Shown here piece after piece: positions 1-43,126 of a stretch of 43,126 nucleotides of DNA (position 1 is the stretch's first letter; each line of letters starts with the position of its first letter). Source of the DNA: Candidatus Woesearchaeota archaeon (GTDB taxonomy: Archaea; Nanobdellota; Nanobdellia; Woesearchaeales; JAGVXP01); NCBI GenBank assembly GCA_018303725.1, contig JAGVXP010000017.1:1-43126 (forward strand), written 5' to 3'. Under the pieces are notes generated by a model. The model did not search any database. It was given only the letters and a program-made list of their open reading frames with translations, and had not been told where the DNA came from. The position numbers and the translations under genes were made by a program.

Positions 1-243
1 AATATGAGTGCAGCCCTGCTCCTTCAGTGCGTGTATATTAGCCTGATTCGGAACATTTGTAGGCATTATCTGGTGCTTTTTCCCATGCCTTGATAAGATA
101 ACAACTTCAACGCCATTTATTTTTCCAATCGCCAAAGGAGAGCTTGGCTTACCGTAAGGCGTATTAACCTCTATCTCTTTCGCGTCTTTTAATAGTTTAG
201 GGTCTTCCAGTCCAGAGCCGCCGATTATGCCGATTTTTACCAT
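1..243 (-). CDS. mtnP: S-methyl-5'-thioadenosine phosphorylase, N-terminal part (cut by window edge)
   Basis: Only the first 81 codons are in the window; the gene runs off the left edge. The protein begins [18 protein letters not shown], the glycine-rich phosphate-binding start of the MTAP/PNP-II nucleoside phosphorylase family, followed by [10 protein letters not shown] and [12 protein letters not shown], two hallmark family blocks. These enzymes split methylthioadenosine (or a purine nucleoside) with phosphate, in methionine and purine salvage. The start at 243 is preceded by a GGTGGT Shine-Dalgarno-like site and a TTTATAAATAA box further upstream. The N-terminus cannot separate MTAP from MTIP or a broader purine nucleoside phosphorylase, because specificity residues lie downstream of the cut. 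Confidence 0.88.
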
Positions 244-285
244 GATACCACCTATAGAATAAAGATTAGCTTATTATTTATAAAT

Positions 286-813
286 TTATTTCTTTAACTT
301 CTCAACAACAGCCTTGTCGCTTATAATGGCAGAATTCCCTGAAGGGTCTTCAATTATTATCTTCTGGCTTAACTGCCCCCACATTATCTTTGTTATTTTC
401 TTTAATAAGTTCTTAGCTTTCTGCTTATCTTCATCATCCTCTGCTGTGTCCCTTGCAACTTCTACCTCTTTTTTTACCCTATTAAAGATTCCTTCAATAT
501 TGGTTATATAACCATTAGAAGCAGGACCTGGTGTGATGGTTGTTATGTGAGGGATTTTAACTGTTGCTTCAGAGCTTTTAACAACCCTTATTTTTATATC
601 CTCCTCTTTGGCAATTTCAAACGTATACCTGCAAGGCTCTCTCTGCTCGAGGCATTCAACATCAGCTTTATGGAATTTGCAATTAGAACATGACATAGAA
701 AATAAAGAAGTTTTGCCAAAATAAGGGACTTCAATATCCTCTTCCATAAGCGTCAATGTTTTCTGCTTGCACATAGGACATGGCTGTCCTTCTAATGTTT
801 CCGGTTTTGGCAT
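286..813 (-). CDS. ZPR1-type zinc finger protein
   Basis: A 175-residue single-domain ZPR1 protein. The zinc finger is CPMC near residues 12-15 with CSNC around 42-45, followed by the ZPR1 beta-domain containing the conserved stretch IPHITTITPGPASNGYITNI near residue 90 and an N-terminal-helix region after it. Eukaryotic ZPR1 binds eEF1A and was recently described as an eEF1A folding chaperone; archaeal homologues have one ZPR1 module instead of two, as here. The role in archaea (probably EF-1A maturation) is inferred. The gene appears leaderless: a TATATAAATATA box on this strand lies about 20-30 bases before the ATG at 813. Confidence 0.88.
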   Translation of the reverse strand: MPKPETLEGQPCPMCKQKTLTLMEEDIEVPYFGKTSLFSMSCSNCKFHKADVECLEQREPCRYTFEIAKEEDIKIRVVKSSEATVKIPHITTITPGPASNGYITNIEGIFNRVKKEVEVARDTAEDDEDKQKAKNLLKKITKIMWGQLSQKIIIEDPSGNSAIISDKAVVEKLKK

Positions 814-831
814 AGGAACTTTTTTGATTGA

Positions 832-843
832 TATATTTATATA
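832..843 (-). promoter_or_regulatory. TATA box (box A) of the ZPR1 gene
   Basis: TATATAAATATA on the minus strand is centred about 25 bases before the ATG of the ZPR1 gene, with no Shine-Dalgarno sequence between. This is the spacing expected of a leaderless archaeal transcript. Confidence 0.55.
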
Positions 844-853
844 TTTTTTGGTT

Positions 854-1000
854 TGTCAAGAACCACAGCCCTAAAGGGCGGGGCGTGTTCTTGAGCATGC
901 TCAGAAACCGCTATAGCGGTGCCAGAAGCTTTGCTTCTCAGCATCGCTGGCTTACTCTCAGCTAAAGCAAAAGAGCGTGCGCCCTTAGCGATTTCTGACA
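854..1000 (+). repeat. Palindromic three-hairpin element, copy A (expanded)
   Basis: Starts TGTC-AAGAAC and ends ATTTCT-GACA. Arm 1 is AAGAAC plus a CAGCCC/GGGCGG-type stem closed by GTTCTT. The self-complementary GAGCATGCTC follows at 893-902. Arm 2 starts AGAAACCGCTA and is closed by TAGCGATTTCT at the far end. The arm-2 loop is expanded by extra hairpins (CCGCTATAGCGG, then an AGAAGC/GCTTCT stem inside GCCAG/CTGGC), which may be a decayed nested copy. It lies between the sepF stop and the ZPR1 promoter. It belongs to the family also seen at 4696, 16037, 20138, 36742 and 40881. Confidence 0.85.
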
Positions 1001-1027
1001 TGTAAAAATTAATTTAAGAAAAAGTGT

Positions 1028-1477
1028 TTATTGCATTTCTTCAGAACCGTATTCAGTCACTTCAGAAACATCTTCTGCCGGCTTAACCTTTTCTTTGGTT
1101 TCTTTTGTCCTGTAAATGTGCGCAAATGACGGCACTGCTGCAATCCAATCCTCACCAAAACCAGCTATATCCCCCTCAACAGCATCGCAGGTTTTCTTTA
1201 ATTTGTTTATGGCTCTTTTGAGTTCGACCAAGTCTTTGTCTTTAAGCGGCCTTATATTGATCAAAGCAATGGTATGCCCTTCCCTTAATGAGTCAAGTAT
1301 TGGCTTAATCTGCTCAAAAGTTTCAATCACAAAAGGCCTAACTGTTACTTTTGATTTCCCTTCCGTGTCCGAATCTGTTCCCAATTCTACATAGCCTTCT
1401 TCCCTTTCTTCACCGCTGGCTCCAGAGGCAGTTTCAGAAGTTGCAAACCTGCTTTTTAATTTTGAAAAAAATCCCAT
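1028..1477 (-). CDS. sepF: SepF, FtsZ membrane anchor
   Basis: A 149-residue SepF-family cell-division protein. The N-terminus MGFFSKLKSRF can form an amphipathic membrane-binding helix, as in characterised SepF proteins. An acidic, disordered linker (about residues 18-45) follows, then the SepF core with TVRPFVIETFEQ, an INIRPLKDKD segment and the glycine-containing DAVEGDIAGFGEDW strand-turn. Archaeal SepF tethers FtsZ filaments to the membrane; an ftsZ gene is present in this window at 35669-36708, though not adjacent. I chose the start at 1477 because a perfect GGAGG lies just upstream and the conserved N-terminus begins there; the open frame extends further but only with unrelated sequence. 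The C-terminal tail after residue 125 is charged and probably disordered. Confidence 0.87.
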   Translation of the reverse strand: MGFFSKLKSRFATSETASGASGEEREEGYVELGTDSDTEGKSKVTVRPFVIETFEQIKPILDSLREGHTIALINIRPLKDKDLVELKRAINKLKKTCDAVEGDIAGFGEDWIAAVPSFAHIYRTKETKEKVKPAEDVSEVTEYGSEEMQ

Positions 1478-1601
1478 TTTAAATCCTCCATTTATAAAAT
1501 ATAACCAAATAAAACTCCGGTAAACTAACAGATATTTAAATCTTTTGGTATTTAAAAGTAAAAACAAAACCTTTTTATATAGGTGGGGTTTCTCACGCCT
1601 T

Positions 1602-1889
1602 ATGCAACGAATAGGTGGATTTAGAAGGAAGACTAGGCATAAATTTAAGAAGAACCTCCAACGCAAGGGCAAATTAAGCCTAAAGAATTATTTCCAGCTA
1701 TTTAAAGCAGGCGAAAGGGTTTATTTAACTGTTGAACCAAACATTCAAAAGGGCATGTATAATCCTGCTTTTTTAGGGAAAACAGCTGTAATAAAAGGCA
1801 AAAGGGGCAGATGTTATGAGGTTTTAGTAAAAGATATAAATAAGTATAAGACGCTTATTGTACACCCCATACACCTAAAGAGGATATAA
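1602..1889 (+). CDS. rpl21e: Ribosomal protein eL21 (L21e)
   Basis: A 95-residue large-subunit protein with the family's basic N-terminus (MQRIGGFRRKTRHKF) and SH3-like barrel: VYLTVEPNIQKGMYNPAFLG, KTAVIKGKRGRCYEV and the C-terminal KTLIVHPIHLKRI. The start at 1602 follows AGGTGGGG and matches the usual archaeal N-terminus; an upstream in-frame extension has no similarity to the family. It is the first gene of the conserved archaeal operon rpl21e-rpoF-DUF655, here interrupted by an extra gene. Confidence 0.93.
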   Translation: MQRIGGFRRKTRHKFKKNLQRKGKLSLKNYFQLFKAGERVYLTVEPNIQKGMYNPAFLGKTAVIKGKRGRCYEVLVKDINKYKTLIVHPIHLKRI

Positions 1890-1891
1890 AA

Positions 1892-2230
1892 ATGGAAATA
1901 ATGTCAGAGACACCAATCAACATGGCCCAACTCAAGGAAGAGTTAGCTAAAATAAAGAAAAGGGACAAAGAACTGAATTTCAGGGCAACTAAAACCGAAG
2001 AGTACCTTAATCAGTTTGTCACATTGAAAAACCCAAATGAGCTAGTTGAAAAATTAACAAAGCTTGATATTCCAAGATTAAAAGAAAACCACATAAACAA
2101 GATTGTTGATACCTTGCCAGCAACAGTAAAAGATTTAAAAGTAATTCTGCATGGCTATACGCTGACCGTCAACAATGAAAACTTAAAAAAGATTGCTGAC
2201 ACTGTTAACAGTTTTATAGAGAAGAAGTAA
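1892..2230 (+). CDS. rpoF: DNA-directed RNA polymerase subunit F (Rpb4 homologue)
   Basis: A 112-residue Rpb4/RpoF protein. It has the N-terminal helix-turn region and the C-terminal HRDC-like helical domain (NPNELVEKLTKL, INKIVDTLPATVKDLKVILHG, ENLKKIADTVNSF). RpoF pairs with RpoE' (Rpb7) to form the polymerase stalk used in initiation and RNA binding. It starts two bases after the rpl21e stop, with a GAGG inside the end of rpl21e serving as ribosome-binding site. An alternative start is the ATG at 1901. The order rpl21e-rpoF is standard in archaea. Confidence 0.9.
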   Translation: MEIMSETPINMAQLKEELAKIKKRDKELNFRATKTEEYLNQFVTLKNPNELVEKLTKLDIPRLKENHINKIVDTLPATVKDLKVILHGYTLTVNNENLKKIADTVNSFIEKK

Positions 2231-2302
2231 CAAGCATTTCTATCAAAGCGGTAAAAACAAACGTTTATAAATAGGAAAGGTTCAGATTATAAAGGGGGGT
2301 AA

Positions 2303-3232
2303 ATGGCAATTTCAATAGAGAAAAAACATGCTGAAATCTATGCAAAAGTGGCGGACGAGGCAAATAAAGCCTCAAAAAGATTCAGCAACAAAGGTTATAA
2401 AACAAAACCAACAGTATATGAAAAATTGCTAAACAAGAAAGATGTGACAATAGAAAAAAAGAAAAAAGAATTGGCGGATAATTTGCATAAATTGATTGTA
2501 AAAACCTTTTCAGTCTGTATAAAAAAAATAAAAACTAAAAAGATTATCGAGGATTTAAAAACCAATTTAAAATTGCTGAGGTTATTGATTGACAAATTGG
2601 GCGATATAAACTATTACCTAGAAACAGTATTTTTAGAGGAGATTGGCCAAATTAAGGTTAAAGGTTTAAAGAGCTTAGACAAGAAAAATTTAAAAGAGCT
2701 GTCAGCCAAAGAAAGGGAGCACGTTCCAAAAAAGGAGTTAGAAAAAATAGAGTTCACTGTTTATAAACTGATTGAGAAGAGCATATTTTTAGATAAAAAA
2801 TTATTGGATGAGTATAAAACAAAAGAAGAGAAGATTGTAGAGCAAAAGAAGGTTGGCCTAAAGGATTTAGAGTCGTTACTAAAAAAAGAATCAGAGCTGT
2901 TATGCCATATAGAAGCCAAATTGCCGCCCCCATCAAAAGTAAGGGGCTTGTTGTTGGAGGAAACAACATTCAGCCATTGGGCATCCAGGGTGTTGGCATT
3001 GCTTGTTGCATTTGAAAATGAGTATGAAAAAGAAAAGATTATTTTTAATGAAATAAAAAAGAACAACAAGACAAAAAGAAGGATTGATAAAAAGATTAAG
3101 CATTTAATAAAGGAAAAGTGGGACCTTTTGAAAATAAAAGAAAAAAAGGCCCTTTCAATGGAGGAGGTTGGAGAGATAGAGGAAGAGCATTTGAGAAGAT
3201 TCCATCATTGGGCTTCAACTTCAGCTTTATAG
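2303..3232 (+). CDS. Unknown lysine-rich helical/coiled-coil protein inserted in the rpl21e-rpoF-DUF655 operon
   Basis: A 309-residue protein I do not recognise. It is almost entirely predicted helix, strongly basic and rich in K, E and L, with long heptad-like stretches (about residues 50-120, 150-200 and 240-290). There is no signal peptide, membrane segment or cysteine motif. It ends with a short non-helical tail HHWASTSAL, and a similar HWASRVLALL occurs near residue 226, suggesting two related helical units. It has its own TTTATAAATA box and a GGGGGG ribosome-binding site before the ATG, and stops three bases before the DUF655 start, so the two are probably co-translated. The position beside an RNA polymerase subunit and an RNA-binding DUF655 gene hints at a role with nucleic acid, but that is inference only. 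Confidence 0.8.
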   Translation: MAISIEKKHAEIYAKVADEANKASKRFSNKGYKTKPTVYEKLLNKKDVTIEKKKKELADNLHKLIVKTFSVCIKKIKTKKIIEDLKTNLKLLRLLIDKLGDINYYLETVFLEEIGQIKVKGLKSLDKKNLKELSAKEREHVPKKELEKIEFTVYKLIEKSIFLDKKLLDEYKTKEEKIVEQKKVGLKDLESLLKKESELLCHIEAKLPPPSKVRGLLLEETTFSHWASRVLALLVAFENEYEKEKIIFNEIKKNNKTKRRIDKKIKHLIKEKWDLLKIKEKKALSMEEVGEIEEEHLRRFHHWASTSAL

Positions 3233-3235
3233 AAA

Positions 3236-3793
3236 ATGGAGCGCGCAAAAGAAGAAACGGCAATTGTATTGGACTTTTTGCCAAATGGATACCCGTTTGA
3301 CAGCAGGCCGATGCATCTAAAAACACCAATAGTCCAGTCTATTGGGAAGGAGCATTTCGTTTTGTTAGAGTTAGTTCCAAAAAAAGGCATTCATCTGCAG
3401 CCGCATGAGGAGGTTTATATCGGAGAGGGCAAAAGAGACAAGATACATCATATAATTGGAAAGCTAAGTTTGGATAAATTGACTGCTACTGCTAAAAATG
3501 AGCTGGACTATACTATTAAAGAGATTGTAAAAAAGAATGAAAAAAGGTTTGTTGATTTCTTTAACAAAGCCCAGCCTCTTAGCACAAGAATGCACCAGCT
3601 TGAATTGTTGCCTGGTTTAGGAAAAAAACATATGTGGGAGATAGTAGAAAGAAGGGGGGAAGAGCCATTTAAGGATTTTGATGATTTAAAAAAAAGGGTT
3701 AAATTAATGCCAGATCCAGAGAATGTTATAATCAAGAGGATAATGAAAGAGTTGGAAGAGACCGAAAAGCACAAAATCTTTGTTGATGTATAA
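3236..3793 (+). CDS. DUF655 protein (putative RNA-binding)
   Basis: A 185-residue DUF655 protein. The N-terminal half is an OB-like region (AIVLDFLPNGYP, VQSIGKEHFVLLELVPK, VYIGEGKRDKIHHIIGKL). The C-terminal half holds a helix-hairpin-helix segment, HQLELLPGLGKKHMWEIVER, near residues 118-138, typical of non-specific nucleic-acid binding. The family is universal in archaea and usually sits directly after rpoF. Its biochemical function is not established; a role in translation or tRNA/rRNA handling is inferred from context. Confidence 0.88.
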   Translation: MERAKEETAIVLDFLPNGYPFDSRPMHLKTPIVQSIGKEHFVLLELVPKKGIHLQPHEEVYIGEGKRDKIHHIIGKLSLDKLTATAKNELDYTIKEIVKKNEKRFVDFFNKAQPLSTRMHQLELLPGLGKKHMWEIVERRGEEPFKDFDDLKKRVKLMPDPENVIIKRIMKELEETEKHKIFVDV

Positions 3794-3816
3794 TCCTTAA
3801 ACTGATTATCCAGAGT

Positions 3817-4494
3817 ATGTATGATATGTACCAAAAAAAAATAAAAATTGGGAATATAACCACCTCTGAGGTAGAGATCAGGGATTTGGTAAAGGCGTGG
3901 CTGGCTATTTCAATTGCATTTGGTGTTCTTATAGCCAATTCATTTTTTTCAACAAGATTCTATTATGCCTTTATAATCTCTTCTTTGTCTGTAGGTGTTG
4001 GTTTTATAGCTCATGAACTATCCCACAAGTTTATAGCCCAAAGATACGGGTGTTTTGCCGAGTTCAGAGCTTTTAATTTTTATCTGATATTGGCAATTGC
4101 AATGTCCTTTTTAGGTTTTATAGTTGTTGCTCCTGGCGCTGTGATGATATCTGGCCCAATAGGCAGAAGAAGGAATGGAAAGATATCGGCAGGAGGGCCA
4201 GCAGCAAGCATTATTATTGCCCTAATCTTTTTTTTAATGCTTTTTTTACAGGTTTGGGGTATTCCCCAATCATTAAACATCATACACCAGGCTAGATTGG
4301 ATATTATGGCCCTTCCATTAAATTATGCAATACCTGCTGTTGGATTTTTTGTTAATATATTGATAGCTGCTTTTAATTTACTCCCCTTCGGGATTTTTGA
4401 TGGCAGAAAAATATTTAATTGGAATAGAATAGTTTATATATCCATGTTTGTAATAGCTTACTCAATGCTGGTCATAAGTTTTTTGAGGATTTAA
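3817..4494 (+). CDS. Site-2 protease family (M50) membrane metalloprotease
   Basis: A 225-residue polytopic membrane protein with about five hydrophobic segments. The zinc ligand motif HELSH (HExxH) lies in a membrane helix near residue 68, and the second family motif is NILIAAFNLLPFGIFDGRKI near residue 185, whose aspartate supplies the third zinc ligand. A GPxGRRRNGKISAGGPAASI stretch matches the conserved glycine-rich membrane segment. Such enzymes cut within membranes; some release regulators, but many archaeal ones have no known substrate. The start could also be the second ATG at 3826. It overlaps no gene and is followed two bases later by a small zinc-ribbon protein that may be co-expressed. 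Confidence 0.85.
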   Translation: MYDMYQKKIKIGNITTSEVEIRDLVKAWLAISIAFGVLIANSFFSTRFYYAFIISSLSVGVGFIAHELSHKFIAQRYGCFAEFRAFNFYLILAIAMSFLGFIVVAPGAVMISGPIGRRRNGKISAGGPAASIIIALIFFLMLFLQVWGIPQSLNIIHQARLDIMALPLNYAIPAVGFFVNILIAAFNLLPFGIFDGRKIFNWNRIVYISMFVIAYSMLVISFLRI

Positions 4495-4495
4495 G

Positions 4496-4690
4496 ATGAC
4501 AAGATGCCCGTATTGCGGTAGAAATTTGAATGAGACAGAAAGATATTGCTGGTTTTGCGAGCAGGATGTTTCTAAGATTATAGATGAAGGGGAAAAACCA
4601 AAAACAGATTTACCAAAGAGTTCTGATAGGAGCTTGCTGGATGATGTAAAGGGGTTGTTTAAGAAGATTAAGCCAAAATTTAGAAAATAA
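4496..4690 (+). CDS. Small zinc-ribbon protein
   Basis: A 64-residue protein with an N-terminal four-cysteine zinc ribbon (C4, C7, C18, C21: CPYC...CWFC) followed by a charged, probably helical tail that ends in KKIKPKFRK. It starts immediately after the protease stop, so translational coupling is likely. The function is unknown. The stop lies six bases before a palindromic repeat element. Confidence 0.75.
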   Translation: MTRCPYCGRNLNETERYCWFCEQDVSKIIDEGEKPKTDLPKSSDRSLLDDVKGLFKKIKPKFRK

Positions 4691-4695
4691 CTATT

Positions 4696-4827
4696 TGTCA
4701 AAAACACCCCGCCCTAAAGGGCGGAGCGTGTTTTTGAGCATGAACTTAGAAATTTGCTTTTGCAAATTTCTGGTTCGTCAAGAACAGAGTTCTTGAGCGT
4801 GATCAGAAATGCTCTGCATTTATGACA
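4696..4827 (+). repeat. Palindromic three-hairpin element, tandem copies B1 and B2
   Basis: Two head-to-tail copies. B1 (4696 to about 4772) has TGTC, arm 1 AAAAACAC with a CCGCCC/GGGCGG stem closed by GTGTTTTT, GAGCATGAAC in place of the central palindrome, and arm 2 AGAAATTTGC/GCAAATTTCT. B2 (4776-4827) has CGTC, arm 1 AAGAAC-aga-GTTCTT, GAGCGTGATC, arm 2 AGAAATGC-tct-GCATTTAT, and GACA. The pair sits between convergent genes, and the GACA end supplies the final codons and stop of the small membrane protein at 4820-4963. Confidence 0.88.
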
Positions 4828-4963
4828 TTTTACCAAACAATCCAAGTATATCCCGAGCAACCAAATTTATATCCCACTTGTTTTTCATTAAAAAGTACAA
4901 GAAAATCAATAATACCACTATCATTATTACAGATATTATTTTGATTTTTGCTTTTTTGTCCAT
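4820..4963 (-). CDS. Small single-span membrane protein downstream of aIF5A
   Basis: A 47-residue reading frame too short for most callers. It begins MDKKAKIKIISVIMIVVLLI: a positively charged start followed by one clear membrane helix (about residues 8-26) and a short tail ending GLFGKMS. The ATG follows the aIF5A stop by one base (TAA-A-ATG) with GAGAGG inside the end of aIF5A as ribosome-binding site, so it is coupled to aIF5A. The last codons and stop lie within repeat element B2. Short single-span proteins linked to translation factors could be SecE- or Sec61-beta-like, but the sequence does not show either convincingly. Confidence 0.6.
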   Translation of the reverse strand: MDKKAKIKIISVIMIVVLLIFLYFLMKNKWDINLVARDILGLFGKMS

Positions 4964-4964
4964 T

Positions 4965-5345
4965 TTAGCCTCTCTTTTCCAAGACTAGAGCATTGTTTTT
5001 GAAGTTAATAAATGTTATGTTATCCCCTTCCTTTATTTCATCGGCTAATTCAGGGATTATATCAGCATCAACTGTTTCATAGCTGTGTGAATCCATGATT
5101 TGGACTTTATTTCCTGATTTGGATATAACCTGGCCATCTTTTCTTATTATATCCACCGTTTCAACGTTATCGTGGTGCATAAGGTTAATTGCCTTTTCTC
5201 CTTTGCCAAGCAAAGGCTGGATAAAAAGCTTTGTTTTTGAATGGGAATGTGTTCCATAGGCTACCAGCTCTTTTCTTATCACCCTAAAGATTTCATTGTT
5301 GTAGTTTATGTACATGCCTTTTTGCAGCTCTCTTGCTTCTGTCAT
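4965..5345 (-). CDS. eif5a: Translation factor aIF5A (eIF5A/EF-P family) lacking the hypusine lysine
   Basis: A 126-residue protein with the two-domain eIF5A layout: an N-terminal KOW-like domain (LQKGMYINYNNEIFRVI) and a C-terminal OB fold (KVQIMDSHSYETVDADIIPE...EGDNITFINF). The factor rescues ribosomes stalled at difficult peptide bonds, and its tip lysine is normally modified to hypusine within a G-K-H-G motif. Here the aligned loop reads AYGTHSHSK, so residue 32 is threonine, and the following glycine is serine. The protein therefore cannot be hypusinated at the usual place. The gene is leaderless, with a TTTATAAG box 24 bases before the ATG. A second canonical aIF5A elsewhere in the genome cannot be excluded. 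Confidence 0.83.
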   Translation of the reverse strand: MTEARELQKGMYINYNNEIFRVIRKELVAYGTHSHSKTKLFIQPLLGKGEKAINLMHHDNVETVDIIRKDGQVISKSGNKVQIMDSHSYETVDADIIPELADEIKEGDNITFINFKNNALVLEKRG

Positions 5346-5368
5346 GCCAAATGCGTAGTGGGTCGTAT

Positions 5369-5376
5369 CTTATAAA
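5369..5376 (-). promoter_or_regulatory. TATA box of aIF5A
   Basis: TTTATAAG on the minus strand ends about 24 bases before the aIF5A ATG, the normal leaderless spacing. No Shine-Dalgarno site is visible. Confidence 0.6.
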
Positions 5377-5509
5377 TCTTTTCAGCTTATTAGCACAATC
5401 AATTAGATTCACCATTATTAGATAGTTACATAATAGAAAAATTTATAAATGGTAAATAGTTCTCTTATTATTACTATTATTATTATGATTATCGAGCGGG
5501 GTTGGTAAT

Positions 5510-5632
5510 TTGATTTGCGATAAATGCTATTATGAATGGGAGAATAGAGTAGCTAATCCTAAATCTTGCCCTAGATGCAAGTACAGATTTGATTATATGG
5601 AGGTCAGGAATATAAAAAATGGCAAGATTTGA
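5510..5632 (+). CDS. Mini zinc-ribbon protein with TTG start
   Basis: A 40-residue frame with two CxxC knuckles (CDKC near residue 3 and CPRC near residue 20), reading ICDKCYYEWENR, then KSCPRCKYRFDY. It starts with TTG a few bases after a GGGGTTGG Shine-Dalgarno-like site, and a TTTATAAAT box lies about 65 bases upstream. It lies 35 bases ahead of the large receiver/kinase-like gene, so the two may share a transcript. Very short zinc ribbons are common in DPANN genomes; the function is unknown. Confidence 0.55.
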   Translation: MICDKCYYEWENRVANPKSCPRCKYRFDYMEVRNIKNGKI

Positions 5633-5667
5633 TTTCTCTCTAGGATTAATGTATTTTGAGGTAAAAT

Positions 5668-8604
5668 ATGGCAGATAAAGATACTGGCAGAAATCTTGAA
5701 ACAGTAATTGGAGAATCAGAATCAAAAAGGATTATCTTTATTGATAGCCCTAAGTATGTCAAAAAGGTTAGGGATACTTTTGAAAAAGAAACAGGATATG
5801 ATGTTCTTTATTTCGGAAACGCTAAAAAAGCTATGGGTGTTTTTGAAGAATTCCAGCCAGATATGGTTTTTATTGGAGCTACTAGCAATATAGGCATGAA
5901 ACCATTAGAACTTGCTAAAGAGATTAAAGAGGCTAAACCAAATACTGGAGTAGTCCTTATGCCTCAGGCGCCTGTCACTGATGATCAAATAAATAAAGCA
6001 GAGGAAGATGGTATAATCAGTCTTGTAAGGAAACCTTTTGAAGGAAGCGAACTTATTCCTACTATAAAACGGTTTTATGATACAAGGTCTAAAGAAACCC
6101 CCGTTCTTCTTATTTATCAACATAATGAAGATAAGGAATTAGCAAGAAGAAAGCTTATACAGGCTGGTTATACAGTTAGAGTAGCCCATGTTGGTCAAAT
6201 GCCTGCAAATAGTGAAAGTTATCTTCAAATTGATATGTCTGGTTGGGAAAAACCAGTATGGATAGGCAGGGCTCGATGGCAGGAAAATCGTAGATTCTTT
6301 AAAGAACTTGATTTAACGCAGCTTAGCTTAAGAGAAATACAGAGAGTAGCAAAGCTAATACCTAGCCTGAAAGATAGTAACAGAGAAACCTATGAATCAA
6401 TTGTTAAATGGACAAGAGATGTAACAGTTTATAATGAGGAGCAAGAGATTGTTTCAAAATATATAGATGCCCTAAGAGATCTCCAACATGAAAAAGGAGC
6501 TAAGAAGGAGTTATATTTGCCTATTGAAGTTGTAAAAGAAATGGAAGCTAAATTTGAACTTATAAGGAACTATCTAGCTAAAAAAGTAGCGGGATATAAA
6601 AACGCAGGAGACAAAACCCCAGAGGGTACATTAAAAGCTAAAATAGTTGATGAAATACTGCACAGAAATGAATTGAGATATTTTTTGAATACAACATCAG
6701 AAGCAGATGCATACAGTTTTCTAAGAAAAGAAGATTTAAAAAACTTGCCTTCTCAAATAGGAATGCTAGAACGAGTAATAGATGTTAGTGATGATGAGCT
6801 AACAGAATATCTGCTTGAAAAAGAAATTAAAAATAAAATTAAGAATTTAATGAAAAGTGAAGAACCGGAAAAACTAGATGATAGATATAAGGATGAAAAC
6901 AGAGGAAGAGTAGCTGCTTATGTAAGAGAGGCGGGATCAAAATTAAATAAGATTAGAGGCACATTAAAAGAGAAAAAAATAGCTGCTGCTAAACGCCAAT
7001 TAGAAGTAATGGGTGTTTTGGGCTTTATAAATGAAGAACATATGGTGCCAGTTGGAGCTATACACCATATTTTTAATTCCAGATGTGATTTAGGGGTAGC
7101 TGGGTCATGGGTTAAAACAAGAAAAGTTTATTCAGACACTGCTTATTTAGCAGCACTTACTGAATATGACATATTATCTGATTTAATCGAACAAAAATTT
7201 ACTCGTGTCCCTATAGCTTTAGATTTGATAAAGATTCCAGAATTTAGTGTTCTAGATATGCAATTTCTAGATGCTCCTACTTTATATGAGAGAATTAATG
7301 GAACAGAAAGGAAAGGCCAGCAAATAAAGCCTATTTCAGAAGACAGGGCTTTAGAATATTTGCTTTCTGCTCAGGAACAGCTTGGGTTTATTCAGGAATA
7401 TGGCTGGAGAAGATATAAACAAGATTTACCTAAGTTAGGAAGAGGTGATATTGGAGATAGTGATATTGTATTTAGGGAGGGTGTTAAACTTACAGAATAC
7501 AAGGGTGAAGTAAGAAACAAACCATTTGTAAGACTCAATAGAAATCCTGAGGGGAGAAGTTTGTATTATACAAATGAGATAGAATGTATTACTATAGCCC
7601 AATTTGAAGCATATTGCGGAGGTAGTATAAACCATATTGCAAAGAAAAATTTAATTGACGGTTCTGCTGTAAAAAATAGGGTGTTGGTAGCTGCTTCTTT
7701 AGAATCCCCAAAATATGATAGTGATGGAAACCCTAGAAATGTCATAACATATGATGATGGCAGTATTGCTTATCTTGATTTTCATTTCCGTATGGTTGAG
7801 TGCGGGCTTAAAGACTGGGTTAAACAATGGCAAAATGGAAAATTGTTTTTGGGCAAAAAATTTGAAGAAGCTGTAAGGAATGTTGATTATGAAGCGTGGA
7901 AAAGCCAAAAAAATGAAAATGATGCAGGATACCAGGAATGGGTGAAAAGAAAAAGAGCAGCTGAAATATTTTTAAGAGAAAATAATTACATAACAACTGC
8001 TGAAATAGAAACAAATCTTCTTGATAGGGGGTTATTATTGCAAAGAATGCATGAAGCACAAACAGAATTAGAGGAAACCAAGCGTATAACTGATCAAAAC
8101 GATCCACAAAGAGCATATAAGGGGGGAGCTGCTAACAGATATCTAAAAGAGATTGATAAGCTCATTAAAACAGCTGATATAAAAAATCTTAGAGAAGCTA
8201 ACTTCTTTTATGGAAATCCTGAATTTAAGAGATTTGTATCAGAAGACGCAAGAAACAAAAATCTGTTGTGGTTTGATTTTATGAGCAGCTTAGTCCATGA
8301 ATTTTATATTGGTTATGAAGCAAGAAATTTTCATAGAGCAGAAACACAGGAAAAAAAACAGGCTGCTCTTAATAGGATGCTATACCATCAATTATGGGCA
8401 AAGGTTGCAGATGATCGCCTGATACATGATAAACCAGAGTATATGGATTACTTCAATAAGAGTGTAAGTGGGCAAAAAACCCCTTATTCTATCTCTGATA
8501 AAGACTATTCTATCTCTGATAAAGACATTTCAACTATACAATTAGAACGACAAGGATTGGATCTAATCGGCAAAGATATTAGCAAATTTTATAAATTAGG
8601 TTAG
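5668..8604 (+). CDS. Large protein: degenerate response-regulator receiver domain plus kinase-like (APH-type) core
   Basis: A 978-residue protein without an assigned family. Residues 20-137 have the alternating layout of a CheY-like receiver (RIIFID, PDMVFIG, GVVLMP, VRKPFE), but the phospho-acceptor aspartate position is Gly70 and only one acid of the acidic pair is present, so it should not be phosphorylated. A second partial receiver-like start follows at 144-176. Residues 260-450 are helical. Residues 455-740 resemble a kinase/aminoglycoside-phosphotransferase fold: an N-lobe with candidate lysines near 483-486 and an FSVLDMQFLDAPTLYERI hinge-like stretch, then DGNPRN (D686, N691, the D-x4-N catalytic-loop spacing) and YLDFH (D704) as metal-binding motif. 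The remaining 240 residues are helical and end with a duplicated YSISDKD. The kinase assignment is my inference. Confidence 0.75.
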   Translation: MADKDTGRNLETVIGESESKRIIFIDSPKYVKKVRDTFEKETGYDVLYFGNAKKAMGVFEEFQPDMVFIGATSNIGMKPLELAKEIKEAKPNTGVVLMPQAPVTDDQINKAEEDGIISLVRKPFEGSELIPTIKRFYDTRSKETPVLLIYQHNEDKELARRKLIQAGYTVRVAHVGQMPANSESYLQIDMSGWEKPVWIGRARWQENRRFFKELDLTQLSLREIQRVAKLIPSLKDSNRETYESIVKWTRDVTVYNEEQEIVSKYIDALRDLQHEKGAKKELYLPIEVVKEMEAKFELIRNYLAKKVAGYKNAGDKTPEGTLKAKIVDEILHRNELRYFLNTTSEADAYSFLRKEDLKNLPSQIGMLERVIDVSDDELTEYLLEKEIKNKIKNLMKSEEPEKLDDRYKDENRGRVAAYVREAGSKLNKIRGTLKEKKIAAAKRQLEVMGVLGFINEEHMVPVGAIHHIFNSRCDLGVAGSWVKTRKVYSDTAYLAALTEYDILSDLIEQKFTRVPIALDLIKIPEFSVLDMQFLDAPTLYERINGTERKGQQIKPISEDRALEYLLSAQEQLGFIQEYGWRRYKQDLPKLGRGDIGDSDIVFREGVKLTEYKGEVRNKPFVRLNRNPEGRSLYYTNEIECITIAQFEAYCGGSINHIAKKNLIDGSAVKNRVLVAASLESPKYDSDGNPRNVITYDDGSIAYLDFHFRMVECGLKDWVKQWQNGKLFLGKKFEEAVRNVDYEAWKSQKNENDAGYQEWVKRKRAAEIFLRENNYITTAEIETNLLDRGLLLQRMHEAQTELEETKRITDQNDPQRAYKGGAANRYLKEIDKLIKTADIKNLREANFFYGNPEFKRFVSEDARNKNLLWFDFMSSLVHEFYIGYEARNFHRAETQEKKQAALNRMLYHQLWAKVADDRLIHDKPEYMDYFNKSVSGQKTPYSISDKDYSISDKDISTIQLERQGLDLIGKDISKFYKLG

Positions 8605-8638
8605 GTTCTTTTCTTATATAGATTATATAATTTTGAAA

Positions 8639-9523
8639 ATGGCAAATACACAATATGGGGCAGTGCTTATTGACTTAGATGGAACTTTATTAGGCAGGGA
8701 CAATAAAACTATTCCACTGGCCAATGTAGACGCTATTAAAGCTGCTCACACAAACTTTGGAGTAGATGTTGTATTAGCTTCTGGAAGATATAGCCCATCT
8801 TTGGAGCCATACAGCGATCAATTAGCTATTCAAGGTTGCCCTTTAATTTGTTTAAATGGCATGGTCAAATCAGCTAGAGAAAATGGAGCACGGCATTCTT
8901 TGTGGCACAGCTACATCCCTACACAGTTTATGAAAGACTTTATTAACTATTCTAATGGCAGGAATGCAGCCAAAAAACAAATTTATCTGCAGTGCTTTAT
9001 ACATGATGAAAATACACAACAAGAAATACTCTATTCGTTAGATGATAAAACTTCTAAGGAGTATGCAGAAATATATGCTGCAAATAGCGGTTCTGAATTT
9101 AAATTTGTATCTTCATTCCAAGAATTAGATATGGGAAAGATATTGAAGCTTATCATGTTAGATAAGGATCCATCATTAATTGATTTGATACAAGGTGAAT
9201 TTAAGTGTAATGGGTATACTCCTCTTCAGATAGTGAGGACTTATCAAGGCAGTGACAAAAGACCTGCTCAACTTGAAATAATGAACATGTCAAAAGGGCA
9301 GGCAGTAGAAAAACTAGCTGGGTTGTTGCGTATTGACAGAAAAAAAATCATTGCAATCGGTGATGGGGATAATGATGTAGAAATGTTAAAAGCTGCTGGA
9401 TTGGGTGTTGTTGTAGCAAATGCAACCCAAAAAGCAAAGGAAGCTGCAGGCTATACCACCTCAAAAAATAATGAAGAAGGCGGTGTTGCTGAAGCAATAA
9501 ATAAATTCATTTTAAGCTCTTAA
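8639..9523 (+). CDS. HAD superfamily hydrolase, Cof/subfamily IIB type
   Basis: A 294-residue haloacid-dehalogenase phosphatase. Motif I is LIDLDGTLLG (nucleophile D12, acid D14). A serine/threonine motif II region lies near VVLASGRY, a C2-type cap occupies the middle, a conserved lysine lies in MSKGQAVEKL, and motif IV is AIGDGDNDVEML. The AANATQKAKEAA ending is typical of Cof-type sugar-phosphate phosphatases. The substrate is unknown; phosphoglycolate or sugar phosphates are candidates. I prefer the ATG at 8639 because a TATATAGATTATATAA box lies just upstream and the conserved sequence starts there; a TTG two codons earlier is the alternative. It follows the receiver/kinase-like gene by 34 bases. 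Confidence 0.88.
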   Translation: MANTQYGAVLIDLDGTLLGRDNKTIPLANVDAIKAAHTNFGVDVVLASGRYSPSLEPYSDQLAIQGCPLICLNGMVKSARENGARHSLWHSYIPTQFMKDFINYSNGRNAAKKQIYLQCFIHDENTQQEILYSLDDKTSKEYAEIYAANSGSEFKFVSSFQELDMGKILKLIMLDKDPSLIDLIQGEFKCNGYTPLQIVRTYQGSDKRPAQLEIMNMSKGQAVEKLAGLLRIDRKKIIAIGDGDNDVEMLKAAGLGVVVANATQKAKEAAGYTTSKNNEEGGVAEAINKFILSS

Positions 9524-9592
9524 GAAGAAACATCTCAAAAGCGGTTGCTAAAACTATAAGGCTATTTCTACTGAAAGCCAAGTTTTACAAAT

Positions 9593-10501
9593 TCAGACAT
9601 GGATGTCTATTAAAGAATCAATAAGCTCTTTAATCCTCCTATGGATTATGATTAAATAATAGACAAACATAGGATCAGCCTCCTTAATTTTAAAGAGCTC
9701 TTCCGGGTTTAATTCCTTTATTCTCTTAAATAAATTATTAACCTTTCCCTTGCTATAATTATAAAAAATATTATAATAATCACTAAATATTTTGTAAAGC
9801 TCTTCATAAACGACTAAAAGCTGCCTTGGCAGTGGATTCAGATTGGAGGAGTAGTGCACTGCCAATAAACTAAACTGATCAGACAAGGCTTCAAAATCCC
9901 TAAGGAAGTGGTAATAAAAAGCGGTTTGCTTAAAATCCATCTGCCCTTTGGAGATAAGCTCCCTTGCACAGAAATTTGTAAATTTGTTTATTGACCTATC
10001 AACAAAAAACATATTTTTCAATGTGTTTTTATCTTTTTTCTTTAGCGCATCCAAAGAATCCTTTACCATAGTAGTTAATAGGACAAATGTTCTCCTTAAT
10101 GCTGCATCAAAACCAGTTTCTGATGTCCCTGACAGGTCTTTTATTATAAAATGGTCATTTTCCTGTGTTACAATTTCAAAACCAATTGTTTGGTCATCCA
10201 TTTTCTTGTTTAATGTTTCAACTAGCTCAGGATTATCCTTGCTGCTGTAATTTACCCTTATCTCTTTACAGCCGCTCCTGTAAAAAGAAGTGATATATCT
10301 CTCAGTTACATTGGTTAAATGTGGAGGATCAATTTCGGCATTTTTTGATTCAATGCCTTTTCCAGTAGAGATTAGGATCTTATTCCCCTTTTCCTCAATC
10401 TCTAATTCATCCCCCTTTTTGATGCCATGCTGCACTGCCCACTTCCTAGGCAGGGATATAAGTTGTGTAGAACCAGCAATCTGTATTACTTTCCTTCTCA
10501 T
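9593..10501 (-). CDS. phoU: AbrB-type DNA-binding plus PhoU-like regulator
   Basis: A 302-residue protein. Residues 1-48 form a SpoVT-AbrB swapped-hairpin DNA-binding domain (MRRKVIQIAGSTQLISLPRK, KKGDELEIEEKGNKILIS). The remainder is an all-helical PhoU-like region, with repeated helices around DSLDALKKKDKNTLKNM and FYYHFLRDFEALSDQF. This AbrB-PhoU fusion is common in archaea and is usually annotated as a phosphate uptake regulator, although no phosphate transporter genes are near, so the signal sensed is unknown. The upstream 120 bases contain several TATA-like stretches. Confidence 0.82.
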   Translation of the reverse strand: MRRKVIQIAGSTQLISLPRKWAVQHGIKKGDELEIEEKGNKILISTGKGIESKNAEIDPPHLTNVTERYITSFYRSGCKEIRVNYSSKDNPELVETLNKKMDDQTIGFEIVTQENDHFIIKDLSGTSETGFDAALRRTFVLLTTMVKDSLDALKKKDKNTLKNMFFVDRSINKFTNFCARELISKGQMDFKQTAFYYHFLRDFEALSDQFSLLAVHYSSNLNPLPRQLLVVYEELYKIFSDYYNIFYNYSKGKVNNLFKRIKELNPEELFKIKEADPMFVYYLIIIHRRIKELIDSLIDIHV

Positions 10502-10606
10502 TTCACCATCCCCTCACCATATTTTGTTAAATGTGACTAAGCTATATATGGAGGTAACAAGGTATATATAAATCTTTCTTTTTTTATAAACTTTATAAAA
10601 TTTAAG

Positions 10607-10620
10607 CACAAAATATATAA
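10607..10620 (+). promoter_or_regulatory. TATA-like box for the 10.7-11.0 kb mini-genes
   Basis: An AAATATATAAAAAG stretch on the plus strand would place the start of transcription near 10640-10645, ahead of the rightward mini-genes. The region 10502-10673 is otherwise a divergent AT-rich promoter region shared with the leftward AbrB-PhoU gene. Confidence 0.35.
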
Positions 10621-10673
10621 AAAGATACGCCTTAACCGTAAATATTCCGGATAGTGGGAATGGAGAGATTAGA

Positions 10674-10736
10674 GTGAAACTTTATTTGTGGAATGAAGAT
10701 AGGTATAAGGAGGATAAAGAATCAAACGGTGATTGA
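10674..10736 (+). CDS. Possible 20-residue micro-ORF
   Basis: GTG start after GGAGAG, reading MKLYLWNEDRYKEDKESNGD and ending 17 bases before the next small frame. Size alone cannot prove coding. It is listed because it has a ribosome-binding site, follows a TATA-like box and leads a run of three small frames. Confidence 0.2.
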   Translation: MKLYLWNEDRYKEDKESNGD

Positions 10737-10753
10737 AACTAAAAGTGATTAAA

Positions 10754-10876
10754 ATGAGGTACTCAAGAGACTCTAATTTAGTTGGAATAAATGAGATAAT
10801 AAAGCGTAAGGAAGGGGAATTTAAGGTATATGGCTCCATAATCGAAGATAGGATGAGCGAGTTCAGTTCTAAATAG
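10754..10876 (+). CDS. Possible 40-residue small protein
   Basis: ATG start five bases after AGTGAT, giving a polar 40-residue peptide (MRYSRDSNLVGINEIIKRKE...FKVYGSIIEDRMSEFSSK) with no recognisable motif. It stops 12 bases before the zinc-ribbon gene at 10889, and the GGGGTGGT site of that gene lies in the gap. It could be a real co-transcribed peptide or chance. Confidence 0.4.
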   Translation: MRYSRDSNLVGINEIIKRKEGEFKVYGSIIEDRMSEFSSK

Positions 10877-10888
10877 CGGGGTGGTCAA

Positions 10889-11047
10889 ATGGCCGATCCA
10901 GGAGCAGAGGAAATAATTCTAGATAGGCTAGAACCTGCATTTTATTGTTTTAGCTGCAAGATTGAAATGAATAATACAGCAAAGAACACGTATGAATGCC
11001 CTATATGCAAACATGTTTATAAAAAAGGGACATATCTGGGTTCTTAA
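10889..11047 (+). CDS. Small zinc-ribbon protein (52 residues)
   Basis: ATG after a GGGGTGGT ribosome-binding site. The protein carries two knuckles, CFSC around residues 20-23 and CPIC around 37-40, with LEPAFYCFSCKIEM and TYECPICKHVYKKG. It resembles the zinc ribbons of Rpb12/L37ae-like proteins in size but lacks enough identity to name. It ends five bases before the convergent aIF2-gamma stop. Confidence 0.65.
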   Translation: MADPGAEEIILDRLEPAFYCFSCKIEMNNTAKNTYECPICKHVYKKGTYLGS

Positions 11048-11051
11048 TTCT

Positions 11052-12326
11052 CTAGCCTTTTATTATCCCATAGCCTATTAACCTAAACCTATGGCTGATC
11101 ATCCTTGAGATGGTAACCCTAGAGCCGTCATGAGCACAAAAAGGCAATCTTAATTTATATGTGATTTTGTTCTTTTTTAATTCTATAACAACACCGACCG
11201 TAGCCGCTGAGTTAACATTTAGCATCAGCGCTTCATTTAATTTTATAGGCTCGACATTAAGCTCTTCTTTAACGCCAACAACCCTTTTTAATAAGGTCAC
11301 TTCCAGCAAAATATCATACCATACAGGAGGCAGCTTGTCATGCAAGCCAACAACAGAACCGACTAATGTGTCAGATTTCACTATAGAGGGGTCTAAAGAT
11401 GTCAGCACCCCAATAGAGCCTCCAGGACCAACCTCATTGATAGAATGGCCCCCGGTCCTTAACCCCATTATTTCTGTTTTTATTGGCTTCCAAATTTTTT
11501 GGTTTTTTTCCAATACCCCATAACCGGGCCTGATCTCTATTTCATCACCAACCTTTAACCTTCCTTCTTTTAATGAGCCGCCTAGAACGCCGCCTACAAT
11601 TTTTTTTATTGGTGTTCCCGGCTTGTTTATATCAAAAGAGCGGGCAACAAACATAAGAGGATCCTTGCTAGAGTCTCGCTTAGGCACAGAGAATAGCTCA
11701 TCCATTGTTTTTATCAAAGCGCTTAAACCAACCTTATGCTGCGCTGATATTGGTATTATTGGCGCCTTTTCGTAAGCTGTTCCTTTAATAAATTTTTCAA
11801 TCTGTTCATAATTAGTTATAGCACCTTCCTCGCTAACCAAATCAATTTTGTTTTGTACAATTATTATATCTTTTATACCAATTATTTCCAAAGCCATTAA
11901 ATGCTCTCTTGTTTGCGGCTGCGGGCATTCTTCAGCTGCTGATACCAACAATAATGCGCCGTCTATTATGGTAGCTCCTGCAAGCATCGTTGCCATGAGG
12001 CTTTCGTGGCCTGGCGCATCGACAAAAGAAACTTTTTTCAATGGTTCTGCCTGGCCATTGCATTTTGGACATTTTTCTTTAACAGTGTATTCAGCACACT
12101 CAGAGCATTTCCTAAAAACGACGTCAGCATACCCCAGCCTTATTGTTATCCCCCTTTTTATTTCCTCAGAATGAGTATCAGCCCATTTGCCACTCAATGC
12201 TTCCAATAAACTGGTTTTCCCGTGGTCAACATGACCGACTAAGCCAATATTTAGAACCGGCTGTTGTCCCTCAATAATTTTTTCTTCTTTTGCTTCTTCT
12301 TTTTTAACTGATTTTTTTCTTGGCAT
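11052..12326 (-). CDS. eif2g: Translation initiation factor aIF2, gamma subunit
   Basis: A 424-residue GTPase, the core of the aIF2 complex that brings initiator tRNA to the ribosome. Motifs visible: G1 GLVGHVDHGKTS, switch I region EEIKRGITIRLGYA, the zinc knuckle CSEC...CPKC, G3 DAPGHE, G4 NKID and G5 ISA, then domain II (DINKPGTP) and domain III ending with FCAHDGSRVTISR. The ATG at 12326 begins a short lysine/glutamate-rich leader before the G domain. A TTG seven codons upstream is the only alternative. It lies 27 bases after S6e on the same strand, the usual archaeal pair. Confidence 0.95.
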   Translation of the reverse strand: MPRKKSVKKEEAKEEKIIEGQQPVLNIGLVGHVDHGKTSLLEALSGKWADTHSEEIKRGITIRLGYADVVFRKCSECAEYTVKEKCPKCNGQAEPLKKVSFVDAPGHESLMATMLAGATIIDGALLLVSAAEECPQPQTREHLMALEIIGIKDIIIVQNKIDLVSEEGAITNYEQIEKFIKGTAYEKAPIIPISAQHKVGLSALIKTMDELFSVPKRDSSKDPLMFVARSFDINKPGTPIKKIVGGVLGGSLKEGRLKVGDEIEIRPGYGVLEKNQKIWKPIKTEIMGLRTGGHSINEVGPGGSIGVLTSLDPSIVKSDTLVGSVVGLHDKLPPVWYDILLEVTLLKRVVGVKEELNVEPIKLNEALMLNVNSAATVGVVIELKKNKITYKLRLPFCAHDGSRVTISRMISHRFRLIGYGIIKG

Positions 12327-12353
12327 ATTTTTTAAGTTTTTAATCAATAATTC

Positions 12354-12884
12354 TTATTTCTTTTCTTCTTTAGAAGCTTCCTTTTTTGGCTCTTCTTTTT
12401 TAGGTTGTTCTTTCTTTTCTTCTACTGGTTTTTCTTCCTTCTTTTCCTCTTCCTTCTTAGGCGCTTTCTTTGGTTTCTCCTTGGCTTTCTCCTCGGCCTT
12501 TTTCTCAGCCTCTGGGAACAGCTCAGCCAACTTCTTAGCACCTTCTTTTGTAATTTTCAAGTTTATTTGAACAATTTTCTCATGTATTTTATGCCCGCAG
12601 ACGGTTTTCCTCTTTTTTTCCCCTTTTTTCATCCTTCTAAAACCAACACCGCCATAGCTGCTAATCTTTTTCCTTATTCCTAAAATGCCTTTTCTCATAG
12701 GGAAACCGCAATAATCAGAGCCTCCTGTAATCTGAAATTCATACCCACCCATGCCAAAAGCCTCTCCTTTTATGCTTTCGCCTATATTCAAGCCAATAAA
12801 AGGCGCAGCTTCTGCATCCTTAACTTCCTTTTGGTAGCATTTGCCTGTCTTAGGATCCCCTATTGTTAATTTAAAATTCGCCAT
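12354..12884 (-). CDS. rps6e: Ribosomal protein eS6 with long charged tail
   Basis: A 176-residue protein. The first 125 residues are a complete S6e domain (MANFKLTIGDPKTGKCYQ, GYEFQITGGSDYCGFPMRKG, GVGFRRMKKGEKKRKTVCG). The last 50 residues are a repetitive lysine/glutamate/proline tail (KEKPKKAPKKEEE and similar), unusual for archaeal S6e, which normally stops after the core; eukaryotic S6 also has a charged C-terminal helix. The start at 12884 matches the conserved N-terminus; a TTG three codons upstream is less likely. Confidence 0.93.
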   Translation of the reverse strand: MANFKLTIGDPKTGKCYQKEVKDAEAAPFIGLNIGESIKGEAFGMGGYEFQITGGSDYCGFPMRKGILGIRKKISSYGGVGFRRMKKGEKKRKTVCGHKIHEKIVQINLKITKEGAKKLAELFPEAEKKAEEKAKEKPKKAPKKEEEKKEEKPVEEKKEQPKKEEPKKEASKEEKK

Positions 12885-12956
12885 TTTACACAACCTCCCG
12901 AGCCTTTTGGGCTCAGATCAGAATATTAATCAAGAAAAGAGAGAGTATTTAAAAAG

Positions 12957-13292
12957 CTATCGATGTAAATCCTTAAACATAACCGGCTTGCAGCTGTCAA
13001 CCTTATTCTTCAAGAAAGGGTATTTTTTACAAACATTAGGCCTTGCATCATAAATCTTACAGGAATAAACTCCTTTCTTATTCTTCAGCAAAAAAACACA
13101 CCGGCCATTTGCCTTTTTTCTTAAAACAAATTTAGTTGGCTCTGGCAAGCTTTCATCAAGAGCAACAAAATCTTCCTCAGAATAGCCTTCCTTTTTTATA
13201 GCATTAATATCGCTTTTACTTAGTTTAACTATAAACTTTATGCAGCACTCACCGCATTTCCTGTTGCAGACAAATGTCCTTGGATCAAGCAT
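12957..13292 (-). CDS. YkgJ-family cysteine cluster protein
   Basis: A 111-residue protein with the family pattern CNRKCGECC near residues 9-17, then C65, CKIYDARPNVCKKYPF around 78-93 and a final C100. The family (Fe/Zn-chelating cysteine cluster, UPF0153) binds metal, possibly an iron-sulfur cluster, and has no settled function. It starts 35 bases downstream of the SPFH gene stop on the same strand. Confidence 0.85.
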   Translation of the reverse strand: MLDPRTFVCNRKCGECCIKFIVKLSKSDINAIKKEGYSEEDFVALDESLPEPTKFVLRKKANGRCVFLLKNKKGVYSCKIYDARPNVCKKYPFLKNKVDSCKPVMFKDLHR

Positions 13293-13327
13293 AAATAGAA
13301 AATAAAAAAGAAACTATAAAAAATTAA

Positions 13328-14086
13328 CTATTTCTTAGATTTGCCAAGATACTCCAATAACTCAGTAGGTATTGGCAATATTATGGTGGAGTTTTTTTCA
13401 ACAGCAATGTCAGACATTGTCTGGAACAGCCTGAGATGCAACGCAACTGGCTCTTTCCCGATAATATGGCCTGCTTCTGCAAGCTTTTCTGCTGCCTGCT
13501 GCTCACCTAAAGCTGAAATAACCCTTGCCCTTCTGTCCCTCTCTGCTTCTGCCTGGTGGGCCATTGCCCTCTTCATTGAATCCGGCAGCTCAATATCCTT
13601 AATTTCAATATTCGTTACTTTTATTCCCCAGGGGTCTGTTTCTTTGTCCACAATAATTTGTATCTTTTTGGAAATTACCTCTCTTTTCTGCAATATCTCG
13701 TCCAATTCAAACTCGCCGATTATATTCCTCATTGTTGTCTGAGCAAACTGGCTTACTGCATAAGCAACATCCTCAACTTCAAGGACAGACTTTGAAGAAT
13801 CGCTTATTCTGTAGTATAAAACAGCATTGACCTTTATTGTAACATTATCCCTGCTGACGCAATCCTGGCTGGGAACATCAACTGTTTTAATTCTTACATC
13901 AACTCGTTCCCATGTTTGGATTATTGGTATCACTAATCTCAAACCTGGGTTCATAACTCCAGTGAATTTGCCTAAAGTAAATTTAACCCCCCTCTCATAC
14001 TGTTTAACAACCTTCAAAGAACTCAATATTACAACCACAACCCAGAATAAAACAAAACCGCTTAATCCTATACCCAAAAATGCCAT
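13328..14086 (-). CDS. SPFH/Band 7 membrane protein, stomatin/slipin type
   Basis: A 252-residue protein with one N-terminal membrane segment (about residues 5-23) and the full stomatin domain: VVKQYERGVKFTLGKF, PGLRLVIPIIQTWERVDVR, TVDVPSQDCVSRDNVTI, WGIKVTNIEIKDIELPDSM and the helical AMAHQAEAERDRRARVI. Such proteins form membrane scaffolds and in archaea are often paired with a NfeD protein or membrane serine protease; neither is adjacent here. The start is the first ATG ahead of the membrane segment. Confidence 0.9.
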   Translation of the reverse strand: MAFLGIGLSGFVLFWVVVVILSSLKVVKQYERGVKFTLGKFTGVMNPGLRLVIPIIQTWERVDVRIKTVDVPSQDCVSRDNVTIKVNAVLYYRISDSSKSVLEVEDVAYAVSQFAQTTMRNIIGEFELDEILQKREVISKKIQIIVDKETDPWGIKVTNIEIKDIELPDSMKRAMAHQAEAERDRRARVISALGEQQAAEKLAEAGHIIGKEPVALHLRLFQTMSDIAVEKNSTIILPIPTELLEYLGKSKK

Positions 14087-14113
14087 TCAAAATCACCCCG
14101 TTGATAAAGCAAA

Positions 14114-15175
14114 TTAGTTTTCCTTTAAATACTTTCCTATCCTCTTCAGCCCTTCCCCTATATCCTTACTATCCAAAGCATAGCTGAGCCTTATCCTGCC
14201 AGGAGCCCCAAACCACTCACCTAAATAAGTTATCACTTTATATTTTTTAAACAATGTCCAGACGGCTTTTCTTGGGTTATCTATTTTTGGCAGGACATAA
14301 AAAGCTCCTTCCGGCTTCCATAGCTCAAGGCCCAATTTCTGCAAGCCATCATAAATAACATTTCTCCTCTCCTTCCATATCTTAACCTGCTTGTCCACAT
14401 AACTTCTTGGAACTTTCAAAGCTTCATAAGCCATCTCCTGGCTTAAAATATTTGTGTTCATTGAGCTGTATGTTTTGATTTCAATTGCCTTGTTGACAAT
14501 TTTTTTATCATTTGAGTATAAATAACCAACCCTATAGCCGCACATTGAATATGTTTTTGAGAATGAATTGATTGTAATAACATTGTCGCCATGCAATAAA
14601 TAATTCTCCCTTTCATAAATCAGGTCTTTGTAAACCTCGTCAGAAATTATTACCTTGTTCAAATCCCTGCATATCTTTTCTATCTGCTTTAAGGTTTTAA
14701 TGTCCTGGACTCTTCCGGTTGGGTTTGATGGCGAGTTAATCAAGGCTGCTTTGCAGTCCCTTACTTTTCTATCAAAATCATCAATATCTATTTTCCCTGC
14801 TATTGTTTCTGTAAGGACGGGCTTAAGGTGGTCAAATTTTATCAGAGGGATATAGGAATAATAATAAGGCGCATGGACTAATATGTTAGTGCCTTCTCCT
14901 TCAAGACTTTCAATAGCCCTGAATGTCAAGTCCAAGGCTTCAGAAGCGCCATTTGTTACAACAAAATTATCTTCATCAGAGCCCTGGTATTCCTTTGAAA
15001 GCGCTTTCCTTAGGTTAAGATTGCCCTGTATAAGGCCGTATTTGAAAGACCTGTAACCAGGCAATATTTTAAATATGCTTTCTGGTGGAGGCAAATCGGG
15101 CTGCCCAGAGCCAAAGCTTATAATGCCTTTTCCCCTCACCCCTATAAACATTGACGGGCTTTGTAGTTTATCCAT
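14114..15175 (-). CDS. PLP-dependent aminotransferase, class I/II (aspartate aminotransferase-like)
   Basis: A 353-residue fold-type I aminotransferase. Visible landmarks: SFGSGQPDLPPPE, the substrate/cofactor loop VVTNGASEALDL, INSPSNPTGRVQ, ISDEVYKDLIY (cofactor aspartate and tyrosine), the PLP lysine in SFSKTYSMCGYRVGY near residue 208, and the carboxylate-binding arginine in GRIRLSYA. It is somewhat shorter than the usual 380-400 residues, mainly at the N-terminus. The amino acid acted on cannot be read from the sequence. The gene lies upstream of the SPFH gene on the same strand. Confidence 0.88.
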   Translation of the reverse strand: MDKLQSPSMFIGVRGKGIISFGSGQPDLPPPESIFKILPGYRSFKYGLIQGNLNLRKALSKEYQGSDEDNFVVTNGASEALDLTFRAIESLEGEGTNILVHAPYYYSYIPLIKFDHLKPVLTETIAGKIDIDDFDRKVRDCKAALINSPSNPTGRVQDIKTLKQIEKICRDLNKVIISDEVYKDLIYERENYLLHGDNVITINSFSKTYSMCGYRVGYLYSNDKKIVNKAIEIKTYSSMNTNILSQEMAYEALKVPRSYVDKQVKIWKERRNVIYDGLQKLGLELWKPEGAFYVLPKIDNPRKAVWTLFKKYKVITYLGEWFGAPGRIRLSYALDSKDIGEGLKRIGKYLKEN

Positions 15176-15241
15176 TTTAATGCATCATTTCTTGCTTTGT
15201 TTAAATATTTTTCTTATTATTCTCAATTTTATTTTTTAGGT

Positions 15242-15365
15242 AATCGCCAAAATCCCTTCTGGATTTTGTCGGGGGGTCTGCCAGTCGGCCTGCTTATTGC
15301 TTTTCTGCATGATTTAGGCCGACCTGCCGACCTTGCCAAATTGCTTCGCAATTTGGCTGGTGATT
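15242..15365. repeat. Multi-hairpin cruciform repeat of a second type
   Basis: Four nested or successive inverted repeats in 124 bases: outer AATCGCCA with TGGTGATT (one wobble pair); AAAATCC with GGATTTT at 15249-15267; GTCGG and GTCGGCC with GGCCGAC and CCGAC across 15268-15331; and GCCAAATTGC with GCAATTTGGC near 15334-15357. The outer-stem-plus-arms design parallels the TGTC/GACA elements elsewhere in the window but the sequences differ. It occupies most of the 262-base gap between the aminotransferase start and rpl10e end; the G+C-rich core stands out from its surroundings. Confidence 0.75.
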
Positions 15366-15437
15366 TATTTTTTAGTTTTATTGGTTAAAAAAGATTATGA
15401 AAAATCAATGTAAACACAACTAAAACAATGAAGAATT

Positions 15438-15980
15438 CTATTCCGCCAATGCGGTTTTTTTATTCTCAATTATTTTTATGATGCAAGAACAAGGAATCTT
15501 TTTTAATGCCCTCTGCAATGATTTTTTGGCCAAATCCAGATTAACCTTGTCAACCCTGACTTCAAATATAGTCTGCCCCTTTTTAACCTGAGCAGCATTG
15601 GCTATAGGCTTCCCAAATGACTTCTGCATTCCTGTACTAAACCTGTCAGCGCCTGCCCCTGAAGCAAGGGGGTTTTCCCTCAAAATTTGGAAAGGATATA
15701 TCCTAAGTTTAATAAAAAAGGCGCCTAACCCTAGTGTAGGCTCCAGCAACCTATTGCAAGTCTGCCTTGCGCTTTCTAGTGCATTATCTCTTATCTGCAC
15801 GCCGGTCTTGGATGTCAAATACAAGGTATAATCAAATTCCTTTTTAGAATTGCCCACTTCAAACCTTACTATATTCTTATGGGGGTTGCCTTTAATATAG
15901 GACTTTTTCTTGAATTTTGATACTCTTGTGTAAGGCCTTTCCAGCCTTTTGTATGATGAAAATTTTCTTAGTTTAGCCAT
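15438..15980 (-). CDS. rpl10e: Ribosomal protein uL16 (archaeal L10e)
   Basis: A 180-residue large-subunit protein that contacts the A-site region near the peptidyl-transferase centre. It starts MAKLRKFSSYKRLERPYTR, with RFEVGN, the LLEPTLGLGAFFIKLRIYPF stretch, and the conserved LASGAGADRFSTGMQKSFGK block. The start at 15980 fits the family N-terminus. The open frame continues upstream for 42 codons, but that stretch is unrelated sequence derived partly from a palindromic repeat, so I exclude it. Confidence 0.93.
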   Translation of the reverse strand: MAKLRKFSSYKRLERPYTRVSKFKKKSYIKGNPHKNIVRFEVGNSKKEFDYTLYLTSKTGVQIRDNALESARQTCNRLLEPTLGLGAFFIKLRIYPFQILRENPLASGAGADRFSTGMQKSFGKPIANAAQVKKGQTIFEVRVDKVNLDLAKKSLQRALKKIPCSCIIKIIENKKTALAE

Positions 15981-16036
15981 ATCAGCTAGAATTTTATATC
16001 TATTTTTAAAGGTTTCTATTGGGCCTTTAATTGAGA

Positions 16037-16103
16037 TGCCAGAAACACTTAGCGATTTCTGACATATCAAAGAATAGCCAATCAGTGGCGGCTGTTCTTG
16101 AAA
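16037..16103 (-). repeat. Palindromic three-hairpin element, copy C (degenerate)
   Basis: Read on the minus strand: TTTC, arm 1 AAGAACAGCC...GGCTATTCTT, a variant centre TGATATGTC, arm 2 AGAAATCGCTAAGTGTTTCT, then GGCA. It lies 57 bases before the rpl10e ATG, between that gene and its likely promoter region, so it may be in the rpl10e leader. It is the only clear copy on the minus strand. Confidence 0.75.
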
Positions 16104-16177
16104 CAATCGAAAACTTTATAAAGTAGTTACCCCCTTAGATGATTTAACCAGTTTAAAGTAAAAAGAGGTGTAGAGTT

Positions 16178-16753
16178 ATGAGAATATTCAAAAAAGCTGA
16201 CCTTAGCCTTTCTATAAATGCTATTGTGGTCTTGATTCTTGCTATAACTATGCTTGGCCTAGGTCTTGCCTTTATGAACCAGATATTTGGCGGAGCAACT
16301 GAGAAGTTTGCCAAGATGGGCGGCCAAGTGGAAAAGCAGATGCGAGAGCAGCTTATGCAGTCTGGCAAGATTGTAGACTTAAACAGGTTTGATGTTAAAT
16401 TGAAAAGAGGGGAGAAGGATAAGATTTATATTGGCTTAAAAAATGACCAAGTAGGAGATATTGAATTTTTGTTATATGAACCTGGAGGTGGAGGAAGGTC
16501 ATCTTGCACAAAGATTGGAGACCCAAGTGTATTATGCGGGGAAGAAGGAGACGAGAATGTGGCAGTTTTGTATTTAACAGAAATCACCGTCCCTGAAGGT
16601 GAAACAGTGGTTTACCCCATAGTAATTAAGGCATCATCTTCTGCAGAAGAAGGCACTTATGTGTATGATCTTAATGTGGGTGTAGGACAAACTCAAAGCA
16701 GCACTTTTGAAATTGATAAGATATTAACTATAACTATTGATGTTACATTATAA
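16178..16753 (+). CDS. Pilin-like surface protein with class III-type N-terminus
   Basis: A 191-residue protein. The N-terminus is a short basic leader (MRIFKKA) followed by DLSLSINAIVVLILAITMLG, the hydrophobic stem of archaeal type IV pilin/archaellin-like proteins; peptidase cleavage would fall near residue 7-8. A beta-rich extracellular domain follows, with a cysteine pair near residues 109 and 119 that could form a disulfide. The start has a GAGGTG ribosome-binding site, and a CTTTATAAAG box lies near 16110. It leads a surface locus that ends with a similar protein at 18517, sharing the FGGA motif just after the helix. Confidence 0.75.
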   Translation: MRIFKKADLSLSINAIVVLILAITMLGLGLAFMNQIFGGATEKFAKMGGQVEKQMREQLMQSGKIVDLNRFDVKLKRGEKDKIYIGLKNDQVGDIEFLLYEPGGGGRSSCTKIGDPSVLCGEEGDENVAVLYLTEITVPEGETVVYPIVIKASSSAEEGTYVYDLNVGVGQTQSSTFEIDKILTITIDVTL

Positions 16754-16764
16754 GGTGATTTTAA

Positions 16765-16798
16765 TGTCCTTAGAAATTTCTTCAAAATTTCTGGGACA
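16765..16798. repeat. Minimal arm-2 hairpin related to the palindromic element family
   Basis: TGTCC-TT-AGAAATTT-cttc-AAAATTTCT-GGGACA: one hairpin that joins the outer TGTC/GACA stem directly to the AGAAA/TTTCT arm. Arm 1 and the central palindrome are missing. It sits between the pilin-like gene and the small membrane protein and could be a decayed element or a simple transcript hairpin. Confidence 0.55.
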
Positions 16799-16821
16799 TT
16801 GAAAACATGGGGGGATTTTCA

Positions 16822-17037
16822 ATGAAAAAACGATTAACAGAACAGCAAGAATTTGAGGTTATGAAACTGGTGTTGGATAAGTTCTTATGGCTGGGATTTG
16901 GCATTATGGCGTATGGGCTTTGGAAGATGGCAGTTGATAATCTGATTAGCATAGGCTTAGCTTGGATGACTGTCGGCATAATTGTGTTAGTGTTATTCAT
17001 GATAATAATAGTAAAAGAATACGAGATAATAAAATAG
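16822..17037 (+). CDS. Small two-span membrane protein
   Basis: A 71-residue protein beginning MKKRLTEQQEFEVMKLVLDK, then two membrane helices (about residues 23-41 and 47-67) and a short KEYEIIK tail. I chose the ATG at 16822 because a GGGGG ribosome-binding site lies seven bases upstream; the ATG at 16807 would place that site inside the gene. The function is unknown; its place within the surface-protein locus suggests a membrane partner. Confidence 0.7.
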   Translation: MKKRLTEQQEFEVMKLVLDKFLWLGFGIMAYGLWKMAVDNLISIGLAWMTVGIIVLVLFMIIIVKEYEIIK

Positions 17038-17108
17038 ATCTTGCTTTATTTTTAGTAAATTATTTATAGGAGTAGCCATAAGAATATATATTATCACAAT
17101 CAAGAGAG

Positions 17109-18524
17109 GTGTTTAAAATAAAAGTAAAATATTTGATAATGATTGCAGTTGCTATATTGGCTATATTCTTTATTAGCGGCTGTGGTGAATGCAAAAGCAA
17201 TTCAGATTGTGATACAAAGGCATGTTTTAATGTTGGATGCGAAAATAAAAAATGTGTAGAGACAGCTGTTCCTGACTGCTGCGGTAATTTAAGATGTGAA
17301 AGTAAGGAGAATGAATGCATCTGTCCTAAAGACTGCGGCGAATGCGAAGGCGCTGTTGGGAAGTATTTAACAAAATCCTGCAAGGATAATGAATGCGCTG
17401 TTGATATTGATGAAAGCCAGATAAAATCAGAGGTGACAAGCCATGCAAAAGAATTGAGGGGATTTGAGATAACAGTTAAGGTTATGTTTGACCAGCCGTT
17501 TGATTTGGACAGGTCTACTGTCAATTTTGAAGCTGAAATGGTCAATAAGGAAAGCACAACATTAGAGCCAAAGATAACCAAAGTGCAGCTAACGGCAATA
17601 ATCAACAAACAAACAGTAATCCTTGGTGAAAAAGACATTAACAAAATTTTCTGGAATATTGGAAGCAAAGTAGGGGATAATATAAATATTGACTATGATT
17701 TTGGCGCAGCTGAATTTGAAACACCAGTTACAGTTAAGGTGTTTTATGAATATACAGAGCATAGGGAAGGAAAAGAAGACAGTCCAATTAGAAATTCTTA
17801 TGAGCAAAAGATGAAGTCTAACCTTATTTTTGTGAATCCTGAGAGGGAATTGATTTGTGATCCTGCTGTTGACTGTAATGATAATAATGAATGTACAATA
17901 GACAGTTGTGTAGCAGGCAAATTGCTTTGCCAGCACACCAAGAAACAAAATTGCTGCGGTAATTATGAATGTGAAGCCGGTGAAAATAAAGGCTCCTGCC
18001 CTATAGACTGCGGCTCTTGCGAAGGCCAGGAAGGGAGTTATCTAGAGTACAAAGAAGAAGATGGCGAATGCTCATTAGTTATAAAGGAAGGGATTATACA
18101 AACCAAAACCCTCTCCAGCACAAAGGAAGTTGCTGATTTTACCCTTACCATCAAAACAAGCTTTGAACAGCCATTTAATATCAAAAGCGGGAATTTTGAT
18201 GTTAAGCTGCAATTGGACGATGTTGACGAGACCAAGGCGCAGTTGCCCGTGGCTATAACAAGAGTCCAGCTATTAGAAAGCGAGCTTTTAATAGGGGAGG
18301 TAGAACAAAACTTAAGGTTAACCGCTGTTGGCAAGAGCGTGAATCCTTCCATTAGCGCTGACTTCCCAATGGAGGGGCATGACAGCGAAAAGGACATAAC
18401 ATTGAGGGTGTATTACAGCTATGATAAGATAAAAACAGATGGAACAGCTGTAACAACCAGGAATTCCTTTGATGTAAAATTGGCTGATGAGGTAATATTT
18501 GTAAATCCTTCTCAAAATGAATAA
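17109..18524 (+). CDS. Secreted lipoprotein-like protein with duplicated cysteine-rich and beta domains
   Basis: A 471-residue exported protein. The N-terminus KVKYLIMIAVAILAIFFISG-C is a signal peptide with a lipobox-like cysteine. The body is a clear duplication: cysteine-rich module 1 (C25 to about residue 85, with CCGNLRCES and CPKDCGECEG) plus a beta domain ending LIFVNPERE, then cysteine module 2 (with CCGNYECEAGE and CPIDCGSCEG) plus a beta domain ending VIFVNPSQNE. The repeat period is about 220 residues. The coding start is unclear: GTG at 17109 overlaps the GAGAGGTG site, while ATA at 17118 is at the ideal distance. It overlaps the next gene by eight bases. It is likely an anchored surface protein working with the flanking pilin-like proteins. 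Confidence 0.75.
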   Translation: MFKIKVKYLIMIAVAILAIFFISGCGECKSNSDCDTKACFNVGCENKKCVETAVPDCCGNLRCESKENECICPKDCGECEGAVGKYLTKSCKDNECAVDIDESQIKSEVTSHAKELRGFEITVKVMFDQPFDLDRSTVNFEAEMVNKESTTLEPKITKVQLTAIINKQTVILGEKDINKIFWNIGSKVGDNINIDYDFGAAEFETPVTVKVFYEYTEHREGKEDSPIRNSYEQKMKSNLIFVNPERELICDPAVDCNDNNECTIDSCVAGKLLCQHTKKQNCCGNYECEAGENKGSCPIDCGSCEGQEGSYLEYKEEDGECSLVIKEGIIQTKTLSSTKEVADFTLTIKTSFEQPFNIKSGNFDVKLQLDDVDETKAQLPVAITRVQLLESELLIGEVEQNLRLTAVGKSVNPSISADFPMEGHDSEKDITLRVYYSYDKIKTDGTAVTTRNSFDVKLADEVIFVNPSQNE

Positions 18525-19041
18525 ATCTGCAATTGAGCTGTCAGTAAATTTTATTGTGATTGTGATAATATCATTGATAGTGTTTGGCATGGGGATTTAT
18601 TTGGTGAATATGTTTTTTGGCGGAGCGGAAAAGATTAAAAAAGATGTGGATGCTGAAACAAAAAACAAGATAACAGAGCTGTTGGATGATGGCTCAAGAA
18701 TAGCCATACCATTTGACAGGCTTGTAATCAAAAAAAGCTCAAGTGATGTGTTTGGCGTTGGGGTATTGAATATCCTTGATTCAGATGCAACTTTTGCAAT
18801 AACCTTGACACCAAGCATATATGTCAACAGCAGAGGAGAAAGATCCCCAGATTGGCCTACAGGATCAAATGTCTTATTACCCGCCATAACTCCGATTGAA
18901 ATCAAGGTAAATGAAAGAGAGGTGTTCAGGGTTCCCGTAAGGGTAGACAGAGGAACACCATCTGGAACGTATGTTATTAATGTTTTTATTGACCAGTATA
19001 GTTCTGAACTCTATAAATTGTATGTGATTGTACCAGCTTAG
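18517..19041 (+). CDS. Second pilin-like surface protein
   Basis: A 174-residue protein with the same plan as the one at 16178: MNKSAIELSVNFIVIVIISL, then MFFGGAEKIKKDV directly after the hydrophobic helix, then a beta-rich extracellular domain without cysteines. The ATG lies inside the end of the lipoprotein gene, so translation is probably coupled. The stop overlaps the convergent triosephosphate isomerase stop by four bases. The N-terminus is typical of archaeal class III signal peptides; whether it assembles into filaments is unknown. Confidence 0.73.
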   Translation: MNKSAIELSVNFIVIVIISLIVFGMGIYLVNMFFGGAEKIKKDVDAETKNKITELLDDGSRIAIPFDRLVIKKSSSDVFGVGVLNILDSDATFAITLTPSIYVNSRGERSPDWPTGSNVLLPAITPIEIKVNEREVFRVPVRVDRGTPSGTYVINVFIDQYSSELYKLYVIVPA

Positions 19042-19790
19042 AATTTGATTATGTCGCTAAATTGCCTGGCATCAAGGGAAGCGCCGCCAACCAAGGCGCC
19101 ATCAATGTTTTCTTTTGCCATTAATTCCTTGATAATGTCTGGCTTTACAGAACCCCCGTAAAGGATTCTTATAGAGCTGGCTGTCTCTTCATCAAACATT
19201 TCAGCTATTAATTTTCTTATGAATATATGCGCTTCTTCTGCTTCTTCTGGTGTGGCGTTTTTGCCGGTGCCAATAGCCCAAACTGGCTCGTAAGCAATAA
19301 CCAATCTTAAGAATTGCTCTTTTGTTAAGTCCATCAACCCATTTTTTAGCTGTTCTTCGATAACATTTTCTGTCTCTTCATCCTCCCTTTCTTCCTCTGA
19401 TTCGCCTATGCAAACTATTGGCGTTAATCCGTTTTCTAATGCTGCTTTTACTTTCTTGTTTACTGTCTCATTTGTTTCATCAAAGAATTGCCTTCTTTCA
19501 GAATGGCCTATAATAACATATTTTACGCCTATTTCTTTTAGCATCTCTGCGGATACAGCAGATGTGAAAGAACCTTTCTTTTCCCAATAGACATCTTGCG
19601 CACCTAAGGCTATGTTTGATGTTTTAATTTCAGCTCCTACAGCGCTTAAAGCAGTGAATGGCGGGCAAACAACTATTTCCCTATTATGGATATCCTCAAC
19701 AAATTCTCTTAATTCTTTAACGTAAGAAATAGCCTCCCCTATTGTTTTGTTCATCTTCCAGTTTCCTGCTATTAATGGTTTTCTTGTCAT
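19038..19790 (-). CDS. tpiA: Triosephosphate isomerase, bacterial-type
   Basis: A 250-residue TIM barrel with all catalytic residues: Lys12 in AGNWKMN, His96 in VIIGHSERR, and Glu168 in IAYEPVWAIGTG, plus the phosphate loop YGGSVKP and ALVGGASLD. It interconverts dihydroxyacetone phosphate and glyceraldehyde 3-phosphate. Most archaeal enzymes are about 225 residues and lack the extra helices present here; length and motifs match the bacterial/eukaryotic type, so horizontal acquisition is likely (inference). The ATG overlaps the stop of the DUF1461 gene by four bases (ATGA), implying coupled translation. Confidence 0.94.
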   Translation of the reverse strand: MTRKPLIAGNWKMNKTIGEAISYVKELREFVEDIHNREIVVCPPFTALSAVGAEIKTSNIALGAQDVYWEKKGSFTSAVSAEMLKEIGVKYVIIGHSERRQFFDETNETVNKKVKAALENGLTPIVCIGESEEEREDEETENVIEEQLKNGLMDLTKEQFLRLVIAYEPVWAIGTGKNATPEEAEEAHIFIRKLIAEMFDEETASSIRILYGGSVKPDIIKELMAKENIDGALVGGASLDARQFSDIIKF

Positions 19791-20716
19791 CTTCTTTGTG
19801 ATTTTGTAGTTTTGTTTATATATTTTTTTATTTTTACTGATATATAAGGGGATATACCCGCTATTATAATCATAAAAGCCATGATTAAGGTGTTAAATGC
19901 TATTTTATAGGTTATATCATAAAAAAATTCTGGGGGGTATAAAATGACTATATTTGAATCAAAGGTCCATGTACCGGCTTTAAAGAATATCTGATGGAAT
20001 TTTGCAAACAAATTGCCAAAATCTGCCTTTACTAAATACCAGAACATAAAAGAATGCACTAAAGTCAGGATTCCTCCTCCGACAAGTGAAACCGATAAAA
20101 ATCTTATTAGATTATTCTTTATTTTTTTAAATGAGTTTGTCAAGAACCACCCATCAAAAATCAAAAGATTTTTGAATGTGCTCAGAAATCGCTTTGCGAT
20201 TTCCGACACATCACAGATGGGTGGAATGTTGCTACCATTCACCGCATCAGGGTGGTTCTTGAGCATGCTCAGAAATTTTCCACGATGTGCTGGTACATTG
20301 GCTTTCCAGCCACTAGTCATAGACTGGATGGAAAATTTCTGACATTTTATTAGGCAGATTAAAACTATTACAAGTATAACCATATTTAGGATGATAAAAT
20401 AGAAAAAAAAGAGCGTAGATTGCACTAGTTTTTTTACATCTAGGAGATGCTCTTTTTCCTTTTGATTAAAGAAATCAGAGTCGATTAAATTGCCTGTTTT
20501 ATCATACCTTAGATAATGCAATAAACCAAAATTGATCCTGTTGATATCTTCATCTGGGAATTTGCCGTATACACCATATTTCTTGAATTCGCTTTTGTAA
20601 TAGCCTTCATTAAAAGCAATCAACCTGAAGTTTAACAGATAAAGAAAAAAAGGGATTTGAATTATTAACAGGATGATTATTGCCCAGCTGAATATCTTTA
20701 GCCTCTTTTTTTGCAT
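19787..20716 (-). CDS. DUF1461-family integral membrane protein carrying an in-frame repeat insertion
   Basis: A 309-residue membrane protein with about four membrane helices. The DUF1461/TIGR01906 signature is clear: FRLIAFNEGYYKSEFKKYGV, INFGLLHYL, FNQKEKEHLLDVK, and after the centre FHQIFFKAGTWTFDSNIVIL with YPPEFFYD. Function of the family is unknown. Residues about 126-194 have no membrane or family character: they are encoded by palindromic element copy D, exactly 207 bases, so 69 codons were added with no frame change. Without them the protein would be about 240 residues, near the family norm. It may tolerate the insertion in the loop between helices, or may be damaged. Confidence 0.83.
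   Translation of the reverse strand: MQKKRLKIFSWAIIILLIIQIPFFLYLLNFRLIAFNEGYYKSEFKKYGVYGKFPDEDINRINFGLLHYLRYDKTGNLIDSDFFNQKEKEHLLDVKKLVQSTLFFFYFIILNMVILVIVLICLIKCQKFSIQSMTSGWKANVPAHRGKFLSMLKNHPDAVNGSNIPPICDVSEIAKRFLSTFKNLLIFDGWFLTNSFKKIKNNLIRFLSVSLVGGGILTLVHSFMFWYLVKADFGNLFAKFHQIFFKAGTWTFDSNIVILYPPEFFYDITYKIAFNTLIMAFMIIIAGISPYISVKIKKYINKTTKSQRR
20138..20344 (+). repeat. Palindromic three-hairpin element, copy D, with a nested copy, inside a coding gene
   Basis: The outer element runs TGTC-AAGAACCACCC ... GGGTGGTTCTT-GAGCATGCTC-AGAAATTTTCC ... GGAAAATTTCT-GACA. Arm 1 contains a second, nearly complete element at 20152-20208: CATC, AAAAATC-aaaa-GATTTTT, GAATGTGCTC, AGAAATCGC-ttt-GCGATTTCC, GACA. 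The total is 207 bases, a multiple of three, and both strands stay open in the frame of the DUF1461 gene. T-rich flanks (GTT and TTTTA) resemble those of other copies. Confidence 0.9.
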
Positions 20717-20720
20717 TTTA

Positions 20721-21050
20721 TCAGATTAGTTCGTCGGGTCTGTACTGAATTTTTGTAGCAGGTTGCTGCAGTAGCGAAGAGTACCGCTCAATTATTTTTA
20801 TACAACACGGCGGGAGGTAAGCCGCACCATTTTTGGCTGCCGTCTTAATAATTTCCGGCAATCTTCCTAATGTTTCTAAATTTTTTAAGCAGTCGTCAAG
20901 TGTAGCAAAGCTTTCATTAACACCAAAAGGAAAAAATTTAACTCTGCCTGTGATCATTCCCTTTAACAGAGCAATGGCTTCATTTCTTGCTGATTCAAAT
21001 TGCTCTAGCTGATACCCTTTATTGCCTATAACAACCAGTAATGTGTTCAT
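20721..21050 (-). CDS. Unknown small protein
   Basis: A 109-residue protein, MNTLLVVIGNKGYQLEQFE..., with alternating strands and helices; one CC pair near residue 83. It has no recognised family. It lies four bases upstream of the DUF1461 start and two bases after the previous gene's stop, within a tight leftward operon. Confidence 0.65.
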   Translation of the reverse strand: MNTLLVVIGNKGYQLEQFESARNEAIALLKGMITGRVKFFPFGVNESFATLDDCLKNLETLGRLPEIIKTAAKNGAAYLPPCCIKIIERYSSLLQQPATKIQYRPDELI

Positions 21051-21051
21051 T

Positions 21052-21510
21052 TTAATCCATGCGTATAACTTCCTTCTCCTCCTTTATTGCCTTATTGATA
21101 GCATCTTCTATGCTTTTGGAATTTTTCTTCTTAACAGCCTCTTGCTTGCCTTTCATAACCTCATTATGGATTTCTTCTGCTGCTTTTCTTTTTATCTCTT
21201 CTTCCTCAAGGCTGTCTTTTTTATCATACTTTGGCCTTTGTTTTTCCTCTTCCTTTTCAATGCTTTTCATCAAGCCGTCTTTTTCTTCTTTTTTCTTGCC
21301 TTCCTCTTCCTCTAATTTCTGGTAGACATCCTTCTGGTCTTTTTTATCCTTCTCTTCCTTATATTGCTTAAACTTCTCATAGTCTTCCCCTATCTCGTCT
21401 TCGCCTAATTTGGTGTAGTCGGTAGAATGGCCGCTATGGCCATGGCTGTCATAACCAGAGCCGTGGTAATCTGATGTTCCCTTTGCGTGCTGTGTTGGCG
21501 TGTAGACCAT
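21052..21510 (-). CDS. Highly charged low-complexity protein
   Basis: A 152-residue protein. The first 35 residues are rich in Gly, His, Ser, Tyr (SDYHGSGYDSHGHSGHS) and could bind metal; the rest is an almost pure lysine/glutamate helix. No domain is recognised. It shares the tight spacing of its neighbours, and the stop is followed one base later by the next ATG. Confidence 0.6.
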   Translation of the reverse strand: MVYTPTQHAKGTSDYHGSGYDSHGHSGHSTDYTKLGEDEIGEDYEKFKQYKEEKDKKDQKDVYQKLEEEEGKKKEEKDGLMKSIEKEEEKQRPKYDKKDSLEEEEIKRKAAEEIHNEVMKGKQEAVKKKNSKSIEDAINKAIKEEKEVIRMD

Positions 21511-21537
21511 TTTGAGTTTTGGTGTTTCTGTTTGTTT

Positions 21538-21966
21538 TTAAGAGTTGTGGTTTTTGTCGCCTAATATGCTTTTTAGCATTATATTTGTTATATCATTAGC
21601 AGCAGCTGTTATAATCTTCTTATCTTCTTCGCTTCCTAGCGAGCCAGACATTTCTTTGATTTTTTTTAGTATATCATCTGCCTCTTCTCTTCTGCTGGGG
21701 TTTTTAATATAGTAACTGCCAACATTGGCTAAAGCATACATTAAATTATAAAGCTTTTTGTCCTGGAAAAACCCTCCTATGGATAAAAGAAGCTCCAGCG
21801 CACCAAAAAAGTTGTGTTCTTCAAAAGAGGAAACAACCAGCTTTTTTGCAGTTTTGTATTCAGAAACACATTTTCCATAAAATAAAAACTCATCAAATTT
21901 ACTTTCATCGCTTACAGGAAGGTTGTTGTTTCCTGGGCTGTAGGGAGGTGGGCTGTTGCTGCGCAT
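21538..21966 (-). CDS. Unknown helical protein
   Basis: A 142-residue protein with a proline/asparagine-rich start (NSPPPYSPGNNN) and an all-helical body, including FFGALELLLSIGGFF and the acidic EEDKKIITAAANDITNIML. Pattern is compatible with a small TPR-like bundle but no repeat is convincing. The ATG overlaps the preceding stop by one base (TGATG). Confidence 0.62.
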   Translation of the reverse strand: MRSNSPPPYSPGNNNLPVSDESKFDEFLFYGKCVSEYKTAKKLVVSSFEEHNFFGALELLLSIGGFFQDKKLYNLMYALANVGSYYIKNPSRREEADDILKKIKEMSGSLGSEEDKKIITAAANDITNIMLKSILGDKNHNS

Positions 21967-22112
21967 CAGTTACCACCTTCTTTAATAACATCAATAGTAA
22001 CCTTGGTGATTGTGCCGGGCTTCAGCTCATTTTCCAATAGCTTAGGGATTACTATAATGCTCTGCCTGCCGTGCTTGGCTATTCTTTTGGTTATAGTGAA
22101 TTGTTTTGGCAT
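21966..22112 (-). CDS. Short AbrB-like (SpoVT/AbrB) protein
   Basis: A 48-residue frame: MPKQFTITKRIAKHGRQSII, then VIPKLLENELKPGTITKVTI. The sequence HGRQSIIVIPK followed by LKPG matches the compact swapped-hairpin AbrB/MazE DNA-binding pattern, as in antitoxins and transition regulators. It starts two bases after the stop of the upstream gene (TAAAATG) and overlaps the downstream ATG. A role as operon regulator or antitoxin is inference. Confidence 0.6.
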   Translation of the reverse strand: MPKQFTITKRIAKHGRQSIIVIPKLLENELKPGTITKVTIDVIKEGGN

Positions 22113-22113
22113 T

Positions 22114-22332
22114 TTATTTTTGTTCACTCAAATATTCTTTAACCTTACAAATATCATCTAACATTTGACTAGACCAACATCTTCTGTTTATCAAATCCAC
22201 TAATTTTGTAGATACTACTTTAGTAGTATCTCCTTTTGGAATTGATGATTGGCTTGTCCTTCTTAGTATCTGTTCCTCGTCATTATTAACATCAATTAAT
22301 ATTGTATCATCCCTTCTAGTTGTAGCTGCCAA
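22114..22332 (-). CDS. Unknown 72-residue protein, TTG start
   Basis: Begins with TTG inside the last 17 bases of the preceding gene; no separate ribosome-binding site is visible, so it would depend on coupled translation. The peptide is polar (ATTRRDDTILIDVNNDEEQI) with a helical end. A 20-base inverted repeat (22211-22230) falls within it. Tight spacing to both neighbours supports it, but the start is uncertain. Confidence 0.5.
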   Translation of the reverse strand: MAATTRRDDTILIDVNNDEEQILRRTSQSSIPKGDTTKVVSTKLVDLINRRCWSSQMLDDICKVKEYLSEQK

Positions 22333-22753
22333 TTGGGATTTCAGGTATATTTTTTGCTAAGGCTATTACAGTGTGTATATCTCGAGTGTACAAAGCATTT
22401 TCTAATGATCCCCTATAGCTATCTGGACATAAACTAATCATTTGATGAGCAGCTTCCATTGCTTCTAATGTCTCAGGATCTTTATTCACAATCCCAGTTG
22501 GACCATCCACCAGATTTTGTCCAAATAAAGACCATTCCCTTTCTAGATCAAATCCAGATTGGTTTACATCTCTCATTAAATCTTCAACTAAACCAGAAGG
22601 AGTTCTAGAAAAAAAGTATACAAAATGGTACATATCATATGCTTTATGTGTTTCGCTTGGACTTCTCTGTAAATAAAACCTTAATTGTGTGCCTTTATAT
22701 TTGCCTCTTTCAATATCTGTTGCAACTTTTAGTATAACTTCTGGTTTAGTCAT
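22316..22753 (-). CDS. Unknown helical protein, first gene of a leftward operon
   Basis: A 145-residue helical protein (MTKPEVILKVATDIERGKYK...) with one segment resembling TPR-like helices near residues 95-135. No family is recognised. It is the first gene of the run 22753 to 19038; AT-rich sequence at 22760-22860 separates it from the NfnB stop and probably holds its promoter (TATA-like AGAATAAAATA upstream). Confidence 0.65.
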   Translation of the reverse strand: MTKPEVILKVATDIERGKYKGTQLRFYLQRSPSETHKAYDMYHFVYFFSRTPSGLVEDLMRDVNQSGFDLEREWSLFGQNLVDGPTGIVNKDPETLEAMEAAHQMISLCPDSYRGSLENALYTRDIHTVIALAKNIPEIPIGSYN

Positions 22754-22860
22754 TTTAAACCTAATTGTATTTTATTCTTTATTTTCACTCATTTAGTATC
22801 ACTTATACATACCCTATACATAAAACCAAGAACCAGTATATAAAGCTTTCTATTTTGTAG

Positions 22861-24240
22861 TTACTTTTCAGTAGTATCTTTTCCCTTGTTTTTAAGGTAG
22901 TCATCAATAGTATTAGCTGCCTTTTTGGCATCACCCATAGCTTTTATAACGGTAGCAGCGCCAGAGGTAATATCGCCTGCTGCATAAACTCCTTCCATAG
23001 ATGTTTTCATGTTCTCATCTACAACTATATTACTCTTAAAACCATGCTCTAATTTGGATGTTTTGGCTATTAAAGGGTTAGGCCCTTGGCCAATGGCAAT
23101 AATAACCTGATCACAATCTATTGTAAATTCAGAGCTCTCTATTGGCTCCGGCCTTTTTCTTCCAGATTCATCTTCTCCGCCAAGCTTCATTTGTATGCAT
23201 TCAACTCCTTCTACCTTTTCTTTGCCAAGAATCCTTATTGGGAGGGTCAACATCATGAAGTGTATGCCTTCCTCTTTGGCATGTTTTACTTCCTCTGCTC
23301 TGGCTGGCATTTCATTTTCTGTTCTTCTATAAACAACAGTAACATCTGCCCCTAATCTTTTGGCTGTTCTAGCGGCATCCATAGCAACATTACCACCACC
23401 CACAACTATGACTTTATCGGCCCTTTTTATGGGTGTGTTATATTGTGGAAATTGATTGGCATGCATCAAATTAACCCTAACAAGATATTCATTCGCAGAA
23501 TAAACACCATTCACGGTTTCCCCAGGAATGTCCATAAAATAAGGCAAACCAGCTCCTGCTGCAATAAAAACAGCATCAAATTTCTTAGCCAATTCTTCAA
23601 TATCATAAAGCTTGCCAACAACAGTATCCTTTATTAGTTTAACACCCAATCCTTGTATATAGCCAATCTCTTTCTCAACTATTTTTTTAGGCATCCTAAA
23701 CTCAGGAATGCCATACCTCAGAACACCGCCAAAGTCGTGCAGAGCTTCAAAAATGGTTACATTATAACCTTTCAAAGCCAAATCAGCAGCGCATGTTAAG
23801 CCAGCAGGACCAGAACCAATTATTGCTATTTTTTTATTGTTCTTTTTGACCTTGGGTATTTTTAAATCAGCTTCGTAATCCGCTGCAAACCTTTCTAGTT
23901 TGCCTATGTTAACTGGCTCATACTTCTTTCCCAATATGCACATTTTTTCGCACTGCTCTTCCTGCGGGCAAACCCTGCCGCAAACGCCAGGCAGATTGTT
24001 GGTTTCTTTTATTACCTTAACGGAATCATCAAATTTGCCTTCTTTGAGCAGCTTGATAAATTTTGGGATGTTTATGTTAACAGGGCAGCCCTCTACGCAC
24101 AAGGGCTTTTTGCACTGCAGACACCTTGATGCTTCTTCTATGGCCCCCTCTTTTGTATAACCCAAGCAAACCTCTTCAAAATTTTTAATCCTATCCTCAG
24201 GATCCTGCTCTTTTATTGGAGTTTGTGTTTGTTTTGCCAT
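22861..24240 (-). CDS. nfnB: NfnB / glutamate synthase small-subunit-like FAD-NADPH oxidoreductase
   Basis: A 459-residue flavoprotein. The N-terminal ferredoxin-like domain has CLQCKKPLCVEGCP and CGRVCPQEEQCEKMC for two [4Fe-4S] clusters. The FAD site is IIGSGPAGLTCAADL (about residue 141), the NADP site VVGGGNVAMDAARTAKRLG, and the C-terminal FAD contact is GVYAAGDITSGAATV. Alone it resembles homotetrameric glutamate synthase (GltA), but it is directly followed upstream by the NfnA-type subunit three bases away, so the pair fits the NADH-dependent ferredoxin:NADP+ oxidoreductase/sulfide dehydrogenase complex (NfnAB/SudAB), which moves electrons among NADH, NADPH and ferredoxin. Confidence 0.9.
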   Translation of the reverse strand: MAKQTQTPIKEQDPEDRIKNFEEVCLGYTKEGAIEEASRCLQCKKPLCVEGCPVNINIPKFIKLLKEGKFDDSVKVIKETNNLPGVCGRVCPQEEQCEKMCILGKKYEPVNIGKLERFAADYEADLKIPKVKKNNKKIAIIGSGPAGLTCAADLALKGYNVTIFEALHDFGGVLRYGIPEFRMPKKIVEKEIGYIQGLGVKLIKDTVVGKLYDIEELAKKFDAVFIAAGAGLPYFMDIPGETVNGVYSANEYLVRVNLMHANQFPQYNTPIKRADKVIVVGGGNVAMDAARTAKRLGADVTVVYRRTENEMPARAEEVKHAKEEGIHFMMLTLPIRILGKEKVEGVECIQMKLGGEDESGRKRPEPIESSEFTIDCDQVIIAIGQGPNPLIAKTSKLEHGFKSNIVVDENMKTSMEGVYAAGDITSGAATVIKAMGDAKKAANTIDDYLKNKGKDTTEK

Positions 24241-24243
24241 CTT

Positions 24244-25056
24244 TTATTTTTTAACGCACTTTTGATTATTGCATTGTTCTTCTTCTGCATACATCTTGTT
24301 TCTATTCATTAGTTCATCCCATTCTATTTTGTGGGCATCAAACTCCGGCCCGTCTGAGCAGGCAAATTTAACTGTTTCGTCAACTATAACCCTGCAGACA
24401 CCGCACATGCCCATACCATCAATCATTATAGGGTTTAAAGAAGCTATTGTTTTTATCCTGTCTTTTGTTATATCAGAAATAACTTTCATCATAATTGGCG
24501 GCCCTATGGCTATAACCAAATTAATTCTTTCTTCTTCCATCAGATTTTTTAAAGCATTGCTTACAAAACCTTTTATGCCTTTGCTTCCATCGTCAGTGCA
24601 TATTATCAATTTATGCGATATCTTCTTAAACCTGTCTTCCCAAAATAGATGCTTCTTGGTTTTTGCGCCTATTATTGTGATTATATTATTCTTTGATTTT
24701 TTTAATGCCTTCCCTATGGAGTATATGGGAGCAATCCCCAAACCGCCGCCAACCAAACAGACTGTGCCATACTCTTTTATATCGCTGGGGTTGCCCAATG
24801 GCCCGACAAAATCAAGCAGTTTATCCCCTTTTCTTAAAGAGGCTAATTGTTTTGTTGTTTCACCGACAACCAAAAAAACTATTGTTATGGTTCTTTTGCT
24901 ATGATCAGCAATTGTTAGAGGTATTCTTTCTCCTTTTTCATCAATCCTTAGAATTATAAATTGCCCGGCTTTGGCTTTTTTTGCTATTTCTGGTGATTCT
25001 ATTTCCATCAAGAATGTATCTTCTGCTAATTTCTGTTTTTTTACTATCTTAAACAT
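24244..25056 (-). CDS. nfnA: NfnA / sulfide dehydrogenase subunit SudB-like
   Basis: A 270-residue FAD/NAD-binding subunit of the dihydroorotate dehydrogenase PyrK type. The FAD motif is RIPLTIAD near residue 49, the NAD region is CLVGGGLGIAPIYSIG, and the [2Fe-2S] site is GMCGVCRV with a later C in KFACSDGPEFDAHKIEWD. It lies immediately before NfnB. This pair can perform flavin-based electron bifurcation; with few other redox genes visible, it may set the cell's NADPH supply (inference). Confidence 0.9.
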   Translation of the reverse strand: MFKIVKKQKLAEDTFLMEIESPEIAKKAKAGQFIILRIDEKGERIPLTIADHSKRTITIVFLVVGETTKQLASLRKGDKLLDFVGPLGNPSDIKEYGTVCLVGGGLGIAPIYSIGKALKKSKNNIITIIGAKTKKHLFWEDRFKKISHKLIICTDDGSKGIKGFVSNALKNLMEEERINLVIAIGPPIMMKVISDITKDRIKTIASLNPIMIDGMGMCGVCRVIVDETVKFACSDGPEFDAHKIEWDELMNRNKMYAEEEQCNNQKCVKK

Positions 25057-25134
25057 GCAATCCCCTTTAATTTTTGGGAAAAGAAGTGTATTTATAAATA
25101 TTGTTATACTGCGTTGGTTATTTCACTAAAAATT

Positions 25135-25647
25135 TTATTGCTTCCCTGCCATTAAATATTTCCTTGCATCTATATCCAAATCCAAGAATGAGTCCGCTTC
25201 CTCTTTCAGCTTTAAAGAGCCTGACTTGCCAAAAGCAACTACTTCTACCCTGCAGCCAAAGGCCCTTCTTAGATGCTGGACCAATGGGACATAATCACCA
25301 TCGCCGCTGACCAGTATGATTGTATCCAGCTTGGGGGCCAATTCAATTGTATCCATAGCAATGCCTATATCCCAATCGCCTTTTTTATTGCCTCCATAAA
25401 ATACCTGCAAGTCTTTTGCTTTGACTTCAAAACCTATTGCTTTTAGAGCATCAAAAAATGTAGTCTCTTTCATTGCCTCTGCTTTTATGACATAAGCAAT
25501 TGCCCTAATTAAATCTCTCCCGCCAACAGCTATTTTCAATACAGCATTAAAATTTACTTTTGTATTATACAAACTTCTTGCAGAATAATACAAATTTTGC
25601 ACATCAACAAAAACACCTACTCTTTGCCCTTTATACTGTGACCTCAT
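25135..25647 (-). CDS. NYN-domain protein, LabA/DUF88 type (putative RNase)
   Basis: A 170-residue PIN-like NYN domain. Catalytic acidic residues lie in VGVFVDVQNLYYSAR (D15), DWDIGIAMDTIE (about D92, D97) and LVSGDGDYVPLVQ (D117, D119). NYN proteins are often metal-dependent RNases. The ATG at 25647 is followed by MRSQYKGQRVGVFVD, with little room for another start. The gene downstream of a small zinc ribbon (12 bases) probably shares its transcript. Confidence 0.88.
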   Translation of the reverse strand: MRSQYKGQRVGVFVDVQNLYYSARSLYNTKVNFNAVLKIAVGGRDLIRAIAYVIKAEAMKETTFFDALKAIGFEVKAKDLQVFYGGNKKGDWDIGIAMDTIELAPKLDTIILVSGDGDYVPLVQHLRRAFGCRVEVVAFGKSGSLKLKEEADSFLDLDIDARKYLMAGKQ

Positions 25648-25659
25648 TTTTTCACCCTT

Positions 25660-25818
25660 TTAAATTTTTGAAGTGGTTTCTTCATAACCGCAATCTTCAC
25701 AACATATCTTCCCATTTTCTATATCAAAGGTTAAAGCTAAACCATGGCATTTGGGGCACCTTTTAACTGGCTTTACCTTTTCAAGTTCCTTTTTCCAGCC
25801 TTCCCCATCATGATCCAT
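25660..25818 (-). CDS. Small zinc-ribbon protein (TFIIB-like fold)
   Basis: A 52-residue protein with CPKC around residues 21-24 and CEDCG around 40-44, reading RCPKCHGLALTFDIENGKIC, a ribbon like the TFIIB N-terminus (GxxxC-x2-C). It lies 12 bases upstream of the NYN nuclease gene on the same strand and could deliver nucleic-acid contacts to it (inference). Confidence 0.65.
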   Translation of the reverse strand: MDHDGEGWKKELEKVKPVKRCPKCHGLALTFDIENGKICCEDCGYEETTSKI

Positions 25819-25904
25819 TTTCTTTAACTATTTGAGTAGTAGAACAGCAATTATTTATAAATCTTCTCTAAATTTGTCAACTTGGCCCTAAATCTATCAT
25901 AATG

Positions 25905-25912
25905 TTTATAAA
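25905..25912 (+). promoter_or_regulatory. TATA box of polB
   Basis: TTTATAAA ends 22 bases before the ATG at 25935; no Shine-Dalgarno site. The transcript is probably leaderless, which also supports 25935 as the start instead of the in-frame codon further upstream. Confidence 0.6.
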
Positions 25913-25934
25913 CAATATATTACCACATAATCGT

Positions 25935-28391
25935 ATGGCAGAAAAAATAAGGTTTTTCCCGTTAGAAGTAACCTATAAAATAATAGATGGCAAAGCAGTT
26001 ATTCATTTATACGGAAAAACAATTAAGAATGAGCAGCTATGCGTTCTAGATGAGAATTTTGAGCCCTATTTTTATGTAATACCCAAAATGGGCAAAGAGG
26101 TACAAGAAAAACTGGAAAAAATAAAGGTAGAGAAGGAAAATGAAGAGGCCGCTGTAACAAAAACAGAGATAGCCAAGAGAAAGTATTTGGGTAAAGAGGT
26201 TGATGCTGTTAAGGTTTACACCAAATTACCAAAAGATGTCCCTATAATAAGGGAGATAATAAAGGACTGGAATGTTTTGGAGTCTGTTAATGAGTATGAC
26301 ATACAGTTCAGAAGGCGTTATTTAATCGATAAGGGAATTACACCCTTAACACTGGTTGAGGTGGAAGGCGATTTTGTAACACAAAAAAGCAAAGTGCCTG
26401 TGCTTAAGGCAACCAGCATTAAGCAATATTCTGACGATGCATTAGAAAACCCAAGGATCCTTGCTTTTGATATAGAGACATACAGCCCGTTAGGAAAAGC
26501 AATTGCCCCGGAAAAAAACCCCATTATAATGATCAGCTTTTATGGAGAAAAATTTGAGAAGGTCTTTTTATGGAAAAAGTTTAAAACCGATTTGAAGTAT
26601 GTCGAGTTTGTTGATGGAGAAGAAGAATTGATAGAAAAATTTAAAGAGACTATTGAGCACTACAGGCCGGATATATTAACAGGCTATTTCTCAGATGAAT
26701 TTGACATGCCTTACATAAAAACAAGAGCTGAAAGATACAAAATAAAAATAGATATTGGTTTAGATCATTCTGAGTTAAAGGTAAAACATGGAAGAACAAC
26801 GGTTTCCAGCATTAGAGGACTTACCCACCTGGACATATTTAAATTTATAGTAAAAACAATGGGCGGTTCTTTTGACACAGAAGCCTATTCATTGAATAAT
26901 ACAGCAAAAGAGCTTCTAAATGAAAAAAAGCTAGATGTTGACCTGGATGGGATGAGTGTTATTTGGGATAAAACGCCTGCACAGCTAGGCGAGTTCTGCG
27001 AATATAACTTGCATGATTCTGTATTAACATATAAATTATGCAAGAAATTATTGCCTAATATTATGGAGCTGGTAAAAATAATTGGATTGCCAATTTATGA
27101 TATCAATAGGATGGGTTTTTCACAATTGGTTGAATCATACCTATTGAAGCAAGCATATAATTTCAAGGAGATTGCCCCTAACAAACCCCACCATGATGAG
27201 ATAAGGCAGAGGAGAATGCAGACTTATAAAGGCGGTTTTGTCTATGAACCAAAACCGGGCCTGTACAGCGATATTGTTGTATTTGATTACAGAAGCCTTT
27301 ACCCTACAATAATCTCTTCCCACAACATAGGGCCAGAAACTATAAATTGCGATTGCTGCAGGGAGAAAGCAAAGGTCGCTCCAACAGAAAATAAAAAAGA
27401 GATATATTGGTTTTGCACCAAGAAAAAAGGATTTATACCACTGATGATAGAAGATTTAATAAAAAGGAGAATGAGGATAAAAGAAATAATAAAAGAGAGA
27501 AAGCCGTCTCCTTTGCTGGATGCTAGAGAACATTCATTAAAATTATTGGCAAATTCGTTCTATGGTTACTTGGGTTTTTTTGGGGCTAGGTGGTACAGCA
27601 TAGAATGCGCAAGAGCTACAACGGCGTGGGGAAGATTTTATATTCATAATGTTATAAACAAAGCGGAGGGTGCTGGATTTAAGGTTCTTTACTCTGACAC
27701 TGATTCTGTATTTTTGACATTGGATGGAAAAACAAAGGAAGCTGCAGACAAATTTGCAGAAAAAATTAATCTTGAGCTTCCAGGATTAATGGAATTGGGG
27801 TATGAGGGCTTTTACACTAGGGGAATTTTTGTTTCAGCAAAAGCAGGTGAGTTTGGCGCAAAAAAGAAATATGCCCTGCTGACAGAAGAAGGCGCTCTGA
27901 AAATTCGTGGTTTTGAAACAGTAAGAAGGAACTGGAGCTTTATAGCAAAAGAGGTCCAGGAGCAGGTGTTAAACATCATCCTGAAGGAGAACAAGCCAGA
28001 AAAAGCGCTGGATTATGTAAAACAGATTGTTAAAGGGCTAAAAAATAAAAAAATTCCTTTGGAGAAAGTCATAATCCACACACAGCTGCAAAAGGAAACG
28101 CAGGATTATGCTGCAATTGGCCCCCATGTTGCAATTGCAAAAAAATTAAAAGAAAGGGGCATAGAAGTTGGCCCTGGTTTTATGATAAAGTATGTTGTTA
28201 CAAAAGGGGAAAAAAAGATAAGGGACAAAGCAAAGCTCCCTGAGGAAGTAAAGCAGGAAGACTATGACGCGGACTATTACATTGAGAACCAAGTGATTCC
28301 TTCTGTAGAAAAAATATTTGCAGTTTTAGGCTATAAAAAAGAAGATATATTCGAAAAGCAAGGGCAGAAACAGCTTGGCAAATTCTTTTAA
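25935..28391 (+). CDS. polB: Family-B DNA polymerase (replicative, PolB)
   Basis: An 818-residue polymerase. Exonuclease motif I is AFDIETYSP near residue 178, Exo II is YFSDEFDMPYI, and Exo III is YNLHDSVLTYKL. Polymerase motif A is FDYRSLYPTIISSHN near 450, motif B KLLANSFYGYLGF near 536, and motif C YSDTDSVF near 586. The tail QKQLGKFF is a PCNA-interacting (PIP) box. It is a single intact polypeptide, unlike the split PolB of some nanoarchaea. An internal CxC/CxxxK stretch after motif A (NCDCCREKAKV, WFCTKKKG) resembles the zinc-like insertion of archaeal PolB3. Leaderless promoter directly upstream. Confidence 0.95.
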   Translation: MAEKIRFFPLEVTYKIIDGKAVIHLYGKTIKNEQLCVLDENFEPYFYVIPKMGKEVQEKLEKIKVEKENEEAAVTKTEIAKRKYLGKEVDAVKVYTKLPKDVPIIREIIKDWNVLESVNEYDIQFRRRYLIDKGITPLTLVEVEGDFVTQKSKVPVLKATSIKQYSDDALENPRILAFDIETYSPLGKAIAPEKNPIIMISFYGEKFEKVFLWKKFKTDLKYVEFVDGEEELIEKFKETIEHYRPDILTGYFSDEFDMPYIKTRAERYKIKIDIGLDHSELKVKHGRTTVSSIRGLTHLDIFKFIVKTMGGSFDTEAYSLNNTAKELLNEKKLDVDLDGMSVIWDKTPAQLGEFCEYNLHDSVLTYKLCKKLLPNIMELVKIIGLPIYDINRMGFSQLVESYLLKQAYNFKEIAPNKPHHDEIRQRRMQTYKGGFVYEPKPGLYSDIVVFDYRSLYPTIISSHNIGPETINCDCCREKAKVAPTENKKEIYWFCTKKKGFIPLMIEDLIKRRMRIKEIIKERKPSPLLDAREHSLKLLANSFYGYLGFFGARWYSIECARATTAWGRFYIHNVINKAEGAGFKVLYSDTDSVFLTLDGKTKEAADKFAEKINLELPGLMELGYEGFYTRGIFVSAKAGEFGAKKKYALLTEEGALKIRGFETVRRNWSFIAKEVQEQVLNIILKENKPEKALDYVKQIVKGLKNKKIPLEKVIIHTQLQKETQDYAAIGPHVAIAKKLKERGIEVGPGFMIKYVVTKGEKKIRDKAKLPEEVKQEDYDADYYIENQVIPSVEKIFAVLGYKKEDIFEKQGQKQLGKFF

Positions 28392-28430
28392 GCGCATTTG
28401 TTAAAATACGGCTTTGTTTTAAGGTAAATA

Positions 28431-28442
28431 TTTAAATATAAA
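28431..28442 (+). promoter_or_regulatory. TATA box of ileS
   Basis: TTTAAATATAAA ends 20 bases before the ileS ATG at 28463 with no ribosome-binding site between; leaderless arrangement. Confidence 0.55.
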
Positions 28443-28462
28443 CCCTTTTTCTTATACTAATC

Positions 28463-31400
28463 ATGATAGCTAAATACGAGCCAAATGCAATAGAGCCGGA
28501 AATATTAAAGTTCTGGGAAACCCAAAAAATATACCAGAAGGCTAAAGAGAAGAATAAAGGGAAAAAGAGCTATTATTTCTTAGATGGCCCGCCATACACT
28601 TCTGGCAGGATACATCTTGGGCAAGCTTGGAACAAGGCGCTAAAGGACTCTGTTTTAAGGTTCAAAAGAATGGCTGGCTTTGATGTCTGGGACAGGGCAG
28701 GCTATGACATGCACGGCTTGCCGACAGAGCACAGGGCAGAAGAAAAATTAGGCATAAAAAACAAGGATGAAATCCCTAAGTTTGGAATTGAAAAATTTAC
28801 TAAAGAATGCAAAAAATTAAGCCTCTACAATCTGGAGATGATGAATAAGGATTTTACAAGAATTGGCGTCTGGATGGATTTTGAAAACGCATACAAGTCC
28901 ATAACAAACGAATTTATGGAAGGTGAATGGTGGCTGATAAAGAAAGCGCATGAAAACAAAAGGCTTTACGAAGGCTTGAAAACAATGCAGTGGTGCAGCC
29001 ATTGCGGAACAGCTCTGGCAAAGCATGAGCTTGAATACAGCAACATAAAAGAGGATTCTATTTTTGTAAAATTCAAAGTAGAAGGAAAAGAGAATGAATA
29101 CCTCATCATATGGACTACAACGCCATGGACTTTGGCATTTAACCTGGCAGTAATGGTCAATCCTGAACTTGAATATGTAAGGGCAAAAGTCGGCTCTGAA
29201 ACATGGATTATTGCAAAAGGCCTTGCAAATGTTTTCTTAGGCTCCATAGACAAAAAATTTGAGCTTATTGAGCAGTTTAAAGGAGCTGCATTAAAAGGCA
29301 TGAAATACGAGCATCCGCTGAAAAACGAGATAAAGCCGTTTGATGAGATTAAGTCAGATAAGCTGCATACAGTTGTTTTATCATCAGAGTATGTCGACCT
29401 GTCTGCAGGCTCCGGCCTGGTTCATTGCGCTCCTGGCTGCGGGCCCGAAGACTATGAAATCGGCCACAAAGAAGGATTGCCTCCATTCAATAATATTGAT
29501 GAGCAGGGCGTATTCCCAAAAACAATGGGAAAATTTTCTGGATTGACTGCAAAAAAGGATGATAAAAAATTCATAGAGGCATTAAAGGAAAAAAATGCGC
29601 TAATCACTATAGCGCCCGTTGAGCATGAATATGCCCATTGCTGGAGATGCCATAACCCTGTTGTTTTCAGGACAACAAAGCAGTGGTTCTTTAAAGTAGA
29701 GGACTTAATTGAAAAAATGAAGGATTTGAACAAAAAGGTATTCTGGCAGCCGGATTGGGCAGGCTCAAGCTGGTTTGATTCATGGCTGTCTAATTTGAGG
29801 GATAATGGGATTACAAGGCAGAGATATTGGGGAACTCCGCTGCCAATATGGAAATGCAACAAATGCGATAACTATACTATAATTGGTTCAATTGCCGAGC
29901 TAAAAAAACTGGCTGGCAAAGTGCCGGATGACCTGCACAAGCCTTACATTGATGAAGTAACAATCAAATGCAGCTGCGGCGGAACGCAAAACAGGATTCC
30001 TGATATTTTGGATGTGTGGATAGATGCCGGAACAACATCATGGACCTGCCTTGATTATCCCCAAAAAGAAGAGCTGTTCAAAAAGCTGTGGCCTCCTGAA
30101 TTTATTCTGGAAGGAAAAGACCAGATAAGGGGCTGGTTTAATCTGCTTTTGGTTGCTTCTATGGTTTCAATGGGCAAGCACAGCTATAAGACATGCTACA
30201 TGCACGGCTTTGTGCAGGACGCAGAAGGAAGAAAGATGTCAAAAAGCCTTGGCAATGTCATAAGCCCTTATGAAGTCATAGACAAATACGGAGCAGACAC
30301 ATTAAGGTATTATATGATAGGAGGCGCAAATCCCGGCGTGGATATAAACTATAATCTTGAAGACACAAAAATAAAGAACAAAAACCTCAATATTTTATGG
30401 AATCTGCATAAATATCTTATTGATTATTCAAAGGACTTGGAGATAAACCCATCAAAGATTAAAGCTGCAAATTTCTCAATTGAAGAGAGGTACATCATTT
30501 CAAAATTAAATTCAACTATAGAAAAAGTAACATTATTGTTCAATGAGTATAAGCTAAATGAGATGCCCTGGGTTGCGGAAGAGTTATTTTTAGAGTTATC
30601 AAGAACATACATACAATTAACAAGAGACAAATCCTCAACAGGCTCTAAAGAAGAGAAAAAAATAGTCCTTTGTACGATATACAAAGTTCTTTTGGAATCC
30701 CTAAAATTATTTGCGCCTATTGTCCCATTTATAACAGAAGCAATTTACCAAAATTTAAAGGAAGAGTTTGGCTTAAAGGAAGAAAGCATCCATTTATTTG
30801 AATGGCCTGTTTCAGAAACAAAATTAGTTGATAAAAAACTTGAAGAAAACATGGATATAGTAAGCTCTATTGTGCAGAATGCGCTGGCAGCAAGAGAAAA
30901 GATACAGTTAGGAGTAAGATGGCCCCTTAAGGAAATCGTTGTGGTTAGTTCAGATAAAAGGGTTGTAGATGCTGTTGAAAAATTAATGCCAATTATAAGC
31001 ATACAAATGAATGTTAAGGAGGTTATAGTAAAGGATAAATTAGCTGGAGTTAAATCTGTTGTTAAAGCTGATTTCAAGCAGATAGGCCCTGATTTTGGCA
31101 GTAAAGCGCCTAAGATAATAGCAAAATTGGCTTCAGAAAGTGCTGAAACAATCCTAAAGCATATAGAAAAAGAAGGAAAATTTGGATTAGATATAGATGG
31201 AGAAAAAATAAATATTGTAAAAGAGCATTTAATTGTCACAAGGGAAGTGCCATATCCCTATGAAGAAACCCCATTTAGGGGAGGATTGGTTTACCTAAAC
31301 AAAGAAAGGAATGAGGAGTTAGAAGCAGAAGGCTATGCCAGGGAGGTAATGAGAAGAGTCCAGGCATTAAGAAAAAAGGCTGGACTGCAAAAGGCTGACA

Positions 31401-31594
31401 GGATTTCTTTGTTTTTGAAGGTTGACGAAGACCTTGAAGAAATGCTGAAAAAATGGGAAAAACAGATACAGGAGAAAGTTGGGGCGGACAAAATTAAGAT
31501 AAGCTCTGAGCTAGGCCCAGCTAAGAAGCATAAAGAGCACAGCAATGAAAAGGTTAAGGGAAAAGAGTTTGAGATATTTTTTGACAAGGTTTGA
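28463..31594 (+). CDS. ileS: Isoleucyl-tRNA synthetase
   Basis: A 1043-residue class I synthetase. The HIGH-type signature is GPPYTSGRIHLGQAWNK near residue 50 and the KMSKS loop is GRKMSKSLGNV near 591. The editing domain (TTPWTLAFNLAV, and APGCGPEDYEIG) lies between, a GYDMHGLPTEH stretch identifies isoleucine specificity, and the zinc-binding CSHCG and CNKCDNY/CSCGG pairs are present. It also has the archaeal/eukaryote-type anticodon domain and C-terminal extension. It charges tRNA-Ile. The gene stands alone between polB and a convergent unknown. Confidence 0.95.
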   Translation: MIAKYEPNAIEPEILKFWETQKIYQKAKEKNKGKKSYYFLDGPPYTSGRIHLGQAWNKALKDSVLRFKRMAGFDVWDRAGYDMHGLPTEHRAEEKLGIKNKDEIPKFGIEKFTKECKKLSLYNLEMMNKDFTRIGVWMDFENAYKSITNEFMEGEWWLIKKAHENKRLYEGLKTMQWCSHCGTALAKHELEYSNIKEDSIFVKFKVEGKENEYLIIWTTTPWTLAFNLAVMVNPELEYVRAKVGSETWIIAKGLANVFLGSIDKKFELIEQFKGAALKGMKYEHPLKNEIKPFDEIKSDKLHTVVLSSEYVDLSAGSGLVHCAPGCGPEDYEIGHKEGLPPFNNIDEQGVFPKTMGKFSGLTAKKDDKKFIEALKEKNALITIAPVEHEYAHCWRCHNPVVFRTTKQWFFKVEDLIEKMKDLNKKVFWQPDWAGSSWFDSWLSNLRDNGITRQRYWGTPLPIWKCNKCDNYTIIGSIAELKKLAGKVPDDLHKPYIDEVTIKCSCGGTQNRIPDILDVWIDAGTTSWTCLDYPQKEELFKKLWPPEFILEGKDQIRGWFNLLLVASMVSMGKHSYKTCYMHGFVQDAEGRKMSKSLGNVISPYEVIDKYGADTLRYYMIGGANPGVDINYNLEDTKIKNKNLNILWNLHKYLIDYSKDLEINPSKIKAANFSIEERYIISKLNSTIEKVTLLFNEYKLNEMPWVAEELFLELSRTYIQLTRDKSSTGSKEEKKIVLCTIYKVLLESLKLFAPIVPFITEAIYQNLKEEFGLKEESIHLFEWPVSETKLVDKKLEENMDIVSSIVQNALAAREKIQLGVRWPLKEIVVVSSDKRVVDAVEKLMPIISIQMNVKEVIVKDKLAGVKSVVKADFKQIGPDFGSKAPKIIAKLASESAETILKHIEKEGKFGLDIDGEKINIVKEHLIVTREVPYPYEETPFRGGLVYLNKERNEELEAEGYAREVMRRVQALRKKAGLQKADRISLFLKVDEDLEEMLKKWEKQIQEKVGADKIKISSELGPAKKHKEHSNEKVKGKEFEIFFDKV

Positions 31595-31600
31595 TTGATT

Positions 31601-32227
31601 TTATTCCAGTTTAATTCCCTTTTTTTCTAATTCAACTAATAAGTCATCAAGTCCTTGCTTTGCCTTTTCTTTGTTTTCTGGTTCAGGAGAGGCGTACAAT
31701 TCAGCTATAGCGCCTGCTTTTTTTTTCATGAGCTCTTTTTCTTCACTACTCAAATTATTGTAAGCTTTTTTAAACTTTATTAGTTTACCATAGAATTCAG
31801 AACTGTCATCAAGGTCAACTTGTATTCCTTTTTCTGTATGCTGCACTCTTTCGTCAATTACTCCCCGCACATATTGTTCTGCTTGTTGTTCTATGGTTGG
31901 CTCCTGTTCTTGGGGTTTAGCACAACTCCTATAGGCTAAGATACTAGTTAATATGGCAATGATTGTAAAACCCACAGTTAATCTTATGTTCCTTCTAGAG
32001 CGCTTTAAATCCGTGATAACTTTATTGAAATCATACCGGCCTAGATTACATAGAGCTGGGTATGTTTCTGCCAAAATATCTACAGCACTCTTAAGCCCAG
32101 AATCATCAATCCGGTTTGCTCCTTCTGTTATTTTTTTTAAATATTCAAACGCATTTTTTGCAGGCTCATCACTATAGTTTTTGCGTATAAATGTGCATAT
32201 ATCCCTTACTGAATACTCTTGAGCCAT
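31601..32227 (-). CDS. Unknown protein with one membrane segment
   Basis: A 208-residue protein. The N-terminal 75 residues are a helical cytoplasmic domain (SVRDICTFIRKNYSDEPAKN), then a single membrane span (about residues 82-101, LTVGFTIIAILTSILAYRSC), then a charged, helical extracellular or periplasmic-side domain. Not recognised. It converges on ileS with six bases between stops. Confidence 0.68.
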   Translation of the reverse strand: MAQEYSVRDICTFIRKNYSDEPAKNAFEYLKKITEGANRIDDSGLKSAVDILAETYPALCNLGRYDFNKVITDLKRSRRNIRLTVGFTIIAILTSILAYRSCAKPQEQEPTIEQQAEQYVRGVIDERVQHTEKGIQVDLDDSSEFYGKLIKFKKAYNNLSSEEKELMKKKAGAIAELYASPEPENKEKAKQGLDDLLVELEKKGIKLE

Positions 32228-32386
32228 TTTAAAACATAATAATACACTTTCCTTTAAAAATATTGCTAATTTAACTACTATTTGATAGTTAAATTAAAAC
32301 AACAAATTATTGCAGCTAAATTTCCAATCCCAAAACACAAAGTATAAATAGTTATTATCCCCTATGCCTTACAGGGGTGATACACA

Positions 32387-32905
32387 ATGGTGGAAGCCAA
32401 TCTTATTGTAACATATGACCCTGCGCATGCCGGTTCTGCGAAAGAGGAAGTAGACAGGGTTCTAAAGGAAATAAAAAATGAGGCAAAGCATCTAAAAAGC
32501 GGGATAGATGGAATTTTTAACACAAGGGTGAAAGACGCAAGGAAGGTTGTGCAGAGCCTGGTGAAGCTGTGCAAAAAAAAGCCTGATTTATTCGACAAAA
32601 CCTTCCACTGGATACCCATAGACAAGTGGGTTAAAGCATCAATCAAGGACATGCAGAAGGAATTAAAGAAATTTGACAAGGCAATAAAGGAAAAAGAAAG
32701 CTGGAAAATGGATTTAGGCAAGAGAAAAACAGATTTGCATGAAAAGGACTTGATAATAAAATTGACAGAAGTCATAAACAAGCCAAAAGTGGATTTGGAA
32801 AAGCCAGATAAAATAGTGAAAGTGGAAATAATAGGGAATAAAGCAGGAATTGCATTGCTTGGCAAGGATGAGCTGCTGAATATACCTAAACTGAAGGGGA
32901 AGTAG
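32387..32905 (+). CDS. THUMP-domain RNA-binding protein (Tan1-like)
   Basis: A 172-residue protein with a THUMP domain: ANLIVTYDPAHAGSAKEEVD at the start, IFNTRVKDARKVVQSL in the middle and the C-terminal KVDLEKPDKIVKVEIIGNKA strand-turn-strand. THUMP domains bind tRNA acceptor stems; Tan1 works with the acetyltransferase that makes N4-acetylcytidine in tRNA. No catalytic domain is attached. The start has a GGGGTGAT ribosome-binding site and a TATAAATA box near 32344. Confidence 0.82.
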   Translation: MVEANLIVTYDPAHAGSAKEEVDRVLKEIKNEAKHLKSGIDGIFNTRVKDARKVVQSLVKLCKKKPDLFDKTFHWIPIDKWVKASIKDMQKELKKFDKAIKEKESWKMDLGKRKTDLHEKDLIIKLTEVINKPKVDLEKPDKIVKVEIIGNKAGIALLGKDELLNIPKLKGK

Positions 32906-32906
32906 A

Positions 32907-32917
32907 TTATTTTTTTA
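32907..32917 (+). terminator. T-run after the THUMP gene
   Basis: A run of TTATTTTTTT directly after the THUMP gene stop, as expected of archaeal T-tract terminators. No hairpin is needed or seen. Confidence 0.4.
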
Positions 32918-33005
32918 TTATTTCTGCATTATTTTTGGATAAATTACTAACATTCCGTAGTAAAAAAAATAAGATTTATAAACAGCTCCTTGTTTCTATC
33001 ATGAA

Positions 33006-33644
33006 ATGATTAGTATAACTGCTAAGCCTGATGGCACAATAGAAGACATAGTTAAAGGGCTGGTAAAGAAAGCATCAGAAGACAGTTCTTGCACAAAGAT
33101 AATTGCTGATTTTACAAATGAAGAGCATTTAAACAAGCATTTTGCAGGCGCTGGTTATAACAAATGGGATAGGTATGATATAACCCTTGCAGTAGAAATT
33201 GGGAGTATTATAAAGGAGATTATCATACAATTAAATTACAATATAACAGATGGCCAAGACAAACTAATTGACAACTATACCAGCCCAGACAATCCAAAAG
33301 AGACTATAGGAAAAAAAGAACTGTCCAGTGTAATAGGACACACCATCACTGAGCCAGTTAATATAAGGCTAATGGAAGTTGGATTCACTCCAATAGGAAG
33401 AAACAGGGAGTGCTTGTATAAAGAGATAGATAACAGAAAGGCAAGAACATATTCCAAGATTAAAACTATCTTTGATAACACAATAGGAGATTTATCCCTT
33501 ATGGCTTATTCATTACATTCAAATGAGCCTTCACTAGTTAGGTATAGGAGGTCAGCAGTAATGCCTTGGCTAATATTAGGGACTATGTTCGCTGCGGCAT
33601 CAGTGATTGGGTCTATGGTTATTTCATATTATTCCGGCAGATAA
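33006..33644 (+). CDS. Unknown protein with C-terminal membrane anchor
   Basis: A 212-residue protein with a soluble N-terminal domain (MISITAKPDGTIEDIVKGLV...) and one membrane helix at about residues 188-208 (MPWLILGTMFAAASVIGSMV). No family recognised; it looks tail-anchored. A TTTATAAACA box lies about 25 bases upstream, so it is leaderless. An ATG five bases earlier stops at once. Confidence 0.65.
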   Translation: MISITAKPDGTIEDIVKGLVKKASEDSSCTKIIADFTNEEHLNKHFAGAGYNKWDRYDITLAVEIGSIIKEIIIQLNYNITDGQDKLIDNYTSPDNPKETIGKKELSSVIGHTITEPVNIRLMEVGFTPIGRNRECLYKEIDNRKARTYSKIKTIFDNTIGDLSLMAYSLHSNEPSLVRYRRSAVMPWLILGTMFAAASVIGSMVISYYSGR

Positions 33645-33685
33645 ATACCAAAAACTTTTTAAGCTTTGATTATTCTTTCTTGTAT

Positions 33686-34132
33686 ATGCCTAAAACTATT
33701 GCAAAAGACACGCCTTTGGCTGAAATCACATTAAGGCGCTATGAAAAACCCTCCAACCTAAAGGGCAGGGATTTAGTAAGAAAATTATGCCTGAGCATTG
33801 GCTTGTTGCAGCCAGGTGATTCTAGAGATGTTGTTGTTGATGTTCTAAGTGTTTTGTTGAATGCAAAAAAAGAGATGGACAGCAAGGAAATCGAAGAGCT
33901 GGTTAAAGAGGAAAGGAAAAAAAATAACCTGGCAATGTTAGGAATAGCTGGCTCTAATATAAGAAGGCAGTTAAAAAGGCTTAAGGATCTATTTTTAATT
34001 GAGAGCATTGCAAACAAATACAGGATAACTGAAAATGCTTCCTTAGAAGAGATTTTTGATGAGAAAATAGAGAAGTTTTATCTGGAGTCTATAAAGGATA
34101 GGGTTAAAGAGTATTTTAAGGCCATTAAGTGA
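33686..34132 (+). CDS. Putative winged-helix protein conserved in DPANN-type archaea
   Basis: A 148-residue protein, MPKTIAKDTPLAEITLRRYE..., with a helix-rich centre (RDVVVDVLSVLLNAKKEMDS, EIEELVKEE) and GSNIRRQLKRLKDLFLIESI followed by a NKYRITENASL beta-wing, which together look like a winged helix-turn-helix. Its target is unknown. I reject the upstream in-frame extension, which overlaps the preceding membrane protein, because a TATA-like TTTTTAAGCTTTG lies upstream and the sequence before 33686 does not look coding in this frame. Confidence 0.68.
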   Translation: MPKTIAKDTPLAEITLRRYEKPSNLKGRDLVRKLCLSIGLLQPGDSRDVVVDVLSVLLNAKKEMDSKEIEELVKEERKKNNLAMLGIAGSNIRRQLKRLKDLFLIESIANKYRITENASLEEIFDEKIEKFYLESIKDRVKEYFKAIK

Positions 34133-34154
34133 GTTTACTGTTAACCCTATTGAA

Positions 34155-34508
34155 TCAATAAACATCTCCACTTTTTGAAACTTCTTCTATTAACTTATCA
34201 GCAGTTATATTATCTCTCATTAGTCTATTTCCCCCGCAATATGGGCACATAAGCTTGGTATTAGACCCTTTCTTATAAGAAAACTTATAGTTGCAATTAA
34301 CACATATAATTTTTATGGTTTCCTTTATTGGTTGTCCATTTGTTGTTTTTATATCCTTAGTCTCTTTCTTTGTTGTATTTTTAACATCTTTGCTATAGCA
34401 ATCCGCGCAAAGAATCCTTTTTCCATCTTTGCTGTATTTGACGTTTTTAAATTGAAATTTTCCCTTGCAGATAGCGCAAAGATATAACTGAGGTGTATGT
34501 GCTTCCAT
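34155..34508 (-). CDS. Double zinc-ribbon protein in the ftsZ cluster
   Basis: A 117-residue protein with two four-cysteine ribbons: CAIC (residues 11-14) with CADC (34-37), and CVNC (69-72) with CPYCG (88-92). A lysine/threonine-rich linker joins them. It is the last of four leftward genes after ftsZ; spacing to the upstream gene is 15 bases. Function is unknown. Confidence 0.7.
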   Translation of the reverse strand: MEAHTPQLYLCAICKGKFQFKNVKYSKDGKRILCADCYSKDVKNTTKKETKDIKTTNGQPIKETIKIICVNCNYKFSYKKGSNTKLMCPYCGGNRLMRDNITADKLIEEVSKSGDVY

Positions 34509-34523
34509 AATCTCGCCATTTAG

Positions 34524-34913
34524 CTACTTTGTTTTGTTGCCAAAATAAAAAAACTTTTCTATAGGCACATCCTCTGGCTGATAACCGCCATAACGGGGCT
34601 TTCCTTCATTCTGATTTTGGCTTTCTCTGCTTGATATGCTACTAGTAGCATCAGCTTGGTTTTTAGAGCTGGGCGGGTTAGTTGTACCAGCGTCAGATAG
34701 TTGTGTAACACTATGTTCTGTTCCTCTGCTGCCCATAGTTAAAAATCGTTTGATCTCGCTAATATTCCTGTTTAATGCATCAAGCGTGTTCCTTATATCA
34801 TCCAGCTCGCTCTTTATTTTTTTGTGATTGGATTCAACTATCATCTCAAATCTTTTTTGCATAAAATAACTATCACCTGATTCTAGATTGTTCTGTAAAG
34901 ATATGTTTTCCAT
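34524..34913 (-). CDS. Coiled-coil protein with disordered tail in the ftsZ cluster
   Basis: A 129-residue protein. Residues 18-60 form a coiled coil (KRFEMIVESNHKKIKSELDD, LNRNISEIKRFL). Residues 60-105 are Ser/Gln/Asn-rich and disordered. The end, GYQPEDVPIEKFFYFGNK, is compact and may be a conserved binding peptide. No family recognised. It starts 15 bases after the TPR-like gene. Confidence 0.62.
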   Translation of the reverse strand: MENISLQNNLESGDSYFMQKRFEMIVESNHKKIKSELDDIRNTLDALNRNISEIKRFLTMGSRGTEHSVTQLSDAGTTNPPSSKNQADATSSISSRESQNQNEGKPRYGGYQPEDVPIEKFFYFGNKTK

Positions 34914-34927
34914 TTTATAAAACCCCT

Positions 34928-35659
34928 TTAGTCATTAAAATTTTCTTTGATGAACTCTACCATTATTTCATTGTGCGCCAAACCATAAGCTTCCAGTGCT
35001 TTTGATATAAGCTCATCTTTCAGGCATAGGTCGCCTATCATATTCAGCTTTTCTTTATCAGCAGCCAATTCAAATGACTTGGTGGCATAATCATACTGCT
35101 TTTCTTCCATGCATTTCATTCCAAACTCAACCAATTTTTCTTTGTCTTTTATTGTAGAAAAGATTTCAAACGCATGTTCCCACTTGTATTTGTTCAGGCA
35201 TTCGTTTCCTACCTCAATCAACTGGCTATCATCCCCTAGAGCAATAAATGCCTTTATTGCGTGATTTAGCCTGCCTTCATTAAGGCACCTTTTACCAAGC
35301 TCCAACAGCCTTTCTTTGTTGTTTGCTAATTTATACACCTCTATACAGTTATCAAGCTGGAATAACCTCTCATAATCCTGGCCTACCTCATTCAGCTTTT
35401 CCCTGTTCCCAGCTAAAATGAACGATTTTACAGCATCATTCAAGTTGCCCTTTCTCTTATATTCCTCTCCTAGGGCAGTTAGGATGCTATACCTTATTTC
35501 TGGGCTAAACATTGATAGGTTTAGTTCGTCAATGCCTTTTTTTAATAGTGAGGGCACTATCCTACTGAATTTGTTTGTGTTTTCTGCTTGATTAAAGATC
35601 CTCTCATTATCTTCTACAATATTCATCACCATTTTTTTAATGATCTTCTCTTCTTCCAT
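34928..35659 (-). CDS. TPR-like helical-repeat protein following ftsZ
   Basis: A 243-residue protein of about five to six degenerate repeats of about 31-33 residues with the recurring pattern A-x2-x-F-x2-A-x-D/N-K/R-E-x-L-x2-x-G, for example AIKAFIALGDDSQLIEVGNE and ATKSFELAADKEKLNMIGDL. TPR/SEL1-like solenoids bind proteins. The ATG is nine bases after the ftsZ stop, so co-translation is likely, suggesting a partner of FtsZ or a division-site scaffold (inference). Confidence 0.75.
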   Translation of the reverse strand: MEEEKIIKKMVMNIVEDNERIFNQAENTNKFSRIVPSLLKKGIDELNLSMFSPEIRYSILTALGEEYKRKGNLNDAVKSFILAGNREKLNEVGQDYERLFQLDNCIEVYKLANNKERLLELGKRCLNEGRLNHAIKAFIALGDDSQLIEVGNECLNKYKWEHAFEIFSTIKDKEKLVEFGMKCMEEKQYDYATKSFELAADKEKLNMIGDLCLKDELISKALEAYGLAHNEIMVEFIKENFND

Positions 35660-35668
35660 ATTCTCACC

Positions 35669-36708
35669 TCAAATGACGTCTATACCCAATTCTCTCCCAA
35701 TAGATTTTTTTTGGAGGTCTGCTACTCGCTGGCTTTTTCTCCCTATAATCCATGGAGAAGTTACGCCTGTAATTATGGTTATAATGCAAATTTTGCCCTT
35801 CATTGACTCATTAACTCGGGCTCCCCATATGACATTTGCATCTTCATCAAAATTTTTAGTTACTAAGTCGCCCATCTCTGCAACTTCGTCAAGGGTCATA
35901 TCTGGACCGCCTTCGATATGTATCAAAGCTCCTTCCGCGCCTTTATAGTCTATATCTAATAATGGGTTTGATAAAGCGCCATTTACTGCTTCCTTTACCC
36001 TGTTAGTTGTGTCAGATATCCCGACACCAATTGCAGCTACGCCTCCGATTTTCATTATTGCTTTTACATCTGCAAAGTCTAGATTAACTAAGCTTGGCAC
36101 TGCTATTGTTTCAACTATGCCCCTGATCATTGTAGAGATTAATTCGTTTGCGACTGCGAATGCCTGCTGTATAGGCAAGTTTCCTGCAACTCTTAATAAC
36201 CTGTTGTTATCAATTACTATGACGGTGTCACATACCTCTCTTAACTGTTCAAGCCCAAACTCAGCCTTGTCTATCCTTGCCCTTTCAATTTTGAAGGGCA
36301 TTGTTACAGTTCCGATAACAATAGCTCCTCTTTCTCTTGCTACTTGGGCAATTACCGGAGTTGCGCCAGTTCCTGTTCCGCCGCCCATTCCAGCACATAC
36401 AAAAATCATGTCTGTGTTTTCAAAAACTTCTTTTATTTGTGATAGTGTTTCTTTAGCTGCTTCCGAACCCTTTGAAGGATAGCCGCCGCATCCTAAGCCC
36501 CTTGTTATGTTTTTTCCAATGAGAAACTTCAAGTCTGCTTCAGTTATGTTTAGATGCTGCTGGTCAGTGTTGCATGCTATAACATCAGCACCTTTAATCC
36601 CTTTTTTGTATAGCCAGCTGACCATATTATTGCCAGCCCCGCCTACACCTATTACCTTTATGTTAGCTTTGCCAATCTCAGTTCCGCTTTTGTTTAGTAC
36701 CGCCCCAT
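35669..36708 (-). CDS. ftsZ: FtsZ, tubulin-like cell-division GTPase, with apparent frameshift at the start
   Basis: The FtsZ fold is complete: the GTP-binding IKVIGVGGAGNNMVSWL start, the tubulin signature GGGTGTGATPVIAQVA, the NLDFADVKAIMKIGGVA synergy (T7) region, and a C-terminal domain ending GKICIITIITGVTSPWI with no long C-terminal tail. The frame from the first in-frame ATG (36625) misses the first 28 residues. The upstream residues (NKSGTEIGKANIKVIGVGGAGNN) are encoded in the same frame back to a stop, without a usable start. An ATG at 36708 with GAGGTCGAG before it is one base out of frame: inserting one base into the run of four G at 36703-36706 restores M-G-A-V-L-N-K-S. Sequencing error or real frameshift. 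SepF is at 1028. Confidence 0.85.
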
Positions 36709-36741
36709 TTTTCTCGACCTCTTTTTATTTTTTCTTTTATT

Positions 36742-36795
36742 TGTCAAAAATCAAATATTTTTGAGCATGCTCAGAAATCCTATGGATTTCTGACA
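36742..36795 (+). repeat. Palindromic three-hairpin element, minimal complete copy E
   Basis: The clearest copy, 54 bases: TGTC, arm 1 AAAAAT/ATTTTT, GAGCATGCTC (36763-36772), arm 2 AGAAATCC-tat-GGATTTCT, GACA. It lies 34 bases upstream of the ftsZ ATG and downstream of its candidate TATA box, so it would fall in the ftsZ mRNA leader. I used this copy to define the family consensus. Confidence 0.9.
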
Positions 36796-36858
36796 TTTTT
36801 GAACTCTCAATGCAACATCCCTTTAATGAGATGGAGTTTCTTATTATAACACAGCTAG

Positions 36859-36866
36859 TATATAAA
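36859..36866 (-). promoter_or_regulatory. Candidate TATA box of ftsZ
   Basis: TTTATATA on the minus strand. Transcription would start near 36834, giving a leader of about 125 bases that includes repeat element E. Confidence 0.4.
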
Positions 36867-36878
36867 TGTTACGTTTTT

Positions 36879-36915
36879 GTATACTAATATACAAATTGAT
36901 GTATATGGAGTATAC
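36879..36915. promoter_or_regulatory. Paired operator-like palindromes upstream of ftsZ
   Basis: Two inverted repeats: GTATACTAATATAC (36879-36892) and GTATATGGAGTATAC (36901-36915), with centres about 22 bases apart, two helical turns. They share the half-site GTATA/TATAC and lie just upstream of the candidate ftsZ TATA box and downstream of the rad50 stop. This is the geometry of a pair of dimeric regulator sites (inference). Confidence 0.5.
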
Positions 36916-36964
36916 AAGAAAATAGTTGAAGGTTGGCAAGAAAAGCGTTAGATGATACTTTTTT

Positions 36965-39031
36965 CTATGGATTTATTTCACTTATATGTTCATGCTTATT
37001 TATTCTAATCACATTATCAACAAAACTCTCTATTTTATTCTCATGAGAAACAAGAATAACCTGTTTTATGTTTAGTTGGTCTAATACGTCCCTTACTTTA
37101 TCAAGTTGCTCTGTGGAGAAGCCATCAGTAGGCTCATCAAGCATTATTATGTCTTTTGTTTTTATCTGGCTTATTATATCATTTATAACCTTGTTAAGGG
37201 CTAACCTGTAGGATAAGGCTACTGCTGTTCTTTCGCCGCCAGAAAGATTTTCAATGAATGTTTCATAGCCATTCTGCTCTATAACGGGGCTGAATTCATC
37301 ATCCAACCTTACAGCTAATGTTTCATCTTCTATTAGGATACTAAACCACCTTTGGAATAATTCATCAAACTCCCTATGAACCTGCAGCATAATATGTTTC
37401 TCCATCACCCCCATAAGGCCGATAAAATAATTTTCCAACCAGTTCTTTGTTTCAGCTAAATAAGCAATATTCTCCTTTATTTTCAGCTTGGTTTTTATCT
37501 CAAAATCAAGATTAAGCATCAGCTTGTTTATGCCTTCTTTCTCCTTTTCTAGGCTGTTAATATCCAATTCTAACCTTTTTTCTTCATCCAAAATTTTATC
37601 AAACTGGTCTTTTATTATTCTATAATCTTTTTCAACGGCCCCAAATTTTTCTATTTTTTCGCTGATTTCAATCTTATCCTTGTTTATCTTTCCAATTTCT
37701 TTCTTTATTTTTTCCTGCTCTTCCAATAAACTGTCCTTTAATCTTGTTTTTTCCTCTAAATTTTTTATTTTTAGTTCAATCACAGAAATACTAAATTCAT
37801 CTTCTTTTAATTTTTTTAGTTCGTTTTTTAGTTCATTTAACTTATTTTTAGCGTTTTTTTCCTGCTCTTTATGGAGGGTTAGGTGATCCTTAAATTCGGC
37901 CAGTTTTTTATCCTCCCTTTCTGCTATCCTTTTCTTATGTTCAGCGCCAACTGCTTGTTCGCACAGAGGGCATTGCTCGATTTGAGCTATCTTCATTTTT
38001 ATTTCATTAGAATGAGATGATTCCAATTCAAACTCGTTTATTTTTTTGGATATTTCCCTTGAAGTTTTTTCCATCAGCTCAATTTGGTTCTCTTTCTCCT
38101 TGGTTTTTTTGAATAGATCTTCTATGTTTATCTTTTCTTTTTCAGCAACTTCTTTTTTTATCCCGTTAATTTGTTTTTCCAATTGTTCTAAATTATTTTT
38201 ATTGCTTTTTCTCCGCTCTAATTTGTTTTTCAAATTTAGGTCATTTAAAGCTAATTCCTTTTTTAACCTATTCAATGCTTCTATCTCTTTTTCTGCTTTG
38301 CTTATGTTTTCTTTATTTTTTTTAACATTATACTTCATTAGCTCTAATTTTGGCTTTAAGTCATCGATCTTGCTGTCCAACTCTTTTACCTCTTTACCAT
38401 AAGCTGTTTTTTGCTTTTTCTTTTCTTCTAAATCAGCTATTCTCCCTTCATCTTCTTTTTTCTTTTCTTTTAAAGCATTGATAAATATTTGAGAATTTTC
38501 CCTTATTCTTTTGTATTTGTCTATGTTAAAAACCTTCCTTAATGTGTCCAGCCTTATGTCCTTTTCTTCCAATATAATTTGTTTCATCTCTTCCTGCGGG
38601 GTATAAACCGTATACCTGTAGATGATATCTTTGCTTTTTGTAACCAGCTCCTTAGGATAACCTAAAAGATTGAGAATATCTGTCTTTAATTCAATGGCTG
38701 TGCCTTCTTTTTTTTTGTCATCAACTATTATGTAGCCTGCTTCTTGCGCTATGTCTTCTTTTCCTCTTTTTAGTTTTCTTTTTACTATTATACCCTTGCC
38801 ATCCAAATCAAAGCTCAGCTCAACTTCTCCTTCTTTTTTTCCATGGCGCAACAGGGATGATGCGGAAAGATGCTTTCTTCTGGTTCCAAATAATGCAAAT
38901 TCAATTGCCAGCAATATTGTTGACTTGCCAGAGCCTATATCCCCAGCCAAAAGAACCGAGCCTTTAGGAAATTCTATTTCTTGGCTTAAATAAGACCTTA
39001 TATTGTTTAGCTTTAAGGATTTTATTATCAT
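36965..39031 (-). CDS. rad50: Rad50-type SMC ATPase
   Basis: A 688-residue SMC-like ATPase. Walker A is LAGDIGSGKSTILLAIEFAL (about residue 33), followed by YTVYTPQEEMKQIIL (Q-loop region). Two long coiled-coil arms flank the zinc hook QCPLCEQAVG near residue 355. The signature is ENLSGGERTAVALSYRLALN and Walker B IIMLDEPTDGF, then VILVSHE. In archaea Rad50 partners with Mre11 in double-strand-break processing, usually in a HerA-Mre11-Rad50-NurA operon; none of those genes is adjacent here. At 688 residues it is short for Rad50 (usually 800-900), with shortened coils. Confidence 0.88.
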   Translation of the reverse strand: MIIKSLKLNNIRSYLSQEIEFPKGSVLLAGDIGSGKSTILLAIEFALFGTRRKHLSASSLLRHGKKEGEVELSFDLDGKGIIVKRKLKRGKEDIAQEAGYIIVDDKKKEGTAIELKTDILNLLGYPKELVTKSKDIIYRYTVYTPQEEMKQIILEEKDIRLDTLRKVFNIDKYKRIRENSQIFINALKEKKKEDEGRIADLEEKKKQKTAYGKEVKELDSKIDDLKPKLELMKYNVKKNKENISKAEKEIEALNRLKKELALNDLNLKNKLERRKSNKNNLEQLEKQINGIKKEVAEKEKINIEDLFKKTKEKENQIELMEKTSREISKKINEFELESSHSNEIKMKIAQIEQCPLCEQAVGAEHKKRIAEREDKKLAEFKDHLTLHKEQEKNAKNKLNELKNELKKLKEDEFSISVIELKIKNLEEKTRLKDSLLEEQEKIKKEIGKINKDKIEISEKIEKFGAVEKDYRIIKDQFDKILDEEKRLELDINSLEKEKEGINKLMLNLDFEIKTKLKIKENIAYLAETKNWLENYFIGLMGVMEKHIMLQVHREFDELFQRWFSILIEDETLAVRLDDEFSPVIEQNGYETFIENLSGGERTAVALSYRLALNKVINDIISQIKTKDIIMLDEPTDGFSTEQLDKVRDVLDQLNIKQVILVSHENKIESFVDNVIRINKHEHISEINP

Positions 39032-39131
39032 CTTCCCCCTTTAACAAAAAGATGTTTCCTATTTATAAGGTTTTTGTTGTTCCTAATATTAGAGGAAAAG
39101 CTTTAATAGTTATGGTACTATATTTGTTGGT

Positions 39132-39485
39132 ATGAGGATAATCAAGTTAAAGAAGGGCTATAAGGTGGAGAGCCATCTAAAGGGGAAATTTTATAAGGTG
39201 GATTTAAATGGTCCTTCATGCACATGCCCTCACTTCCTTATTAGAATGAAGAAAATTGGAGAGGAATGCAAGCACATAAATGCTGTTAAAGAAAGATATG
39301 GCAAAGTAAAACAAGTTTCTTTAAAAAATAAGAATAAATCTGATAAAATTCTGGATTTTGTCAGAAAAAAAGGATCTGCAGATGCAATGGAACTTATAAA
39401 GAAATTTGGCGAGAAAGGGGTTGATGATTTGATTAAAAGAGGAGATTTAATAGAAGAGCGCGGTGTGGTAAAGGTCTTAGAATAA
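39132..39485 (+). CDS. SWIM zinc-finger protein
   Basis: A 117-residue protein with the SWIM pattern CTCPHFLIRMKKIGEECKHI (CxCx-n-CxH) at residues 30-49, after two beta strands (YKVESHLKGKFYKVDLNG), then a C-terminal winged-helix-like region (DKILDFVRKKGSADAMELI, VDDLIKRGDLIEERGVVKV). SWIM domains bind DNA or protein; the combination suggests a small DNA-binding factor. It is divergent from rad50 with 100 bases between, including a TATA-like GGTACTATATTT. Confidence 0.8.
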   Translation: MRIIKLKKGYKVESHLKGKFYKVDLNGPSCTCPHFLIRMKKIGEECKHINAVKERYGKVKQVSLKNKNKSDKILDFVRKKGSADAMELIKKFGEKGVDDLIKRGDLIEERGVVKVLE

Positions 39486-39487
39486 GC

Positions 39488-39892
39488 TTACTTTAGCCAT
39501 ATCAGGCCCATTATTATCATCAGCAGCCCTATAACAAGAAGTATATAAAAAAAGTAGGCTATCAATTCAATAACTATACATCTGGTATTCTCAAAAAATG
39601 TATTTGTTTCGGTTGAATTGTCACAAGTTTTATCCAAAAAGTAGATTAGCTGCAGCTGAGGTCTTCCATCATAAACAGCTGTAACTATATACCCCAGGGC
39701 TGGCGTGAATAATGAGACCAAAGCTAGCACTATTAATATTACACCCCATATGATATTCCTTAAAGTGTAGTGTTTTTGTATTCTTTTATTCTCTGCAAAT
39801 ATTTCAAAGAAAAAATAGGTTATTATCGCTAGTATAAACAAACCAAAGATTACTGCTAGTGGATTTCTTATTAAGAAAGATAGGATTGTCAT
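39488..39892 (-). CDS. Three-span membrane protein coupled to the PGI/PMI gene
   Basis: A 134-residue protein with three membrane helices (about residues 9-29, 43-72 and 107-132). The loop between helices two and three has two cysteines (DKTCDNSTE and NTRCIVIE), possibly an extracellular disulfide. Its ATG overlaps the PGI/PMI stop as ATGA. The family is not recognised. Confidence 0.68.
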   Translation of the reverse strand: MTILSFLIRNPLAVIFGLFILAIITYFFFEIFAENKRIQKHYTLRNIIWGVILIVLALVSLFTPALGYIVTAVYDGRPQLQLIYFLDKTCDNSTETNTFFENTRCIVIELIAYFFYILLVIGLLMIIMGLIWLK

Positions 39893-40857
39893 CTTCTGAG
39901 TTCTTGCTTTAATTGCTCTATAACACCGACGGGAGTAGGATCAACCCTATTGTCTATTGCTAAATAATAAGAGATAAAATCCACCAAATAGATTGCATAA
40001 AAGATTCTTGCTAGCAGGAAGTTGCCTTTTGTATGGATCTCAACAACATCAACATTCCTTTCCATTATATCCCTGCAGATATCCATTCTTTTCTTTATTC
40101 TTTCATTGTAGTGCTCGTCTCTTATCATCAAAACAACAAAGTCATTTCTACTCATATTTGCAAATGCATTTATTTCATTATGGTTTTGTTCTGGGAACAC
40201 ATGATGTAAAGCAGGAAGCTTTGCGTTTTCATTGATTTGTGTCCTGAGTCTATAGGCAACCGGCTCTAATTGGTTTGAGGCGTATATTATTGGCGTTTTC
40301 CCCCTTATTTTTTTGATCAGCTCTTGGGCCTTGTTTTTGAATGTTTCTGTATCTTTTAAAGTAACAAGCGTTTCGTTTAATTCGTTGTTTGTAACATTAA
40401 CAATCCCTGAATTATGCAATAAACCCAGCATGGGGAAGAATAAATAACCAATAGCTGCTCTTGGTTGTAAGCCAGACGGGATTTTTATTACTTTTTTGCA
40501 TAACCCAGCTAATTTGCCACCCGATGTTATTGCAACAACATTTGCTTTTTTTTCAACTGCCTCTTTATATGCTGATATTGTTTCTTCTGTGTTCCCGGAA
40601 TAGGATACAACAAAAACAAGAGTGTAGTTATCGACAAAATTAGGTATTGAATAGTCCCTATTAACAAAAACAGGTATATTGGTGCTAGAAAGATACGTTT
40701 TTAATAAATCACCGCCAATTGCTGAGCCACCCATGCCGCAAACTACAATGCTTGTTATTTCTCCAGATATTACCCCTCCTTTTGGCAGAGCTAAGGCTTC
40801 CCTGCATTGTTTAGGGAAGTTTTCCAAAACTCCAAGATAATTTGATTTGTCTATCAT
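39889..40857 (-). CDS. Bifunctional phosphoglucose/phosphomannose isomerase
   Basis: A 322-residue SIS-domain isomerase of the archaeal PGI/PMI family. Key blocks: VVCGMGGSAIGGDLLKTYL, VVSYSGNTEETISAYKEA (SIS sugar-phosphate site), the PRAAIGYLFFPML stretch, EQNHNEINAF (catalytic Glu/His) and the C-terminal YYLAIDNRVDPTPVGVIEQLK. It interconverts glucose 6-phosphate or mannose 6-phosphate with fructose 6-phosphate. With tpiA it indicates a sugar-phosphate pathway. Confidence 0.93.
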   Translation of the reverse strand: MIDKSNYLGVLENFPKQCREALALPKGGVISGEITSIVVCGMGGSAIGGDLLKTYLSSTNIPVFVNRDYSIPNFVDNYTLVFVVSYSGNTEETISAYKEAVEKKANVVAITSGGKLAGLCKKVIKIPSGLQPRAAIGYLFFPMLGLLHNSGIVNVTNNELNETLVTLKDTETFKNKAQELIKKIRGKTPIIYASNQLEPVAYRLRTQINENAKLPALHHVFPEQNHNEINAFANMSRNDFVVLMIRDEHYNERIKKRMDICRDIMERNVDVVEIHTKGNFLLARIFYAIYLVDFISYYLAIDNRVDPTPVGVIEQLKQELRR

Positions 40858-40880
40858 CTTTGTTTTTGTTTATTGCTTTA

Positions 40881-40956
40881 TGCCAAAAACCAATGATTTG
40901 GTTTTTGAGCACACAAAATTCCATGCGATTACAAGGTAGGGGTATGGAATTTCATT
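40881..40956 (+). repeat. Palindromic element, degenerate copy F
   Basis: TGCC, arm 1 AAAAACCAatgaTTTGGTTTTT, GAGCACACA in place of the central palindrome, and arm 2 AAATTCCAT...ATGGAATTT with a long loop; the closing GACA is lost (CATTG). Order and arm-1 pairing match the family. It lies between the stop of the gene at 41023 and the PGI/PMI start. Confidence 0.65.
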
Positions 40957-41022
40957 GTTTAAATAATTTACTATTTTGAAGTGGATATTTCAGATAAATG
41001 TTTTAACTCTCTTATAAATAAT

Positions 41023-42003
41023 CTACCTTGCATATTCACATAATTGCTCATCAAATCGAGTATGCACATTAACATTATTATTTCTTAAAACAGTGCCCCA
41101 ATCCAGACCTTTATCATATATTAAATTAACAAGGTTATACAAACTGGTTAACAAACGTAGATCATGTTTTATTAACTCTATAGCTAAATTCTTTTTCATT
41201 TTTGGGTCTTTAAACTCCTCCTCTTCTTTGCAAATCCTACTAATAACGTAATAATAAGAGTGCTTTAGGGTGTCCCAAACATATATATCCTCTATCAAAC
41301 CCATTAGTAAATTACACAAGAACTGTTGTGGTATGATCAATATTTTTAGTTGTTTTATCATATTTATAATGGCACTCTTATCTAGGTCGCTTAAGCTGCT
41401 ATTGGGATAAGGTTTACTGATAAATTCTTCACCTAATTTTATTTCTTCTTCTGTAAGCCTTATTTTTATCAGGGCACTTGAGTTCTGTCCTATTTTATGT
41501 GCAATGTACCCCCCGCCAGAATGACCAAGCGAACGACAATTACGTATATTATGGAATAGGTTGTGGTAATCAATAAAAGGTTCATTATTGTAAAAAACAG
41601 CATTAAAAGTTTCTGCAATTTTTCTTGCAATCCACAAATCGGCAGCTACAGCTTCTTCATCCTTTTCATATTGCTTAATATTCAATCTATTTATATCTGC
41701 TTTTGCTTTTGCTAATATATCTACTCTAATAATTTTGTCTAAAGAATCTATATTATCCAAGACTATTTTAATAAGTTCATCTAATCTTTTTTCAAGAAGG
41801 CTTGTCTTTTCTTCCTCCCTTATAAGCGTTCTTCTAAATTTAGGTAGGGTATCACATACCTCCATTTCAGTCAATCCTTGTTTTTTTCTTAAGAGTTCCA
41901 CCAAAGCTCCAAATCTTTTAATTTCCTTGCTCTCAGAAACATTCCATTTCTCTGCTTTTTTCAAAGCAGATTTTAATTCTTCAATTTCAGCTGAATGTGT
42001 CAT
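41023..42003 (-). CDS. Unknown helical protein (326 residues)
   Basis: Not recognised. Mostly helical, with an N-terminal coiled-coil-like region (EIEELKSALKKAEKWNVSES), RKKQGLTEMEVCDTLPKFRR that looks like a helix-turn-helix stretch, and a histidine-bearing segment IDYHNLFHNIRN near residue 160. No membrane helix. The ATG at 42003 follows an AAGGTGAT ribosome-binding site; a GTG three codons earlier overlaps that site and is less likely. It diverges from rpl15e. Confidence 0.68.
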   Translation of the reverse strand: MTHSAEIEELKSALKKAEKWNVSESKEIKRFGALVELLRKKQGLTEMEVCDTLPKFRRTLIREEEKTSLLEKRLDELIKIVLDNIDSLDKIIRVDILAKAKADINRLNIKQYEKDEEAVAADLWIARKIAETFNAVFYNNEPFIDYHNLFHNIRNCRSLGHSGGGYIAHKIGQNSSALIKIRLTEEEIKLGEEFISKPYPNSSLSDLDKSAIINMIKQLKILIIPQQFLCNLLMGLIEDIYVWDTLKHSYYYVISRICKEEEEFKDPKMKKNLAIELIKHDLRLLTSLYNLVNLIYDKGLDWGTVLRNNNVNVHTRFDEQLCEYAR

Positions 42004-42155
42004 GATTATCACCTTTTGATATAATTTGTGAATGTAATATATAAAATTTGTGTTTAAATTTAAGTAATATTTATAAACAGACTATAATTTCTTTGGCTTA
42101 AGGGATGTGAGGAGTTGCTTCCTTGAACCTTGATATGCAAATAATGGAGGCTAAA

Positions 42156-42707
42156 ATGGGAATGTACAAGTATATAAGGGAGGCTTGGAAAAAACCAAAA
42201 GAGAATTTAAAGGAGATTTGGCGTAATAGGCTGATGGAATGGAAAAAACAGCCTGTTACAATAAGGATTGATAAGCCAACTAGGGTGGATAGGGCTCGTT
42301 CTTTGGGATATAAAGCAAAACAAGGCTATATTTTGATTAGGCAAAAGGTAGATAGGGGAGGAAGACTGAGAGAAAAGATAAGGAAAGCAAGAAGAAGCAA
42401 ACACATGAGAAGGAAAAAGATAGTAAACAAAAATTACCAGTGGGTTGCTGAAGAGAGAGCACAAAAAAAATATGTAAATTGCACCGTGTTAAATTCCTAT
42501 TATGTAGGTGAGGATGGAAATCGTTTATGGTATGAAGTTATATTGGTGGATAGAGCACATCCTGTTATAATGGCAGACCCTAATATAAACTGGATTTGCA
42601 ACAAAAGGGGAAGAGCTGCTCGTGGCTTGACTTCTGCTGGTAGGAGATCAAGAGGACTTTTAAATAAAGGAAAAGGAGCAGAGAAATTAAGGCCAAGCCG
42701 CGGTTAA
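42156..42707 (+). CDS. rpl15e: Ribosomal protein eL15 (L15e)
   Basis: A 183-residue strongly basic large-subunit protein: MGMYKYIREAWKKPKE, then RIDKPTRVDRARSLGYKAKQ, GYILIRQKVDRGGR, VLNSYYVGEDGNRLWYEVIL and RGAARGLTSAGRRSRGL-like ending (RAARGLTSAGRRSRGL). The ATG at 42156 has GGAGG directly upstream and matches the family N-terminus; earlier in-frame starts have no such site. Confidence 0.93.
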   Translation: MGMYKYIREAWKKPKENLKEIWRNRLMEWKKQPVTIRIDKPTRVDRARSLGYKAKQGYILIRQKVDRGGRLREKIRKARRSKHMRRKKIVNKNYQWVAEERAQKKYVNCTVLNSYYVGEDGNRLWYEVILVDRAHPVIMADPNINWICNKRGRAARGLTSAGRRSRGLLNKGKGAEKLRPSRG

Positions 42708-43070
42708 TTACAACTTTAATTGCATATTGTTTACTTCCCTTATAAGCTGAAGATAACCTTCAGCTACTTTTGTTCTTTTTATATTATCTATTTTATCGGC
42801 AACTTTAGAGAAAAAGATGCTTATTTTGTGTATTAATTCCTCTTCATCTGTTATAGTTATAGGAACAACATTGCCTTTTGCTTGCTTTATTATTCCTCTA
42901 ATGTCAGAGACAATAAATTCAGATAGGGTGTAAGGGTCATTTATCTCTACGATTTTAGATATTTCTTTGTTAGCGCCATCATTAAAGTGTATTGTTAAAT
43001 CGAGTGCTTTATCTTTAGGAGAGAAGTTGTCTATTTTTATTTTGCTGATATTAAATTTTATTATGTTCAT
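42708..43070 (-). CDS. Unknown 120-residue protein
   Basis: Not recognised. A mixed alpha-beta protein (MNIIKFNISKIKIDNFSPKD, then helices IGKIKQ-like and VADKIDNIKRTKVAEGYLQL). Leaderless: a TTTAAATA box lies about 25 bases before the ATG at 43070. The upstream in-frame extension to 43124 covers that promoter and is rejected. The stop abuts the convergent rpl15e stop with no gap. Confidence 0.65.
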   Translation of the reverse strand: MNIIKFNISKIKIDNFSPKDKALDLTIHFNDGANKEISKIVEINDPYTLSEFIVSDIRGIIKQAKGNVVPITITDEEELIHKISIFFSKVADKIDNIKRTKVAEGYLQLIREVNNMQLKL

Positions 43071-43126
43071 AAAAAGGGGAAGTGAGCCAGTATTTAAATT
43101 TTTATTGAAAATAAGAGATGTCAAGA

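Follow-up and report, generated by a model that had tools for sequence, protein, structure and literature searches.

A putative kinase-phosphatase pair convergent with an AbrB-PhoU regulator suggests a possible undescribed signalling module in Woesearchaeales

Ser/Thr kinases that carry TPR or beta-propeller domains are known from bacteria, and the relatives of the gene described here likewise fuse a kinase to TPR or PD40 units, although they differ in kinase branch and in gene context. With the APH/choline kinase branch (PF01636, PF01633) our family shares the catalytic Asp-x4-Asn and a downstream metal-binding Asp, but it is set apart by an extra C-terminal helical motif (H..Y..R..YH...A), by large multi-domain architectures and by its coupling to AbrB-PhoU genes. 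Enzymatic outputs fused to an N-terminal receiver, the same arrangement as in our protein, feature in a survey of response regulators from archaea (PMC5847659); among the outputs described in the available part of that survey none is a protein-kinase-like domain fused to a receiver, and, in comparison with the regulators covered there, our receiver lacks the phospho-Asp, the second acid and the Thr. SpoVT/AbrB-PhoU regulators such as Haloferax PhoU2 (PMC6267482) and Thermococcus TK2245 (PMC7325993) combine an N-terminal DNA-binding domain with a PhoU domain, as the regulator at our locus probably does. For PhoU2 a role in regulating phosphate uptake was predicted (PMC6267482), and the protein is tied to phosphate transport, whereas the Woesearchaeales AbrB-PhoU genes are often multi-copy and face variable phospho-enzymes. 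Taken singly, the kinase fold branch, the receiver, the HAD phosphatase and the AbrB-PhoU proteins are already known. A search of open-licence papers returned no description of the AbrB-PhoU coupling, a receiver-APH fusion, the kinase family or the cassette, and the type of module behind our gene is possibly new.

The gene lies in a stretch of 43,126 nucleotides from a Candidatus Woesearchaeota archaeon, hereafter the window. It is a real open reading frame at 5668..8604 on the forward strand, begins with ATG and encodes a receiver-like/protein-kinase-like protein of 978 aa, as judged from the ORF, Pfam and a family profile built without the window sequence. The receiver domain comprises residues 20-141 (5725..6090, +) and was assigned from PF00072, from PDB alignments to Spo0F and 8svz and from a reading of individual residues. 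The PF00072 match (residues 26-133) barely exceeded the Pfam cut-off (30.4 vs. 30.2 bits), and Spo0F in the PDB was matched at 1.5e-7. A first-pass annotation of this DNA had described a receiver-like domain lacking its phospho-aspartate, and our alignments agree: G70 occupies the acceptor position. The second acid is replaced by S27 and the Thr position by M98/P99, which leaves D26 and K122 as the only active-site residues kept. Because the phospho-Asp, the second acid and the Thr have all been lost, the domain cannot receive a phosphate in the usual way and is probably a docking or regulatory domain. The segment that follows, residues 144-180 (VLLIYQHNEDKELARRKLIQAGYTVRV; 6097..6207, +), possibly begins a second, truncated receiver-like unit, since it shows weak similarity to the N-terminus of a protein at another locus, L068 (31% over 42 aa, E 0.002). 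A SerK_C match at residues 392-440 was below the Pfam cut-off and was judged to be a chance helical match.

When the window protein alone was compared with Pfam, NCBIfam, the PDB and the genome contigs, only the receiver was recognised and no relatives were found; the matches of the whole-protein query elsewhere were almost all to receivers. Within the order, the core's first relative came from another genome (L028, genome G016; 744 aa) and was similar near its C-terminus (31% over 68 aa, E 2e-4). A two-row profile then yielded two more relatives, and a five-row profile, one seed of which (L069) had originally been found via its PhoU neighbour, recovered a family in 26 of the 353 genomes of the order; in all, some 70 family members were found. 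Family HMMs built without the window scored the window protein at 45-56 bits (E 1e-16 to 1e-19, Z=1), compared to a maximum of 7.3 bits among 300 shuffles per round, and the match spanned residues about 498-925. From the family HMM and alignments we delimited a protein-kinase-like domain with large insertions and a C-terminal helical extension at residues about 464-925 (7057..8442, +).

The first-pass annotation had proposed a kinase-like core from the spacing of D686, N691 and D704. When the protein was shuffled 2000 times, 35% of the copies contained a motif of the D-x4-N...D type, so the spacing alone is no evidence, and the weight of the proposal comes instead from family conservation. The three residues do lie where the annotation placed them. 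Across 31 aligned family domains, N691 and D704 are invariant (31/31) and D686 is kept in 30 (97%), giving a catalytic-loop motif D686-GNPR-N691 (7723..7740, +) followed by a metal-binding Asp, the DFG/DFE equivalent, at D704 (7777..7779, +). The family alignments also show a C-terminal motif, H877..Y883..R886..Y906-H907...A911 (8296..8400, +), whose residues are typical of core family members.

Compared against the PDB, the family profile matched solved kinases, namely APH 3csv (3e-9), Ser/Thr kinase 4eqm (5e-8), choline kinase 4r77 (1e-7) and GCN2 (4e-6). After removal of the more APH-like members, GCN2 was still matched at 8e-5, with the catalytic loop aligned to the GCN2 sequence 'RDLKPMN...DFG'. 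Pfam APH (PF01636) matches 13 of the 31 family members at E<=0.01. The window protein itself matched neither PF01636 nor any kinase model, and its five closest family members together gave no significant match to kinases, so the kinase link runs via the family. Given that the family profile reaches APH, choline kinase and protein kinases, we classify the window protein, from sequence, as a predicted divergent protein-kinase-like phosphotransferase of Woesearchaeales, on the APH/choline-kinase side. AlphaFold, run on three-row alignments, gave unusable models for both the window core and the kinase domain at L124 (pLDDT 36 and 39), and the kinase fold is predicted from sequence; a Foldseek search with the low-confidence L124 kinase-domain model (pLDDT <40) produced no match at E<=0.001.

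We also considered whether the core is likely to be active. The beta-3 Lys column holds K in 20 of 21 core members and T484 in the window protein, where it is flanked by K483 and K486, while E499 aligns with the conserved alpha-C-type Glu. Further departures from the family consensus are E706->H, E722->Q and Y684->D, and together with the beta-3 position they would fit a pseudokinase. The protein could in that case be a scaffold in which neither module is catalytic and which acts by binding, for example by tethering the HAD phosphatase or the PhoU regulator. The receiver certainly has no phospho-acceptor, as such a scaffold would have it, and the four departures point the same way; set against them, D686, N691, D704 and E499 are all present and two lysines sit beside the beta-3 position. 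We consider a purely non-catalytic scaffold rather unlikely, and on its residues the window protein is likelier to be an active enzyme than a pseudokinase.

Downstream of the kinase-like gene, 34 bases past its stop, an ATG at 8639 opens a gene for a Cof-type HAD-IIB phosphatase (8639..9523, +), which scored 142 bits against TIGR00099, above the curated cut-off of 137, and matched PF08282 at E 1.9e-46; the HAD phosphatase reported at this distance in the first-pass annotation is thus confirmed. After a gap of 69 bases, and convergent with both genes, comes an AbrB(MazE-type)-PhoU regulator (9593..10501, -), which our own HMM matched at 2e-109. Its AbrB/MazE DNA-binding domain is clear (PF04014, 36.2 bits vs. 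a cut-off of 24.7); its PhoU domain scored below the cut-off for PF01895 (19.7 vs. 23.5 bits), which the homologue at L031 exceeded at 32.5 bits. The first-pass annotation had overlooked this regulator and described the protein as stand-alone, a view that gives way to one of a multi-gene cassette. It had also placed a zinc-ribbon mini-gene before the kinase-like gene. An ORF of that kind does lie upstream, at 4496-4690, though not directly: 977 bases and an opposite-strand EF-P/IF-5A-like gene (4965..5345, -) intervene, and it was ruled out as a cassette partner because of that opposite-strand gene. In the same region of the window (3236-4690), a 185-aa ORF and an M50 peptidase gene form a conserved run, with the zinc-ribbon ORF following them; the 185-aa ORF and the peptidase gene recur together at L064.

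The tail-to-tail arrangement is not peculiar to the window. In the order, 25 of 36 family genes lie tail-to-tail with an AbrB-PhoU regulator with zero or one gene between them; the count is qualified by the origin of the L069 seed, which came from its PhoU neighbour, and by the contig edges at which several of the family loci counted as lacking PhoU end. This count is made up of 20 of 27 genes from the kinase-profile search, convergent at their 3' ends (16 directly and four with one gene between), and five of nine more from a later search of the same order. The coupling is weak in other orders of the class, where only two of 11 family genes are convergent with AbrB-PhoU, and none of 24 control loci centred on other receiver genes had an AbrB-PhoU gene within 1.5 kb. 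AbrB-PhoU genes occur in 129 of 145 genomes, often in several copies that face variable phospho-enzymes. Of 40 AbrB-PhoU loci sampled separately, 29 were flanked on the 3' side by a convergent gene (median 459 aa), and the Pfam matches among the 3' partners and second genes were almost all to phospho-enzymes: PHP (twice), histidine phosphatase, inositol monophosphatase, DHH, NT5C, HAD, guanylate kinase, amino-acid kinase, APH and protein kinase, in addition to one receiver. The convergence rule is not universal, as 11 of the 40 loci had no convergent neighbour and in a second type of context SMC or pyruvate phosphate dikinase genes lie co-directionally 3' of AbrB-PhoU (L128:4959-8462, +; L167:5714-8374, +).

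The DNA-binding domain of the MazE/AbrB type, together with a fixed partner position whose occupants vary greatly, as is often seen for toxins, raises the possibility of a toxin-antitoxin-like module, with the kinase or another partner enzyme as toxin and the AbrB/MazE-type protein as antitoxin. We regard this as very improbable: the genes are convergent rather than co-transcribed and do not form a co-directional operon of a small antitoxin and a small toxin, the partners are mostly multi-domain proteins of 400-1300 aa (978 aa in the window), the regulator carries a probable PhoU domain and a phosphatase often stands beside the kinase.

The single gene that separates a kinase from AbrB-PhoU usually encodes a phosphohydrolase. 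It is the HAD in the window, a 2-phosphosulfolactate-phosphatase-type (ComB-like) protein at L028 and a PHP protein at L121; at L105 it is a second kinase. Other AbrB-PhoU loci pair a phosphohydrolase with a kinase-like gene as well (L130, PHP; L144, IMPase; L145, PHP; L153, NT5C), the kinases of L145 and L153 entering the family only after iteration. The first-pass annotation had suggested that kinase and phosphatase might form a pair, and the comparison carries this further than it had gone: since unrelated phosphohydrolases (ComB-like, PHP, IMPase, DHH, NT5C) take the place of the HAD in other genomes, a predicted kinase-phosphatase pair is well supported.

The slot occupied by the cassette is bounded by genes outside it, the EF-P/IF-5A-like gene on the left and an eIF2 gamma gene (11052..12347, -; translation read by eye) on the right, the latter in the same order at L073 and L064. 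The L073 locus (genome G060) mirrors the window, with an EF-P-like gene (59% identical), a kinase-like gene, a PHP-like gene, PhoU and eIF2 gamma, where the kinase-like and PHP-like calls were made by eye and Pfam was silent on the latter. At L064 (G009) a HAD faces an AbrB-PhoU gene 56% identical to that of the window, with no kinase gene beside the two; the HAD is weakly similar to the window's (27% over 85 aa). The kinase is therefore dispensable, and the two loci together indicate that the slot turns over while the type of its content is kept.

The reading we lean towards is that the window encodes a divergent kinase with a dead receiver as docking or regulatory domain which, with the HAD, would form a writer/eraser pair placed tail-to-tail with the AbrB-PhoU gene and controlling DNA binding by its product. 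The target phosphorylated by the kinase would be either a small molecule that the PhoU domain senses or the regulator itself; the HAD would remove the phosphate from the same target; and the PhoU domain would read the phospho-signal, the regulator altering its DNA binding through the AbrB domain. The phosphohydrolases beside the kinases are of small-molecule types, and a phosphometabolite is thus slightly favoured over the regulator protein as substrate. What the sequences support is membership in a kinase family, conserved catalytic residues, a dead receiver, the HAD assignment and a recurrent layout; from these we infer catalytic activity, a shared pathway, the substrate and a transcriptional output. 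Convergence of genes does not prove a common pathway. The kinship of the core to APH/choline kinase and the Cof sugar-phosphatase type of the HAD would also suit a metabolic small-molecule kinase and a sugar-phosphatase-like HAD with no signalling role, the PhoU gene being a mere neighbour. This alternative is improbable, since the convergent linkage to AbrB-PhoU recurs and the domains that accompany the kinase in its relatives (TPR, PD40 propeller, receiver) are of signalling type.

Returning to the writer/eraser reading, the repetition of the layout in dozens of relatives with different enzymes suggests a signalling module that changes fast and is not yet described. We tentatively suggest, as a possibility short of an even chance, that Woesearchaeales have a previously undescribed module in which an AbrB-PhoU gene lies tail-to-tail with an interchangeable phospho-writer (kinase-like, with variable sensors) and phospho-eraser (HAD, PHP, IMPase, DHH, NT5C or ComB-like), and which may functionally replace two-component systems. 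Signal-responsive gene regulation in the small-genome DPANN archaea is largely unknown; the recurrent cassette of kinase, phosphohydrolase and DNA-binding PhoU is a testable phospho-signalling candidate for them and hints at what archaeal PhoU domains may sense.

The sensor parts of the kinase family vary, relatives carrying TPR repeats, a receiver or a PD40 propeller, the last placed C-terminal to the kinase at L107, L108 and L114. At L141 (genome G080), a gene with DHH and AbrB-PhoU genes beside it encodes a protein whose receiver is intact ('VLIVDDD...VVDINMPKMDG', Pfam 67.6 bits) and precedes a degenerate kinase-like motif; the core of this protein had no match to the family HMM, and the parallel with the window is thus one of layout only.

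Several further observations were made around AbrB-PhoU genes. Their 5' neighbours are Lrp/AsnC-type (8/39) and TrmB (4/39) regulators (L126-L165) and assorted housekeeping genes. At L161 the second gene convergent with AbrB-PhoU (6445-8901, -) encodes an unambiguous protein-kinase domain (Pkinase in Pfam, 40.4 bits). Near the 5' end of the family kinase that converges on AbrB-PhoU at L069, an ORF (2953-4155, -) has a C-terminus that by eye resembles a caspase/C13 peptidase ('YVGTHG...DACHSGDF'). In the window's own genome, five related tandem ORFs (L166:1139-5095, -; G000:C43) are convergent with another AbrB-PhoU gene and repeat the motif 'EPRIESSLLYT...FVHDxYxxFFxAKxxA'; the one ORF tested had no Pfam match. 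The same genome also encodes a second receiver-kinase fusion (L167:3-944, -; G000:C39), in which a receiver-like domain is joined to a kinase of another fold, that of the amino-acid-kinase family, with both parts scoring below the Pfam cut-off.
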